Source of the DNA: Synechococcus sp. CBW1004
GTDB lineage: Bacteria > Cyanobacteriota > Cyanobacteriia > PCC-6307 > Cyanobiaceae
NCBI RefSeq assembly: GCF_015840715.1
Contig: NZ_CP060397.1
Location: 2,500,686 to 2,564,685 of the forward strand
Direction: 5' to 3'
Length of the DNA: 64,000 bases
Positions 1 through 64,000 of the stretch are shown here, piece after piece. Under the pieces are notes generated by a model that saw nothing but the letters and a program-made list of their open reading frames with translations, did no database searches and had not been told where the DNA came from. Made by a program: the position numbers and the translations under genes. Position 1 is the stretch's first letter. Each line of letters opens with the position of its first letter.

Positions 1-24
1 CAGCCCCCCAGCTTGGCAGGCGCC

Positions 25-1458
25 TCAGGAAGGAGGCAGAGGCGGCAGCATCACCTCCTCGCGCACCTTGAGCACCACCATCGAGGCGTCGTCCTCCAGC
101 TGGTGATCCGGACCGACGAAGCGATCGAGGCGAGCGAACAGCTGATCGAGCACCCCCTGGGCCCCGAGACCGGAGCGACAGGCCTCATGGAAGGCACGCA
201 ACAGCCTCTCCTCATCGAAGCGCTCTCCGCTGAAACCCGGGGCCTCAGTGACACCATCCGTGTAGTAGAGGAGAACATCACCGGGATCCAGCGTCACCTC
301 CGCCGCTCCGTAGTCGGCTTCGCTCTGCAGACCGATGAGCAGTCCGGAGGCGTCGAGCCGTTCGATCCGGCCCTGCTGCCGCCGCCAGAGCAGTGGGGGA
401 TTGTGCGCGGCATTGGCGTAGCGCAGGCGCCGCCGACGTGGATCGAAATCCGAATAGAAGAGCGTCACGAAGCGGTGCGAGTGGGCCAGGTCCTCCTGGG
501 CCATCCGATTGAGATCACGCAGGATGCGATCCGGCGGCAAGCCGCTCAGCACCTCGGCCCGCAGCATGCCCCGCAGCAGGGTCATCAGCAGACCGGCAGG
601 GACCCCCTTGCCCATCACGTCGCCGATCACCAGCGCCCACTGGCCCCGCTCGCGGCGCCGGCCGATCAGGTCCGGCCGCACCGGGATGAAGTCGTAGTAA
701 TCACCTCCGACCTGAAAGGCCGGCCGGCAACGGGCCGCCAGCTCCACCCCCTCGATCACCGGGCAGCGGTCAGGCAGCAGCTGCGCCTGGATCTCCGCCC
801 CGATGCTCATCTGCCGGTCAAGCCGCTCATGGCGCTGCATGTCCAGGCGCAGCAGATCGTTTTCAAGCGACACGCCACACAGGTCCGCCACCAGCTGCAG
901 GTGGCGCCGATGGATATCGCTCCAGCTGTAGCCGCGACGATCGCTGAACACGTAGAGCCGTCCCCGAGGGCCACCACGACCGACCACCGAGGTGGCGAAC
1001 ACCGCCGGGGAACCCAGCAGGCTCTGGATCAGGGGATCCAGGAGCGCCACCGCCGCCTCCTCGCCGGCCTGCGTCTGGAGCTGGCTGTCGGGATAGGCCA
1101 GCAGTCGCCGCAGCAGCTCGGCGGAGCGCTCCCCGGGGGTCGCCTGCAGGTGATCGCGCCACAGACGCCCATCGGGATGGAACACCACCAGCAGGGCGCC
1201 ATCGGCCTCCACGATCCGGGCCGCCACCACGGGCACCAGTTCCAGGAAGCGGTTCAGGTTGGTGAAGCTGCGCAGGGCGAACGCCAGGGAGGCCAGAAGC
1301 TCCTGGTTGCGACGCTGCTCACGGCTGAGGCTGTCGAGCAGCTGGCGCAGGCTGGCGGCCGCGGTCAACCCACCCGACACGGGGGGAACGGACAGCGGGG
1401 GCGGAACCGACCGGGAGGGCGGCGTGCTGCTCACCAGACGGCCCTGAAGGACACGCAA
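25..1458 (-). CDS. SpoIIE/RsbU-type PP2C serine phosphatase with N-terminal GAF-like region
   Basis: Predicted cytoplasmic Ser/Thr phosphatase of the SpoIIE/RsbU class, which usually dephosphorylates an anti-sigma-factor antagonist. The 477-residue protein starts with a Pro/Ser-rich segment, followed by a GAF-like sensory region at about residues 60-200. The phosphatase domain fills the C-terminal half; its metal-binding signatures GDYYDFI, GDVMGKGVPAG, YYTDGVTEA and DDASMVV are all present, so it should be active. The start used is TTG; a GTG eight codons downstream (1434) is an alternative and neither has a convincing ribosome binding site. It lies downstream of ftsY on the same strand but beyond a strong terminator, so it is probably transcribed separately. 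No partner anti-sigma or STAS gene is visible in the window, so its target is unknown. Confidence 0.88.
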   Translation of the reverse strand: MRVLQGRLVSSTPPSRSVPPPLSVPPVSGGLTAAASLRQLLDSLSREQRRNQELLASLAFALRSFTNLNRFLELVPVVAARIVEADGALLVVFHPDGRLWRDHLQATPGERSAELLRRLLAYPDSQLQTQAGEEAAVALLDPLIQSLLGSPAVFATSVVGRGGPRGRLYVFSDRRGYSWSDIHRRHLQLVADLCGVSLENDLLRLDMQRHERLDRQMSIGAEIQAQLLPDRCPVIEGVELAARCRPAFQVGGDYYDFIPVRPDLIGRRRERGQWALVIGDVMGKGVPAGLLMTLLRGMLRAEVLSGLPPDRILRDLNRMAQEDLAHSHRFVTLFYSDFDPRRRRLRYANAAHNPPLLWRRQQGRIERLDASGLLIGLQSEADYGAAEVTLDPGDVLLYYTDGVTEAPGFSGERFDEERLLRAFHEACRSGLGAQGVLDQLFARLDRFVGPDHQLEDDASMVVLKVREEVMLPPLPPS

Positions 1459-1563
1459 GGTAGCAATGGACCCGGGGTCGGACCCGAGCCGGTGGGAGGA
1501 GGATCAGGAAATCGCCGCGCCATGTGACAGCAGCGGCCTGGACACGCTGCAGTCGCCGGTCAG

Positions 1564-1607
1564 AAAAAATTGGGGACGGCTGACCAGGACTGGTCAGCCG
1601 TCCCCAA
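1564..1607 (-). terminator. Rho-independent terminator downstream of ftsY
   Basis: A perfect inverted repeat with 17-bp arms (1570-1586 and 1591-1607) and a 4-nt loop. On the minus strand the hairpin is followed immediately by a run of six T (1569-1564). It lies 20 nt past the ftsY stop codon, so it should end the DUF502-nusB-ftsY transcript. Confidence 0.93.
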
Positions 1608-1626
1608 GGAGCCATATCAGGACCAT

Positions 1627-3552
1627 TCAGCGCGATCCGGCCAGCAGGGCCTCGACGAACTCGAAGCTGTTGAACGGCCGCAGATCGCGGATGCCCTCGC
1701 CGGCGCCGATGAAACGGATCGGCAGGCCCGCCTCCGAGGCCACCGCGAGGGCCACGCCGCCGCGGGCACTGCCGTCAAGCTTGGTGATCACCACGCCGGT
1801 GAGGCCTGCGGCGCTGGCGAAGGCCATCGCCTGGCGCAGCCCGTTCTGACCCTGACTGGCGTCGAGAACGAGGAGCGATTCGATCACCGCCTCAGGCGCC
1901 AGCTTGTCAATGATGCGTCGGACCTTGCTGAGCTCTTCCATCAGGTTGTGCTTGGTCTGCAGCCGCCCGGCGGTGTCGACCAGGACCAGCTCGGTGCCAC
2001 GGGCCTTCGCCGCCCCGATGGCGTCGTAGACGACGGCCGCCGGATCGGCATTGGAGCTGGGGTTGGAGACCACAGGCACATCGCTGCGCTCCCCCCAGAC
2101 CTGCACCTGCCGCACAGCGGCGGCGCGGAAGGTGTCCGCGGCGGCAATCAGGCAGCTGTAACCACTGCGAACCGCCAGGTTGGCCAGCTTGCCGAGCGTC
2201 GTGGTCTTGCCGACGCCGTTGACACCCACCATCAACCAGATGTTGAGCCGACCGCGCTGGGGAACCAGCAACGGCGCTTCACTGGCGCTGATCGGGGCCT
2301 CCAGCAGGTCGCGCAGCTGCTGTTTGAGAAAACGCAGACCTTCGGCCGGATCGACCACCTCCTCATTGAGGCGGCGACGCAGGGCATCGAGCACCTGATC
2401 GGTGGCCTGCACCCCCACGTCGGCGCGCAGCAGCGTGGTTTCCAGGTCGTCGAGAACCTCGGGGGTGAGAGGGTCGTCACCGAGGTTCTCGAGCAGCTGA
2501 CTGACGAAGTTGCGGCGCGTCTTCTCGAGACCCTGGCGCAGGCGACCGAGCCAGTCGATCTCCTCGATCGATATCTCCTCGACGCGCCGGCCCTGGGCGG
2601 CCAGCACCTCGGCAGACCAGGTGAAGGTGTCGTCAAAGGCACCCAGCGTGGGCTCGCTGGACTCCTCGACGACGGGCGACGGGGCAGCGGCTGGAGTGGG
2701 AGGGGGAGCCGGAACGGAGGCGGCAGCAGGCTCGGCAGGAGGAGGAGCCACAGCGGAGAGTTCCTTCAGACGCTGCTGGCGCTGAGCCGCGGCACGCTCC
2801 AGCAACGACAGCCCCGGAGCCTCACCGGAGAGGGGAGCGGATGCCGCTGCGTTGATGTTGTCGTGCGCCGCGATGGCGGACGCCGCCTCTGGCGCCTGCA
2901 TCCGGGCGGCAGGCTGGCCGGGCAGCCCGATCTCCGCTGCCGGGGCCTGGGGCGGCAGGCCGGCGGAAAGCGGCTCAGAGGCCGCCGCTGCTGTCTGCGA
3001 TGGGGCAGGAACCGGGGCGGAGGACCCAGGCGCGGATTGCGCAGAAGGAAGCGGCGCGACAGGACTCGCCAGGGGCGACGGCTCAGGCGCAGCTGTGCTG
3101 GTGTCGGCAGGCGCCTCAGCCTCGCCGGGAGCGGGACTCGCGGGCAACGCGATGGCTGCGGCCGATGGTGATGGCGGCTGGGCAGCGGTGGAGAGGGCCT
3201 CGCCAGCCGTGGATCCAGGTGTCGCAGGCGGAGAACCGACCTGCTGACTCTGCTGCTGGGCCTTGAGGCGGGCATAGGCCTGGCGGGCCCAGTCCAGGGC
3301 CGCCTCATCCACCGCACCGACCGGTGGTGGTGGGGACTCAGCCGCTGACCCTGAGGACAGCTCCCCTGCCGGGGTTGAACCGGCCGCAGTGGCGCTCAGG
3401 GACGCCGCAGCGGCGGCGGCGGGTGCAGGCTCAGGGGTGGCGGTCGCAGGAGCGTCTTCCTGCGGGGGCGGGGCCGCCGCAGGAGCCTGTTCAGCCACCG
3501 CCGGGGGCTTCTCAGCATCGGCGGCGGTCCGCCGGAACCAGTCGAACACCAT
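1627..3552 (-). CDS. ftsY: Signal recognition particle receptor FtsY
   Basis: SRP receptor GTPase that docks SRP-bound ribosomes at the membrane for co-translational insertion. The C-terminal NG domain is intact: P-loop GVNGVGKTTT at about residue 442, DTFRAAAVRQ, DTAGRLQTKHN and TKLDGSARGG. At 641 residues it is long for FtsY. The first ~310 residues are a low-complexity Ala/Pro/Ser/Glu-rich region, corresponding to the acidic A domain that contacts membrane and translocon, but with little recognisable structure. The protein begins MVFDWFRR, a short aromatic/basic start common in cyanobacterial FtsY. It is separated from the upstream nusB stop by only 6 nt and is the last gene of a minus-strand operon closed by the hairpin at 1564-1607. 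Confidence 0.97.
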   Translation of the reverse strand: MVFDWFRRTAADAEKPPAVAEQAPAAAPPPQEDAPATATPEPAPAAAAAASLSATAAGSTPAGELSSGSAAESPPPPVGAVDEAALDWARQAYARLKAQQQSQQVGSPPATPGSTAGEALSTAAQPPSPSAAAIALPASPAPGEAEAPADTSTAAPEPSPLASPVAPLPSAQSAPGSSAPVPAPSQTAAAASEPLSAGLPPQAPAAEIGLPGQPAARMQAPEAASAIAAHDNINAAASAPLSGEAPGLSLLERAAAQRQQRLKELSAVAPPPAEPAAASVPAPPPTPAAAPSPVVEESSEPTLGAFDDTFTWSAEVLAAQGRRVEEISIEEIDWLGRLRQGLEKTRRNFVSQLLENLGDDPLTPEVLDDLETTLLRADVGVQATDQVLDALRRRLNEEVVDPAEGLRFLKQQLRDLLEAPISASEAPLLVPQRGRLNIWLMVGVNGVGKTTTLGKLANLAVRSGYSCLIAAADTFRAAAVRQVQVWGERSDVPVVSNPSSNADPAAVVYDAIGAAKARGTELVLVDTAGRLQTKHNLMEELSKVRRIIDKLAPEAVIESLLVLDASQGQNGLRQAMAFASAAGLTGVVITKLDGSARGGVALAVASEAGLPIRFIGAGEGIRDLRPFNSFEFVEALLAGSR

Positions 3553-3558
3553 GGAGGA

Positions 3559-4194
3559 CTACACCTGCGCGGTGGTGAAGCGTCGCAGAACCCCGTTGAT
3601 CATGCGGCGGCCCTGCTCATCGCTCCAGCGGTTGGCCAGTTCGACCGCCTCATTGCAGGCCACAGCGGGCGGCGTGTCGAAGTGCTCCAGATCAACCACC
3701 GCCAGGCGGAGAATGTCGCGATCAATGCGCGGCAGGCGGGTGAGGCGCCAACCCTCCATCACCCGATCCAGTCGCGTGTCGATCGAATCACGATCGCGCA
3801 GCACAGCCCGGGCCCGCTCGATGGCACCGCGATGCACCTCCGACTGATCGGCGAGCAGCAGCAGACGCGGCAGCTCCAGGCTGGCTGAGAGGCGGTTGAG
3901 CACCTGCTCGGCATGACCGAGGCCGTCCTGCAGGTGCTGCCGCACCCTCGGAAGACGGGCTTCGCCGTCCTGCTGCAGTTCGCTGTCCAGCAGATCCTGC
4001 TGGGCCTGCTGCAGCTCCGCGGCGGAGCGGTCGAGCACTTCGCGCAGGTGCTGGCCGAGGCTGGTCAGCGCCTGACGGAGCAGGGTCTCGAGGCTGGTCT
4101 CTGCCAGCCGGGCGTCGGCTCCGGAGCCGTCCCGGTCGTTGACCTGACCGAGCATCAGCAGGGCCAGTTCACGGGCGAGGGTTTGGCTTTGCAT
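3559..4194 (-). CDS. nusB: Transcription antitermination protein NusB
   Basis: NusB-family RNA-binding protein that, with NusE (S10), acts on boxA sequences to promote processive rRNA transcription. The 211-residue protein begins MQSQTLARELALLMLGQ and ends in the characteristic helical C-terminus with NEAVELANRWS and a final NGVLRRF motif. Cyanobacterial NusB is longer than the ~140-residue E. coli protein because of a central helical insertion, visible here at about residues 40-110. Its ATG shares one base with the stop codon of the upstream DUF502 gene (TGATG), indicating translational coupling. ftsY follows 6 nt downstream. This arrangement is what I recall for picocyanobacteria. Confidence 0.94.
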   Translation of the reverse strand: MQSQTLARELALLMLGQVNDRDGSGADARLAETSLETLLRQALTSLGQHLREVLDRSAAELQQAQQDLLDSELQQDGEARLPRVRQHLQDGLGHAEQVLNRLSASLELPRLLLLADQSEVHRGAIERARAVLRDRDSIDTRLDRVMEGWRLTRLPRIDRDILRLAVVDLEHFDTPPAVACNEAVELANRWSDEQGRRMINGVLRRFTTAQV

Positions 4195-4925
4195 CAGGAG
4201 AGCTGGGGGGCGCGGAGCTGGGCCAGAAGACTGGAGAAGCTGCGGTTGTTGGCCGAGGCGTCCCGTTCGTCGGGGCTGACGATGCCGGCCGAGATGATCG
4301 TGCGGAACGCCTCCTCCACCGACAGCTCGATGTCCCGTACGGAGCTCTCGGGAACCACCGCATACCAGCCCGTGGTGGGGTTGGGAGCCGTGGGGATGAA
4401 CACGCTGAGCATGGTCTCCGGGAAGCCTGACTGAACGGCCGAGCCGATGGTGCCGGTGACGAAGCCCAGGGCATAGAGGCCCTCACGGGGATACTCCAGC
4501 AGCACGACGCGACGGAAGCGGTTGGTGTTGCCCTGCAGGAAGGTCTCCAGCAGCTGCTTCAGCGTCTTGTAGACCGATCCGGCCAGAGGGATGCGCAGCA
4601 GGGTGCCCTCCCCGAATTCCAGCAGCCAGCGCCCGACGATGTTGCGGGCCATCAGGCCGATCAACAGGATTCCGAGCAGGGGAACCAACAGACCGAGGCC
4701 GAGATTGATCAACTCCTGCAACAGCGGATTGAGCGTGTTGAAGGGGTTGAACTGCTTGGGAATTGAGGTGAGGAACGCCAGCACGAAACGGCTGACCGTT
4801 GTCGCCAGCCAGATGGTGGTGGCCAGAGGGATGACCACCAGCAGACCGGCGATCAGATCATTCTTGAGATCCTGCTGGAGACGGCTGCCCAGCGGTTGAT
4901 CCGTTCGGGGACTGGAGGGCGCCAA
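4194..4925 (-). CDS. DUF502 integral membrane protein
   Basis: Conserved membrane protein of the DUF502 family, function unknown. The 243-residue sequence has a hydrophobic segment around residues 25-50 (LIAGLLVVIPLATTIWLATT), a second near 80-105 (LGLLVPLLGILLIGL), and the family's central region with IPLAGSVYKTLKQLLET and FIPTAPNPTTGWY. The frame opens with a TTG codon (MAPSSPRTDQ). Its stop overlaps the nusB start by one base, so it appears to head the DUF502-nusB-ftsY transcription unit. A membrane role connected with SRP-dependent insertion is suggested only by the neighbourhood. Confidence 0.9.
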   Translation of the reverse strand: MAPSSPRTDQPLGSRLQQDLKNDLIAGLLVVIPLATTIWLATTVSRFVLAFLTSIPKQFNPFNTLNPLLQELINLGLGLLVPLLGILLIGLMARNIVGRWLLEFGEGTLLRIPLAGSVYKTLKQLLETFLQGNTNRFRRVVLLEYPREGLYALGFVTGTIGSAVQSGFPETMLSVFIPTAPNPTTGWYAVVPESSVRDIELSVEEAFRTIISAGIVSPDERDASANNRSFSSLLAQLRAPQLS

Positions 4926-5012
4926 GGCGGGACGAGGTGTGCGGACGGCCGGTCAACGCAAGCTAACCATGCGCCGGACCCGCAGCCGTGGGGACGACCG
5001 ACCCGGGCGTCT

Positions 5013-5663
5013 TCAGAGGACGCAGCCGAGGCAGAGGATCGTGAAGGCAATGATCAGGACCACCGCACCACCGGAGTTGGCGAAGCGGCGCTGTCCGAGG
5101 GCGATCCTGGAGGTCTGCTCCGCCTGCTTGACCTGGGACTCGAGCTGATCGAGCTGACGGTCCACGAAGCTGCGGGCCGACTGGAGCTTCTGGTCCTCGG
5201 TCGCTCCGGGAGGGATCTGGCCGGTTGCCTCAGCCTGCTTGATCAGCTGCTGGAGCAGGGCCGGATCCTTGCTCTGCTGACGCGCCATCTCCAGCTGCCC
5301 CCTCTTGGCGGCCAGCTGCTGGTCGCTCTGCTGCTGCATGATCTGATCGCCGCCGAATGACACCGGCAGCGAGGCGGTGAGCAGCACGGCCAGCAGACCG
5401 CTGATGATGCACACGGTCCAGAGCAGTGGCGTGCGCGACTCAGTGCCGTTCTCCAGGCGGGAAGACAGATACATCAGCAGAAGCCCCATCAGCGCCATCG
5501 GCGACTGGGTGATCAGACGCTCCACCACCAGCTGGCGGAAGGGCTCCTCGTTCCAGTCCCAGATGGTGAGCACTGCCAGCATCTGGAACAGCAGCAGCAC
5601 CACCAGGGTGATCCCCATCCAGCGCAGCAGTGGGCTGAAACGGGAGGCAGAGGCGGCGGCCAC
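5013..5663 (-). CDS. HpsJ-family membrane protein
   Basis: Membrane protein resembling the cyanobacterial HpsJ family (named from hormogonium polysaccharide clusters; molecular function not established). The start is taken as GTG at 5663 (MAAASASRFS), giving 216 residues; the same frame stays open further upstream, but there it only shadows queG on the opposite strand. Hydrophobic segments lie at about residues 13-32, 50-65, 78-100 and at the extreme C-terminus. A Gln/Lys-rich, probably coiled-coil stretch runs from about residue 105 to 185. It is divergent from queG, with about 60 nt between starts. Start choice is uncertain because no clear ribosome binding site precedes the GTG. Confidence 0.72.
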   Translation of the reverse strand: MAAASASRFSPLLRWMGITLVVLLLFQMLAVLTIWDWNEEPFRQLVVERLITQSPMALMGLLLMYLSSRLENGTESRTPLLWTVCIISGLLAVLLTASLPVSFGGDQIMQQQSDQQLAAKRGQLEMARQQSKDPALLQQLIKQAEATGQIPPGATEDQKLQSARSFVDRQLDQLESQVKQAEQTSRIALGQRRFANSGGAVVLIIAFTILCLGCVL

Positions 5664-5723
5664 AGGCGTGGGATCAGGAAAGATCCCGAACTCTACGCAT
5701 CGAACCCGTTGGCGTCCGAAGCC

Positions 5724-6728
5724 ATGACCAGCGCGCCGGAGCCGGGTCGTGAGGGGTGGAGCGCCCTGGCCGCAGCCCTCAAACAGGAGGCCCGGCGTCT
5801 CGGTTTCGATCCGGTCGGGCTGGCTGACGCCAGGGAAAGTCCGCGACTGCAGCTGCGCAACGCCGCCCTTGAACGCTGGCTGAAGGCCGGACACCACGCC
5901 TCGATGGGGTGGATGGAGGATCCGCGCCGGCATCAGCTGGAAGCCCTTCTCCCAGGTGTGCGCAGCGTGCTGGCCGTGGGACTCTCCTATTACGTGAGAG
6001 CCCCGCTGCAGCCGGGCCACCTGCGGGTGGCCCGCTACGGCTGGGGCCGGGACTACCACCGCGTCATCGACAAACGTCTGCGCCAGCTGGGCCGCTGGCT
6101 GGAAGGGCGCGTGCCGGGGGTGCGATGGCGGGCCTGTGTCGATGCGGCGCCATTGCTGGAGAAGGCCTGGGCGGAGCAGGCCGGCCTGGGCTGGATCGGC
6201 AAGAACGGCAACCTCATTCATCGGCGCCGGGGGTCCTGGCTGCTGCTGGGCCACCTGCTGACGACGCTGGAGCTGCCGGCCGACACGGCTGCCGAACCGC
6301 ACTGCGGGGCCTGCAGCCGCTGCCTCGACGCCTGTCCCACCGGGGCCCTGCCAGAGCCGTTCGTGGTGGACGCGCGTCGCTGCATCGCCTTCCACACGAT
6401 CGAGAATCGCGAGCCCCAGCTGCCGGAGGCGGTGGGTCAGCGGCTTCAGGGCTGGGTGGCCGGCTGCGACATCTGTCAGGAGGTCTGCCCCTGGAACGGC
6501 CCCGACCTGGAGAGTTCCAGCGATCCGGACGTGCAACCGCGGCCCTGGCTGCTGGAGCTGAACGGGCCGCAGGCGCTCATCTGGAGCGACCAGGAGTGGG
6601 AGGAGCGGCTGCGGGCCTCGGCCCTGCGGCGCATCCGCCCCTGGATGTGGCGCCGCAACATCCGGCAGGCCCTCGAGGCGATACCACCGGAGCCTGCGCC
6701 CGCGGACGGGATCCGCCAGAACGGCTGA
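5724..6728 (+). CDS. queG: Epoxyqueuosine reductase QueG
   Basis: Cobalamin- and Fe-S-dependent reductase that performs the last step of queuosine synthesis, converting epoxyqueuosine to queuosine at the wobble base of GUN-anticodon tRNAs. ATG at 5724 gives 334 residues; an in-frame TTG five codons upstream is less likely. Two ferredoxin-like 4Fe-4S clusters are complete: CGACSRCLDACP (C194, C197, C200, C204) and CDICQEVCPWN (C248, C251, C255). The N-terminal cobalamin-binding region includes SYYVRAP, YGWGRDYH and GWIGKNGNLI. Its cobalamin need fits a genome that also carries cbiD (55442-56650). Codon use resembles its neighbours. Confidence 0.97.
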   Translation: MTSAPEPGREGWSALAAALKQEARRLGFDPVGLADARESPRLQLRNAALERWLKAGHHASMGWMEDPRRHQLEALLPGVRSVLAVGLSYYVRAPLQPGHLRVARYGWGRDYHRVIDKRLRQLGRWLEGRVPGVRWRACVDAAPLLEKAWAEQAGLGWIGKNGNLIHRRRGSWLLLGHLLTTLELPADTAAEPHCGACSRCLDACPTGALPEPFVVDARRCIAFHTIENREPQLPEAVGQRLQGWVAGCDICQEVCPWNGPDLESSSDPDVQPRPWLLELNGPQALIWSDQEWEERLRASALRRIRPWMWRRNIRQALEAIPPEPAPADGIRQNG

Positions 6729-6773
6729 CCCGGGAAGTCGGAACCTTCGCCAGGTCGGATCGGCGCAGGTCAC

Positions 6774-6779
6774 TAGGGT
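6774..6779 (+). promoter_or_regulatory. Putative -10 element (TAGGGT) of the TPR gene
   Basis: TAGGGT lies 24 nt before the GTG start at 6804, immediately after the queG gene. The same motif type occurs at matching distances before several other plus-strand genes in the window. No convincing -35 element is visible. Confidence 0.5.
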
Positions 6780-6803
6780 GGTCGCAAACGACTAGCAGAT
6801 CGC

Positions 6804-7736
6804 GTGAGCCGGCGTCGGTGGCAGTGGGTTCGATGGCGGTGGGTCCGGTGGCAGGCGATGCGCACGCTCCCTCTGGCGGCGGCTGTCTTGCTGACCGGCG
6901 CGGCCCCGGCCCGGGCCCTGGTGCCCTACGTGTATCTGCCCCCCACCAGGGAGATGCAGGCGGCCGGCCTGGGGATCGCCCAGGCCGCGGCACGGCTCCT
7001 GCGGTTGGGCCAGGCCGATGACGCGGCGCGGCTCGCGGAACTGACAGTGCGGCTGCTGCCGGAAGATCCGCGCGGCTGGGTCCTGCTGGCAGAGGCACAG
7101 CTGCGCAGCAACAACCTCGACCAGGCCCAGGTGGCCCTGGAGCGGGCGAAACGGCTCGATCCCTCCAACCCGGGCATCTGGTTCGCGGAGGGATCGCTCG
7201 CCCTCCGCAACGGCAGACCCTCCGAAGCTCTGAGCCTGCTGCGGCGCGGCCTGGAACTCGATCCGAAGAACGCCGGCGCCTACTTCGACCTGGGCAACGC
7301 CCACATCCAACTGGGTGAGAGCGGACCGGCCCTGGCCTCCTTTGAGCGGGCCAGTGCCCTGCGGCGCGATTTCTGGGAGGCAATCAACAACCAGGGGCTG
7401 GTGCTGTACGAAAGCGGCCGCAGCAGCGAGGCGATCAAGCGCTGGCGGCGGGTGCTGGCGATCAAGCCGGATGCCGCCGAACCCACTCTGGCCCTGGCCG
7501 CAGCTCTCTACGAAACCTCGCCCCAGAACCGGGCCGAAGCGCTGCAGCTGGCCGAGAAGGCCCTGGCCGCCGATCCGAACTACGTCGTTGAATCCTTCCA
7601 GAAGGAGCAGCTGTGGGGGCCGAAGCTGCGGGCCACCACCACACGCCTGCTGGCTGAGCCTGCCCTCAAGACGGCGGTGGATCGGGCCAATGCCAACGCC
7701 AGCGGCAGCAGCGAGCAGGACGGCGAGGAGCCCTGA
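6804..7736 (+). CDS. Exported or membrane-anchored TPR repeat protein
   Basis: Tetratricopeptide-repeat protein of unknown partner. An N-terminal hydrophobic segment (LPLAAAVLLTGAAPARA) looks like a signal peptide or anchor; translation may begin at GTG 6804 or at ATG 6858, the latter placing the signal at the extreme N-terminus. At least five TPR units follow, with typical spacing (for example PRGWVLLAEAQLRSNNLDQA, PGIWFAEGSLALRNGRPSEA, AGAYFDLGNAHIQLGESGPA, EAINNQGLVLYESGRSSEA). A gyrase-A-like gene follows after 89 nt. The equivalent TPR gene sits at this place in the dnaN block of related picocyanobacteria. Likely a periplasmic or thylakoid-side scaffold, but this is inference. Confidence 0.85.
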   Translation: MSRRRWQWVRWRWVRWQAMRTLPLAAAVLLTGAAPARALVPYVYLPPTREMQAAGLGIAQAAARLLRLGQADDAARLAELTVRLLPEDPRGWVLLAEAQLRSNNLDQAQVALERAKRLDPSNPGIWFAEGSLALRNGRPSEALSLLRRGLELDPKNAGAYFDLGNAHIQLGESGPALASFERASALRRDFWEAINNQGLVLYESGRSSEAIKRWRRVLAIKPDAAEPTLALAAALYETSPQNRAEALQLAEKALAADPNYVVESFQKEQLWGPKLRATTTRLLAEPALKTAVDRANANASGSSEQDGEEP

Positions 7737-7784
7737 TCCCCCGTCCCGATGCGGTGCCGGGCGGTCGGGGTGAAACACCATCTG

Positions 7785-7790
7785 TAGGCT
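7785..7790 (+). promoter_or_regulatory. Putative -10 element (TAGGCT) of the gyrase-A-like gene
   Basis: TAGGCT lies 35 nt before the ATG at 7826, in the 89-nt gap after the TPR gene, matching the TAGGNT pattern seen upstream of other genes here. Confidence 0.45.
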
Positions 7791-7825
7791 GACACCCGTC
7801 TCCCGCCTGCAGACGACAGCACCGG

Positions 7826-10336
<2,511 letters not shown>

Positions 10337-10564
10337 TCCCCAAAGGCGCGGCGAGCAGGCGTGACAGGCCAGCCTCTCGGGCCAACAGCGGGACATCCGG
10401 CCTGTGACGCCATGGACAGCCAACGTCCCGCGTGCGGGATGGTCCGGCCTGTGGAGGGAGTCGGCTCGCCCAGGCGAGCGGGATGACCAAGGACCAGATC
10501 GACCGCGGCCCAAGACGGGCGGGACGGGATCCCCTCAGCGGGCTGGAACACTCGCGCGGCAGCG

Positions 10565-11686
10565 TCAGTCGCGGATGGGGGGCGAGACCGCTAGCAGCGG
10601 AGCCACCGCCTCCAGGAAGCGATCGGCGACCCGATCCCAGCCATAGCGCCCGGCATGCAGGCGGCCGGCGTCACGAAGGCGGGCCCGCAGCGCTGGATCC
10701 TGGAGCAGCCGTAACAACGCCTCCGCCAGGGCGGCGGGATCGCGGGGAGGCACCAGCAGGCCGACCTCCCCATCGGGCACCACCTCAGGGATCGCCGCGG
10801 CGGTGGTGCTCACCACCGGCAGACCGCTGGCCATCGCCTCGAGAAACACGATTCCGAATCCCTCCTGCTCCGACGGCAGGCAGAACACGGACGCGCGGCC
10901 ATACCAGGCACGCACGTCGGCGTCATCCGGCAGAGCGCCGAGCAACCGGACACTCCGGTCGAGACCAAGGGTCCGCACGCGTTGCGACAGGGTGGTGTGC
11001 TCGGGACCATCGCCGATCACCACCAACCGGGCACGGGGCTCGCAGGCGCTCACCGTGGCGAAGGCGTCGATCAGATCAACGATGCGCTTGCGCGGATACT
11101 GACGGGCCACACAGAGCACGGTGAACGGCTCACGGCGGGCATCGAGGTCCGCCAGAGCGGCCGGATCTGTCGAGGACTGCCACAGCTCCAGATCAATGCC
11201 CTCGGGCACCAGCGCCAGCCGCTGGACGGGCACGCCGTAGTGGTGGCGGATGCGGTCGATGCAGTAACGGCTGGTGGACAGCACCAACGGAGCCCGCCGG
11301 GCATTGCGCCGCTCCAGCAGGGCCAGACCCGCCAGCATCCGCCGCGGCCAGCCACGCTCACAACGGGATTCCTCCGCGAGAACCCCCTTGATGCTGCAGG
11401 CGTAGGGAGCTGGCGATGAACCGGCCAGACGCACGCCATCGATGTCGAAGCCGACGATCAGGTCGTAGGAATCGGCCTCACCACCGCGACCGAAGCGGGC
11501 CGGCAGGGTGAGGTTGAACCAGAGGCGACGCAGCAGCAGCGAACGGGGCCAGAGGCCCCGCGGCACCAGCCGCTCGACCGTGTGGCCACGGCGGATCAGA
11601 GCCGCAGCCAGGCCGCCGATGGCCACGGCAGTGCCGCTGCCGCAGGCGGAATCCTGCAGCCAGGAATCGAGGAAGGCGATGCGCAA
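10565..11686 (-). CDS. GT4-family glycosyltransferase (GT-B fold)
   Basis: Predicted retaining glycosyltransferase of family 4, likely moving a sugar from a nucleotide donor in polysaccharide or glycoconjugate synthesis; substrate unknown. The 373-residue protein has an N-terminal acceptor domain (MRIAFLDSW...GSGTAVAIGGLA), a linker with VPEGIDLELW, and the C-terminal donor-binding motif EGFGIVFLEAMASGLPVV. The frame begins with TTG (11686), only 8 nt after the purF stop on the same strand, so it is probably co-transcribed with purF. It converges on the gyrase-A-like gene. In the picocyanobacterial gene order I recall, purF and that gene are neighbours, so this looks like a lineage-specific insertion. 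Confidence 0.88.
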   Translation of the reverse strand: MRIAFLDSWLQDSACGSGTAVAIGGLAAALIRRGHTVERLVPRGLWPRSLLLRRLWFNLTLPARFGRGGEADSYDLIVGFDIDGVRLAGSSPAPYACSIKGVLAEESRCERGWPRRMLAGLALLERRNARRAPLVLSTSRYCIDRIRHHYGVPVQRLALVPEGIDLELWQSSTDPAALADLDARREPFTVLCVARQYPRKRIVDLIDAFATVSACEPRARLVVIGDGPEHTTLSQRVRTLGLDRSVRLLGALPDDADVRAWYGRASVFCLPSEQEGFGIVFLEAMASGLPVVSTTAAAIPEVVPDGEVGLLVPPRDPAALAEALLRLLQDPALRARLRDAGRLHAGRYGWDRVADRFLEAVAPLLAVSPPIRD

Positions 11687-11694
11687 CGACCCGC

Positions 11695-13278
<1,584 letters not shown>

Positions 13279-13312
13279 CAGCAGTGGGCGAGGGAGGGAG
13301 AGGGGATACCCG

Positions 13313-15697
13313 TCAGCAGCTGGGCGGCAGGTCCACGCCCATCCGGCTGGGAATGGCCTGCTCGTAGCGCTCCCGCATCACCGAAAGGGGCAGCTGCAAC
13401 AGCGGCGTGCCCGCCTGGCTGATCGAAAGCTCCGGGTCGGCGCTGACGACGCCGAGACAGCGGGCCGGCACCGCTCCGGGGGTGTCCGCCTCGGCCCGGT
13501 CAAGGGCCTCCTGCCAGGCGATCGTCTGCTCAGGGGCCACGCTCACCAGGATGCGGGCGCCGCCCTCGGCGAAGAGCAGGCGATCCGGGCGCGCCGATCC
13601 GGCGGGAATCTCGAGATGGGCACCCAGGCCGGCGGCCAGGCAGGCTTCGGCCGCGGCCACCGCCAGGCCACCGTCGCTGAGGTCGTGGGCGGAACGCACC
13701 AGACCGGCTGCGATCGCCCGACGCAGGAACGCCTGCACGCCGCACTCGAGGTCGAGGTCGATCGCAGGCGGCCGGCCGGTCACCGAGCCATGGATGACCT
13801 GGAGATAGCTGCTGCCGGCGAGGCTGACGCGCCCATCGGCATGGTCGGCTCCTGCCTCCAGAGGCACCCCCAGCAGCCAGATGGCATCGCCTGCCTCCCG
13901 CCAGGCCTGACCGGTGACGTGATCCAGGTCGTGCACCAGTCCCACCATGCCCACCACCGGGGTGGGGTGAATCGGCTGCATCGTGCCGTCCGGCAGGCGG
14001 GTCTCGTTGTAAAGGGAGACGTTGCCACCGGTGACGGGGGTGGAGAGGGCGGTGCAGGCGGTCGACAGACCGCGGCAGGCCAGCGCCAGCTGCCAGTAGC
14101 CGGTGTCGGTATCGGGGGAGGGGAAGTTGAGGTTGTCGGTGACAGCGAGGGGTTCCGCACCGACGCAGCTGAGGTTGCGGGCGGCCTCGGCCACCGCCGC
14201 CATGCCGCCGCGCTCGGGGTCGAGGGCCACCCAGCGATTGGGGCAATCCACCACCGCCGCCACACCACGCCGCGAGGCTGCCAGGGAGCCGTCGCCCTGC
14301 TGGGGCCGCAGGCGCACCACCGACGCATCGGCGCCCCCCGGGGGCACGACGGTGTTGGCCTGCACCTGATGGTCGTACTGGCGATACACCCAGCGCTTGG
14401 AGGCGATGGTGGGGTCATCAAGCAGCCGCAGCAGCACGTCACCCCAGGACAGGGTGCCCTCGGCCAGAGCGATCCCTGCGGCGGAGGCGGGCGGCAGATG
14501 GGCCTCGTTCCAGCGCCAGTGCTCCTGGATGGCGGCCGGAGGCTCGGCCAGGAGCTCGTGATGATTGATCGGCGTGTCGTCGGCGAGAGCGCTGGCGGGC
14601 ACCTCGGCCGCCACCTCGCCGTGCTGCAGGACGCGCACCACGTTGTCCTCCAGCACCCGGCCCACCACGGCGGCCTGCAGGCCCCAGCGGGTGAAGCGGG
14701 CCATCAGATCCTGCTCGCGGCCGGGCTTGACCACGAAGAGCATCCGTTCCTGCGACTCGCTCAGCAGAAACTCATAGGCACTCATGCCGCTCTCACGGGC
14801 AGGCACCTTGTCGAGGTCGAGCTCGATGCCCAGCCCGCCCTTGGCGGCCATCTCCGAGCAGCTGCAGGTGAGGCCGGCGGCGCCCATGTCCTGGGCAGCC
14901 ACCACATCACCGCTCTGGAAGGCCTCCAGGCAGGCCTCGATCAGCCCCTTCTCCAGAAACGGATCACCCACCTGCACGGCGGGGCGGTCGTCGAGCGAGG
15001 CCTCGCTCAGCTCGGCGGACGCGAAGCTGGCGCCGCCCATGCCGTCACGGCCGGTGGTGCTGCCGACATACACCACCGGATAGCCGACACCGCGGGCACC
15101 GGCGCAGACGATCTCCTCGGTCTCCATCAGGCCAAGAGCCATGGCGTTGACGAGGGGATTGCCGGAGTAGCTGGCATCGAAGGCCACCTCCCCACCCACG
15201 GTCGGCACGCCGACGCAGTTGCCGTAGTGGGCGATGCCGGCCACCACGCCCTCCATCAGGCCGACGTTGCGGGGATCCTCCAGAGGGCCGAAGCGCAGAG
15301 CGTTGAGCAGGGCGATCGGGCGCGCCCCCATCGTGAAGATGTCGCGCAGGATTCCACCCACACCCGTCGCGGCCCCCTGGAACGGCTCAACTGCAGAGGG
15401 GTGGTTGTGGCTCTCGATCTTGAAGGCCAGCCGCTGGCCCTCGCCCAGATCCACCACCCCGGCGTTCTCGCCCGGGCCCACCAGAATGCGCGGCCCGCTG
15501 GTGGGGAACTGGGAGAGCAAGGGCCGGGAGTTGCGGTAGCAGCAGTGCTCCGACCACATCACCCCGAACATGCCCAGCTCGGCCCGGTTGGGTGCCCGGC
15601 CGAGGCGGCGGCAGATCTCGTCGTAGTCGGCCTGGGAGAGCCCCTCCTTCTTCAGGGCCTCAGCCACCGGGAACGGGGAAGAGAAGGAGGAGACCAC
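13313..15697 (-). CDS. purL: Phosphoribosylformylglycinamidine synthase subunit PurL
   Basis: ATP-dependent FGAM synthase large subunit of de novo purine synthesis, working with PurQ and PurS. At 794 residues it matches the small multi-subunit form, not the ~1300-residue fused form. Visible signatures include the N-terminal [19 protein letters not shown], the ATP/substrate loop [39 protein letters not shown], and the C-terminal half with [12 protein letters not shown] and [12 protein letters not shown] start at 15697. It lies between the PRC-barrel gene and purF on the same strand, probably one transcription unit running away from dnaN. Confidence 0.97.
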
Positions 15698-15725
15698 CGG
15701 TCACTGGCGTTGCACCGATCCAGTA

Positions 15726-16754
15726 TCAGACCCAGGGGTCGTCGCTCTCCGCGTCGGTCGCCCCGGGACGACCGCGCCGGAAACCGGGGGAGTCCGGGTC
15801 GGAATCGTCCCACCGGCGCGTTCGGGACGGCTCCGGGGAGTCCTCGATCCACACCTCCCGCTGTCGGCTCGCGACCTCCCGTGTGGACTCGCGACCGATT
15901 CGTCTCCCGGGGCGCGCCACCGAGCCCGCTTCGAGTTCCTCGTCTGGTTCCTCGGCATCCTCATCGAGCCAGGGTTCCCAGGGACCGGACTCCGGCTCCG
16001 GTTCCGCCCGCGATGGGGGCGCCGGCTCACGCCCACCCGGAGAAGACCAGGAGTCCTCAGGCCAGACCTCCTCATCCAGGGGGGCATCAGGGCGGGCGCG
16101 GCGCTGCTCATCCCAGGGGGGCTCCTCCAGCCATCCCTCCAGGCGCTCCTCGAACCGGCCGCTGGCCTGCTGCCACTGCTCCAGCAGACGGGACGCCTCC
16201 CCGTCCCACTGATCGCGCCAGCGCCGCGAACGGCGCAGCAGCGTCTCGCGCAGACTGGCGTGAGCCAGAGGCAGATCGGCAAGGCCATGCAGGGCCGTGG
16301 CCACCTCACCAGGCCGCTGATCGACGATGCGATCGGGACTGAGCCGCCAGCGGCTGCCCCCCGGCAGACGGGGATCGCTGCGGGCGACCAGATAGTGACG
16401 GATGCGACCGCTGCCGAGCTCCACGGCGGCATCGGCCAGTTGACCGAGGGGCTCGCCGCTGCCGGACAGGAGAACGGCTCCCAGAAGGGTGGGGAGCCGC
16501 TCCACCGTGGCGACATCGGTTTCAGCGGGTTCGCCCTGGACCAGCACCTCCGTGTCCGTCAGGCCGCGCAGCTGATCGAGGCGCCAGACGCAGCGCCGCG
16601 AGGAGAGGGCGGAGGGTCGGCTGGCCCAGCCGAGCAGACGGTGCACCGGCGGATGCATCCAGCCCAGCTGACCTGCCCCATGCTCCACGCCCTGATCGCA
16701 GCGCACCCGTCGGGAGAGGAGATCGCTCAGCAGCAGCTGCTCGGGAAGCGGCAC
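15726..16754 (-). CDS. PRC-barrel domain protein with acidic tail
   Basis: Conserved protein between dnaN and purL; precise role unknown. The 342-residue sequence contains two stretches resembling PRC-barrels, strand-rich domains often involved in RNA or membrane-complex binding: one near residues 5-75 (LLSDLLSRRVRC...) and a clearer one at about 85-150 (LLGAVLLSGSGEPLGQLADA, then RIRHYLVARSDPRLPGG). The C-terminal ~160 residues are low-complexity and rich in Asp, Glu, Pro and Arg with no recognisable domain. The start is GTG at 16754, 13 nt after dnaN, so it is probably co-transcribed with dnaN. The same position is occupied by a homologue in Synechococcus and Prochlorococcus. Confidence 0.8.
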   Translation of the reverse strand: MPLPEQLLLSDLLSRRVRCDQGVEHGAGQLGWMHPPVHRLLGWASRPSALSSRRCVWRLDQLRGLTDTEVLVQGEPAETDVATVERLPTLLGAVLLSGSGEPLGQLADAAVELGSGRIRHYLVARSDPRLPGGSRWRLSPDRIVDQRPGEVATALHGLADLPLAHASLRETLLRRSRRWRDQWDGEASRLLEQWQQASGRFEERLEGWLEEPPWDEQRRARPDAPLDEEVWPEDSWSSPGGREPAPPSRAEPEPESGPWEPWLDEDAEEPDEELEAGSVARPGRRIGRESTREVASRQREVWIEDSPEPSRTRRWDDSDPDSPGFRRGRPGATDAESDDPWV

Positions 16755-16767
16755 GGAAGGGCGGAAC

Positions 16768-17961
16768 TCAGGCGCGGATCTGCACCGGCATCACCAGATA
16801 GGTGAAGGCATCGTCATCATCGACGGGCACCAGCACCGCCGGCGTGGTGGGGGCATTGCACTGCAGCACCACCTGATCGGCGCCCATCGCCTTGAGGCCT
16901 TCGAGCAGGTAGCGCACGTTGAAGGCGATCTCGATCGCCTCGCCACTGAGGGTCGCGGCCAGCGATTCGGAACCTCGCCCCAGATCCTGGGCGTCGGCAC
17001 GGATCACGACGCGGTCCTGGTCGGGCTCAGCGCTGATCTTGACGACGTTGTTGTGCGGATCAGCCAGCACCGCCACCCGCTCCAGGGCGGCGATGAAGGC
17101 GCGGCGATCGATCACGATGCGGCGCTGGAAGCTCTCCGGGATCAGCTGGGCGTAGTTGGGATAGGTCCCCTCGAGGCTGCGGCTGGTGAGCACCTGATCG
17201 GCGCGCAGCATCACCACCTGCCCCCTCTCGCAGAAGAGGCTGAGGGGCTCGCCACTGGGACGGGCGGCGAGGAGGCGCTCCAGCTCCCGGAGCGAACGGG
17301 CGGGAACGGTGACGGCGAAGGCATCACCATCCTCAGCACCGAGCAGAGGCTCTGGCTCGATGGCGGCGTCATCACCGGCCTGGGCCACGGCACCCTGGAG
17401 ATGGGGAAGCCGGAGCACGGCGAGGCGATGTCCATCGGTGGCGGCGCACTCCAGTCCCGACGCATCGAGCTTGAGATGCACGCCGGTGAGCAGCTGCTTG
17501 GCTTCATCGCCGCTGCTGGCAAACAGGGTGCCGCGCAGCCCCTTGACGAGAGCGTCGGCATCGAGGCGGATCGGCGTGCCGGTCTGCACCAGGGGCAGGT
17601 CCGGGAAATCCTCGGCGGGAAGACCTCGGATCTGATACGACCCCGACAGGGAGGTGAGCTCAACCTGTTCGCCGTTCTCCTCGGCGTGGAGGGTCACCGG
17701 GCTGTCCGCGGACAGGCGGCTGACGATGTCGGCGAACAGCCGGGCAGGGAGGGTGATGGCACCGCTCTCTTCAACCGACGCCTGAAGGCTGGTCTGGATC
17801 CCGAGGCTGAGATCAAAGCCGGTGAGGCTCAGCCGACCCGTCGCCGCATCGGCGGTCAGCAGCACATTGGCCAGAACCGGGTGGGTCGGGCGGGCGTTCA
17901 CGGCCCGGCTCACCAGTTGGAGGCTGGCACTGAGTTCGGCCTGGGAGCAGACCAGCTTCAT
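16768..17961 (-). CDS. dnaN: DNA polymerase III beta subunit (sliding clamp)
   Basis: Ring-shaped processivity clamp that tethers the replicative polymerase and binds partners through its hydrophobic pocket. The 397-residue protein begins MKLVCSQAELSASLQLVSRAV, shows the three clamp domains in order, and ends with the family's terminal strand TYLVMPVQIRA. Somewhat longer than the ~366-residue E. coli clamp because of an insertion near residues 195-210 (AVAQAGDDAAIEPEP...). ATG start at 17961, next to a non-coding region with DnaA-box-like sequences. dnaN is the conventional first gene of picocyanobacterial chromosomes. Confidence 0.97.
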   Translation of the reverse strand: MKLVCSQAELSASLQLVSRAVNARPTHPVLANVLLTADAATGRLSLTGFDLSLGIQTSLQASVEESGAITLPARLFADIVSRLSADSPVTLHAEENGEQVELTSLSGSYQIRGLPAEDFPDLPLVQTGTPIRLDADALVKGLRGTLFASSGDEAKQLLTGVHLKLDASGLECAATDGHRLAVLRLPHLQGAVAQAGDDAAIEPEPLLGAEDGDAFAVTVPARSLRELERLLAARPSGEPLSLFCERGQVVMLRADQVLTSRSLEGTYPNYAQLIPESFQRRIVIDRRAFIAALERVAVLADPHNNVVKISAEPDQDRVVIRADAQDLGRGSESLAATLSGEAIEIAFNVRYLLEGLKAMGADQVVLQCNAPTTPAVLVPVDDDDAFTYLVMPVQIRA

Positions 17962-18759
17962 GGCGGAGAGCGACAGGGCGAAGGGGAGCCGGTGAAGACG
18001 GACGGGCCCGGCTGGGGGGGCACCCCGGACCGCGATCAGGGGGTCACCGTTTCACAGCCCCGATCAAAGCGCAACGGGCGACCATCCGACGACCTCCCGG
18101 CTCCCCGACTCTTCTGCTGATCCAAGGTTCAAGTCAGAAAAAAGATCCTCAACCGTCGTAGAAGGCTGCGGGGAAAACGGCAAGAACCGTTCTGAACGCC
18201 TGCAGCACAGGGTTTCTTGCTTCAACAGGGCTGTGGAAAAGAGAGAGGACTCGAGAAAGTCGGGACGTTTTCCACTGTTTCCACTTTCGGTGGAAAACAG
18301 GGTGATCCCGGGTGATCGTTGTCATCCCCTTTTTCCCCGCAGTCCTCCGCCCTGTTTTCGACCCCTCCTCCCCAGACGCTTTGCCGATTGGTCGACGGCT
18401 TCGGGGGGCGCCCTGATGGATTCTCAGGCGCGCCGATGCTCCGATCGGCAGCCGGTGCAGCGATCAGCGTGGGCAGCTCCTGCAGGCCTGCGCGCGCTGA
18501 AGGCTGGGCAGTTCCGGGGCGTGTCGTCTCGCCGCCTTGCAGGGCGGTCTTCCAGTGGCAGGACGCAGTTGCGTCGCACGCGCCCGATCATGCGGACGTC
18601 GCCCAGCTGCTGCGACGCCGCGATCGGCCTGCCGGCGATCCGCTTCGGGATGGGGTCCGGGTGTGGAGAGATTGACGTCGCGCACGGCCGCCGGCCGTGG
18701 TCCTCAGGTTCGGCCCGGCCGCTGTGCGGGCACTGCCCTCAGGGGTCGCCGCCCGTGGC
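17962..18759. other. Non-coding region between dnaN and thrC
   Basis: About 800 bp with no credible gene. The half nearest dnaN (about 18120-18350) is clearly less GC-rich than its surroundings and has A- and T-runs plus the DnaA-box cluster annotated separately. The half nearest thrC (18400-18759) is GC-rich; open frames there on both strands look like chance frames with no recognisable protein. The dnaN promoter should lie in the left part, but no obvious -10 element is visible on the minus strand. Confidence 0.7.
18169..18339. other. Putative chromosomal replication origin (oriC): DnaA-box cluster
   Basis: Six 9-mers resembling the cyanobacterial DnaA box TTTTCCACA lie within 171 bp: 18232-18240 (reverse strand, 9/9), 18268-18276 (8/9), 18289-18297 (reverse, 8/9), 18277-18285 (7/9), 18169-18177 (reverse, 7/9) and 18331-18339 (7/9). 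The central four sit in 66 bp. The cluster lies upstream of dnaN in a low-GC, non-coding stretch, with an A/T-rich run just outside (18135-18145). DnaA boxes next to dnaN are a common arrangement in cyanobacteria. The boundary of the functional origin cannot be judged from sequence alone. Confidence 0.75.
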
Positions 18760-19863
18760 TCAGAAGCCCATCACCCGGGCCACGACTTCAGTGTCGGGAG
18801 CCAGGCCAGTATGGAAGCGGGAGTCGTTGTTCTCGATCGCCGTGGTCGGATCCTTCAGGCCGTTGCCGGTGAGCACGCAGACCACCGTGGCGCCGGCGGG
18901 AACCTCCTCCCGACGCTTGATCAGACCGGCCACAGAGGCGGCACTGGCGGGCTCGCAGAACACTCCCTCACCGGATCCCAGGAGTTTGTAGGCCTCGATG
19001 ATCTCCGCATCGGTCACAGCCATGAAGTCGCCGTTGCTCTCGGCTCTGGCCCTGAGGGCGTTCTCCTTGTTCACCGGGTTGCCGATGCGGATCGCGGTGG
19101 CGATGGTGTCCGGCTGTTCCACCGTGTGGCCCAGCACCAGAGGAGCGGCTCCGGCGGCCTGAAAGCCCATCATGCGCGGCAGCCTGCGGCTGTGGCCGGC
19201 GGCCTTGTACTCGTTGAAGCCCATCCAGTAGGCGCTGATGTTGCCGGCGTTGCCCACGGGGATGCACAGCCAGTCGGGAGCTTCGCCCAGGGCATCCACC
19301 ACCTCGAAGGCGGCGGTCTTCTGCCCCTGCAGGCGGTAGGGGTTGAGCGAGTTGACCAGGGTGACCGGATAGCGATCGGCCACGTCGCGCACGATCGCCA
19401 GGGCCCGGTCGAAGTTGCCCTGCACGGCCAGGACCTCCGCTCCATAGAGCAGGGCCTGGGCCAGCTTCCCCTGAGCCACGTAGCCGTCGGGGATCAGCAC
19501 GAAGGCGCGCATGCCACCGCGGCGGGCATAGGCGGCCGCCGCCGCGGAGGTGTTGCCGGTGCTGGCGCAGATCACGGCCTCCGAACCCGCCTCGCGGGCT
19601 TTGGAGATGGCCATCGTCATTCCCCGGTCCTTGAAGGATCCGGTGGGGTTGAGGCCGTCGTACTTGAGGAAGACCTTCACGCCCCGGCCGATCCGCTCGG
19701 CGATCACCGGTGCCGGAATCAGTGGAGTCGCGCCCTCCCGCAGGGTGATCACCGGTGTGGCCGCCGTCACCGGAAGCCAGTCGCGATAGGCCTCGATCAG
19801 CCCCGGCCAGTCCTGCATCGTGGGCCTGTGGCCCAGGCGCTGCAGAGCTCGAAGCAGGGGCAC
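18760..19863 (-). CDS. thrC: Threonine synthase
   Basis: PLP-dependent enzyme converting O-phosphohomoserine to threonine, the last step of the pathway fed by aspartate semialdehyde dehydrogenase (asd, 32651-33769). The 367-residue protein has the PLP-lysine motif [11 protein letters not shown], the phosphate-binding [14 protein letters not shown], and the C-terminal [12 protein letters not shown]. This length fits the shorter bacterial class of threonine synthase. GTG at 19863 gives the frame used; ATG at 19818 ([11 protein letters not shown]) is a good alternative because family similarity begins there. It lies on the far side of the putative origin from dnaN. Confidence 0.96.
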
Positions 19864-19923
19864 GGCGGGCGGAGGGGTGAGACGGGGCCGAATCTACGTC
19901 TCGGCTTCGCCCCGTCCCGGCGT

Positions 19924-20625
19924 TCAGGGCTTCATGGTGGCTGCAGCGGCGGGCGGTGCCGTGCTTCCGGCAGCCCTCGTGGCGGCCCCACCACCGCCTC
20001 CTTCGCCGCGCAGCCCATCCAGGGGCGACTCGGCGAAGAAACGCACCAGATCGCTGATCGAGCTGGCCTTGCCCATCAGCCCCATCAGGGCCGGCAGGCT
20101 CACCGCCATCTCCTGACTGGGATAGGCCTGCAGGAAGGACAGGGCGGACAGCCCCTTGCTGTTGTCGGCGATCCCCAGGATCACCGCCGAACGCAGCGCC
20201 GGCAGGCCCACGGATGAGGCGTTGAGCGGGAACACGATCTGGGCGAGACGCTGCAGCAGAACCTCGCCGATGCGGGTGTTGAGCAGCCTGCTCACCAGTA
20301 CCACCGGCAGGTTGACCGATTCGTTCAGCAGCTTCGCCACCGTCTCGGGATCCTGGCGGGCCAGCCGCAGCACGTCCTCAAGCAGGCCGCGGGCCTGGCC
20401 TGTTTCAGCCAGATGCACCAGGTCGGCCACCGGGATCGAGCGGCGGAAGGCACCACTCACGAACACGACGTTCTGGGCGGCCTGAGCGGCTGGGGACGCC
20501 ACGCAGAGGGTGAGGCCAAGGGCGGACCCCAGCAGGCGTGCACGCAGACCCTGGGAACCGCGGATGCCGGTCGAAGGGCGGGAGGAGACGGCGTCGCCGG
20601 CGGGGCCGCCCAGGGAGGTACGCAC
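19924..20625 (-). CDS. DUF1400 domain protein, exported
   Basis: Small predicted exported protein with a DUF1400 domain, which in cyanobacteria often precedes an alpha/beta hydrolase domain; here it stands alone. An N-terminal signal peptide is likely, with hydrophobic LLGSALGLTLCVASP and a possible AQA cleavage site at about residue 49. The domain covers residues 50-205 (starting NVVFVSGAFRRSIPVADLVH). The C-terminal tail is Gly/Ala/Pro-rich. GTG start at 20625. There is no hydrolase catalytic domain after it, so any enzymatic activity would need a partner. It lies 27 nt after the AarF-like kinase gene on the same strand. Confidence 0.8.
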   Translation of the reverse strand: MRTSLGGPAGDAVSSRPSTGIRGSQGLRARLLGSALGLTLCVASPAAQAAQNVVFVSGAFRRSIPVADLVHLAETGQARGLLEDVLRLARQDPETVAKLLNESVNLPVVLVSRLLNTRIGEVLLQRLAQIVFPLNASSVGLPALRSAVILGIADNSKGLSALSFLQAYPSQEMAVSLPALMGLMGKASSISDLVRFFAESPLDGLRGEGGGGGAATRAAGSTAPPAAAATMKP

Positions 20626-20652
20626 AGGCAGAACCCTGAAGAGATCTTGAAT

Positions 20653-22998
20653 CTAGGCGGCCGGAACGGTGTCGCGCACGGTGTCCTGGGCAGGCATGTC
20701 GCTGACGAGCACGTCACGCAGCAGGCGCACAACGCCCCGCTGTGCCAGGCCCCGTGCCACGGCGCCTCCCATGCGGCGCAGTTCGGGCTCGCTGAGCACC
20801 CGTGGCAGACGACGCAGCAGCAGCGAGGGCTCGAAGCCAGGCAGCTGACTCAGGATCGCCACCAGCTGACGCAGAGGTTCCAGCTCGAGCAGCAGCTCCC
20901 GTGTGGAGCGCAGGGGGCGGCGGGTCTCCTGGCGCAGGCCCGGCGGCAGCAGGCGGGAGGGAAGGCGACGACCCAGCTTCACGGCCATGCTCCAGGCCAG
21001 CTGGTCCATCCGCTCGACCGTGGCGTCGACCAGCTGCTGGCGCAGCATGCCGCCATTGGCGGAGAAGAGAAAATCGAGCACCTGGTCCAGCAGGGCCTCG
21101 AGATCGAGTTGATCCTGCAGCGCGGCACTGCTGACGAGATTCTCCAGGCGCTGCCAGCGGAATTCCTCGCCGTCGAACAGCATCTCGCGCAGGCTGCGGC
21201 GCAGCGAGGGATCCGGATCCTCCATCAGGCGCCGGGCGAAGTAGGGATAGGCGGCCCCGAGGATCTTGAAGTCGGGGTCGACGCTCAGAGCGATGCCCTC
21301 CAGGGTCACCAGCGAGCGGATGATCAGGGCGTAATAGGGCGGCACTCGGAAGGGGAAGCGATACATCACCCCCGACAGGTCATCGGTGACGGCCTTGAAG
21401 TCCATGCGGCTCACCCCCATTTCCAGGGCCTGGCCGAACACGCTTTCGAAAGCCGGCACGATTGGGGAGAGATCGACATCCTCAGCCAGGAATCCGAGGC
21501 TGACAAAATCGTTGCTGAGTTTGGAGAAGTTGCGGTTGACGAGATGCACCACCGCCTGGATCAGGCCAGTGCGGCTCTCGCGGCTCACCTCGCTCATCAT
21601 GCCGAAGTCAAGATAGGCCAGGCGGCCATCCGGCAGGGCCAGCAGGTTGCCGGGGTGAGGATCGGCGTGGAAGAAGCCGTGCTCCAGCAGTTGCTGCAAT
21701 GAGCAGTTCACCCCCACGGTCACCATGTCGTCTGGGTCAATGCCCAGCTCTCGCACGGCCTCGAGATTGGTGAGCTTGACGCCATCGATCCACTCCATCG
21801 TCAGCACCCGCCGGCTGGTGGCCTGGCGGAAGATGCGTGGCACGGCGATGCGGGTATTGTGGCTGTGCAGCTGGGCAAACGTCTCAGCGTTGGAGGCCTC
21901 ATTGAGATAGTCCATCTCCTCGAACACACGCCTTCCGAGTTCATCGATCAGCGCGACAAGATCACTGCGGATCAGTCGCACGTTGCGGTTCAGCCAGGCG
22001 GCGATCTGACGCACGATGTAGAGATCGAGCGTGATCTGCTCGCGCAGGCCCGGCCGCTGCACCTTCACCGCCACCCGTTCGCCGCTGATCAGGACGCCTC
22101 TGTGCACCTGGCCCAGGGACGCGGCGGAGATCGGTTCGCGGTCCAGCTGGGCGTAGATCGTCTCCACCGGCGCCCCCAGGTCTTCCTCGATGCATGCCAT
22201 CGCCAGGGCGCTGGAGAAGCCCGGGAGCTGGTCCTGCAGCTGCGCCAGCTCCTCGAGCAGCAGGGGCGGCACGATGTCAGGGCGTGTGGAGAGGGCCTGG
22301 CCGGCCTTGATGAACGCCGGACCGAGCTGGGCCAGCAGCTCCGCGCATTCGCGGGCGCGGGAGCGCGCCCGGTCGGGGAGCTTGAGGCTGCCCGTGAACC
22401 AGTCGGTGGCGACGCCGAGCAGATACAGGCTGATCGGCACCAGCGTCTGCCAGAGCCGGCGCAGCAGGCGCTCGGGGTGGCCGGCGTAGATGCGGGTGAT
22501 GGCGTCGGGGTCGTAGCGCAGCAGACCGGCGGCCTCGATGAAGTCGCCCAGCTCGTCCTTGCTGCCTCCGGGGTTGCTGTTCACAGGGGCGGCGGAATCG
22601 GGGGGAGCGCTGATGCGGGGGAGGGCCGGCGGCGCAGGCGCCATCGGATCGGTGCCGAACACGGCGGCGCGCATCGCCGCCAGCGCCTGCTCGGCGGCGG
22701 TGTCGTTCGCAGTGACGACGGCCTGAGAGACAGGGACGGTGGCTGCCGCTGCTCCGCTGTTGGAGGAAGCACCGCTGGCCGGGTTGTCGCTGTCAGGGAG
22801 GCTCGTTCGGGTGGCAGGCTCCTGAGCATCGGTGGCCACACCGCCTCCGCGATCGTGCTCGCTGCCAGGGGGCGGGGCGGCAGTCATGGCGGCAGCATCG
22901 CCCACGTCCGGCGGGTCGGATCCGACCCGCGGCTGCGGCTGGCCGGTGTCGGATGCGGTGTCCCGGGGGGTACGGGGCTCGGACGCAACGGAGGTCAT
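20653..22998 (-). CDS. ABC1/AarF/UbiB family atypical kinase
   Basis: Member of the ABC1/UbiB atypical kinase family, linked in bacteria and plastids to quinone and prenyl-lipid metabolism. The 781-residue protein has the family's AGQALSTRPDIVPP motif, invariant-lysine region VAVKVQRPGL, catalytic loop FFHADPHPGN and metal-binding YLDFGMM. The first ~160 residues are a low-complexity, Pro/Ala/Ser/Asp-rich extension without recognisable domain, unusually long for the family, followed by a conserved start near FIEAAGLLRYDPDAITRIY. ATG start at 22998. A homologous kinase gene family exists in all plastids and cyanobacteria; which paralogue this is cannot be settled here. Confidence 0.92.
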   Translation of the reverse strand: MTSVASEPRTPRDTASDTGQPQPRVGSDPPDVGDAAAMTAAPPPGSEHDRGGGVATDAQEPATRTSLPDSDNPASGASSNSGAAAATVPVSQAVVTANDTAAEQALAAMRAAVFGTDPMAPAPPALPRISAPPDSAAPVNSNPGGSKDELGDFIEAAGLLRYDPDAITRIYAGHPERLLRRLWQTLVPISLYLLGVATDWFTGSLKLPDRARSRARECAELLAQLGPAFIKAGQALSTRPDIVPPLLLEELAQLQDQLPGFSSALAMACIEEDLGAPVETIYAQLDREPISAASLGQVHRGVLISGERVAVKVQRPGLREQITLDLYIVRQIAAWLNRNVRLIRSDLVALIDELGRRVFEEMDYLNEASNAETFAQLHSHNTRIAVPRIFRQATSRRVLTMEWIDGVKLTNLEAVRELGIDPDDMVTVGVNCSLQQLLEHGFFHADPHPGNLLALPDGRLAYLDFGMMSEVSRESRTGLIQAVVHLVNRNFSKLSNDFVSLGFLAEDVDLSPIVPAFESVFGQALEMGVSRMDFKAVTDDLSGVMYRFPFRVPPYYALIIRSLVTLEGIALSVDPDFKILGAAYPYFARRLMEDPDPSLRRSLREMLFDGEEFRWQRLENLVSSAALQDQLDLEALLDQVLDFLFSANGGMLRQQLVDATVERMDQLAWSMAVKLGRRLPSRLLPPGLRQETRRPLRSTRELLLELEPLRQLVAILSQLPGFEPSLLLRRLPRVLSEPELRRMGGAVARGLAQRGVVRLLRDVLVSDMPAQDTVRDTVPAA

Positions 22999-23306
22999 CG
23001 GCGCAGGGTCCGGGAACCGTGGTGATTGACGATTCTGTCTGGACGCCGCCGCCGGCGAGGCCGGGTGTCAGCGCCGGTTTTTCCGTCGGCATCCAGGGTT
23101 GATCAGGATCGTTCCCATTCCCCTTGTCAGGGCGCTCATCGCCTCCAGGACGCGGAACCCCTGTCAGGTGCGATCGCTCTCCGTGCCGGCTTCCTCAGGG
23201 TCATCAGAGAGGCACGCACCTTGGTCTCTATGGGAGCTGCGTGCCATGTCCCGTCGCACACCGGCCTCGGGCTGCGGCGGCGCGTTTGTGGTCTGCCTGC
23301 CGCCGT
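22999..23306. other. Intergenic region between uvrB and the AarF-like kinase gene
   Basis: 308 bp without a supported gene. It holds one HIP1 palindrome (GCGATCGC, 23170-23177), the octamer over-represented in many cyanobacterial genomes. The promoter of the kinase gene should lie here on the minus strand. I see no tRNA or clear terminator. Confidence 0.55.
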
Positions 23307-25310
23307 TCAGCTCTTGCCGACCAGTTTCTGGCGCAGGTTCTTGATGCGGTCGCGCAGCTGGGCGGCTTCCTCGAACTCCAGGTTCTTCGCGGCCGTCTTC
23401 ATCCTGTCCTCCAGCTGCTGAATCAACTCCGGCAGGGAATCAAGCGGCACGTCGTTGTGAATCGCCTGTTCGCTGGCCTGTTCGAGCTGGTCATCGCTGA
23501 GGCGTCTGGAGATCTCCAGGAAGGCCAGGATCGAATTGCCGGCGCGCTTGCCGGCCGGTGTGGGTGTGATGCCGTGTTTTTCGTTATAGGTCTGCTGAAT
23601 CGCCCGTCGCCGCTCCGTCTCCGAAATGGCCTTGGCCATGCTGTCGGTGAGATTGTCCGCGTAGAGCAGCGCCACCCCCTCCACGTGGCGGGCGGCACGG
23701 CCGATTGTCTGAATCAGGGAGCGCTCGGCGCGCAGGAATCCTTCCTTGTCGGCATCGAGAATGGCGACCAGTGACACTTCAGGGAGATCCAGACCCTCGC
23801 GCAGCAGGTTGACGCCCACCAGCACGTCATATTCTCCGTTGCGCAGATCCTGGATGATCTCAATCCGCTCGATGGAATGGATTTCCGAGTGCAGATAGCG
23901 CACCCGCACACCGTTCTCCGCCAGGTAGTCCGTGAGGTCTTCGGCCATGCGCTTGGTCAGCGTCGTCACCAGCACCCGTTCCTGCTTGTCGGCCCGCACG
24001 CGGATCTCCCCGAGCAGATCATCCACCTGTCCCTCGGTGGGTCTGACCTCCACCACCGGATCCAGCACGCCGGTCGGTCGGATCACCTGCTCCACCACCT
24101 GGCCACTGCTCTGCGTCATTTCCCAGTCGCCGGGAGTCGCGCTCACAAAGATCGTCTGGCGCGCCTTCTGCCAGAACTCCTCCCCTTTGAGCGGTCGATT
24201 ATCGGCGGCGCTCGGCAGGCGGAAGCCGTGTTCAATCAGCACCTGCTTGCGGCTCTGATCGCCGTTGTACATCGCCTGGAGCTGGGAGCAGGTGACGTGG
24301 CTCTCATCCACCACCAGCAGCCAGTCGTCCGGGAAGTAATCGATCAGACACTCCGGTGGTGTTCCCGCTTCGCGGCCGGCCAGGTGGCGGGCATAGTTCT
24401 CGACGCCGTTGCAGTACCCCACCTGCTCCAGCATCTCGAGGTCATAGCTGGTGCGCTGTTCCAGGCGCTGGGCCTCGAGCAGGCGTCCCTGGCTGTTGAG
24501 CACGTCGAGCCGTTCACGCAGCTCGGAGCGGATCGCCTGGATCGCTGACTGCAGCCGTTCCTTTGGGGTGACGAAGTGCTTGGCCGGGTAGATGCTGATG
24601 GTGTCCAGGCTCTGCAGGATCTCACCGCTGGTGGGATCGACGTAGCGGATCGCCTCCACCTCATCGCCGAACAGTTCGATGCGCACCAGACGATCTTCAT
24701 AGGCGGGTCCGATTTCGAGCACATCACCGCGTACCCGGAAGCGTCCCCGGGCGATCTCGATGTCGTTGCGGGAGTACTGGTTGTTGACCAGGTCCCGCAG
24801 GGAGGAGCGCAGATCAAGACTCTCGCCCACCCGGAACTGCACTGCTGCCTTCAGGTATTCGCTGGGGATTCCCAGGCCATAGATACAGCTGATTGAGGCC
24901 ACCACGATGACATCACGCCGCTCAAACAGGGAGCGGGTGGCGGAGTGTCGCAGCATGTCGATCTCTTCATTGATCGACGCTGTCTTGGCGATGTAGGTGT
25001 CTGAAACCGGAACATAAGCTTCCGGTTGATAGTAGTCGTAGTAGGAGATGAAATATTCAACGGCGTTGTTCGGGAAGAATTCGCGCAGCTCATTGCAGAG
25101 CTGTGCCGCCAGTGTCTTGTTATGGGCCAGCACCAGTGTCGGCCGGCCGGTGCGGGCGATCACATTGGCGATCGTGAAGGTCTTGCCGGTGCCCGTGGCC
25201 CCCAGCAGCGTCTGATAGCGCTCACCCTGGTCCACCCCGGCCACGAGGCCGGCGATCGCCTCCGGCTGATCACCGCTGGGTTGATAGGGGGCGTGGAGCT
25301 GGAAAGGCAT
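23307..25310 (-). CDS. uvrB: Excinuclease ABC subunit B
   Basis: Damage-verifying helicase-like subunit of the UvrABC nucleotide-excision repair system. The 667-residue protein shows Walker A GATGTGKT at residues 37-44, the beta-hairpin region [17 protein letters not shown], helicase motifs [29 protein letters not shown] and QTIGRAARH, and a C-terminal UVR domain ([22 protein letters not shown]) that binds UvrC or UvrA. ATG start at 25310. Nearby genes are functionally unrelated. Codon use in parts is slightly less GC-biased than in neighbouring genes. Confidence 0.98.
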
Positions 25311-25437
25311 CGGCCCATTGTGGCGTTCCAGGCGCGTGTCCCGGGTCTGTGGGACACCGTCGGCGTTGTGATGGAGAACCCCGATCGGGTCCTGGTACTG
25401 GATGCCCCGATCCGGGAGCCCGCGATGCCTGCAAGAA

Positions 25438-25486
25438 AGAGAGCCCCCCAGCCTCCCTTTGCACGCGGAGGCCTGGAGGGCTCTCT
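25438..25486 (-). terminator. Terminator downstream of the holin-family gene
   Basis: A near-perfect inverted repeat, arms about 25438-25456 and 25467-25486, with one mismatch and one bulged base. On the minus strand it is followed by TTTCTT. It lies about 40 nt past the stop codon of the minus-strand gene at 25526-25954. Confidence 0.78.
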
Positions 25487-25525
25487 GTTTTCAGCCTGCA
25501 GGGCGCAGCTGAGATCGTGGATCGC

Positions 25526-25954
25526 TCAGGCGACGAAACCGGAGAGCAGCTGGGTCATGGCGCGGGTGAGGGGAACCTCCAGCCCGAGAAACTTGAGGAT
25601 GAAGTAGCTGAGCACGCTGTAGACGAGGGCGCCGAGGGCTGCGCTCGCCAGGCCGTTCTTCAGGCGGAACCCCTGGATCAGCCAGGCCGCCAGACCGAAC
25701 AGGATGATCGTGATCAGCCAGTTGAACAGAAACGAGATCGGACCGATCAGGCCGCCGATGGAGGTGATCGCCCAGATCGGCGCCAGCAGGAACTTCAGGG
25801 GCCACACCAGCAGTGTGCCCAGGAGCCCGATCACCACCGCCGAGAGCAGGGCGATCGGAAAGCTGGCCATCTCGACTCCGAGTGGCAGGCGTGAGACCAG
25901 CAGCAGGATCAGGGCCCGGATCGGCCACTGGATCAACCACATCAGAGCACCCAT
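25526..25954 (-). CDS. Phage-holin-family (superfamily IV-like) small membrane protein
   Basis: Four-segment membrane protein of about 142 residues resembling the phage holin family 4 domain widespread in cyanobacterial chromosomes; despite the family name there is no phage context. Start taken as ATG 25954 (MGALMWLIQWPIRALILLL), with ATG 25942 also possible; a longer in-frame extension upstream lacks family-like sequence. Hydrophobic segments lie at about residues 5-20, 30-55, 70-95 and 108-128. The Gly-rich segment IGGLIGPISFLFNWLITII is typical of the group. It is followed by its own terminator. Confidence 0.78.
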   Translation of the reverse strand: MGALMWLIQWPIRALILLLVSRLPLGVEMASFPIALLSAVVIGLLGTLLVWPLKFLLAPIWAITSIGGLIGPISFLFNWLITIILFGLAAWLIQGFRLKNGLASAALGALVYSVLSYFILKFLGLEVPLTRAMTQLLSGFVA

Positions 25955-26083
25955 GGAAGCGGCGGAGCACTGAAGGCAACGTAGGCATGGCCTCCGCAAC
26001 TGACCACTGCCAGAAGGGCAGGGTTGCTCTGTGGTGGCAGCTCCATGGGCGATCGTTGCGGTGGCCGCTGTGCGGGACGTCAC

Positions 26084-26116
26084 GAAAAAGCCCCCGGGTT
26101 CATCACACCGGGGGCT
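26084..26116 (-). terminator. Rho-independent terminator downstream of ycf23
   Basis: Inverted repeat with 9-bp arms AGCCCCCGG (26089-26097) and CCGGGGGCT (26108-26116). On the minus strand the stem is followed by TTTTTCG. It lies about 55 nt beyond the ycf23 stop. Confidence 0.9.
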
Positions 26117-26171
26117 GTCGATTGCAGGATGGCGGCTGGGGTCCGCTCGACCAGTTCCGGCTGGATTCGCT

Positions 26172-26945
26172 TCAGACCAGGCTGGTGACGGTCGTTCCGA
26201 TCGCTTCCCGCAGCCCGCGCACCACGGCGATCATCGCCAGTTCATCGTCGAGGCGGTTGACGGCGCTGCCCACGCCCACGCCGGCGGCACCGGCCGCCAG
26301 GGCCAGGGGCACGGTGGCGCTGGAGAGACCCGAGGCACAGAGCACCGGGGTCTTCCGGTCGGCGGCCCGCAGGGCCCGGCTGATGGCATGGGCGGCGGCC
26401 AGGGTGGGGGCCGCCTTCTCGATCAGACCGAGGACGCCCGGGCTGAAGGGACGGGCGCTGGTGCCACCTTCGGTCTGGATCAGATCCGCGCCGGCTTCAG
26501 CGAGGTCGACGGCCAGCTGTTCCTGCTCGTCGAGGGGCAGCACGTGGGGCACCGTGACCGACAGCACCACGTGGGGAAGGAGCTCACGGGTGCGGCGGGT
26601 CAGCTCCAGCACCTCGGCGGCGCTGAACACCCGGCCCTGGGCATAGAAGGTGTCGAAGTTGCCGATCTCCGCCATCACTGCACCGGCCTCGATCGCCGCC
26701 GGGAACAGCTCCGGGTCCACCGCCGAGACGCAAAGAGGGAGCTCAGGTGCCACCGCCTGGACGGCGCGCACCAGGTCCGGGTCGCAGGCCAGGTCGAGCA
26801 GGTCGGCGCCACCGGCGGCGGCGGCACGGGCGATGCGCTGCACTGACGCGGTATCGAAATTGGTGAGACCCGCGATCACCTTGAGGGCCCGCCCCTGGTC
26901 CACGGCGCTCTGCAGAGCGTTGGGCAGGCTGGAGAGACGCGACAT
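26172..26945 (-). CDS. ycf23: Ycf23 / DUF561 family protein
   Basis: Member of the DUF561 family, conserved in cyanobacteria and some algal plastids as Ycf23; biochemical role unknown. The sequence has a TIM-barrel-like pattern: ALKVIAGLTNFD near the start, GGADLLDLACD, LPLCVSAVDPELF, GAVMAEIGNFDTFY, LSVTVPHVLPLD, GADLIQTEGGTSARP and a C-terminal phosphate-site-like AAGAAGVGVGSAVN. Start taken as ATG 26945 (MSRLSSLPNAL; 257 residues), which fits the family better than an upstream ATG at 26981 lying inside the divergent tilS gene. Only 14 nt separate the two divergent starts, so promoters must overlap coding sequence. Followed by a strong terminator. Confidence 0.88.
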   Translation of the reverse strand: MSRLSSLPNALQSAVDQGRALKVIAGLTNFDTASVQRIARAAAAGGADLLDLACDPDLVRAVQAVAPELPLCVSAVDPELFPAAIEAGAVMAEIGNFDTFYAQGRVFSAAEVLELTRRTRELLPHVVLSVTVPHVLPLDEQEQLAVDLAEAGADLIQTEGGTSARPFSPGVLGLIEKAAPTLAAAHAISRALRAADRKTPVLCASGLSSATVPLALAAGAAGVGVGSAVNRLDDELAMIAVVRGLREAIGTTVTSLV

Positions 26946-26959
26946 GGAGGGCAGGTGAA

Positions 26960-28177
26960 ATGGCTGGGGTGATTCTCCCATCCGGGCCCGGAACCCCAGC
27001 GGCCTGGAGCTCCGATCACCTCCGTCTGCACCGCAGCCTGCTGCGCCGGCCGGAGCTGTTGCCCCGTGGCGCCCCTCTGCTGCTGGCCGTTTCCGGCGGC
27101 CAGGATTCCATGGCGATGGCCGGATTGCTGCTGGATCTGCAGCCTCTCCACCACTGGCGCCTGCACCTCTGGCACGGCGACCACGCCTGGCGGGAGGACT
27201 CGGCGCAGCAGGCCTGCGAACTGCAGAGCTGGGCGCGGGATCGGCAGCTGCCGATCCGGGTGGAGCGTCTGGAGGCGCCAGAGACCCGGGGCAACCGGGA
27301 GGCGGCTGCCCGCCGCTGGCGGTATCGGTGCCTGCAGCGGGAGGCGTTGCGGCTGGCCTGCCACCACGTGCTCACGGCCCACACCGCCAGCGACCGGGCT
27401 GAAACGGTGCTGCTGCACCTGGCCCGCGGCAGCCATCGTCGCGGCCTGGTGGCTCTGCGGCGTCGCCAACCCCTGGCCGCCCTTCTGGGTTCTGAACCGG
27501 CCCGTGTGCCGGGGGAGCGTCCCGGCCGGAGCGGTACCGCGATCGTTTCGAGGGAGGTGGAGGGGGGCTCCGGGGACGTTCCAGCCCACTCGCCGCCTGG
27601 CTCGCAGCCGCGTGAGCCGATCGGTCCGGATGCGCCCGTCCCTGCCCCGGCAGCCTTCTCGACGCTGTGGCTGGTCCGGCCCCTGCAGCTGTTCACCCGT
27701 CAGGACACCGAGCGGATCTGCCGCCATGAGGGCTGGCCCATCTGGCAGGACGCCACCAATGCGCAGCTGGAGCTGAGCCGCAATCGCATCCGTGCCCAGG
27801 TGCTGCCGGTGCTGGAGCAGCTCCATCCCGGAGCAGCCCGCCGCATCAGCGACCAGGCGGAACGGCTCGCCGCCGAGCAGGAGCAGCAGCAGGAGCTCCT
27901 TGATCTGGCCCTGATTCCGGTTCAGATCGGACCCCTGCAGCTGGATCGCGGCGCCCTGCTGCGGCTGTCGCGAGCCAGTCAGGGACTGCTGCTGCAGCAT
28001 TGGTTGCGACGCTGCCGCGGCCAGGAACTGGACAGCCGCAGCCTGGCCGAGCTTCTGCCGCGTCTGGAGATGCAGCGGGGACCGGGTCGGATGGATCTCG
28101 CCGGCGGCTGGCAGTTGAGCTGGCGGGGAACCACACTGGCCCTGCGCCCTCCCCGCCTGATCGCCGGCCATGGCTGA
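26960..28177 (+). CDS. tilS: tRNA(Ile)-lysidine synthetase TilS
   Basis: ATP-dependent enzyme that puts lysidine at the wobble cytidine of tRNA-Ile(CAU), switching it from methionine to isoleucine identity. The PP-loop motif SGGQDS lies at residues 45-50, followed by HGDHAWREDS, REAAARRWRY and LTAHTASDRAETVLLHLARG; the later conserved WLVRPLQLF and WPIWQDATN are present. Between these sits an unconserved stretch of about 50 residues (roughly 182-230), rich in Gly, Pro and Arg, that I do not recognise from the family. At 405 residues it is in the family range. Its last 8 nt overlap the start of the next gene. Confidence 0.95.
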   Translation: MAGVILPSGPGTPAAWSSDHLRLHRSLLRRPELLPRGAPLLLAVSGGQDSMAMAGLLLDLQPLHHWRLHLWHGDHAWREDSAQQACELQSWARDRQLPIRVERLEAPETRGNREAAARRWRYRCLQREALRLACHHVLTAHTASDRAETVLLHLARGSHRRGLVALRRRQPLAALLGSEPARVPGERPGRSGTAIVSREVEGGSGDVPAHSPPGSQPREPIGPDAPVPAPAAFSTLWLVRPLQLFTRQDTERICRHEGWPIWQDATNAQLELSRNRIRAQVLPVLEQLHPGAARRISDQAERLAAEQEQQQELLDLALIPVQIGPLQLDRGALLRLSRASQGLLLQHWLRRCRGQELDSRSLAELLPRLEMQRGPGRMDLAGGWQLSWRGTTLALRPPRLIAGHG

Positions 28178-29573
28178 TTCCGCCCTGAGCACAGATCTTC
28201 TCGAGCGGTACGGCGCCATCGAGCAGGCCTACTGCCAGGAGCGCTGGACCTCCGTCATCCATGACGGCCAGACCCTTCTGGGTGATCTGTCCCGCGTCGA
28301 TGACACCCCGCCGGAGGGACTGACGGAACGGCTGCAGTTGCTCATCGCCCACGCCCTTCTCTACGGCCTGGGGGATCGCGACAGTGCCGAGGATCTCTAC
28401 CAGGCGGTGCTGCGTTCGGGGGCGGAGGCGAGCCTGCGGCAGATCGCCGAGCAGGGTCTGCAGCAATGCGCCCTGCCGGTCACCACTCCGGAGCCCCAAC
28501 AGGAGCAGGGGGAGCAGCAGGTTGATCCGCAACCCGATTCAGTCGCTGCGCCGACGGGGGAGACGTCCCTGTGGCCGGAGGCCGCCGCCGCCGAAGCCGA
28601 ACTCCAGACCGATCCCGGTCTCTCCTCGCCATCCGGCAGCGCGCCGTCGCTTCAGGAGGGATCCGTCCCGCTCCAGGGCCTCCAGGACGACTGGGGTGCT
28701 GCCACCTCCCAGCCTGCCGCCGGCGAGGAGGGCGCCCTGGGCTGGCTGACCGCTGCTGCGACAGCCGCGCCGCAGGAGCCTGCGGCAGGGCCGGTGATGC
28801 CCTGGCTGGAGGCCGGTGCCGCTGGTGAGGTGTTTCAGCCGGCGCAGGCCAGCCGCCTGGAGGATCCGGCTGTCCTCCAGGACCGACAGGAGTCGGATTC
28901 AGGTTCACCGCCGTCCCAGATCGGCCCGACCGGGGCTTCCCTCGAGGCTCTGCCCGATCAGGCGAACCTGTCGGCGACTGCAGGGATGGCCGATCGGACG
29001 ACCGATGTGGAGCCGCCGCCGGTCGCGGATGGCGCGTCGCTCCTCAGTCCTGAGCCCATGACCGGGCTCCAGTCCATCGCTGCCTCCGGCGACATCCCCA
29101 TCGCTGGTGGGGATGTCGTGGAGGCCTTCAACCGCGGCCTGCAGGCCAGCCCGCCTGAGGAGAGGCTCGTGCCTGAAGTGGTGGATGAGCCGGAGCTGAT
29201 CGAGCTGCATCAGGCCGACAGCCTTCTCCGCGAGGAGCTGCTGGTTCCGGCTGTGGCTGAAGAGGTCGCCCCGCCATTGGAAGCGGAGCCTGATGTGGAG
29301 ATGCAGGCACCTGCTGAGGCGGATCTGTCGGCCGGTTCGGACCTGTCGGCTGGTCTGGAACGGCGTGGCCAGGACGGCATCCCCGGCGGGTTTCAGGACC
29401 GGCGGGCGGAACCGCCCCTGGCACCGGTGCCTGCGCAGGAGCCTGCTCCCGTCTCCCCCGATCCCCGTCCTCAGGTCGTCTCCGGCAGGAGGCCTTTCAG
29501 CGGTCCCCCTGAGCCGGTGGCTGAGGAGGATCCGGAGCTGCTGATGGGCCTGCTGAGGGTGGAGATGGGCTGA
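28170..29573 (+). CDS. Acidic low-complexity protein of unknown function, coupled to tilS
   Basis: Unknown 467-residue protein. The first ~100 residues look folded and helical (DLLERYGAIEQAYCQERWTS, then LLIAHALLYGLGDRDSAEDL), reminiscent of a short TPR-like repeat region. The remainder is a long, strongly acidic, Gln/Ala/Pro-rich region with few basic residues and no recognised domain, ending near EEDPELLMGLLRVEMG. The ATG lies within the last codons of tilS (8-nt overlap ATGGCTGA), implying translational coupling. It converges on rnj with only 4 nt between stop codons. A secreted or regulatory role cannot be inferred; no signal peptide is seen. Confidence 0.72.
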   Translation: MADSALSTDLLERYGAIEQAYCQERWTSVIHDGQTLLGDLSRVDDTPPEGLTERLQLLIAHALLYGLGDRDSAEDLYQAVLRSGAEASLRQIAEQGLQQCALPVTTPEPQQEQGEQQVDPQPDSVAAPTGETSLWPEAAAAEAELQTDPGLSSPSGSAPSLQEGSVPLQGLQDDWGAATSQPAAGEEGALGWLTAAATAAPQEPAAGPVMPWLEAGAAGEVFQPAQASRLEDPAVLQDRQESDSGSPPSQIGPTGASLEALPDQANLSATAGMADRTTDVEPPPVADGASLLSPEPMTGLQSIAASGDIPIAGGDVVEAFNRGLQASPPEERLVPEVVDEPELIELHQADSLLREELLVPAVAEEVAPPLEAEPDVEMQAPAEADLSAGSDLSAGLERRGQDGIPGGFQDRRAEPPLAPVPAQEPAPVSPDPRPQVVSGRRPFSGPPEPVAEEDPELLMGLLRVEMG

Positions 29574-29584
29574 GGCTTCAGCCC
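29567..29584. other. Hairpin spanning two convergent stop codons
   Basis: Perfect 7-bp inverted repeat GGGCTGA/TCAGCCC with a 4-nt loop. The TGA stop of the plus-strand gene is the last three bases of the left arm, and the TGA stop of rnj (minus strand) the mirror bases of the right arm. It may act as a weak bidirectional 3'-end structure. No U-tract follows on either strand. Confidence 0.55.
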
Positions 29585-31638
29585 GCCAGGGCTGCGGAGC
29601 GGCGGCGACGGGTGCGCCCGCTGGGCTCGGGCTCGTCCGCCGGCTTGCTTGCCGCCGGGCGTGGGCTGGCCCCGCCTGCCGGCGCAACCGCATTGGCGGC
29701 GGCGACAGGGGCGGGACGGCCGCTGCCGGGCTGGTCGCTGCGGTTGCCCCGGGGGGCTTCCCGTCGGCCGCGGGGTGCCGGACGGCTGTCCGGTTCGCTG
29801 TCGGCGCGGCCCTTGTAGGCGGGTGTGCCCGCGGGAGCCGGCTGCACCAGGCAGATGATCAGCGGCTCCACCTGAAGCTCGCGCCGCAGACGGCGCTGCA
29901 GGCCCACCTCCACCTCGCGCTGCACCCCCATCCAGTCGATTTCCGGGGGCTTGCCGGCCACGGTGCGGCACAGCTGGTTCCAGCGGTTCTCCAGCACCCA
30001 GCCGATCTCGCGCTCAGCCCAGATCGACAGCTTGCGGGGATCGGCGGTGGTCACCACTCCGCGCAGGTTCACCCGGGGAGGAGCCGCCATGACGCCGTCG
30101 CTGCTGATCACCGCCAGCAGGGTGATGACGCCATCCTCGGCCAGCTGCTGGCGCTCCTTGAGCACGCGCGCATCGACGATGCCGTTGCGGGAGGCGTCGA
30201 GCAGTTCGATGCCCGCCTTGACCGGCTCGCCCTTGCGGATCGCATCGGGGCGCAGCTCCACCACGTCACCGTTGTCGATGATCAGGATGTGATCGGCCGG
30301 CACGCCCATCGACTGGGCGGTCTTGCTGTGGCAGACCAGCATGCGGTGCTCGCCGTGCACCGGAACGAAGTATTTCGGCCTGGTGAGGGCCAGCATCAGT
30401 TTCTGATCCTCCTGGCAGCCGTGGCCGGAGACGTGAATGCCCTCGCCTTTGCCGTACACCACCTTGGCGCCCATCATCATCAGCCGGTCGATGGTGTTCA
30501 CCACCGAAATGGTGTTGCCCGGGATCGGACTGGCGGAGAAGATGATCGTGTCGCTGCTCTTCACCTGCACCTGCGGATGTTCACCGCGGGAAATGCGGCT
30601 CAGTGCCGCCAGAGGCTCGCCCTGACTGCCGGTCATCAGCAGCAGGGTTTCGCGATCAGGCAGGTCGCGGATCTGTTTGATCGGCACGAACAGGTCGTCG
30701 GGGCAGCGCATGTAGCCCAGTTCCCGCGCCTTGGCGATCACGTTGAGCATCGAGCGGCCCAGCAGGCCCACCTTGCGACCGTTCTTGAGCGCCAGCTCGA
30801 GGATCATCGCCACACGGTGCACCGAGCTGGCGAAGGTGGTGATGATCACCCGTCCTTCGGCCTGGGAGATGTGGCGGTCGAGGTTCGGGAACACCGAGCG
30901 CTCCGGTGGCGCAAAGCCCGGCAGTTCGGCGTTGGTGGAATCACTGAACAGGCAGAGCACACCCTGTTCGCCGTAGTGCGCCATGCGCTGGATGTCGAAG
31001 GTCTCGCCATCCACAGGAGTGTGATCGAACTTGAAGTCACCGGTGAAGATGATCACCCCCACTGGCGTGGTGATGGCCAGCGAGAAGCTGTCGGCCATCG
31101 AGTGGGTGTTGCGAATGAACTCCACCTTGAAGTGCTGGCCCACCTGCACCACATCGCGCGGGCTCACCGTCTGGATGGTGGTGCGATCGGTGACGCCAGC
31201 CTCCTCCATCTTGCCCTGCAGCATCGACATCGCCAGGCGCGGGCCGTAGATGACAGGGATGTTGAAGTTCTTGAGGTGGTGAGGGATGCCACCGATGTGA
31301 TCTTCATGGCCATGGGTGACGACCATGCCGCGGATCCGTTTCTGATTCTCGCGCAGGTAGCTGGTATCCGGCATCACGACATTGACGCCATGCATGCCGT
31401 CGCTTGGGAAGGCGAGGCCTGCATCCACGAGCATCAGCTCATCGCCGTACTCGAACACACAGGTGTTCTTGCCGATCTCATGCAGGCCGCCCAGGGGAAT
31501 CACCCGCAGGCAGGGCTGGCCATTGTCCTTGTTGGCCTGGCCATTGCGGCCGATCTGACGGCCATTGCTGGAGGTGCCGTTGCCGTTGGTGCCGTTGCTG
31601 AAGCTGGAGTTGCTGGCTTTACCGTTTGTACTCGTCAT
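29578..31638 (-). CDS. rnj: Ribonuclease J
   Basis: Metallo-beta-lactamase/beta-CASP nuclease with 5'-3' exo- and endonuclease activity in mRNA turnover; in cyanobacteria it works alongside RNase E. The zinc-binding motif HGHEDH lies at residues 109-114. Other signatures are MVVTHGHEDHIGG, IFTGDFKFD, SDSTNAELPG, the beta-CASP region FASSVHRV, and LMTGSQGEPLAAL. At 686 residues it exceeds the ~555-residue B. subtilis enzymes. It has an Asn/Gly/Ser-rich N-terminal segment (~40 residues) and a C-terminal Arg/Pro/Ala-rich tail (~90 residues), probably unstructured. dapA lies about 100 nt downstream-side on the same strand, upstream in transcription. Confidence 0.96.
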   Translation of the reverse strand: MTSTNGKASNSSFSNGTNGNGTSSNGRQIGRNGQANKDNGQPCLRVIPLGGLHEIGKNTCVFEYGDELMLVDAGLAFPSDGMHGVNVVMPDTSYLRENQKRIRGMVVTHGHEDHIGGIPHHLKNFNIPVIYGPRLAMSMLQGKMEEAGVTDRTTIQTVSPRDVVQVGQHFKVEFIRNTHSMADSFSLAITTPVGVIIFTGDFKFDHTPVDGETFDIQRMAHYGEQGVLCLFSDSTNAELPGFAPPERSVFPNLDRHISQAEGRVIITTFASSVHRVAMILELALKNGRKVGLLGRSMLNVIAKARELGYMRCPDDLFVPIKQIRDLPDRETLLLMTGSQGEPLAALSRISRGEHPQVQVKSSDTIIFSASPIPGNTISVVNTIDRLMMMGAKVVYGKGEGIHVSGHGCQEDQKLMLALTRPKYFVPVHGEHRMLVCHSKTAQSMGVPADHILIIDNGDVVELRPDAIRKGEPVKAGIELLDASRNGIVDARVLKERQQLAEDGVITLLAVISSDGVMAAPPRVNLRGVVTTADPRKLSIWAEREIGWVLENRWNQLCRTVAGKPPEIDWMGVQREVEVGLQRRLRRELQVEPLIICLVQPAPAGTPAYKGRADSEPDSRPAPRGRREAPRGNRSDQPGSGRPAPVAAANAVAPAGGASPRPAASKPADEPEPSGRTRRRRSAALAG

Positions 31639-31739
31639 CGAGGCGTCTCAAAGGTTTCGTCGTTGAACGTGGGAACCGGTGGCCTGGGCGGGGGTGCGAA
31701 CACTCCGGAGCAGGGGCCAGCCGATGTCCGGCCTTGGCG

Positions 31740-32654
31740 TCAGGTGGGACGCAGGGCGGCCAGAACGGAATGGAGGCGTTGTTTCACAGCGGCATCAGCG
31801 GCAACCAGGGGAAGACGGGGAGCACCGACACACCAGCCCTCGAGTTCCAGGGCAGCCTTCACGGCGATCGGATTGGTGGTGCAGAACAGGGCGCGACACA
31901 GGGGCAGCAGGCGCTCATGCAGCTGCAGCGCGGTGGCCAGGTCTCCATCGAGGAAGGCCCGAACCATGGCGCTGATCTCGGGGCCCGCCAGGTGGCTCGC
32001 CACACTCACCACGCCGACGGCGCCCACGGCCAGCATCGGCAGGGTGAGGGCGTCGTCGCCGCTGTAGATCGCCAGGCGATCGCCGCAGAGCAGGCGCAGC
32101 TGGCTGACCTCCTCGGTGGTGCCACTGGCGGCCTTGTAGGCCACGACGTTCGGCCGATCCAGCAGCGTCGCGGTGGTTTCCGGCGCCAGGCTGCAGCCGG
32201 TGCGACCGGGAATGTTGTAAAGCATCAGCGGCAGCTCGGGTGCCGCTGATGCCACCGCCCTGAAATGGGCTTCCAGGCCCTCCTGCGGCGGCTTGTTGTA
32301 GTAGGGCACGACCACGAGGGCGCCATCGGCTCCGAGGGCCGCTGCTTCGCGGGTGGCCTCCACGGCTTCAGCAGTGCAGTTGCTGCCGCTGCCGGCCAGA
32401 AGCCGGGCCCGCTCTCCCACGGCCTGCTTCACGGCCAGGAACAGATCCTTCTGTTCCTGCCAGCTGAGGGTGGGGGACTCGCCCGTGGTGCCGCAGATGA
32501 CCAGCCCGTCGGAGCCGTGGCACACCAGATGATCCGCCAGCCGGCCAGCCTGCTCGAGATCCACTGCTCCCGCCGCATCGAAGGGGGTCACCATCGCGGT
32601 GATGACCCGTCCGAACGGAGGATGGATCGTCGTGATCGGGCTGCCTCCGCTCAC
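31740..32654 (-). CDS. dapA: 4-hydroxy-tetrahydrodipicolinate synthase
   Basis: Condenses pyruvate with aspartate semialdehyde in the lysine/diaminopimelate pathway, using the product of the adjacent asd gene. The 304-residue TIM-barrel protein has [45 protein letters not shown] and the Schiff-base lysine in [10 protein letters not shown]. Its GTG start (32654) overlaps the asd stop by four bases (GTGA), so the two are translationally coupled. rnj follows on the same strand after about 100 nt. The asd-dapA-rnj order is what I recall for related cyanobacteria. Confidence 0.97.
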
Positions 32655-33769
32655 GTTGCACCTCCTGATGCTGTGGGTCGGGAGCGCATCCGTCCCTGCA
32701 GCAGCTCGGCGATCTGGATTGCGTTGAGTGCGGCGCCCTTGCGGATCTGGTCACCGCAGAGCCACAGCTCAAGGGCGTTGGGTTCGCTCAGGTCCTGGCG
32801 GATGCGGCCCACCGCCACCGGGTCGCGGCCGGTCACGTCGGTGGGCATCGGGAAGCGCTGCGCCGTCCAGTCGTCGATCAGCTCCACGCCCGGTGCCACC
32901 GCCAGGAGGGCGCGCGCTTCGGCGGGGTCGAGGGGCTGCTCGAACTCAATGTTCACCGCTTCCGAGTGGGCCCGCAGCACCGGAACCCGCACACAGGTGG
33001 CCGACAGCCGCAGCTCGGGAAGACCCATGATCTTGCGGGTCTCGTGGAGCATCTTCAGCTCTTCCTCGCAATAACCGTTGGTCTGCAGCGGTGAGTTGTG
33101 CAGGAACAGGTTGAAGGCCAGCGAATGGGGCAGGACCTCGCTGGACGGGGTGCCTCCTTCGAGCACCACCTGGCTGAGCCGGCGGAGCTCCTCCATGGCC
33201 CGGGCGCCGGCGCCGCTGGCGGATTGATAGGTGCTGATGATCACGCGCCGGATCGCCCGTCGGGCCGCCAGAGGGGCGAGCACCAGGGTCAGCAGAATCG
33301 TGGTGCAGTTCGGGTTGGCGATCAGGCCCCGATGCCGGAAGGCGTCGTCGGGGTTGACCTCCGGCACCACCAGCGGCACCTCCGGATCCATGCGGAAGGC
33401 GCTGGAGTTGTCGATCACCACGGCGCCGCTGTCCACGGCCCGGGGCCCCCAGGTGCGCGACACCGACCCCCCGGCGGAGGCCAGAACCAGATCAACGCCG
33501 GCGAAGCAGCCCTCCGCGACGGGGTCGACCCGCAGGGATTCCCCCTGCCAGCTGATCGTCTGGCCGGCGGAGCGGGGGGAGGCCAGCAGGCGCAGCTCGG
33601 CCACCGGGAAGGCCCGTTCCTCCAGCAGCTGAAGCAGCTCCTGGCCCACGGCGCCGGTCGCGCCCAGAACGGCCACTCTCAGGGGGCGGGCGGGCAGGCT
33701 GCCGGTCCGTCCGGGCGTGGCCTGGGGGCCGGAGGCAGGCTGGAAAGGCGAGGGTGTCGTGGCGGTCAA
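32651..33769 (-). CDS. asd: Aspartate-semialdehyde dehydrogenase
   Basis: NADP-dependent reduction of aspartyl phosphate to aspartate semialdehyde, the branch point to lysine, threonine and methionine. The nucleotide motif [20 protein letters not shown] is near the N-terminus; the catalytic cysteine is in [11 protein letters not shown]; other motifs include [17 protein letters not shown] and the C-terminal [15 protein letters not shown]. Start chosen as TTG 33769 ([11 protein letters not shown]; 372 residues) because the open frame continues upstream for more than 100 codons of unconserved, low-complexity sequence. The true start could be a few codons either way. Coupled to dapA. Confidence 0.94.
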
Positions 33770-34149
33770 GAGGGGTGGAATGGGATGAATCGGGGGTGCG
33801 GCGGGGCCTGGGCGGCGCCACGCCAGACCCGGAGATGACTGCAAAGAAGCCGGAGCTTCAGGAAGCTCTCCCTTGGATGGGGAAAACGCAGTGGTGATGG
33901 AGAGGGAAGGCCGAAGGTCCGGGAGTGGTTCCGGAGCCACCTGGGTACCCGGATCCCTGAAAGGGATGCAGTCCCTCCAGGAAGGATCGGGTGGGGATAT
34001 CTCGCGCGCCCTCGTCGTTCTGAGGATACGTGAAACCATGCGGGCCTGAACCGCACGGGACGTCCAGGCCCCCTCCGCAGCCCCGCCGCTGGTCCAGGGG
34101 ACGGCCACTTTCTAGGATCGTCGATCTGCCACGCCCGCCCGGCCCGTTC
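33770..34149. other. Divergent promoter region between asd and tig
   Basis: 380 bp with no supported gene. It must hold the promoters for asd (leftward) and tig (rightward). A TAGGAT at 34113-34118 is a candidate -10 for tig. No known regulatory RNA was recognised. Confidence 0.55.
34113..34118 (+). promoter_or_regulatory. Putative -10 element (TAGGAT) of tig
   Basis: TAGGAT sits 31 nt before the tig ATG at 34150, matching the TAGGNT elements found before other genes in this window. Confidence 0.5.
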
Positions 34150-35658
34150 ATGAGTCCAGCCGCCAGCCCCAAAGCCGAATCCGCCAAGAGCGCAGGGGGC
34201 GACCAAAGCCTGCGGGTCAGCACCAGCCCCCGCCCCGGCAGCCGCCTGGCGGTCGAGGTGGCGGTCCCGGAAGGCCGCTGTCGCGCCAGTTACGACGCCG
34301 CTCTCGACAAGCTGAGCCGCAGCATCAAGCTGCCTGGCTTCCGCAAGGGCAAGGTGCCCCGGCCGGTGCTGCTGCAGCAGATCGGTCCCCTGCGGATCCG
34401 TGCCACTGCCCTCGAGGACCTGGTGGACAGCTGCTTCCAGGACGCGGTGCGGCAGGAGAAGATCGAGGCCATCGGGCGCCCTGAGCTGCAGGAGGGCTTC
34501 GAGGCTGTGCTGGAGCGTTTCGAGCCCGGTGCGGAACTCACCTTCACCCTCGAGCTCGACGTCGAGCCCACCCCCACCCTGCGCAGCACCCGCGGTCTGG
34601 TGGCCGAGGCCGTCAGCGTCAGCTTCGATCCCGCCCGCGTCGATGAGCAGCTGGAGGATGCCCGCAAGCGGCTGGCCACGCTGGTACCCGTCGAGGACCG
34701 GGCCGCCGCCGACGGCGATGTCGCCGAGGTGAGCTTCCGCGGCACCTACGTCGACAACGGTGAGGCGATCGAGGGCGGCAGTTCCGACGGGATGAGCGTG
34801 GAGCTGGAGGAAGGCCGCATGATCCCCGGTTTCGTCGAGGGCATCCTCGGCATGAAACCCGGCGACAGCCGCACCGTCACCTGCAGCTTCCCCGAGTCCT
34901 ATCCCAATGAGGAGGTGGCCGGCCGCCAGGCCGAGTTCGCCATCACCCTGATCGAGCTCAAGACCCGCGAGCTGCCGGCCCTCGACGACGCCTTCGCCCA
35001 GCAGGCCAGCGACAAGCAGACCCTGGCCGAGCTGCGCAGCGAGCTTGAGACCCGCCTGAAGGAGGACGCCGAGCGTCGCCATCGGGCCAACCGTCAGGAC
35101 GCCCTGCTCGAGGCCCTGGTGGAGCAGCTGGAGGTGGAGCTCCCCGAAACGCTCGTTCAGGACGAGATCCGGGCCCTGATCGAGCAGACCGCCGGTCAGA
35201 TCGCCCAGCAGGGGCTGGATGTGCGCAAGCTGTTCACCCCCGACCTGATCCGCAGTCTGCGCGACACCTCCCGCCCCGAGGCCGAGCAGCGTCTGCGCCG
35301 CAACCTCGCCCTGCGCGCCCTGGCCACCGCTGAGTCGATCACGGTGGTGGACGACGAGATCGAGACCAAGGTGCGCGAGCTGCGCCGCGGCCTCAGTGAG
35401 TCGGCCAATATCGATCCCCAGCGCCTGCGCGCAGCGGTGGCGGAAGACCTGCTCCGCGACAAGCTCCTCGAGTGGCTCGAAGCCAACAGCACCATCCAGG
35501 AGAAGGTTGCCGATGAGGACGGCTCCGAGGCTGCCGCTGCTGAGGAGGGCGGCGCCAAGGACCCGGCCTCGAGGGCGACCGCATCCCGCAGTCGCTCCAG
35601 CAAGGCCGCGGCGGCTGCCGATGAGGCTGCAACCGCTGATGCCGAGCCCATAGATTGA
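34150..35658 (+). CDS. tig: Trigger factor
   Basis: Ribosome-associated chaperone and peptidyl-prolyl isomerase that meets nascent chains at the exit tunnel. ATG at 34150 gives 502 residues: an N-terminal ribosome-binding domain with the contact motif [10 protein letters not shown], a PPIase (FKBP-like) domain around residues 190-270 ([29 protein letters not shown]), and a long helical C-terminal arm. The last ~45 residues are an Ala/Ser/Asp-rich tail, variable in the family. First gene of a tig-clpP-clpX cluster, as in E. coli and many cyanobacteria. Confidence 0.96.
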
Positions 35659-35819
35659 CGCCAGTCCCCAGGCCTGACGGCGACCGCGTGATCGATCCCT
35701 CCCTGCCCTTGCCAACCCGTCCGGAGCCCCGCTCCGGCGAAGGTCTGCCTGTGTCGCCGGGGGGGATCCGGCCCCATCCGGTCCACAGCCACTGGCAGGC
35801 AGAGCGCCCCTGGAACGCG

Positions 35820-36434
35820 ATGCCTTCCGCCTCCCCCGGGGTGCTGCCCACGGTCGTGGAGCAGTCGGGCCGTGGCGAGCGGGCCTTTGACATCTACTCC
35901 CGCCTGCTGCGGGAGCGGATCATCTTCCTGGGGACCGGCATCGATGACGGGGTTGCGGACGCGGTGGTGGCCCAGCTTCTGTTCCTGGAGGCCGAGGATC
36001 CGGAAAAGGACATTCAGCTCTACATCAACTCCCCCGGTGGCTCCGTGACCGCCGGCCTGGCCATCTACGACACGATGCAGCAGGTGGCCCCTGACGTGGT
36101 CACCATCTGCTTCGGACTGGCGGCGAGCATGGGCGCCTTCCTGCTCTCGGGCGGCTGCAAGGGCAAGCGTCTGGCCCTTCCCAACTCCCGGATCATGATT
36201 CACCAGCCCCTCGGCGGGGCCCAGGGCCAGGCCGTGGACATTGAGATCCAGGCCCGCGAGATCCTCTATCTCAAGGACACCCTCAACGGCCTGATGGCCG
36301 AACACACCGGCCAGCCCCTCGACAGGATCGCCGAGGACACCGACCGCGACTACTTCCTTTCTCCCGCAGAGGCGGTTGAATACGGATTGATCGATCGGGT
36401 CGTCGATGCCACGGGCCTGCCGGCCACGGGCTGA
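35820..36434 (+). CDS. clpP: ATP-dependent Clp protease proteolytic subunit ClpP
   Basis: Serine protease subunit forming the barrel that degrades substrates delivered by ClpX. ATG at 35820 gives 204 residues; upstream in-frame sequence back to the tig stop does not resemble ClpP. The catalytic triad is intact: Ser103 (GLAASMGAF), His128 (MIHQPLGG) and Asp177 (TDRDYFLS). The hydrophobic N-terminal loop region ([13 protein letters not shown]) and [16 protein letters not shown] are present. clpX follows after 164 nt, so the pair probably forms ClpXP. It looks like the ClpX-linked paralogue (clpP2 type) of the several cyanobacterial clpP genes. Confidence 0.96.
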
Positions 36435-36598
36435 GCCCGTCCCACCAGAACCCGGCCGCCTGTGCGGCCCGGAGGCAGATCCCCGCTGACTTTCTTAAGG
36501 AGCGCGGACGAGCGGCAGGTTCCGGGTGATCCTTGACGGAAGGCTTGCCACGCCTCCCGGCCCCGTCCTCCCGCTCCTCGCCGCCTCGCCAATCGCCG

Positions 36599-37969
36599 AT
36601 GGCCAAGTTCGACGCCCACCTGAAATGCTCCTTCTGCGGCAAGTCGCAGGAGCAGGTCCGCAAGCTGATCGCCGGACCGGGCGTCTACATCTGCGACGAA
36701 TGCATCGATCTCTGCAACGAGATCCTCGACGAGGAACTGGTGGAGGGCCAGGCCTCCCAGGGTCGACCCTCCCACGACCACAACCGTCGCGCTCCGGCCC
36801 GCAAGCAGCCGCCCCGCCCGGCTCCGACGCTGGCCTCGATCCCCAAGCCCCAGCAGATCAAGACGTTTCTCGATCAGCAGGTGGTGGGCCAGGAGGAGGC
36901 CAAGAAGGTGCTGTCGGTGGCGGTCTACAACCACTACAAGCGCCTGGCCTGGCAGGGCGATGGCAAGGGCGAGACCGACCAGACCGCCACGCGGCTGCAC
37001 AAGTCGAACATCCTGCTGATCGGCCCGACCGGCTGCGGCAAGACCCTGCTGGCCCAGTCCCTGGCGGAACTGCTTGACGTGCCCTTCGCCGTGGCCGACG
37101 CCACGACGCTCACCGAAGCGGGCTATGTCGGTGAGGACGTCGAGAACATCCTGCTGCGGCTGCTGCAGAAGGCCGACCTGGATGTGGAGCAGGCCCAGCG
37201 AGGCATCATCTATATCGATGAGATCGACAAGATCGCCCGCAAGAGCGAGAACCCCTCGATCACCCGGGATGTGTCCGGTGAGGGGGTGCAGCAGGCCCTG
37301 CTCAAGATGTTGGAGGGCACTGTGGCGAACGTGCCTCCCCAGGGGGGGCGCAAGCACCCTTATCAGGACTGCATCCAGATCGACACCAGTCAGATTCTGT
37401 TCATCTGCGGCGGCGCCTTCGTCGGCCTTGAGGATGTGGTGCAGCGCCGCATGGGCCGCAACGCCATCGGCTTCCTGCCGACGGAGGGTGGGCAGGGCCG
37501 TCCGCGTGGCGGCAAGGACCGCCATGCGGCCGAGGTGCTGCGCCATCTTGAGCCGGATGATCTGGTGCGCTACGGCCTGATCCCCGAGTTCATCGGCCGG
37601 TTGCCGGTGAGCGCCGTGCTCGAACCGCTCGATGCCCGTGCCCTCGAGGCGATTCTCACCGAGCCGCGCGATGCCCTGGTCAAGCAGTTCCAGACGCTGC
37701 TGAGCATGGACGATGTGCGCCTCGACTTCGATCCCGAGGCCATTGAGGCGATCGCCATCGAGGCCCATCGCCGCAAGACCGGTGCCCGGGCTCTGCGGGG
37801 CATCGTCGAGGAGCTGATGCTCGAGGTGATGTACGACCTCCCCTCCCGCCACGACGTCAAGACGTTCACGATCACCCGCGACCTGGTGGAGCAGCGCACC
37901 AAGACCAACGTTGTGCCCCTCAACGGCAGCGATCGCGATCCCCTTCACGGCGAGCAGGCCACCGCCTGA
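36599..37969 (+). CDS. clpX: ATP-dependent Clp protease ATPase subunit ClpX
   Basis: AAA+ unfoldase that recognises substrates and threads them into ClpP. ATG at 36599 gives 456 residues. The N-terminal zinc-binding domain has Cys10, Cys13, Cys32 and Cys35 (CSFC...CDEC). Walker A GPTGCGKT begins at residue 142; Walker B is IIYIDEIDK; sensor and pore-region motifs such as [11 protein letters not shown] and [11 protein letters not shown] follow. A Pro/Arg-rich linker of about 40 residues connects the zinc domain to the ATPase. The 164-nt gap from clpP contains an AAGGAG sequence (36496-36501) too far upstream to be its ribosome binding site. Confidence 0.97.
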
Positions 37970-38246
37970 GGCAACGCCGGCTTGCGTCCAGACGTGGGGC
38001 TGTGGCCGCTGACTGCCCCGTCGAACGCTCCCGGATCAGGGCCGTGCCCAGTGGGAGCCCACCCGGCAGGCTTCCGCCGTGTTTCCCGCACGTGGGACGC
38101 TCCCGTCAGGTTTCGATTCGCGGAAGTCGACGAAGGGGGTCAGGGGTCTGTGCGTTCTGCAGGGCCGAGCCGTCGCCGATCCAGACCCGCGGCGGTTCAG
38201 TCGGGCTATCCCCACTGCGGTGATCCCGAGGAAAGGCGCGAAGCTG

Positions 38247-38981
38247 ATGCCAGCCCTGCCTCCGCTGCCCTTGGCTGTCGCTGACCACCTGCAGACACCG
38301 CGCCAGCACGGTCTGTTCAATCACCACGGCATCGACCTGGGCGATGGCACGGTGGCGCACTACCTCGAGGGTCGCGAGATCCTGCGCAGCCCCCTGGAGG
38401 AGTTCAGCCGCGGCCAGCCCGTCTCGCCGGTGATCTACCCCGACGGCGACTGTTCGGCGCCGGGCGTCACGCTGCGGCGCGCGATGGGTCGGCTGGGGGA
38501 GCAGCGCTACAACCTGTTGTTCAACAACTGCGAGCATTTCGCCCACTGGTGCAAGACCGGCCGCCATCGCAGCTCCCAGGTGGAGGACTGGCTGCACACC
38601 GGCAGCCTCGGGGCCCTGGCGCTCGGTCAGTTTCTGCCGGCCGCGGTGCTGACCGGGGCGCGGGTGCTGTTGCGTCAGGGGCTCAGCCTCGAACCCGCCC
38701 AGCTGGAGAAGGGCCGTGAGCTGGCTCTGCGCAGCCTCGAGCAGCTGGAGGTCCTGCGCCGCCGCCTGCAGCAGCGCCTGGAGGCGGAGCTGGAGCGGGC
38801 GGAGCTGCGCTGGGGAACCAACGACCAGGCCAGTGATCAGTTCGTGTCGTTGCGGCTCGCTGCCCAGAAGCTGGCGGATCAGCTCAGCCAGGTGGAGGAG
38901 ATGGAGGCGAAACTCGAGACACTGCTCGCGGAGCCGGTGGATGTCCCGACCGTCGGCGAGACCATTGGCGAGAGTCGCTGA
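38247..38981 (+). CDS. LRAT / NlpC-P60-like domain protein
   Basis: Probable papain-like-fold protein of the lecithin:retinol acyltransferase (LRAT) group. The N-terminal ~105 residues carry the circularly permuted signature: HHGIDLGDGTVAHY (His26/His27) and the Cys95 motif NNCEHFAHWC, which would give the catalytic His-Cys pair. Bacterial members may act as acyltransferases, amidases or lipases; substrate unknown. The rest (residues ~115-244) starts with a hydrophobic Ala/Leu segment (LGALALGQFLPAAVLTGARVLL), possibly membrane-associated, then Leu/Glu/Arg-rich coiled-coil helices. ATG at 38247, preceded by a purine-rich GAGGAAAGG. Lies alone between clpX and dnaX. Confidence 0.8.
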   Translation: MPALPPLPLAVADHLQTPRQHGLFNHHGIDLGDGTVAHYLEGREILRSPLEEFSRGQPVSPVIYPDGDCSAPGVTLRRAMGRLGEQRYNLLFNNCEHFAHWCKTGRHRSSQVEDWLHTGSLGALALGQFLPAAVLTGARVLLRQGLSLEPAQLEKGRELALRSLEQLEVLRRRLQQRLEAELERAELRWGTNDQASDQFVSLRLAAQKLADQLSQVEEMEAKLETLLAEPVDVPTVGETIGESR

Positions 38982-39301
38982 ACGGCAGCAGCCCTGGAAG
39001 CCACACCGCCGGATTGGCGGGGCTCGCCGCAGCTGGCCGCGTGCCGTTCGGCCCACCAACCCCTCCTGAGCGTGTGCCTCGGGGGAGACTCGCCCGTGTG
39101 GTGTGGCGTTCACGGGCCGGGTTCCCTGGACCCGTTCAGCCGCGCTTCGCCTGCCGTCAGGTCCGCCCAGGCCCCTGGCGTGAGCGGCGCCATCCCGATC
39201 GGCCCGTGCGGCACGCGCATCGTGCCGTTCAGGATCCGCGTTGAGTGGTTCTGGTCGCGGGGCAACCCTCGCGGACGGCTTCGCTGACCGACAATCCAGC
39301 G
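38982..39301. other. Intergenic region upstream of dnaX
   Basis: 320 bp without a gene. A short perfect hairpin (CGGCACG/CGTGCCG, arms within about 39208-39228) lies 75 nt before dnaX, without a T-tract. I found no -10 element I would defend. Confidence 0.5.
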
Positions 39302-41398
39302 ATGACCCAGGCCTACCAGCCCCTTCACCACAAGTACCGGCCGCAGCGCTTCGACCAGCTGGTGGGCCAGGAGGCGATCGCCGCCACCCTCAGCCAGGCG
39401 TTGCGCAGCGGGCGGATCGCGCCGGCCTACCTGTTCAGCGGCCCTCGGGGCACCGGCAAAACCTCGAGCGCCCGCATCCTGGCGCGTTCGCTCAACTGCA
39501 TCGCGAGCGCCGGCCCCACTCCCGAGCCCTGTGGTGTCTGCGCCCTGTGTGAGGCGATCGCCTCCGGCACCGCCCTCGATGTGATCGAGATCGATGCCGC
39601 CTCCAACACCGGTGTCGACAACATCCGCGACCTGATCGAGCGATCGCGCTTCGCGCCGGTTCAGGCCCGCTGGAAGGTGTACGTGGTCGACGAGTGCCAC
39701 ATGCTCTCGACCGCCGCCTTCAACGCCTTGCTCAAGACCCTCGAGGAGCCGCCTCCGCAGGTGGTCTTCGTGCTGGCGACCACCGATCCGCAACGGGTGT
39801 TGCCCACGATTCTGAGCCGTTGCCAGCGCTTCGATTTCCGGCGTATTCCTCTGGAGGCCCTGCAGAGCCATCTGGCCTGGATCGCAGAGCAGGAGGCGAT
39901 CGGCATCACGCCCGAGGCTCTGCATGTGGTGGCCCAGCGGGCTCAGGGCGGCCTGCGTGACGCCGAGAGTCTGCTCGATCAGCTCAGCCTCCTGCCGGCC
40001 CCGATCGAACCCACGGCTGTCTGGGAGCTGCTCGGTGCCGTGCCCGAAGAGGAGCTGCTCGAGCTGGCCGCCGCCATGGCCGAGGCCGAGCCGCTGCCCG
40101 TGGTGGAGGCGATCCGTCTGCTGCTCGACCGGGGCCGCGAACCCTCGGCGGTGCTCCAGGGCCTGGCGGGGATGCTGCGCGATCTGCTGCTCGCCGGTGT
40201 GGCCCCCGAACGGCTGGAGCTCACCAGCGTCTCTCCGTCGTTGCGGCCGCGTCTCAACCCGCTGGCCCGCCGCATCGGCAAGGCGCGGCTGCTGCACTGG
40301 CAGGCTCAGCTCAAGGGAAGTGAGCAGCAGCTGCGCCTGAGCGTGCAGCCACGCCTTTGGCTGGAGGTGCTGCTGCTCGGCCTGCTCGCCGAGCCGGTGG
40401 CTCCCGCAGTGGCGGTCCCCTCCCAGGCCCCGGTCGGGTCGCGAACGGCCACCGTTGCCGCTGTGGCGCCTGCCGCGGCGGCCTCAGACACCGCAGTCGC
40501 CCTCGCCGGGCCTTCTCCCGTCATGCCGAACGAGGTCGTTCAGCCACCGATGTCCCCGGCTGTCGTCAGCCCGTCACCGCCCCCGGTGAACGCTCCGGCG
40601 GCCGCTCCTCCCGGCGAGCCCGCCAGTGCGTCCGAGACGCCGTTGCCCGAGCTCTGGCAGCAGATCCTGGCCGGTCTGGAGCTTCCTTCCACCCGCATGC
40701 TGCTTTCCCAGCAGGCCCAGCTGGTGCGGCTCGACGGTCAGCGGGCCGTGGTGCGGGTGGCCGGCACCTGGATGGCGATGGTGCAGAGCCGCCTGTCGCT
40801 GCTGGAGACGGCCTTCAGCCGCGCCCTCGGCAGCCCGCGGCAGCTGGTGCTTGAGAGTGGTGATCCCGGGAGCGGCGCCGCTGCTGCACCCGTGGCCGCG
40901 CGACCGGCACCACCGTCGGCACCGGCACCGCCCGCAGGCGCTGTCCAGGCCGCGAACACGCCTGCTCCTGCCTCGGCCCCGGATCAATCCGCCGCGCCAT
41001 CCGTCGTCCCGACGAAGCCTGCCGGCGCGCAGGGCGCGATGGCCTCAGAGGCAGCGCCGCCGCTTGCTGCCTCGGCGTCTCGACCCCACCCCTCCCCGGC
41101 GCGTGCTGTCGAGCAGGCTTCCGGATCAGACCCTCAGCCCCCGACCCTGACGGCGTCGGCGCTTCCGAGCGCGCCGTCAGGGTCGGGGGCTGAGGCTCCC
41201 CCCGCCTCGGCTGCAGCGTCCGCCCTGTCCGCTTCGGCGCCCCCACCGCGCTTGGGCACATCCGTGGAGGAGAAGGCACGACAGCTGGCTGATTTCTTCA
41301 ATGGCGAGGTGGTGCTTCTCCCCGAGGATCCCGAGGCAGCTCCCGCCTCCGCCGATTCGCTCCCTCCCGCTCAGCTCCCGGCTCACGACGTCGCCTGA
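39302..41398 (+). CDS. dnaX: DNA polymerase III tau/gamma subunit
   Basis: Clamp-loader ATPase that opens and places the DnaN clamp. ATG at 39302 gives 698 residues. Walker A GPRGTGKT at residues 47-54, zinc-site cysteines Cys66, Cys77, Cys80, Cys83, Walker B YVVDECHMLS and sensor region LATTDPQRVLPTILSRCQRF are intact. Residues ~385-460 and 540-660 are Ala/Pro-rich linkers surrounding a conserved C-terminal domain (LWQQILAGLELPSTRMLLSQ). No intein, unlike some cyanobacterial dnaX genes, and no A-rich slippery heptamer for gamma production was noticed. The linker-coding part carries a perfect 24-bp inverted repeat (41132-41195). Confidence 0.96.
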   Translation: MTQAYQPLHHKYRPQRFDQLVGQEAIAATLSQALRSGRIAPAYLFSGPRGTGKTSSARILARSLNCIASAGPTPEPCGVCALCEAIASGTALDVIEIDAASNTGVDNIRDLIERSRFAPVQARWKVYVVDECHMLSTAAFNALLKTLEEPPPQVVFVLATTDPQRVLPTILSRCQRFDFRRIPLEALQSHLAWIAEQEAIGITPEALHVVAQRAQGGLRDAESLLDQLSLLPAPIEPTAVWELLGAVPEEELLELAAAMAEAEPLPVVEAIRLLLDRGREPSAVLQGLAGMLRDLLLAGVAPERLELTSVSPSLRPRLNPLARRIGKARLLHWQAQLKGSEQQLRLSVQPRLWLEVLLLGLLAEPVAPAVAVPSQAPVGSRTATVAAVAPAAAASDTAVALAGPSPVMPNEVVQPPMSPAVVSPSPPPVNAPAAAPPGEPASASETPLPELWQQILAGLELPSTRMLLSQQAQLVRLDGQRAVVRVAGTWMAMVQSRLSLLETAFSRALGSPRQLVLESGDPGSGAAAAPVAARPAPPSAPAPPAGAVQAANTPAPASAPDQSAAPSVVPTKPAGAQGAMASEAAPPLAASASRPHPSPARAVEQASGSDPQPPTLTASALPSAPSGSGAEAPPASAAASALSASAPPPRLGTSVEEKARQLADFFNGEVVLLPEDPEAAPASADSLPPAQLPAHDVA
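41132..41195. repeat. Perfect 24-bp inverted repeat inside dnaX
   Basis: Arms 41132-41155 and 41172-41195 are exact reverse complements, separated by 16 nt. The repeat lies in-frame within the Ala/Pro-rich C-terminal linker of DnaX, coding for ...PQPPTLTA... in one arm and ...APSGSGAEA in the other. No T-tract follows, so it is not a typical terminator. No second copy was noticed in the window. Confidence 0.93.
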
Positions 41399-41537
41399 AC
41401 GCCGCCGGTTCCGGCTGACAGCCAGTCTCAGACCAACGTCAGGCGCTGGTTGAGGCGGCGCGTCTCACAGGAGAGTGGCCCATCAGCCTCGTGCCTGCCC
41501 CTCCGGAGGCGGTGCGTCGCTTTCCCCCGGACCGTGT

Positions 41538-42956
41538 TCAGAGCGCCCCCCCCTCCGTGGCCAGCTCGGGGTCCGCCTCAACGGTCTGCGGCTCCTCCTC
41601 GGCGCCGTGGTGGAGAGTCTTGACCCACACGAGCCGCTTGGGCAGCAGCGCCATGCGCAGGGTCACCCAGGGAATCACCGCGAACCAGTGGACCAGGTAC
41701 AACACCCCAAGAGTGACCGAAGCCACCGACATGCGCGGCAGCGGCGGCCCCTCGCTCGGACGGCGGCAGCCGCTCACGATGGCGATGCCCGAGAGGCCCA
41801 GGGCCACGATCGAGAAGGGCCACATCGCCGGGGGGGTGCCGGTGGCGATGACGCCGGCCAGATCGGCCGCGGCCATCACCGGCATCATGTACTGGAGCAC
41901 GAAGAAGCTGAACAGGTCGGTCTTCTGGGAGCCGCTCAGCCGGTCCGACAGCAGACCGGGCGCGTAGTCGAGAAAGCGCTGCAGACCGCCTTCGGCCCAG
42001 CGCTGTCGCTGGCGCCACAGGGCCGGCAGCGTGAGCACCGCCTCCTCCTGCACGGGTGGATCCCAGAGCACGCCGATCGGTTGCCGCTCCAGCAGCAGGC
42101 GCATGCTCAGGTCGAGATCGTCGGTGACGGTGGCTTCGTTGAAGCCCCCGCAGGTCAGCACCGCGTCGCGTCGCAGCAGCTGGCCGTTACCGCGCAGCTC
42201 CGCGACACCACCGGCGCACAGCCGCCCCTGCTGAATCACCGCGTCGAAGGCCATCTCCATCGACTGGGCGCGGGTGAGCAGGTTGGTGTCGGGATTGGCG
42301 ACGGCCTTGCGCAGTTGCACGGCGGACCAGCCGCCGGCCTCGGCCCAGGGGATCAGCCGCTCGAGCACGTCCTCCTGGAGGTCGGCATCGGCATCGAGCA
42401 CCAGCAGCCAGCGGCCCTGCAGCTGGGGCAGCACCAGATTGAGCGCTCCGGACTTGCCACCGCCGGCCTCTCTTGAGCGGCGCAGCACCCGCAGTGCGGG
42501 TTCGCGGCCCTGCAGCTCCTCGAGCAGCTCGGGCGTGCGGTCCTCGCTGCCGTCATCGATCACCCACAGCAGAAGCCGGCCGGCCGGATAGCGGAGGTTG
42601 GCGATCCGCTCCACCAGCCGGCGGATGACGGCCTGTTCATCGCGGGCGGCGACCACGACATCGACAGCTGGAAGATCGCTCGGGAGGTCTGCCTCCGTTG
42701 CGACTCCGGAGTCGTCCGTTGCCTCGGGCGGAGCGGCGATCGTGGGGGGATCGAGCAGCACCGTGCGGATGCTGTAGCCCCCCAGAAGCACGGCCAGCAC
42801 GATCGAGGGGACCAGGCTGCGACCCGGCTCCAGCCAGTGGGGTGCCAGGCCTGCGGCGCAGCAGCCGAGCAGGAACAGGGACGCCTTGAGGCGACGGTGA
42901 CCGCCGGTCACGGGACGCTGGTCGTCAGGCTGCTCCGTGGCCCTGCCTTCGACCAT
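41538..42956 (-). CDS. Membrane GT2 glycosyltransferase, candidate monoglucosyldiacylglycerol synthase
   Basis: Processive-type family-2 glycosyltransferase in the membrane. The 472-residue protein has an N-terminal hydrophobic pair (~25-60), a cytosolic GT-A domain with VVVAARDEQ, VIDDGSEDRT, the DXD-type VLDADADLQ, VTDDLDLSMR and the QRQRWAEGG motif, then several C-terminal membrane segments from about residue 340. Size and layout match cyanobacterial MgdA (sll1377 type), which makes monoglucosyldiacylglycerol, precursor of galactolipids; a cellulose-synthase-like polysaccharide enzyme is an alternative. It follows the SpoIID-like gene by 24 nt on the same strand and converges on dnaX. Specific assignment is inference from memory of the family. 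Confidence 0.8.
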   Translation of the reverse strand: MVEGRATEQPDDQRPVTGGHRRLKASLFLLGCCAAGLAPHWLEPGRSLVPSIVLAVLLGGYSIRTVLLDPPTIAAPPEATDDSGVATEADLPSDLPAVDVVVAARDEQAVIRRLVERIANLRYPAGRLLLWVIDDGSEDRTPELLEELQGREPALRVLRRSREAGGGKSGALNLVLPQLQGRWLLVLDADADLQEDVLERLIPWAEAGGWSAVQLRKAVANPDTNLLTRAQSMEMAFDAVIQQGRLCAGGVAELRGNGQLLRRDAVLTCGGFNEATVTDDLDLSMRLLLERQPIGVLWDPPVQEEAVLTLPALWRQRQRWAEGGLQRFLDYAPGLLSDRLSGSQKTDLFSFFVLQYMMPVMAAADLAGVIATGTPPAMWPFSIVALGLSGIAIVSGCRRPSEGPPLPRMSVASVTLGVLYLVHWFAVIPWVTLRMALLPKRLVWVKTLHHGAEEEPQTVEADPELATEGGAL

Positions 42957-42980
42957 CGCTTCCCTGGAAGTACATCAACT

Positions 42981-44624
42981 TTAGAGTGCCTCCCCAAGGC
43001 TCCGGAGTGGCACCAGCTCCGTTCCGCGGTAGTAGTGCTGGAGGATGCGCTCGGAGCTCCAGCCGCGTCGGGCCAGATCGATGGCTCCGGCCTGGGAGAG
43101 GCCCGCTCCATGCCCGAAGCCTCCCCCCCGCACGAGCCAGCGCCCGGGGCCGGCCGGCGTCACTTCGAACAGGGTGCTGGGCAGTTGCCGCAGGGTGCGG
43201 CGGATGGCGTCGAGGCGCAGCACGCGGGTGCCTCCGGTGCCGCCGATCTCCAGGGCCAGCACCCGGCCGCTCGGCCCCCGGGACAGCACCCGCAGTCGGG
43301 TGGGGGTGCCCAGATTCCTGGCGCCGTTGCCGAGGGCGCTGCTCAGCTGGGCGGCCGTGAGGGTGCGCTGCCAGCGGAACAGGCTGTGATCGGCGCCCCA
43401 GGGCAATGGTGCTCCGGCCTTGAGCAGCGCACTGAGCGCCGCTGGTTTGAGGGGCAGTGGATAGCGGCTCACGAAGCCGGCCGGGCCATCGGCGAAGGCT
43501 CGCAGATAAGGCAGCGGCGCCCCCTGCCACACCTCGTCGAAGCCGGCCGCCATGCCGCCGTTGCTGGCGTGATAGACGGCGTGGATCGGCTGTCCGTCAG
43601 CCGCCAGCAGTTGCTCCCGGCTGGCGGCGATTGCGTTCCGCACGCTGGTCCCTGCCGCCCGTGGATCGCTGTACACCTGGCACTGGGTGTCGGCGCAGAG
43701 GTGATAGCCATCCACCTGGAAGCGGAGGCGGTTGCGCAGGGCCCAGGTGCGGGCCAGGATCGCCTGGGCCTCCAGGGCCGCAGCCGGCGATCCGGCCCCG
43801 ATCTCGTGGGGCACCACCCCTTCGAGATAGCGCTCCAGCGGCACCTGTTCCACCAGGCTCCAGCTTCCGTAGGCATCGGGCTGCAGCAGGAAGGGTCCGC
43901 CGTAGATGCCCTCGCCCCAGACCAGCCCCTCCGGCGCCAGGATCCGGATCGGGCCCCGCAGGGTCACCGTGCCCTCAGCGCGTCGCAGCTCCAGCACCAG
44001 GCGCCCGTTCTCCTGCCGCTCCACCAGGGTGGCGCTGCGTCCCGGTGGATCCGCTGCCTCCGGCGGTGCCCAGACCTCCCACTCCCGGGGGCGGGCGATC
44101 GTCGTCTCGACCCCCTGGGCCCGCCAGGCGCGGGCCGCTTCCTCAGCGCTCTCGTGGCTGGCGAAGGGGCTGAGCACCCGCCTGCGGATCTGCAGAGGCG
44201 AAGCCAGCGGCTCGAGCCGCCAGTGCAGGCTCAGCCGGGGAGACTGAAAGCGCTGACCGTCGCTGTCCACGAGGGTGAGCAGACCGGAGGAGGCGCGAAG
44301 CACGAGGGGGTCGGCAGCGGCCTCCCTGCCATCCGCCGCGAAGCCGAGCCGGGCGGCCAGGGCCACCAGCAGCACAGGCTCGGCCGTGTTCAGTGGCGCC
44401 GGTCGTGCCACCGGCCAGTGCAGCGCGCTCACCGGCTGGGCGGGAACCGATGTCTCCGGGGCCTCGGGGGCGGCCGGAAGGGGCAGCGTCTCGGCCCGGC
44501 AGCCGCTGATCAGCAGCAGACCGCTCAGAAGCGACTGGCTGACCAGGGCCAGGGCAGCCCTGCGACGGGCGGGCTGCCGCCGCAAAGGCAGGGTCTGGCT
44601 GGAAAGGGAGGACAGGCGAATCAC
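42981..44624 (-). CDS. SpoIID/LytB-domain lipoprotein
   Basis: Predicted exported peptidoglycan-acting protein. GTG at 44624 gives 547 residues. An N-terminal hydrophobic segment ends in a lipobox (LLLISGC), so it is probably a lipoprotein. A sporulation-related-like repeat region near residues 140-230 precedes the SpoIID domain (about 280-540), with [40 protein letters not shown] and [17 protein letters not shown]. SpoIID cleaves glycan strands with denuded stems during sporulation; non-sporulating cyanobacteria have homologues presumably for wall remodelling. The GT2 gene follows after 24 nt. It is divergent from rpmI. Confidence 0.9.
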
Positions 44625-44669
44625 GGTGGCTGGGACGGGGAGGGGTTGGAGGAGGGGACTGCCGCGTCG

Positions 44670-44675
44670 TACTCT
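44670..44675 (+). promoter_or_regulatory. Putative -10 element (TACTCT) of rpmI-rplT
   Basis: TACTCT lies 25 nt before the rpmI ATG, at the same spacing as the TAGGNT elements elsewhere. It shares only T-A and the final T with the usual consensus. Confidence 0.35.
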
Positions 44676-44700
44676 GCTTGTTTGTGCCTGCGCGACACCG

Positions 44701-44898
44701 ATGCCGAAGCTCAAGACCCGCAAAGCGGCCGCCAAGCGGTTCAAGGCGACCGGCAGCGGCAAGTTCCTGCGCCGTCGCGCCTTCCGCAACCACCTGCTCG
44801 ATCACAAGAGCCCCAAGCGCAAGCGTTACCTCGGCACGATGGCCGTGGTCGACGACCGCGATCACGACAACGTGTCGCTGATGCTCCCCTACGCCTGA
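44701..44898 (+). CDS. rpmI: 50S ribosomal protein L35
   Basis: Small basic ribosomal protein of 65 residues, complete ([20 protein letters not shown] at the N-terminus, ending MLPYA). Cyanobacterial L35 has this length and start. It is followed by rplT after 78 nt; infC, which precedes rpmI in many bacteria, is not here. A TACTCT 25 nt before the ATG is a possible -10 element. Confidence 0.98.
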
Positions 44899-44976
44899 TC
44901 CCAGGCCGGGCACGCCTTGTTCTCCCCCGACCGGGGCTCCCCGGTCACCGTTCCGTTCTGATTTCCTGGACCCGCC

Positions 44977-45324
44977 ATGGCTCGCGTCAAGAGGGGCAAC
45001 GTCGCCCGTAAACGCCGCAACAAGATCCTTCGCCTTGCCCGCGGCTTCGTCGGCGGCAGCGGCAGCCTCTTCCGCACCGCAAACCAGCGGGTGATGAAGG
45101 CCCTCTGCAACGCCTATCGCGACCGTCGCCGCCGCAAGCGCGATTTCCGCCGCCTCTGGATCGCGCGCATCAATGCCGCGGCCCGCATCAACGGCACGAG
45201 CTACAGCCGTCTGATCGGCGGCCTCAAGAAGGCCGACGTCCAGATCAATCGCAAGATGCTGGCCCAGCTCGCCGTGGCTGATCCCGCCAGCTTCGCTGTC
45301 GTGGCCCAGTCCGCCGCCAGCTGA
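44977..45324 (+). CDS. rplT: 50S ribosomal protein L20
   Basis: 115-residue ribosomal protein that binds 23S rRNA early in large-subunit assembly and, in some bacteria, represses its own operon by binding the mRNA leader. The sequence starts [19 protein letters not shown] and carries the conserved [14 protein letters not shown]. Follows rpmI in the usual order; the 78-nt gap could hold an autoregulatory site but I cannot identify one. The TPR gene starts 19 nt downstream and is probably co-transcribed. Confidence 0.98.
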
Positions 45325-45343
45325 ACTCTCCCTCTGCGGCCCG

Positions 45344-45931
45344 ATGAACGAACTGCTCCCCCAGATCTATCTGGTCGGCTTGATCGGCCTTCTTGGAGGT
45401 GCCTCGTTCTTCGTCGGGCGTCAGATCCTGAGGGTGCGCCGCGATGAGCAGGCCCTCTCCCGCCTCGGTGGCGGTCGCGGTTCGGATGGCGCTCTCCAGG
45501 ATGCGGCCGGCCTCTACGAGCTGGCCTCCGTTCAGTTGCGCAAGCGTCTCTATGGCCAGGCGGCTGACACCCTGCGCAAAGCCCTCAAGCAGGCCGATGC
45601 TGAGAAGGTTCCCTCAGAGGCACGTGCCCTGATCGAGAACGCCATGGGTTTTGCTCTGGCTGCTCAGGGCAAGTACCCCACGGCAGTCCGTCATTACCGC
45701 TCGGCGCTGCGAGCCAAGGCGGATTATCCTGTCGCCCTCAACAACCTTGCCTTCGCTCTGGAGAAGCAGGCCAAGCCTGACGAGGCGCGTGCGCTCTATC
45801 AACAGGTGTTGAATCTGGAGGAAGGCAACCGCACCGCCCGTAAGCGGTTGCGTCTGCTTGAGCGCAGGACGGTGAGCATCAGCCCTGCCGCCGAAGCGCC
45901 TCGGGGCATCGGAGATGACAAGGCAGCCTGA
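45344..45931 (+). CDS. Membrane-anchored TPR protein (Ycf37-like)
   Basis: 195-residue protein with one N-terminal membrane segment (QIYLVGLIGLLGGASFFVGRQI) followed by about three TPR units (for example QDAAGLYELASVQLRKRLYG, NAMGFALAAQGKYPTAVRHY, VALNNLAFALEKQAKPDEA). This size and layout match cyanobacterial/plastid Ycf37, implicated in photosystem I assembly, but I cannot exclude another TPR family. It starts 19 nt after rplT and is followed by a good terminator, so it ends the rpmI-rplT transcript. Codon use in the 3' half is somewhat less GC-rich than in neighbours. Confidence 0.78.
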   Translation: MNELLPQIYLVGLIGLLGGASFFVGRQILRVRRDEQALSRLGGGRGSDGALQDAAGLYELASVQLRKRLYGQAADTLRKALKQADAEKVPSEARALIENAMGFALAAQGKYPTAVRHYRSALRAKADYPVALNNLAFALEKQAKPDEARALYQQVLNLEEGNRTARKRLRLLERRTVSISPAAEAPRGIGDDKAA

Positions 45932-45966
45932 ATCCTGCGCTGCTTTTCGTCTCGATTGAGCGTTTG

Positions 45967-45993
45967 GGGTGCCATGAAATGGCATCCTTTTTT
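45967..45993 (+). terminator. Terminator after the rpmI-rplT-TPR unit
   Basis: Stem GGGTGCCAT/ATGGCATCC (9 pairs, one G-U; 45967-45975 and 45979-45987) with a 3-nt loop, followed by six T (45988-45993). It lies 36 nt beyond the TPR stop. Confidence 0.92.
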
Positions 45994-46346
45994 ATGGCAT
46001 CAACCCGTGAATGGTGTCATGCCGTCCTGGTGGGTTCATGTCCGGGGTTGTCTCAGAGGCGCCAGACAACTCTGACTCTTCCCAGGTGCCCATTCAGGCT
46101 CGTCCCCAGGATTGATCGAGCTGGTCCGCTCAGGCTGATCAGAGGGTGCGAGCGCAGGGCCAGAGCCGGCTTTCCGGTGTCTTCTGTATCTGGGGTGCCG
46201 GGACTCGACGACTGTCCAGTGACTGTCGCTGACCTGTCGGTGGCCTGGGTCGGTCGGCTCGGCAGGAGGAGCGGCCGGCCTGCGCCTGGCAGGGGGTCAG
46301 AAAGCCCTGCGAGCCCTGAAGCCCCAGACACGGTCGGCGCCTGGGA
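45994..46346. other. Non-coding region before the minus-strand gene at 46347
   Basis: 353 bp between two convergent transcription units. I see no gene, tRNA or recognised small RNA. It is less GC-biased than surrounding coding DNA at its left end. A structured RNA here cannot be excluded by eye. Confidence 0.5.
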
Positions 46347-46892
46347 TCACCAGAGGCCGCGGATGGAAGGGGTGCTGTCAGGACGGTTGGAGGGCGGAGC
46401 CAGGCTCAGTTGAGGAACCAGCTGCAGACGTCCGCCGAGGGTGACCAGACGCGGCGCCTGCCAGGCGCTCAGGGTGAAACCCTCCAGTCCCATCACCGTG
46501 CCACCCGGCTCCATGCCAGCGGGAAGGCGGTCACCCAGGAGCAGCAGATCCAGCTGGTCGGATTTGGCGTTGAGGTTTCCCTGGATGGGAGTGGTGACGC
46601 CGCCGATGGTCAGTTGACCGCGCAGGTCCACCATCTGTCCCATGGCGTTGAGACTCTCGAGCCGCAGCTCGACCGGCATCGCTTCCGGGCTGCCGTAAGG
46701 GCGATAGGTGCCGCTCCAGGCCCTGGGCAGATCACGGGCCAGCACAGCGGCGCGTCCCTGGGAGTCAAAGGTTTCGACAGCACCGACGTTCAGGTCCTCC
46801 GACCCGCTCGCCCCGACGGCCATAGGCGGCACAAAGGGGACGAAGGCGTCGCTGGGCAGCGGCGTGAGGGCGAGCAGCAGCGGCAGCGGCAT
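46347..46892 (-). CDS. Conserved hypothetical protein, possibly exported
   Basis: Unknown protein of 181 residues from ATG 46892. The N-terminus is short and hydrophobic ([20 protein letters not shown]), a weak signal-peptide-like segment. The rest looks like a beta-rich domain ([80 protein letters not shown]). No enzyme motif is visible. It is divergent from thiG with 61 nt between starts, so they share an intergenic promoter region. A longer in-frame extension overlaps thiG on the opposite strand and is rejected. Confidence 0.7.
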
Positions 46893-46921
46893 GGCGGCAT
46901 TGGTTAGGCCAGGGCGCACAC

Positions 46922-46927
46922 TAGGGG
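46922..46927 (+). promoter_or_regulatory. Putative -10 element (TAGGGG) of thiG
   Basis: TAGGGG lies 26 nt before the thiG GTG, a one-base variant of the TAGGNT motif at the same spacing. Confidence 0.4.
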
Positions 46928-46953
46928 CAAGACGCCCGACCTCGCACCGTTCC

Positions 46954-47808
46954 GTGGCCGAAATCCCCCACGCCACAGCCTCCGGCAGCTCGGCGGCTCC
47001 CGTGCCGAGCCCCGATCCGCTGCTGATCGGCGGCCGCTCCTTCGCCAGCCGGTTGATGACCGGCACCGGCAAATACCCCTCTCTGCAGGCCATGCAGGCC
47101 AGCCTCGAAGCCAGTGGCTGCGCGATCGTCACCGTGGCTGTCCGGCGGGTGCAGAGTCAGGCCGAGGGCCATCTGGGGCTGATGGAAGCGATCGATTGGA
47201 CCCGCTACTGGATGCTCCCCAACACGGCCGGCTGCGCCACGGCCGAGGAGGCGATCCGGGTCGCGCGGCTCGGTCGGGAGCTGGCCAGACTGGCTGGTCA
47301 GGAGGACAACAGCTTCGTCAAGCTTGAGGTGATCCCGGACTCCCGCCATCTGTTGCCCGACCCCATCGGCACGCTCGAGGCGGCCGAGCAGCTGGTGAAG
47401 GAGGGATTCACCGTGCTGCCGTACATCAACGCCGACCCGCTCCTGGCCAGGCGCCTGGAGGAGGCTGGCTGCGCCACCGTGATGCCTCTCGGCTCGCCGA
47501 TCGGCTCCGGTCAGGGCATCCGCAACGCCGCCAACATCGCCCTGATCATCGAGAACGCCAGGGTTCCGGTCGTGGTCGACGCCGGCATCGGTGTCCCCAG
47601 CGAAGCCGCCCAGGCGATGGAGATGGGTGCAGATGCCCTGTTGATCAACAGTGCCATCGCCCTGGCGGGTGATCCGGTGGCGATGGCGCGGGCCATGGGT
47701 CAGGCCGCCATCGCCGGTCGCACCGCCTTCCAGGCCGGACGCCTGCCGGTCCGTCCGCAGGCCAGCCCCAGTTCGCCGCTGCAGGGTCGGGTGGGTCAGC
47801 TCGGCTGA
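46954..47808 (+). CDS. thiG: Thiazole synthase ThiG
   Basis: Forms the thiazole phosphate moiety of thiamine from 1-deoxyxylulose 5-phosphate, dehydroglycine and ThiS thiocarboxylate. GTG at 46954 ([11 protein letters not shown]) gives 284 residues. The TIM-barrel has the N-terminal [13 protein letters not shown], the Schiff-base lysine Lys123 in [11 protein letters not shown], and the C-terminal phosphate-binding [20 protein letters not shown]. ThiG often neighbours thiS/thiO; neither is here. No THI-box riboswitch was recognised in the short leader. Unusual only for its short Ala/Pro-rich N-terminal extension. Confidence 0.96.
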
Positions 47809-47872
47809 CCCACCCCTCAGCCCGCTCTGTGACGAAGCATGCCGGTTTGGCGGCGCCCTCTGGGGCCCTCCA

Positions 47873-47878
47873 TAGGGT
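47873..47878 (+). promoter_or_regulatory. Putative -10 element (TAGGGT) of the 54-aa gene
   Basis: TAGGGT 25 nt before the ATG at 47904. Spacing and sequence match the elements at 6774, 34113 and 59811. Confidence 0.5.
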
Positions 47879-47903
47879 GAGCCGGCCCCACCCCACCGCC
47901 CCG

Positions 47904-48068
47904 ATGCAGGTCACCGAAGAAGACGGCGGCAGGCTCAACGCCTTCGCCAAGGAGCCCCGGATGGTCGTGATGGAGGAGGGGGAGACGCCCGGCGGCAACC
48001 GGATGCTGTTGATCGGCGGCGCGCTGCTGGTGCTGGCCCTGGTGGCGGTGGCGGCTGGAATCAGCTGA
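47904..48068 (+). CDS. Small one-helix membrane protein, ssl1498-like light-harvesting-like family
   Basis: 54-residue protein with an N-terminal motif EDGGRLNAFAKEP and a single C-terminal membrane helix (MLLIGGALLVLALVAVAAGI). The N-terminal motif matches, from memory, the cyanobacterial ssl1498-type light-harvesting-like proteins. It lacks the chlorophyll-binding ExxNxR motif of high-light-inducible proteins, so pigment binding is unlikely on sequence alone. Start at ATG 47904 with a putative -10 element 25 nt upstream. It lies between thiG and sqdB as a separate small transcript; probably thylakoid-located. Confidence 0.75.
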   Translation: MQVTEEDGGRLNAFAKEPRMVVMEEGETPGGNRMLLIGGALLVLALVAVAAGIS

Positions 48069-48138
48069 ACCTTCCGGGCCCCCGGGAGGCCTGTAGTAGC
48101 TTGATGCAAATGGGCAACAGCTCGTTCAGGAGACTGGG

Positions 48139-49335
48139 GTGAAGGTTCTCGTTCTCGGCGGTGACGGCTTCTGCGGGTGGCCCTGCGCGGTGAACCTGGC
48201 GGATGCCGGTCATGACGTTCTCATTGTTGACAACCTCAGCCGCCGCAAGATCGACATTGATCTGGGTGTCGAGTCACTCACTCCGATCGCGACGATCGGC
48301 GAGAGGTTGCGTGCGTGGGAGCAGGTCGGGGGCCGGGCCATGGGCTTCGTTCATCTCGATATCGCTCATGAGTACGACCGCTTGCTGGAGCTGCTGCGCA
48401 GCGAGCGACCCGAGGCCATCGTGCACTTTGCTGAGCAGCGTGCTGCGCCTTATTCGATGAAGAGCAGCGCGACGAAGCGCTACACGGTCGATAACAACGT
48501 CAACGGCACCCACAATCTGCTCGCGGCGATTGTGGAGAGCGGGCTCGATATTCATATCGTCCATCTCGGCACGATGGGTGTGTATGGCTACGGCTCCCAT
48601 CGTGGTGCCACCATCCCAGAGGGATATCTCACTGTCGAAGTGCCGCAGCCGGACGGCAGCCGCTTCACCGAGAAGATTCTGCATCCAGCAAATCCCGGTA
48701 GTGTCTATCACATGACCAAGACGCTGGATCAGTTGTTGTTTTTCTATTACAACAAGAACGACGGCATCCGCATCACTGATCTTCACCAAGGCATCGTCTG
48801 GGGCACCAACACCGCTCTGACCGAGAAAGATCCTCGCCTCACCAACCGCTTCGATTACGACGGTGATTACGGAACCGTGCTCAACCGTTTTCTAATGCAG
48901 GCGGCGATCGGCTATCCGCTCACGGTGCATGGCACCGGCGGTCAGACCCGTGCCTTCATTCACATCCGCGATTCGGTCCGCTGCGTGCAGCTGGCGCTGG
49001 AGCATCCCCCCACTCACGGCGAGCGGGTCAAGATCTTCAACCAGATGACCGAGAGCCACCGGGTTGGTGATCTGGCTGAGAAGGTGGCGGCCCTCACCGG
49101 CGCCAAGATCAATCATTTGCCCAACCCTCGCAACGAGGCGGTCGAGAATGATCTGATCGTCGACAATCGCTGCTTCATCGAGCTGGGCCTGCAGCCCACC
49201 ACGCTCGACGACGGCCTGCTCGCCGAGGTGGTGGATGTGGCCCGCCGCTGGGCCGATCGCTGCGACCGTTCCCGCATCCCCTGTGTGTCTGCCTGGACCA
49301 GCCGTCAGGCGCAGGCGATCGGGGCCCCGGCCTGA
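48139..49335 (+). CDS. sqdB: UDP-sulfoquinovose synthase
   Basis: SDR-family enzyme that joins sulfite to UDP-glucose to give UDP-sulfoquinovose, head-group donor of the thylakoid sulfolipid SQDG. GTG at 48139 gives 398 residues beginning MKVLVLGGDGFCGWP, the nucleotide-binding motif. Other family motifs include FAEQRAAPYSM, HLGTMGVYGYGSHRG, the catalytic YHMTK and FIHIRDSVRCVQLA. sqdX follows after 19 nt, giving a complete two-gene sulfolipid operon. A TAG-containing -10-like sequence lies around 48093-48099. Compositionally slightly less GC-rich than adjacent genes. Confidence 0.97.
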   Translation: MKVLVLGGDGFCGWPCAVNLADAGHDVLIVDNLSRRKIDIDLGVESLTPIATIGERLRAWEQVGGRAMGFVHLDIAHEYDRLLELLRSERPEAIVHFAEQRAAPYSMKSSATKRYTVDNNVNGTHNLLAAIVESGLDIHIVHLGTMGVYGYGSHRGATIPEGYLTVEVPQPDGSRFTEKILHPANPGSVYHMTKTLDQLLFFYYNKNDGIRITDLHQGIVWGTNTALTEKDPRLTNRFDYDGDYGTVLNRFLMQAAIGYPLTVHGTGGQTRAFIHIRDSVRCVQLALEHPPTHGERVKIFNQMTESHRVGDLAEKVAALTGAKINHLPNPRNEAVENDLIVDNRCFIELGLQPTTLDDGLLAEVVDVARRWADRCDRSRIPCVSAWTSRQAQAIGAPA

Positions 49336-49354
49336 AGCCAGCAGGGAGCCCTTC

Positions 49355-50491
49355 GTGAAGATCGCATTTTTCACCGAAACCTTCCTGCCGAAGGTTGACG
49401 GCATTGTCACGCGGCTGACCAAGACGGTGCAGCACCTGGTGGAGGCCGGTGACGAGGTCCTGATCTTCTGTCCCGAAGGTGCACCCAGCCGCTACATGGG
49501 CGCTGAGGTGGTGGGTGTGCCGGCGATGCCTCTGCCTCTCTACCCCGAGCTCAAACTGGCCCTGCCTCGACCCGCCGTCTCTGAGGCTCTCGAGCGATTC
49601 GCCCCGGATCTGGTGCACGTGGTGAACCCCGCCGTCCTCGGTCTGGGAGGCATCTGGCTGGCGAAGACACGCGGTCTGCCGCTCGTTGCCAGCTATCACA
49701 CCCATCTGCCGAAGTATCTGGAGCACTACGGCATGGGCATGCTCGAGCCCCTGCTCTGGGAGCTGCTCAAGGCCGCCCACAACCAGGCCCGCCTCAATCT
49801 GTGCACCTCGACAGCGATGGTGGACGAACTGGCCGCCAAGGGCATTCAGCACACGGCGCTGTGGCAGCGCGGCGTCGACACGGAACTGTTCCGCCCGGAG
49901 TTGCGCTCACAGGGCATGCGGACACGGCTGCATGGTGGTCGTGAAGACACCGGCAACCTGCTCCTCTACATCGGCCGTCTCTCCGCCGAGAAGCAGATCG
50001 AGCGCATCCGGCCGGTGCTTGAGGCCATGCCCCAGGCTCGTCTGGCGCTGGTGGGAGATGGCCCCTATCGCCAGCAGCTGGAGCGTCATTTTGAAGGCAC
50101 TGCCACCACGTTCGTGGGTTATCTGGCGGGGGAGGAGCTGGCGGCGGCCTATGCCAGTGGCGATGCCTTCCTCTTCCCTTCAAGCACCGAGACCCTGGGG
50201 CTGGTGCTGCTCGAGGCCATGGCCGCGGGCTGCCCGGTGGTGGGTGCAAACCGGGGCGGCATCCCGGATATCGTCAGTGACGGAGAGAACGGCTGCCTTT
50301 ACGACCCGGATGATCCCACCAGCCTGATCCGCGCGGTGGAGCGGCTGCTGGGGGATCCCGCCCGGCGGAGTGAGCTGCGTCAGGCGGCACGCCAGGAAGC
50401 GGAGCGCTGGGGTTGGGCCGGCGCCACCGAGCAGCTGCGGGCCTATTACCGGCGGGTGCTGGGTCAGCGCGAACTGCAGCTGGTGGCCTGA
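49355..50491 (+). CDS. sqdX: Sulfolipid (SQDG) synthase, GT4 glycosyltransferase
   Basis: Transfers sulfoquinovose from UDP-sulfoquinovose to diacylglycerol. GTG at 49355 gives 378 residues (MKIAFFTETFLPKVDGI), preceded by GGGAG 7 nt upstream. The GT-B/GT4 layout is complete: VDGIVTRLTKTVQHL, CPEGAPSRYMG, HVVNPAVLGLGGI, YHTHLPKYLEHYG, LWQRGVDTELF, and the donor site SSTETLGLVLLEAMAAGCP. Context with sqdB makes the assignment firm. Only 19 nt separate the genes, so they are co-transcribed. It converges on the penicillin-binding protein gene with about 160 nt between. Confidence 0.96.
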   Translation: MKIAFFTETFLPKVDGIVTRLTKTVQHLVEAGDEVLIFCPEGAPSRYMGAEVVGVPAMPLPLYPELKLALPRPAVSEALERFAPDLVHVVNPAVLGLGGIWLAKTRGLPLVASYHTHLPKYLEHYGMGMLEPLLWELLKAAHNQARLNLCTSTAMVDELAAKGIQHTALWQRGVDTELFRPELRSQGMRTRLHGGREDTGNLLLYIGRLSAEKQIERIRPVLEAMPQARLALVGDGPYRQQLERHFEGTATTFVGYLAGEELAAAYASGDAFLFPSSTETLGLVLLEAMAAGCPVVGANRGGIPDIVSDGENGCLYDPDDPTSLIRAVERLLGDPARRSELRQAARQEAERWGWAGATEQLRAYYRRVLGQRELQLVA

Positions 50492-50655
50492 AGCTCGATC
50501 CGCCTCTTGCTCCGGGTGGTCAGCTGCCCCCCCTGAGTGGTGATCCCGCTGTCCTCGCGCCCCTGCCGGGCCACGTCTGGTGACGATGTGCGATCAGAGT
50601 GGTCCGTCACCGTTGCTGTGTGGGTTGGTCGCCGTCGGCGGGCTGCTTGCTGGGC

Positions 50656-52407
50656 TCAGGGGGTGCCGCTGCTCTTGCCGATGTGGAACCAGGTGCTCAT
50701 CAGCGCCTTCACCATCGGGGCTGCCACCGTGCCGCCGTATCCCCCCGAGTTCTCGCCGAAGGCCACGATCACCAGATCGGGCCGGCCGGCCGGTGCATAG
50801 CCGCCGAACCAGGCGTGGTCCGGGCGGGGCGGATCCTCACCGGTGCCGGTCTTGCCCGCCACCGGTGGCAGCAAGGGATCGTTGAGGAGCGTGGCGGTGC
50901 CCTCGGTGACGACCATGCGCAGACCCTCGCGCACCACTCTCACGGTGTCCGGCTTGAGGCCGATCCAGCGGTTGGGTGTGTCCCGCTCCACCAGATGGGG
51001 GGTCACCAGCGTGCCGCCGTTGGCCACAGCGGCATAGAGACGTGCCATCTGCAGCGGCGTGACCGTGACCGCGCCCTGGCCGATGGCGGAGGTGATCGTG
51101 TCCACCGACGTCCAGGCTTCGCCCAGCACCTTTTTCTTCCAGGCGGGATCTCCCAGCAGTCCGGCCGTCTCCTCTTCCTTCAGCTCAATGCCGGTGAGCT
51201 GGCCGTAGCCCAGACGTCTGGCCGTGCGGAACAGCTGATCAGGGCCCATTTTGAGCCCCAGCAGGTAATAAAAGCTGTTGCTGCTGACCGCCAGTGCCTT
51301 CTGGAAGCCGATGAACCCGAAGGCGCCGTGATCGCCGTAACACTGGCCGTCGTAGCAGAACTGACCCACGGTCGGCAGGGTCGAGCTGGGGACGAACTGA
51401 CCGGATTCCAGGCCGGCGATCGTGGTCACCACCTTGAAGGTGCTGGCGGGCGGAAATCCCTGGAAGGCACGGTTGAGCATCGGGGCCACCGGACGGTTCA
51501 GGTCGTTCCATTGAGCGGTGGTGGGACCCTCCGAGAAGATGTTCGGATCGAAGTTGGGCCGGCTCGCCAGGGCGCGGATGGCGCCGGTGCGTGGATCCAT
51601 TGCCACGATCGCCCCCTTCGCGACGCTGCCGAGGGCCCGCTCGGCGGTGCGCTGCAGATCCAGATCGATGGTCAGGCGCAGATCTCTGCCGGCCCGGGCG
51701 GGCTTGTCGCCCAGCACCCGCTGCACCTCTCCTGCGGCATTCACCTCCAGCTGCTGGCCGCCCCATTCGCCGCGCAGATGGCTCTCGTAGGCCTTCTCCA
51801 GGCCGCTTCGGCCGATCCGATCCTGCAGGCGATAGCCCTTCTCGCGCAGGCGCTCGTATTCCTCCTCGCCGATGCTGCCGGTGTAGCCCAGCAGATGGGA
51901 GGCCAGCCTCCCTTCTGGATAGGACCGCAGCACATCGGCAGCCACTTCGACCGCCGGGAAAGTGGAGGCCTGTTCCCGGAACCGCAGCACCTGGGTCTGG
52001 CTCAGGGGACCCGCCAGCTTGATCCGGTAGCCCTCGCTGTTCTGCCCCAGCTCGTGATTGCGATCCAGGGTGGCCGCGGGAATTCCGAGGAGGGAGGCGA
52101 GCCGGTCCCGCAGCCCTGGCCAGTCGCCGGGGCTCAGCAGGCGGGGCTGCACATAGAGCTTGTAGGTGAGACGGTTGGTGGCCAGGACCCGGCCGTTGCG
52201 ATCGAGCAGCCGTCCGCGGATGGGATCGCGCGGGATCAGGCGGATGCGATTTTCATCGGCCATCGCCCGGTAGTCGCGGCCATGCAGCAGCTGCAGCCAG
52301 GCCAGGCGGCTGACGATGGCACCGCTGAGCAGCAGCAGCACCAGCAGAAGCACCGTCGCCTGTGAGCCGACACCGGTGTGGCGGGTTGAACTGCCGTAGG
52401 TGCGCAT
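50656..52407 (-). CDS. mrdA: Penicillin-binding protein 2 (class B transpeptidase)
   Basis: Peptidoglycan transpeptidase of the elongation complex. The 583-residue protein has one N-terminal membrane segment (ATVLLLVLLLLSGAIVSRLA), the class-B N-domain (RGRLLDRNGRVLATN), and a transpeptidase domain with S322-T-F-K, the SSN motif in AVSSNSFYYL and K519-T-G (GKTGTGE). The C-terminal part ends near VKALMSTWF. Its ATG shares one base with the stop of the small gene upstream (TGATG), so they are coupled. mreB/mreC/rodA are not in the window. PBP2 of the rod system is the best fit; the gene symbol is by homology only. Confidence 0.93.
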   Translation of the reverse strand: MRTYGSSTRHTGVGSQATVLLLVLLLLSGAIVSRLAWLQLLHGRDYRAMADENRIRLIPRDPIRGRLLDRNGRVLATNRLTYKLYVQPRLLSPGDWPGLRDRLASLLGIPAATLDRNHELGQNSEGYRIKLAGPLSQTQVLRFREQASTFPAVEVAADVLRSYPEGRLASHLLGYTGSIGEEEYERLREKGYRLQDRIGRSGLEKAYESHLRGEWGGQQLEVNAAGEVQRVLGDKPARAGRDLRLTIDLDLQRTAERALGSVAKGAIVAMDPRTGAIRALASRPNFDPNIFSEGPTTAQWNDLNRPVAPMLNRAFQGFPPASTFKVVTTIAGLESGQFVPSSTLPTVGQFCYDGQCYGDHGAFGFIGFQKALAVSSNSFYYLLGLKMGPDQLFRTARRLGYGQLTGIELKEEETAGLLGDPAWKKKVLGEAWTSVDTITSAIGQGAVTVTPLQMARLYAAVANGGTLVTPHLVERDTPNRWIGLKPDTVRVVREGLRMVVTEGTATLLNDPLLPPVAGKTGTGEDPPRPDHAWFGGYAPAGRPDLVIVAFGENSGGYGGTVAAPMVKALMSTWFHIGKSSGTP

Positions 52408-52850
52408 CAGCCGCTGCGACGCTCCTCGTCGCGCGGGGGTTGTGCCGATGTGAGCAGTCGTTGCTCCAGCAGTGTCAGCCGGGCGGCGATGCGGCTGAGG
52501 GCCTGCTGCAGCTCGGCGGGATCCTCAGGCACAGCAGGATCCGACGCGGAAGCGCTGCTCCCTTCCGGCGAGGCGGCTGCCGGCTCTGGAACATCCCGCA
52601 CTGAAACCTTGACCACAGGATTGCCCAGTCCCGGCTGCAGCCGGTCGAGGTTGTCACGCAGCTGCCGGGCCGCCGGTTCCCCCTCCTGACGCAACCGGGT
52701 CAGGGGGTCGCTTTCACCGTCTCCGGTCTCGAAGGCGGCGATCACCTCGCGCGGGCCGCCGCGCCGTGCACGCTCCACCATGGCCAGCCCCAGGGGCAGG
52801 ACGTCCTGCATCAGCGCGAGGCGCAGGGAATCGAGAGGCTCTCCAGCCAT
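52407..52850 (-). CDS. Conserved hypothetical protein upstream of PBP2
   Basis: 147-residue protein with no recognised domain. The first ~50 residues are predicted helical (LDSLRLALMQDVLPLGLAMV), the middle is a Pro/Ala/Ser-rich linker, and the C-terminus ends in a heptad-like helix (LQQALSRIAARLTLLEQRLL). No membrane segment or signal. The stop overlaps the PBP2 start by one base, so it is probably translated coupled to PBP2. A role as a small partner or regulator of the transpeptidase is only suggested by context. ATG start at 52850. Confidence 0.68.
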   Translation of the reverse strand: MAGEPLDSLRLALMQDVLPLGLAMVERARRGGPREVIAAFETGDGESDPLTRLRQEGEPAARQLRDNLDRLQPGLGNPVVKVSVRDVPEPAAASPEGSSASASDPAVPEDPAELQQALSRIAARLTLLEQRLLTSAQPPRDEERRSG

Positions 52851-52898
52851 GGGGTGCCGCTCCGGCGTGAATCGGTTCAGTCTGGCGCGGCAGCCCGC

Positions 52899-53552
52899 TC
52901 AGGGAACCGGGCGCTGGATGGCAGGGGCGACGATCTGCTGACGGCAGGAGGACTGGCTGCCCAGCCACCAGCCGCCGGCCGCGGTCAGCACCAGAAGGGC
53001 GGTCAGAGGCACAAGGGCCTGGCGGGTGGCTTCGAGGGTCAGCCATTCGCCCCAGTAGCGCAGGGTGCGTTCGCGGTCGAAGCGGCGGCGCTCCTTGAGC
53101 TCCTGCTGACGCCGGCGCTGTAGGGCCCGCTCCACCCAGCGTTCGAAGGCCCGCTTCTTGGTGACCGCCATCTTGCGCTCCACCTCAAGCAGGTGGCCGG
53201 CGCTGAGGTCGGGGTTGAAGGTGGTGATCAGGTCAAGCGACTTGATGAACATCTCCACCGCGCCGTCCTTGATGGCGCCCTCCTCGTCGCTCAGCAGATC
53301 CCAGTCCACCTCGGGGTAGAAACGCAGGCGGTTGCTCTGGATCTGTTCCTCACTGAGCTGGCCCGGCTCTCGCAGCCAGCGATCGGTGTTGGCGTCAAAG
53401 CGGCGCCAGTAGAGGAAGGGATTGAGATAGATCGTGCGGCCCGCCAGCACGATGCTGTCCTGCTGCAGGCGACGCTGCAGCTGGGGATCGGAATCGGTGC
53501 CCCCGCCAGGCGAACTGGGGGAGGTGCCGACGGCGGGAGGGACGGCGGTCAC
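52899..53552 (-). CDS. Conserved membrane-anchored protein of unknown function
   Basis: 217-residue protein with a single C-terminal membrane segment (LVPLTALLVLTAAGGWWLG), so probably tail-anchored with the N-terminus in the cytoplasm. The central part (NPFLYWRRFDANTDRWLREP, then FYPEVDWDLLSDEEGAIKDG) looks conserved, and residues ~130-175 are a very basic, Arg/Glu-rich helix (RAFERWVERALQRRRQQELK). No enzyme signature. The first ~25 residues are Pro/Gly/Ser-rich. ATG 53552; 48 nt separate it from the next gene toward PBP2, possibly the same transcript. Confidence 0.7.
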   Translation of the reverse strand: MTAVPPAVGTSPSSPGGGTDSDPQLQRRLQQDSIVLAGRTIYLNPFLYWRRFDANTDRWLREPGQLSEEQIQSNRLRFYPEVDWDLLSDEEGAIKDGAVEMFIKSLDLITTFNPDLSAGHLLEVERKMAVTKKRAFERWVERALQRRRQQELKERRRFDRERTLRYWGEWLTLEATRQALVPLTALLVLTAAGGWWLGSQSSCRQQIVAPAIQRPVP

Positions 53553-53826
53553 GGGCCGGAACCGGGGTGCCCGATGGTACCGGCAGGATCCGCGGCAGGC
53601 CAGGTCTCAGGGGGACATTCAGCGTCAGGCGTTCACGACAGTTCTGCTGCTGGCGTGGCCCACGACCGGCAGCCCCGGTCGGGGCGGAGGCGGCAGGTTC
53701 CCCGCCTGTCCCGGGTGCGGGAAGGTCCGGGGTCGCATCGTGCATGGCTCTGCTCGCTCATCGCATTCAGGGGGCAGTCACTGGCGCCATCAACCCCCTG
53801 CCCCGAGCTGCGGCGCCCGCCTGTGC

Positions 53827-55434
53827 CTATTCCCACTCGATCGTGCCGGGGGGCTTGCTGGTGATGTCGTAGACGACGCGGTTGACGCCGCGCACCTCGT
53901 TGACGATCCGGTTGGAGATCAGCTCCAGCAGGTCGTAGGGCAGGCGTGACCAGTCGGCCGTCATGCCGTCCTCCGAGGAGACGCAGCGCAGCACGATCGG
54001 ATAGGCATAGGTGCGCTTGTCTCCCATCACGCCGACGCTGCGCACCGGCAGCAGCACGGCGAAGGCCTGCCAGATCTCATGGTAGAGACCAGCGTTGCGC
54101 ACCTCCTCGCGCACGATCAGGTCGGCGTCGCGCAGGATGTCGAGCCTGTCGTCGTTCACCTCGCCGAGGATGCGGATCGCCAGACCCGGGCCTGGGAACG
54201 GATGGCGCCCGACGATCTCCTCGGGCAGCCCCAGGGCGCGGCCCACCTTGCGCACCTCATCCTTGAACAGGCGGCGCAGCGGCTCCACGAGCTTGAACTG
54301 CAGATCCTTGGGCAGGCCACCGACGTTGTGGTGGCTCTTGATCTTCACCGCCACCCGCTCACCGGTCTTGGGATCGATGTTGGTGCCGGCCGACTCGATC
54401 ACATCGGGATAGAGCGTGCCCTGCGCCAGGTAGTCGAAGGGGCCGAGGCGCTTGCTCTCCTCTTCGAACACCCGGATGAATTCGGTGCCGATGATCTTGC
54501 GCTTCTCCTCCGGATCGGTGATGCCGGCGAGTTTGCTGATGAAGCGTTCGCGGGCATTGATGTACTCGACATTGATGTGAAAGCGCTTGTCGAAGAACTC
54601 CACCAGGAACTCGGGCTCGCCCTTGCGCATGAAGCCCTGGTCGATGAACATGCAGGTGAGCTGATCACCGATCGCCTTGTGCAGCAGGAAGGCCAGCGTC
54701 GAGGAATCGACGCCGCCTGAGAGCGCCAGCAGCACCCGTTTCTCCCCCACCTGGGCGCGCACATCGGCGATCGCCTCATCAATGAAGGCTGCGGTGGTCC
54801 AGTCGGGGGCGCAGCCGCAGATGTGGTACACGAAGTTGCGGATCAGCGCCATGCCGCAGGTGGAGTGCACCACCTCCGGATGGAACTGCACGCCGTAGAG
54901 GCGGCGCGTGTGGTCGGCGACGGCCGCCTCGGGTGTGTTGTCGGTGTGGGCCAGCCGCACGAAGCCGTCAGGCAGTCGTTCCACCGAATCGCCGTGGCTC
55001 ATCCACATCGTCGAGCCATCGTCGACGTTGGTGAGCAGGTCGATCGGGTCATCGACATGCAGTGGGGCCTTGCCGTATTCGGCGCGGCCGGCTGCCACCA
55101 CGGCCCCGCCCAGCTGCTGCACCATCAGCTGCATGCCGTAGCAGACGCCGAGCACCGGGATGCCCAGCTTCCAGATGCCCGGATCGCAGACGGGTGCACC
55201 GTCCTCATAGACCGAACTGGGGCCGCCGCTGAGGATGATCCCCTTCGGTGCGATGGCCCGCAATTCCTCGGCGGTCGTGGTGTATCCCATCACCAGCGAG
55301 TACACCTCCGTCTCGCGCACGCGCCGCGCGATCAGTTCGGAATACTGCGAGCCGAAATCGAGGATGACGATCGCCGGGTGACGTCCCTGGCCGGTGGCCT
55401 CGGAAGGTGACGGGGACGTATCCGATTGCGACAT
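53827..55434 (-). CDS. guaA: GMP synthase (glutamine-hydrolysing)
   Basis: Aminates XMP to GMP, last step of guanine nucleotide synthesis. ATG at 55434 ([16 protein letters not shown]) gives 535 residues. N-terminal class-I glutaminase with nucleophile in GVCYGMQLM and the downstream HPEVVHS; ATP-pyrophosphatase domain with the PP-loop [18 protein letters not shown]-terminal dimerisation domain ending KPPGTIEWE. Matches the E. coli enzyme (525 residues) in length and layout. cbiD ends 7 nt before its start on the same strand, so they probably share a transcript. Upstream in-frame extension into cbiD is rejected. Confidence 0.98.
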
Positions 55435-55441
55435 CAGGCCA

Positions 55442-56650
55442 TCAAGGTTCTGCCTGCACCCTAGGAGCCGACTGCGCGGCGGTCCTCGCGTCGATGTCTC
55501 CGCCCAGCTCCCGCAGCAGCCTCTCTCCCACCGGACCCCAGGCGCGGATGCGGCGGCTGCGGTCGAACAGCACCGCCCCCACGGCAGCTCCCGTGGCGCC
55601 GTGGCGATCCAGGTAGTCGAGGCAGCGCGTCTCGATGGTGGTGGCCACGCGGCGGCGTACCCGCTCGGCCAGCGCCCCGTCATGCCGGTCGAGCCCACTG
55701 AGCCCCGCCTCCACCGTGGCGGCTGCATGCAGGTCGCGCAGGGCGTCGCCGCTCAGGCCTTCGAGGGCTGCGTGGGCCGTGAGGATCTCGAGGCGGCCGT
55801 CGGCCAGGTGGTGGTGGGTGTGGAAGATCCCTCCGGCCAGCTTGATCAGCTTGCCCTGATAGCCGAACAGCAGCAGTCGCCGGACTCCTCCCTGGCCGGC
55901 CGCCACCAGCACGGGGCCGAGCCAGTTGCCGCATTTGATCAGCAGGTGCGCCGGCAGGCCCAGACGGGGGGCCAGGTCGAGGCCGTTCTCGCCGATCACC
56001 AGCACCAGGTCGCCGGCGAAGTCGGGAGCGTCCAGCCGCTGACGCAGGGTTGCAAGCGTCCGTTCCAGCTGATCCGGATCGGCGCTGGCCTGGGTTTCCG
56101 CCTGGGTGCCGATCAGAGCCAGGCCGTCCACCACTCCGAAGGCGGCGTTGCTGGTGCGCTCTGCCAGGCGGCGGCCTGCGGGCAGTACCAGCCGCAGCCG
56201 CAACTCGCACTCGGCGGGGATGCGCCCGCTGAGGTTGATGTCCAGCAGCCGGCGCGCATAGGCCGAGCTGCAGAGTTCGCCGCTGCCGGCATCGACGCCC
56301 ACCCCCTCGCCGGCTTCCAGCCTCCAGGCCGCCTTGCCCGCTTCGAGGGGCTCGGAGCGCGGCTCCAGCCGGGCGAACACCCAGACCAGCAGACCGCGGG
56401 TGAGGTCGAGCCCGTCGCCGGGATCGCAGATCGTCTCGGCCAGGACCCAGCCGTCGCTCAGCCGGGCGCCCGCCTTCACGGGGATGGCCTCAAGCGTCGT
56501 TTCGTCGTCGCTCAGCTGCAGCTCCGTCTCTGCGGGGACCTCCTCCCCCAGCAGCACCGCAAGCGAGGCCGCAGCACCTGCCGCCACCCAGACCGGCAAC
56601 GTGTATCCATGCGGACGATGGGACAGGGAGGACGGCGCCGCGGCAGGCAT
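55442..56650 (-). CDS. cbiD: Cobalt-precorrin-5B C1-methyltransferase CbiD
   Basis: Methylates cobalt-precorrin-5B at C1 in the anaerobic (early cobalt) cobalamin pathway. ATG at 56650 gives 402 residues. Family features include [20 protein letters not shown] near the N-terminus, [42 protein letters not shown] (metal or substrate His cluster) and [12 protein letters not shown]. Cyanobacteria of this group make pseudocobalamin, which could serve the corrinoid-dependent QueG encoded at 5724. The in-frame upstream sequence to 56905 is unconserved and rejected. guaA follows 7 nt downstream. Confidence 0.95.
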
Positions 56651-57037
56651 CGGGGAGCAGGGGCGACGGGGTGCAGGTGGCGAGAGCGACGGGCCGCAGA
56701 GACGGCAGATGGCGATCGGGGGTTCGGCCGAGGCGCCTGCTGTCGCAACAGTGACCGGCGTGGCAGCTGGACCCGAGGGTGTGTGCCGGCGCTGCCCGCA
56801 CTCTGGGATGGAATGGCCCCGCGGCGGTCGGGAGCCTGGCGGTGAGCCCGGGGTGTCGGGGTGTTCCCTGACCGCTGTCGACTCGATTCCGCCCTGTTCT
56901 GCCACGGGGGCGGAGCGGGCTGCGGTGGGATGGACCGAGTCGGCCCCGGCGCTGGCCAGGCTGAGAGCCCGTCCGCGCTGCGGAGGCCAGAAGGCCGTTT
57001 TTTAAGGTGGGGGATTGCGCCGCTGTCGTACCCGCCC
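56651..57037. other. Divergent region between cbiD and the aminotransferase gene
   Basis: 387 bp with no supported gene. I looked on the minus strand for a cobalamin riboswitch (B12-box) in the cbiD leader and did not find one. A run of seven T (56998-57004), preceded by a short GGCC-AGAA-GGCC hairpin, lies about 35 nt before the aminotransferase ATG and could be an attenuator-like or A/T-rich promoter element. Confidence 0.5.
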
Positions 57038-58192
57038 ATGCAGGACAAACTCACCCTGATGATTCCTGGCCCCACTCCGGTGCCGGAAACCGTCCTGCAG
57101 GCGATGGGGCGCCACCCGATCGGTCACCGCAGCGCCGACTTCCAGAAGATCGTCAAGCGCACCACCGAGCAACTGCAATGGCTGCATCAGACGAGCAGCG
57201 ACGTGCTGGTGATCACCGGCAGCGGCACCGCCGCGATGGAGGCCGGGATCATCAACGTGCTGAGCAAGGGCGACACGGTGCTCTGCGGTGACAACGGCAA
57301 ATTCGGCGAGCGCTGGGTGAAGGTGGCCCAGGCCTACGGCCTGGATGTGCAGGTGATTAAGGCCGAGTGGGGCCAGCCCCTCGATCCCGAGGCCTTCCGC
57401 ACCGCCCTCGAAGCCGACACGGCCAAGGCGATCAAGGCCGTGATCCTCACCCACTCGGAAACCTCCACCGGGGTGATCAACGACCTGGAAACGATTGCCA
57501 AGCATGTGCGTGCCCACGGCACCGCCCTCACCATCGCCGACTGCGTCACCAGCCTCGGGGCCTGCAACGTGCCGATGGATGCCTGGGGCATCGACGTGAT
57601 CGGCTCTGGCTCCCAGAAGGGCTACATGATGCCGCCGGGCCTGGCCTTCGTGGCGATGAGCGAGCGGGCCTGGGCCGCCTACGAGCGCTCCGACCTGCCG
57701 AAGTTCTATCTGGATCTGGGCAAGTACAGGAAATCGGCCAAGGCCGACAGCAACCCCTTCACCCCAGCGATCAATCTCTATTTCGCCCTTGAGGCGGCCC
57801 TGGAGATGATGCAGAAGGAGGGCCTGGAGGCGATCTTCGCCCGCCACGGCCGCCACCGCGCCGCCGCCCAAGCCGGCATGAAGGCCATCGGCCTGCCCCT
57901 GTATGCCGCCGAAGGCCACGGCAGCCCGGCAATCACCGCCGTGGCCCCCGAGGGCATCGACGCCGAGGCGATGCGCAAGGCCGTCAAGGAGAAGTTCGAC
58001 ATCCTGCTGGCCGGCGGCCAGGACCACCTCAAGGGCAAGGTGTTCCGCATCGGCCACCTGGGCTTCGTCTGCGACCGCGACGTGCTCACCGCCGTGGCCG
58101 CCATTGAGGCCACCCTGCAAGACCTCGGCCTGCATAAGGCCACCGCAGGAGCCGGCGTGGCGGCCTGCGCCGCCGCCCTGGCCCAGGGCTGA
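57038..58192 (+). CDS. Serine/alanine-glyoxylate aminotransferase family (class V, PLP)
   Basis: PLP enzyme of the alanine-/serine-glyoxylate aminotransferase group, expected to convert photorespiratory glyoxylate to glycine; older cyanobacterial annotations call this family soluble hydrogenase small subunit. ATG at 57038 gives 384 residues. Motifs: LMIPGPTPVPETVLQAM, RSADFQKIV, VITGSGTAAMEAG, LTHSETSTGV, the PLP lysine Lys194 in SGSQKGYMMPPG, and the C-terminal FRIGHLGFV. A tRNA-Gly gene lies 82 nt downstream. Amino donor (serine or alanine) cannot be decided by eye. Confidence 0.93.
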   Translation: MQDKLTLMIPGPTPVPETVLQAMGRHPIGHRSADFQKIVKRTTEQLQWLHQTSSDVLVITGSGTAAMEAGIINVLSKGDTVLCGDNGKFGERWVKVAQAYGLDVQVIKAEWGQPLDPEAFRTALEADTAKAIKAVILTHSETSTGVINDLETIAKHVRAHGTALTIADCVTSLGACNVPMDAWGIDVIGSGSQKGYMMPPGLAFVAMSERAWAAYERSDLPKFYLDLGKYRKSAKADSNPFTPAINLYFALEAALEMMQKEGLEAIFARHGRHRAAAQAGMKAIGLPLYAAEGHGSPAITAVAPEGIDAEAMRKAVKEKFDILLAGGQDHLKGKVFRIGHLGFVCDRDVLTAVAAIEATLQDLGLHKATAGAGVAACAAALAQG

Positions 58193-58274
58193 GCCCCTGC
58201 AGAAGCCACGCCGGAGCGGATCGCAAACCAGCCCATCCGCTCCGGGCCTCTGCTAACTTGAATATCTACACCTT

Positions 58275-58346
58275 GCGGGTGTAATTCAGTGGTAGAATGT
58301 CAGCTTCCCAAGCTGAACGTCGCCGGTTCGAGTCCGGTCACCCGCT
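58275..58346 (+). tRNA. tRNA-Gly (anticodon CCC)
   Basis: 72-nt cloverleaf: acceptor GCGGGTG/CACCCGC, D-arm around ATTCAGTGGTAGAAT, anticodon stem TCAGC/GCTGA enclosing loop TTCCCAA (anticodon CCC, reads GGG), and T-arm GCCGG-TTCGAGT-CCGGT. CCA is not encoded. Discriminator base is T, as expected for glycine. A TAACTT 15 nt upstream may be its -10. It marks the edge of the accessory-looking region to the right. Confidence 0.97.
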
Positions 58347-58570
58347 TTTCGGTTCAGGCCTGAGATTTGTTGAGCCTACAGTGATCATCTTGCTTGGCAC
58401 TGGCTGGCAGCATGTCAGGGCTTGATTACGCATGACAGTGGATGCTCCCGACTGGCGAAGCCTTCTCACAGGGTTTCTCACCGCTGGGTCGTTTCATGGC
58501 CTGATCGACCGTCCTTGATCGGTCCGAATCGCCGTAGTGAATCGACCAAATCCGACACTTGCAAAGCGGC
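58347..58570. other. Non-coding region after tRNA-Gly
   Basis: No gene seen. On the minus strand the decayed hydrolase frame could once have extended through here, but no recognisable protein sequence remains. No direct repeat of the tRNA 3' end was noticed elsewhere in the window. Confidence 0.45.
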
Positions 58571-58902
58571 CTAGGACGAGAGAAAACGCTCTCCGCGCAC
58601 CTGCTCCACACCTCATCAACAAACCGATCGATCTCCCAGAGACCGGGAGGATCGGGCTGGCTGCAGTGGTGCAAACCCAGCTGGTCGTAGTAGGGGAGCC
58701 CACTGCCCGCATGAGGCAGAACACTGTCGAACTCCTGGAAAGTCTCATGGGTGCAGCTCAGTCCGCCATCGAGCAGCATCAGCTTGATGGTGGAACTGGC
58801 GCCGCTGCGCCGCGTCCACACCTCAAATGTGACAGGGGCGGTGCGCAACAGAATCCGGCGCACGCCAGCAGCGTTCAGATTGGCATTGAAAGCCAAGGGC
58901 AC
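58571..58902 (-). pseudogene. Remnant of a proline-iminopeptidase-like alpha/beta hydrolase
   Basis: The minus-strand frame from ATG 58902 encodes a recognisable N-terminal fragment of a proline-iminopeptidase-like hydrolase: AAGVRRILLRTAPVTFEVWT, LMLLDGGLSCTHETFQEFDS, and YYDQLGLHHCSQPDPPGLWE followed by IDRFVDEV. At 58606-58612 a GTGTG sequence breaks the frame; removing two bases restores ...FVDEV-EQVRGERF before a stop at 58571. The nucleophile-elbow GHSWGG, the catalytic Ser, Asp and His, and the entire C-terminal half are missing. It is a truncated, frameshifted fragment, presumably non-functional. Confidence 0.78.
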
Positions 58903-59216
58903 TCCCTGGGATGGGCAGTGGTTCGGGGAAAATCTGGGCCCCAGCCCTCGAGGCGGAAACCAGCCAGATCCGGCAGGGCTTGGGCTTGACAGGCCTTGAT
59001 CTCCAGGGCGTAGCGGGCATGCCGCTGGATCGCATCGTCCATGAACAGCGCCGCCCGGATCGGCATCTCCGGGTTCGAGGAGAAGCCATGCATCACCAGG
59101 CCGGCGGTGATGCAGCGCAGGGCCGCCAGCTGCAGGTCAAGGGGTACCTCGCTGAGCGGATCGTCGCGCATGCCACCCTGCACCAGCTCCTCGTGGCAGC
59201 TGCCCAGCCGCTGCAC
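58875..59216 (-). CDS. Orphan ORF of unknown function upstream of the hydrolase remnant
   Basis: 113-codon frame starting with GTG at 59216 and no visible ribosome binding site. Sequence (for example LQLAALRCITAGLVMHGFSS and DDAIQRHARYALEIKACQAQ) looks protein-like, with plausible amphipathic helices, but I do not recognise a family. Its end overlaps the start of the hydrolase remnant by 28 nt. It may itself be a fragment of a larger decayed gene. Weakly supported; reported because it occupies an otherwise empty stretch. Confidence 0.35.
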   Translation of the reverse strand: MQRLGSCHEELVQGGMRDDPLSEVPLDLQLAALRCITAGLVMHGFSSNPEMPIRAALFMDDAIQRHARYALEIKACQAQALPDLAGFRLEGWGPDFPRTTAHPRECPWLSMPI

Positions 59217-59245
59217 CTAGGAGGGCGGTTGGCGTTCACGAAGGC

Positions 59246-59677
59246 TCAGGTGGGCCTTGCCTGCTGGCCGTGGCGAATGGCCACGGCCCGATACTCCGAC
59301 TTGGGGGCATCGGCTCGCAAGGTCGCCAGGTCCCGGTACATGGCCGCAGCCTGCTTGCCAGAAGTGAACGAAAGGAATTCTCCTTCTACCTCGAAGCGGT
59401 ACCAGTGCCGCTCGCCCCCCGGCACATGCAGAAGCGTGCCCGCTTCGATCGGCTGCTCCTGATCCCCAACGCCGAACACCACCGGCCCCTTGATGACGAA
59501 GAACGTTTCATCCCAGGGATGGCAGTGGGGTGCCGGTCCGGTGCCATTGCTGCCGCTGGTGTAGAAGGCCTCGAACGCTTGGGCCTCGTCTCCCGAAATC
59601 AGGGCCTGGATGTCAAATCCTGCAATCCGGTTCGGCGCTGGCCGTTGCGAGGGCGTAACGATGCGTGCGCAGGTCAT
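59246..59677 (-). CDS. Cupin-domain protein
   Basis: 143-residue single-domain cupin. The metal-binding motif 1 is PHCHPWDETFFVIKGPVVFG (His, His, Glu pattern) and motif 2 is LHVPGGERHWYRF (with His). Small cupins of this type act as enzymes or sensors on small molecules; the substrate is unknown. ATG at 59677. It is divergent from the sulfotransferase-like gene with about 170 nt between, and separate from the hydrolase remnant. No operon partner is evident. Confidence 0.82.
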   Translation of the reverse strand: MTCARIVTPSQRPAPNRIAGFDIQALISGDEAQAFEAFYTSGSNGTGPAPHCHPWDETFFVIKGPVVFGVGDQEQPIEAGTLLHVPGGERHWYRFEVEGEFLSFTSGKQAAAMYRDLATLRADAPKSEYRAVAIRHGQQARPT

Positions 59678-59810
59678 GTTGATGAGCCCTCTGGTCCGTT
59701 AAAGCTGGTGCAGCCAGCAGCTGCCGTCAAGCGGATCGGCAGAACGACTCAGGGCAGCATCAGCGTGACAGGCCGGCCGTGACGGCGGTCCGAAGGCGCT
59801 CGCTGATTTC

Positions 59811-59816
59811 TAGGGT
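59811..59816 (+). promoter_or_regulatory. Putative -10 element (TAGGGT) of the sulfotransferase-like gene
   Basis: TAGGGT 29 nt before the ATG at 59846, same type as elsewhere in the window. Its presence suggests that this accessory gene is expressed from a native-style promoter. Confidence 0.48.
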
Positions 59817-59845
59817 TCCCGGCGACGAGCCTGGAGCCTGGGTCA

Positions 59846-61153
59846 ATGACCGAACTGCACGCCCGGCTCAGGGCCTTCCTGCGCCACCGGCGGATTCAGC
59901 TGAACGTGGTGGCCTCCAACCCCCGCCAGGGGGGCACGATGCTGCTGATCGCCCTGGGCTGCGCCCACTTGGCCGAAGGACACCAGGCGATCGGCCTGGT
60001 GAATGAGCCCGGCAATCTCGGGGTGCTGCCCGGCTGTCGTCACGACCAGGCGGATAATCCGCGCCGCGACGTGGATATGGAGCGGCTGTTGCTGATCACA
60101 GCCCAGCTGGCCTGGCTGCAGTGGCGCCTGCGGCAGCAGACCAACGCCGGGGGCTGTGAGGTCGGCTGGATCGAACGGCAGCGCGAACTGGCCCAGCGCC
60201 TGTGCCAGCCCAGGATCCATGACGCCGAGGGCCGCTACGACCCCGGCTTCGATACGAGGCTGCTGGCCGATGTGGAAGCTCTGCTGCAGAGCCTGGATGG
60301 AGGGGATGGCGGCCACCGGATCCCAGCCACCGAGCAACCGCCCCTGATCCTCACGGTCAAGGAGCACACCTACAACCGCAACGAGGCTGAGTTTCTGCGT
60401 CTGCTGACGCTGGTGCAGGAGAGCGGCGGCAGCCTGCTGTTCACCACAAGGCGGCCCAGCGACTGTTTCCACTCGTTTCTGCTGCGCCGCACCGTTCACT
60501 TTCTGAGCGCGGCCGGCACCATCACCAACCGGGAGATCGCCGCGGTGGTGAGGAGGCTGCTGCCCGCAGGGCCCGAGGCCGCTGATCCGGGGCCCGCGCT
60601 GGAGGATCTGGAGCGCTGGGCAACCGCCGGCTTCAGGAGCAGCGGCGACCGGATCGATCGGCAGCGCCTGCTCGCCTTTGTGGGCAAGGCGCCCGGCGAC
60701 AGCATCGCTGCGGACGATCTCCAGCAGGCGGGCCAGCGGATCTGGGCGCACGGCCTGGACATCATCCAGATCAGCTACGCCAACACGGAGCGCTACCTGC
60801 GGCTTGCCCGCGAACGGCTGCCCGCTTCCACCCATCTGGTGGATTTCGACGCGCTGCTGGAGCAGCCGGATGCCACGCTCAGCGCGCTGGCGCGGACGAT
60901 CCCCTGGATTCAGGCTTTTCGCAGCCGGGACTGGGATCCCGAATGCCTGAGGAACGTCGTGAACATCCCTGAAGCCTTCGTGCTGCCGGGCAGTGAGATC
61001 GAGCGCAACGTGTGGTTCAAGGACACTCTCTGCGCCACGGGCATCCGCCCCCGGACGGATCGGCAAACCGGGCTTGAGCTGCTGCAGGTCCTTGACCCTC
61101 AGGCCGCGGCCGACCTGGAGCGCGCCCATCAAGCCGTGCTGGCCCTTGGCTGA
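59846..61153 (+). CDS. Putative sulfotransferase-like P-loop protein
   Basis: 435-residue protein of uncertain family. Its layout resembles PAPS-dependent sulfotransferases: a 5'-phosphosulfate-loop-like SNPRQGGTML at residues 24-33, a central LTVKEHTYNRNE that could provide the conserved Lys-Glu-His, a 3'-phosphate-site-like R202-R-P-S-D-C-F-H-S210 (Arg and Ser eight residues apart, as in the family), and a C-terminal LVDFDALLEQPDATLSALAR resembling the YEDLxxDPxxxL segment. A charged helical insertion lies between. Substrate unknown; surface-glycan sulfation is a guess. It converges on the oxidoreductase gene with 20 nt between stops. Confidence 0.6.
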   Translation: MTELHARLRAFLRHRRIQLNVVASNPRQGGTMLLIALGCAHLAEGHQAIGLVNEPGNLGVLPGCRHDQADNPRRDVDMERLLLITAQLAWLQWRLRQQTNAGGCEVGWIERQRELAQRLCQPRIHDAEGRYDPGFDTRLLADVEALLQSLDGGDGGHRIPATEQPPLILTVKEHTYNRNEAEFLRLLTLVQESGGSLLFTTRRPSDCFHSFLLRRTVHFLSAAGTITNREIAAVVRRLLPAGPEAADPGPALEDLERWATAGFRSSGDRIDRQRLLAFVGKAPGDSIAADDLQQAGQRIWAHGLDIIQISYANTERYLRLARERLPASTHLVDFDALLEQPDATLSALARTIPWIQAFRSRDWDPECLRNVVNIPEAFVLPGSEIERNVWFKDTLCATGIRPRTDRQTGLELLQVLDPQAAADLERAHQAVLALG

Positions 61154-61173
61154 GGCCCCCGGCTTCCGGACGC

Positions 61174-62259
61174 TCAGCGCGGCATCAGGGTGACCGTCTG
61201 GCCGGTGCGTACCGACTCCACGATCGCCTCGGCGATGCGCAGACCCTCGATTGCCTGGCTCAGGGAAGCGGTGGCCGAGGGGATGCCCGAGCGGGCTGCG
61301 GTCACGAAATCGCGCAGTTCCTCCCGCAGGGCGCCCAGCACCCGGCCCTGCCGCTGGGGCCAGAGCAGCCCGTCGGGGCAGTGCTGCCGCTGCTCGCCCC
61401 AGATCTGCAGGGGACCATCCAGCAGGCGCAGCTGAGCGGTGCGGCGCGTTCCCACCACGGCCAGCTCGGCATCGATCGTGCCCTGCCACGTCTCCGTGAT
61501 CACGTTGGCCGGGGCCTGGGCAGGCACGAACCAGCTGGTTTCCACAATCCCCACGCAGCCGCTGGCGAACTGGATCAGCGCGAAGCAGCCCTCAGGGGAA
61601 AGGTGGCTCCCGAAGCGCCGCTCCATCGCCATCACGCGGCTGGCCTGGCTGCCGCTGAACCAGAGCAGCAGGTCGATGTCGTGGATCAAGGTTTCAAACA
61701 CGGTGTGGGCCCGATCGGCCACACCCTCAAACCAGGCGGCGCTGCAGTTGCGCTTCGCCCGCAGCGACACCAGCTCACCGAAGCCCCCCGTCGCCAGCTG
61801 CTCCTGCAGCAGGGCATGCTGCAGCTCGTAGCGCAGGATCAGGCCGGTCTGCAGCAGGCTGCCGGAAGCAGTCGCTGCCTGCCGCAGCTGCTCGGCCTCC
61901 TGCCAGGAGGCCGCCAGGGGTTTTTCGATGAACACCGGCCGGCCAGTGGCCACGGCCTGAAGGCCCTGGCTGCTGTGCTGTTCATCGGGGGTGACGATCA
62001 CGAAGGCATCCAGATCCGGATCAGCGAGGAGCTCTTCGGCTGCGCTGTAGCGCCTGGGCACCCGATGCCGATCGGCCACTTCGCACCGCCGTTCGACGTT
62101 GGTATCGGCGATGGCCGCCAGTTGCACCTCTGGGAGAGCAGCCAACACCGCCGCGTGGAGCTGGCCGAAGCGGCCGACACCGAGCAGTCCGACCCGCAAG
62201 GGCGCAGAAGCGTCGATCACAGGAAGCCGCAGAGATCGGCAGCCATCCAGCGGCGCCAT
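61174..62259 (-). CDS. Gfo/Idh/MocA-family NAD(P)-dependent oxidoreductase
   Basis: Sugar- or cyclitol-type dehydrogenase of 361 residues. The Rossmann motif GLLGVGRFGQLHA is followed by the family hallmark VFIEKPLAASW and the central catalytic region with HTVFETLIHDIDLLLWF. C-terminal domain is the expected alpha/beta sheet. Members act on inositols, sugars and UDP-sugars; the substrate cannot be predicted here. ATG 62259, but a later start near the first conserved residues (VIDASAPLRVGLLG) is possible. It converges on the sulfotransferase-like gene. Confidence 0.9.
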   Translation of the reverse strand: MAPLDGCRSLRLPVIDASAPLRVGLLGVGRFGQLHAAVLAALPEVQLAAIADTNVERRCEVADRHRVPRRYSAAEELLADPDLDAFVIVTPDEQHSSQGLQAVATGRPVFIEKPLAASWQEAEQLRQAATASGSLLQTGLILRYELQHALLQEQLATGGFGELVSLRAKRNCSAAWFEGVADRAHTVFETLIHDIDLLLWFSGSQASRVMAMERRFGSHLSPEGCFALIQFASGCVGIVETSWFVPAQAPANVITETWQGTIDAELAVVGTRRTAQLRLLDGPLQIWGEQRQHCPDGLLWPQRQGRVLGALREELRDFVTAARSGIPSATASLSQAIEGLRIAEAIVESVRTGQTVTLMPR

Positions 62260-62416
62260 GCTCCTGGCTGATCAGCAGGGTCAGCCTGCGACGATCTCAG
62301 CTGGGGATGGCTTTCCGTCCACCGGCGGCCTGAGTGACGGGGGCGGTTGGCTGGTTGGACCATGTAAAAGCCTTCCAGGCCGGCGCATGCGAACGATGAT
62401 CCTGGCTCTCCGTTGC

Positions 62417-62707
62417 TCAGCTCACGACAACCGGTCCCTCTTCGGCGTTGGTGGCCGGGGGGATCAGGTTCGGATGCTGGGCCACCCATGCTGCCGCCAG
62501 CCGATTCGATTCAACAGCCCCCTCCTTGGATGTGAAGACGCTGAGAGAAATCATGCGACCGCCAGATTCGCCAACATCGACAAAGCAGTAACTCACGAAG
62601 CCTGGAATGTTTTTCTGCGCAGGCAGAAATGATGCCGCGACCTCCTTGATGATCTCAGCAGCATTCTCAATCCCTTCGTACTGCCTCAGGGTTGCATACA
62701 TCGTCAT
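62417..62707 (-). CDS. Small antibiotic-biosynthesis-monooxygenase-like (ABM fold) protein
   Basis: 96-residue protein with a ferredoxin-like alpha-beta dimeric fold typical of ABM/EthD-type proteins: YATLRQYEGI, AAEIIKEVAASFLPAQKNIP, GFVSYCFVDVGESG, MISLSVFTSKEGAVESNRLA. ATG 62707, with a second ATG two codons downstream. Function unknown; such proteins can be small monooxygenases or stress-related dimers. Codon composition is less GC-biased than in the core genes, which fits recent acquisition. It sits just inside the left end of the insertion sequence. Confidence 0.7.
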   Translation of the reverse strand: MTMYATLRQYEGIENAAEIIKEVAASFLPAQKNIPGFVSYCFVDVGESGGRMISLSVFTSKEGAVESNRLAAAWVAQHPNLIPPATNAEEGPVVVS

Positions 62708-62757
62708 TCCTGCAAAACATCCTCAACTTAGCGCCCTGCCGCAAGCGCCAGGGCCCC

Positions 62758-64000
62758 CAGGGCCGCCTAAAAGTGTGATCAGGTCGAGCCCGCTCGGCCG
62801 GCCACGCCTCCGAGCGCTAGCATTCCCTTGATGTCGTAGGCCAGCTCCCGCAGGCCTTGGCGGATCGAGCGGTAGCCGCCGCGCCGCAGCAGGTTCATCA
62901 CGATGGTGCGCAGGAAGGCGAACACCGGGGCCCCGATCCGGTTGGCGTAGCGATGGGCGTCCTCACCCAGTTGGGCGTCGCGAGCCCAGTGCCATTCGTT
63001 CTCAATGCTCCAGCGCTGCCGGATAAGGCGCAGCAAGGCTTCTGGGGTGGTGCGGATGCTGGTGAGGAATAGGTGTCGCCGCACGCTGCGCTTGCCCTTG
63101 CGGGTCTGGGTGCCTGTGATCACCTCCACGATCCAGGCACTGCCCGGCCAGTTGGCCTTGATGTGCTCCGGTGCCTCTTTGGCTTGGAGCTCCCAGGTGG
63201 TATCGCGGCCGTGCTTCTCCTCCTGATCCGTTGCCGTGAAAGGGATCTTGCGCTTTCCCTCGAACTGGCAGCCGATCTGGCGGTAGAGGGTCTTCTGGTT
63301 GGACTTGACGGTCAGGAGCACGTCGGCCCCCTGGGCGAGGCACCATCGAAAAACGACTGGGTGGTGTGGAGCGCATCCGCCTGGATCAGCACGCCATTGA
63401 GATCCAGGCTGCTGAGCAGCTCTTTCAGTGCCGCACGTTCACTGGATTCATGCGTGTCGTAGGTCTTCTGGGCGAGGGCGACGCCAAGAGCCCGGGCGTA
63501 CACCGTGACCTGGGCCACAAAACGGTGGTTGCCGTCGTCCGTCTCGATGGCTGAGCCCTGTCCGCCGACAATGAAGTTGGCCGGCGGCCAAGGGGGTTGA
63601 CGCGGGACAGAGCCCCGCAGGGTTTTCCCGTCACAGACCAACTGGTCCAGATGGTCCTCCCCACCTGGGATCTGGCTGATCATCCAGGCCTGGAGCACCT
63701 GGCCGAACTCCTGCAGGTGGGCCTTATTGAACAGGTACAGGAAGGTGGCATCGGAGGGCCAGCGCTTGAAGTCCAGGCCGAGCGCCTGGTTCAGCGCCTC
63801 TCGGTGCCGCCTGGCAAACGCCTCGAGATCCCGGGAACTCCGGCAGCCACTCAGGATCCCGAGCACCGCCACCAGCAGCAGGAACCACTGCGGGTAGCGG
63901 ACCCCACGGCGGTAGCGACCATCGGGGATGGCCTTGAGAAAGCTGATCAGGTCATCCGGTGCGGGCTGATCAACTGCAGCAGAACGGGTTTCGGGCATTG
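62758..64000. mobile_element. ISAs1-type insertion sequence (partial, right end outside window)
   Basis: Contains an ISAs1-family transposase with its 3' end to the left. The left end probably begins at about 62758 (CAGGGCCGCCTAAAAGTGTG), a sequence of the kind seen at IS ends and lying 20 nt outside the transposase stop; the matching right end lies beyond 64000, so the boundary and target duplication cannot be confirmed. It marks the right side of the accessory segment that begins at tRNA-Gly. Confidence 0.75.
62779..63998 (-). pseudogene. ISAs1-family DDE transposase, single frameshift
   Basis: Two adjacent minus-strand frames together encode one complete ISAs1-like transposase: an N-terminal part (63998 to 63312, beginning MPETRSAAVDQPAPDD, with GILSGCRSSRDLEAFARRHR, CDGKTLRGS and LIQADALHTTQSFF) and a C-terminal part (63321 to 62779, with LLTVKSNQKTL, RWSIENEWHWARD and GAPVFAFLRTIVMNLLRRGG). 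At a run of five T (plus-strand 63346-63350) the frame breaks; reading one base back gives the expected ...QSFFRWCLAQGADVLLTV. One lost base has inactivated it, unless frameshifting occurs; ISAs1 elements normally use a single frame. Confidence 0.85.

Follow-up and report, generated by a model that had tools for sequence, protein, structure and literature searches.

Why should a core replication gene carry a long and perfect palindrome within its coding sequence? The question is raised by dnaX of Synechococcus sp. CBW1004, encoding DNA polymerase III subunit gamma/tau and located at 39302..41398 on the + strand of the 64,000-nucleotide stretch of contig NZ_CP060397.1 analysed here, which we refer to as the window. 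The ORF starts with an ATG at 39302, its stop codon ends at 41398, and the 698-aa product matches the NCBIfam equivalog PRK14948 with 829.8 bits (cut-off 593). The repeat, on the same strand, consists of a left arm (41132..41155, 24 nt), a spacer (41156..41171, 16 nt) and a right arm (41172..41195, 24 nt), the latter being the exact reverse complement of the former. The first nucleotide of the left arm, 41132, also starts a codon of dnaX, and the repeat covers DnaX residues 611-632 of 698; the original description of 24-bp perfect arms separated by a 16-nt loop, in frame within dnaX, was accurate. In the predicted RNA the spacer can fold upon itself (GCGCU-UCCG-AGCGC, with the final C contributed by the right arm).

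The repeat is the longest perfect inverted repeat in the window (loops of up to 60 nt), followed by one of 18 bp at 1570-1607. It had been claimed that such a length is not expected by chance, and this was confirmed by an expectation computed from base composition (arms of at least 24, loops of 0-100, 64 kb), which amounts to approximately 3e-7 repeats per 64 kb with the composition of the window and 3e-6 with that of the linker. When codons were shuffled in 30 sets of 75 dnaX ORFs each, the longest perfect arm obtained was 17 bp. The predicted RNA fold of region 41110-41215 reaches -75.3 kcal/mol (z = -6.0, 200 shuffles), and the same region folded as DNA gives z = -6.5.

Profile analysis of DnaX identified the ATPase and lid domains and domain III, which extends to residue 363. 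Residues 444-512 form a DnaA_N-like segment, with a score (25 bits) just under the Pfam cut-off of 27. The repeat is located in the second Ala/Pro/Ser-rich linker (+ strand, 40865..41263, residues ~522-654; approximate boundaries), between the DnaA_N-like segment and the conserved C-terminal motif ADFFNGEV. This linker, presumably disordered, could not be convincingly aligned among relatives, including the closest ones tried, and its length ranges from 44 to 189 codons across 79 distinct relatives' tails. This very variable length and sequence bears out the view that the linker is permissive; it appears to be fast-evolving and tolerant of length change. A short C-terminal stretch, LADFFNGEVV, is kept after the hard-to-align linker. 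The codons of the C-terminal stretch EEKARQLADFFNGEVV (41267..41314, + strand), which has an FF motif conserved in relatives, lie 3' of the repeat. The DnaX of the window has the C-terminal motif (ADFFNGEV and similar), as do 77 of 79 ORFs from relatives, a set that includes a few genes fetched twice.

How unusual such a repeat is was assessed among the dnaX genes of relatives. DnaX was sought in 99 genomes, including that of CBW1004, and all 99 yielded some match at E <= 0.001. Several matches were weak and probably represent other clamp-loader proteins or fragments; three same-genus genomes (G001, G010 and G038) gave weak or partial dnaX matches alone. In addition, the best 80 of 273 named loci were fetched. 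From 110 loci (L013-L122) we kept 75 distinct dnaX ORFs longer than 1500 nt, the one in the window included, while short, truncated or duplicate ORFs and loci without the chosen start motif were dropped. Whole loci, 122 in total, were also scanned for perfect arms of at least 13 bp with loops of up to 60 nt.

Perfect arms of at least 12 bp were found in six of the 75 ORFs, with lengths of 24 (window), 22 (L060), 14 (L102), 13 (L087) and 12 bp (L042 and L045). As codon-shuffled controls gave counts near those observed for the shorter arms (means per set of 2.0 for 12 bp, 0.4 for 13 bp and 0.4 for 14 bp), just the window and L060 stand out, and these are the only two ORFs with arms exceeding 14 bp. 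The comparison of DnaX linkers in relatives, suggested with the original prediction, showed that the repeat is absent from the other 74 distinct dnaX ORFs, none of which has a stem at this linker. For this reason no covariation is possible in this set, and the repeat does not qualify as a conserved structured RNA. In a separate locus (L035), perfect 17-bp arms with a 17-nt loop (5011-5061) were observed about 100 nt past the dnaX ORF, with no T-run after the stem.

The search was extended to 1.66 Mb of DNA, comprising 864 kb of the CBW1004 genome (the window plus 40 stretches, overlap below 3 kb), with a further 800 kb from four relatives (G022, G013, G008 and G049). Genes were called roughly, from codon usage, which assigned 71-85% as coding. 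Six perfect repeats with arms of at least 17 bp and loops of up to 100 nt were found, and the dnaX repeat is the sole one inside a called gene. The five others, all outside called genes, have arms of 18 bp (window 1570-1607), 21 bp (L126), 19 bp (L141), 17 bp (L158) and 17 bp (L201). Called genes of the relatives contained two 15-bp repeats (L174 and L187). As the 1.66 Mb sampled yielded no second repeat of this size (arms of at least 17 bp) in coding sequence, such events are rare or rarely kept. The repeats of L141 (3075-3133) and L126 (17934-17984) belong to the same genome, and neither stem is followed by a T-run on either strand. The former begins 6 nt past the end of an ORF that, from its translation, we take to be glmS; the name glycosyltransferase, used for a neighbour gene, is likewise a reading of the translation.

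One explanation offered for the palindrome was a mobile palindromic element (RPE-, REP- or MITE-like) that landed in the permissive linker. Rickettsia palindromic elements are in-frame palindromes inside permissive coding regions, and the dnaX repeat resembles them in being an in-frame palindrome within a linker tolerant of length change. However, the original proposal to search for the arm in the whole genome and in same-genus relatives revealed no further copies, which weakens this explanation. In the 3.67-Mb CBW1004 genome the sole significant match of the 64-bp repeat sequence is itself (the next best is 19 nt long, E 0.109), and the arm with up to 3 mismatches occurs there (G000) just as the two arms of the dnaX repeat. 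It is absent, at the same stringency, from 40 of the 41 other genomes of the genus, whose completeness ranges from 64 to 100%. The remaining one, G016, has a single unpaired 3-mismatch site on a different contig from its dnaX, which we regard as chance level because a reversed control pattern also matches once (in G001) among the 42 same-genus genomes, G000 included.

Moreover, an exact search found no exact arm in viral contigs, blastn gave no match in plasmids, and no abutting direct repeat of at least 2 nt, i.e. a target duplication, is present at the outer ends of the arms. A mobile element implies multiple dispersed copies and was rejected on copy number: in contrast to the Rickettsia elements, the dnaX repeat is single-copy and hence defines no element family. 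We therefore consider a mobile origin hardly credible.

It was also proposed that the palindrome acts in mRNA, shaping the amount or length of DnaX. A functional hairpin might slow ribosomes or RNA polymerase late in dnaX, leading to less DnaX or to a shorter form without the C-terminal motif. The very stable predicted stem (with the RNA z-score given above), its perfect pairing, and the stop codons of the +1 frame (41148, within the left arm) and the +2 frame (41191, within the right arm) would fit such a role. However, parts needed for two DnaX products are missing. Nowhere in the dnaX ORF does the -1 register contain a slippery heptamer (X XXY YYZ). The sole homopolymer of 6 nt or longer is C6 at 41198, just past the repeat; there is no A/T run, and the repeat is placed late in the gene. 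The reading frame stays open past the repeat, which counts against a functional hairpin, and the C-terminal motif is retained here as in nearly all relatives' ORFs. The lack of any such stem at this linker in the other 74 ORFs also speaks against this role, as does Rfam, in which region 40800-41540 gave five sub-threshold matches, four of them to miRNA-precursor models, the best of which scored 24.9 bits where the gathering score is 200. A known RNA family was rejected on this basis.

As far as the E. coli dnaX frameshift cassette is outlined in PMC5009743, the CBW1004 gene resembles it in having a stem-loop inside dnaX, but differs in lacking the slippery heptamer; a -1 frameshift signal was rejected, the heptamer being absent 5' of the stem. 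Transcriptional slippage of the Thermus type, which according to the same account involves long A or T runs (9 long), was rejected as well, there being no long A/T run in the dnaX of the window. A/T-type X XXY YYZ heptamers in the -1 register do occur in 11 of 79 relatives' ORFs, at differing positions, and seven of these 11 have TTTTTTC or TTTTTTT near the gene end.

On balance, a functional mRNA hairpin seems improbable, although not to the degree of a mobile element. In our view the hairpin is unlikely to alter how much DnaX is made or how long the protein is; the stem may have a mild effect on translation or mRNA stability, and the repeat is probably without any special job.

Two further readings were considered. 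The first is an intrinsic terminator, serving either dnaX or the convergent gene at 41538-42956, as could be expected from a strong GC stem near a gene end with a convergent ORF downstream. However, no T-run is present on either strand, as the stem is followed by CTCCCCCC and GTCTGATC, and the stem ends 200 nt ahead of the dnaX stop codon, before conserved codons. A terminator scan of 40900-41700 found none, but with a loop limit of 8 nt it is a weak test of this stem. A stem-then-T6 arrangement occurs elsewhere in the window, at 1570-1607. The terminator was rejected as a GC stem without a T-run, and we give it next to no weight. The stem at 1570-1607 (perfect, 18 bp, 2-nt loop) is located just downstream of the minus-strand ORF 3552-1627, which, from its translation, we assume to be ftsY. 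With TTTTTT next on that strand, it looks like an intrinsic terminator.

The second reading is that the repeat was introduced by sequencing or assembly, which are known to produce inverted chimeras. Nevertheless, the genome is a single contig with 99.98% completeness and the dnaX reading frame is intact across the repeat, which counts against an assembly artefact; we find this reading very unlikely.

We suggest that the palindrome was, in good likelihood, left behind by a single inverted duplication that took place locally within dnaX. According to this model, the simplest one, during DNA copying the growing strand would have switched template by folding back on itself or onto the sister strand and pairing with complementary sequence nearby, copied about 24 nt as the reverse complement, and then switched back. 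The self-pairing of the spacer (GCGCU/AGCGC around UCCG) could have primed the fold-back. By luck the product would have been in frame, and within the A/P/S-rich linker it would have been tolerated. What is seen in the window is a perfect reverse-complement copy close to its source (24 bp, 16-nt spacer), and its single-copy state in the genome is in favour of this model. The repeat is missing from the relatives' dnaX ORFs that were compared, yet the source arm cannot be aligned in the linker. What counts against an inverted duplication is that no close strain with the pre-event sequence is among those compared, so that the event is not reconstructable at this place.

Strand composition gives a hint as to the direction of copying. 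The left arm is C-rich, which is usual for the second DnaX linker, whereas the G-rich right arm is unusual for it. The G-over-C excess of the right arm (+7) is reached by 39 of 6415 24-nt linker windows (0.6%) in the tails of the 79 distinct relatives, and none of the 312 windows in its own linker attains it, while nothing sets the left arm apart. The right arm is therefore the likelier copy, and the left arm probably the original sequence, a conclusion drawn from strand composition alone. Codon usage was rejected as a guide, as it gives no clear answer: mean log2 scores were -5.40 (left arm) and -5.10 (right arm) under the own-linker model, and -4.93 and -5.33, respectively, under the relatives' model, where both are mid-range. 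We infer the template switch itself, the left arm as its source, and little or no selection on the hairpin.

The inverted duplication is more clearly seen in L060, the dnaX of an uncultured Synechococcus MAG, called marine according to our reading of the sample name. It has 22-bp perfect arms and a 14-nt loop (4054-4111). The left arm corresponds to the conserved codons WLEVLLLG at the end of domain III, and the right arm, its reverse complement, lies where the first linker begins and encodes PAAAPPA. Among the compared genes (67 sequences with both motifs, including the window and its second copy, L093), the nearest to L060 is L064 (86.6% in the conserved part), whose sequence differs at the place of the right arm. 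As one arm holds conserved codons and L064 differs at the other, source and copy can be distinguished in L060. Another gene, L074, has GAACCAGCA at the place of the L060 right arm; being short, this sequence might serve as a primer for a fold-back of this type.

The DnaX proteins of the window and L060 share 82% identity over the conserved part. Since the repeat of the window lies in the other linker and the sequences of the two repeats are unrelated, they most likely arose independently, so that L060 would support inverted duplication as an independent example. It should be noted that L060 is a metagenome assembly, in which chimeric inverted copies can be artefacts.

Arms of at least 22 bp were thus found in 2 of 75 distinct dnaX ORFs, one of which is the starting find, and in the sampled DNA in no gene but dnaX. 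The claim that dnaX is a hotspot was rejected, as the 74 other ORFs provide too few unselected cases (one). It could be speculated that in picocyanobacteria the long dnaX linkers expand time and again through inverted duplication of codons close by, the reverse-complement reading supplying Ala/Pro-rich linker, and that hairpins formed in this way may temporarily tune the amount of full-length DnaX; we consider this quite unlikely. The locus illustrates cleanly how one error in local DNA copying could give a core replication gene a long perfect hairpin with the frame unbroken, and in L060 the same can be seen with a source that is identifiable. Should events of this type be recurrent in linkers, they would be one route by which low-complexity linkers gain sequence; otherwise, the repeat is a curiosity.

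We regard the repeat as a true and rare inverted duplication, which none of the other genomes searched was found to share, and as a fresh instance of a known mutational footprint. As far as they are presented in PMC6649704, mitochondrial genes of Nematomorpha likewise contain perfect inverted repeats in protein-coding sequences, but their palindromes are numerous and up to 284 bp long, whereas dnaX has one repeat with 24-bp arms. Within the scope of the yeast cases we drew on (Abraham and Hazkani-Covo 2021, PMC8604942), template switching takes place between short repeats already present in protein-coding genes, and it homogenises their arms or inverts their spacers. In both systems coding DNA seems to be altered by template switching without an adaptive reason; in contrast to yeast, the whole arm in dnaX seems to be newly made. 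The closest parallel is provided by the template-switch hairpins of Monttinen and Loytynoja (2022, PMC8794818), who, in the part of their work considered here, describe template switching as able to make perfect stems in one event. Although our repeat, unlike those cases, is located in a bacterial protein-coding linker and has no pre-event relative for reconstruction, it shares with them a reverse-complement copy placed beside its source, in the form of a perfect stem that could have been made at once.
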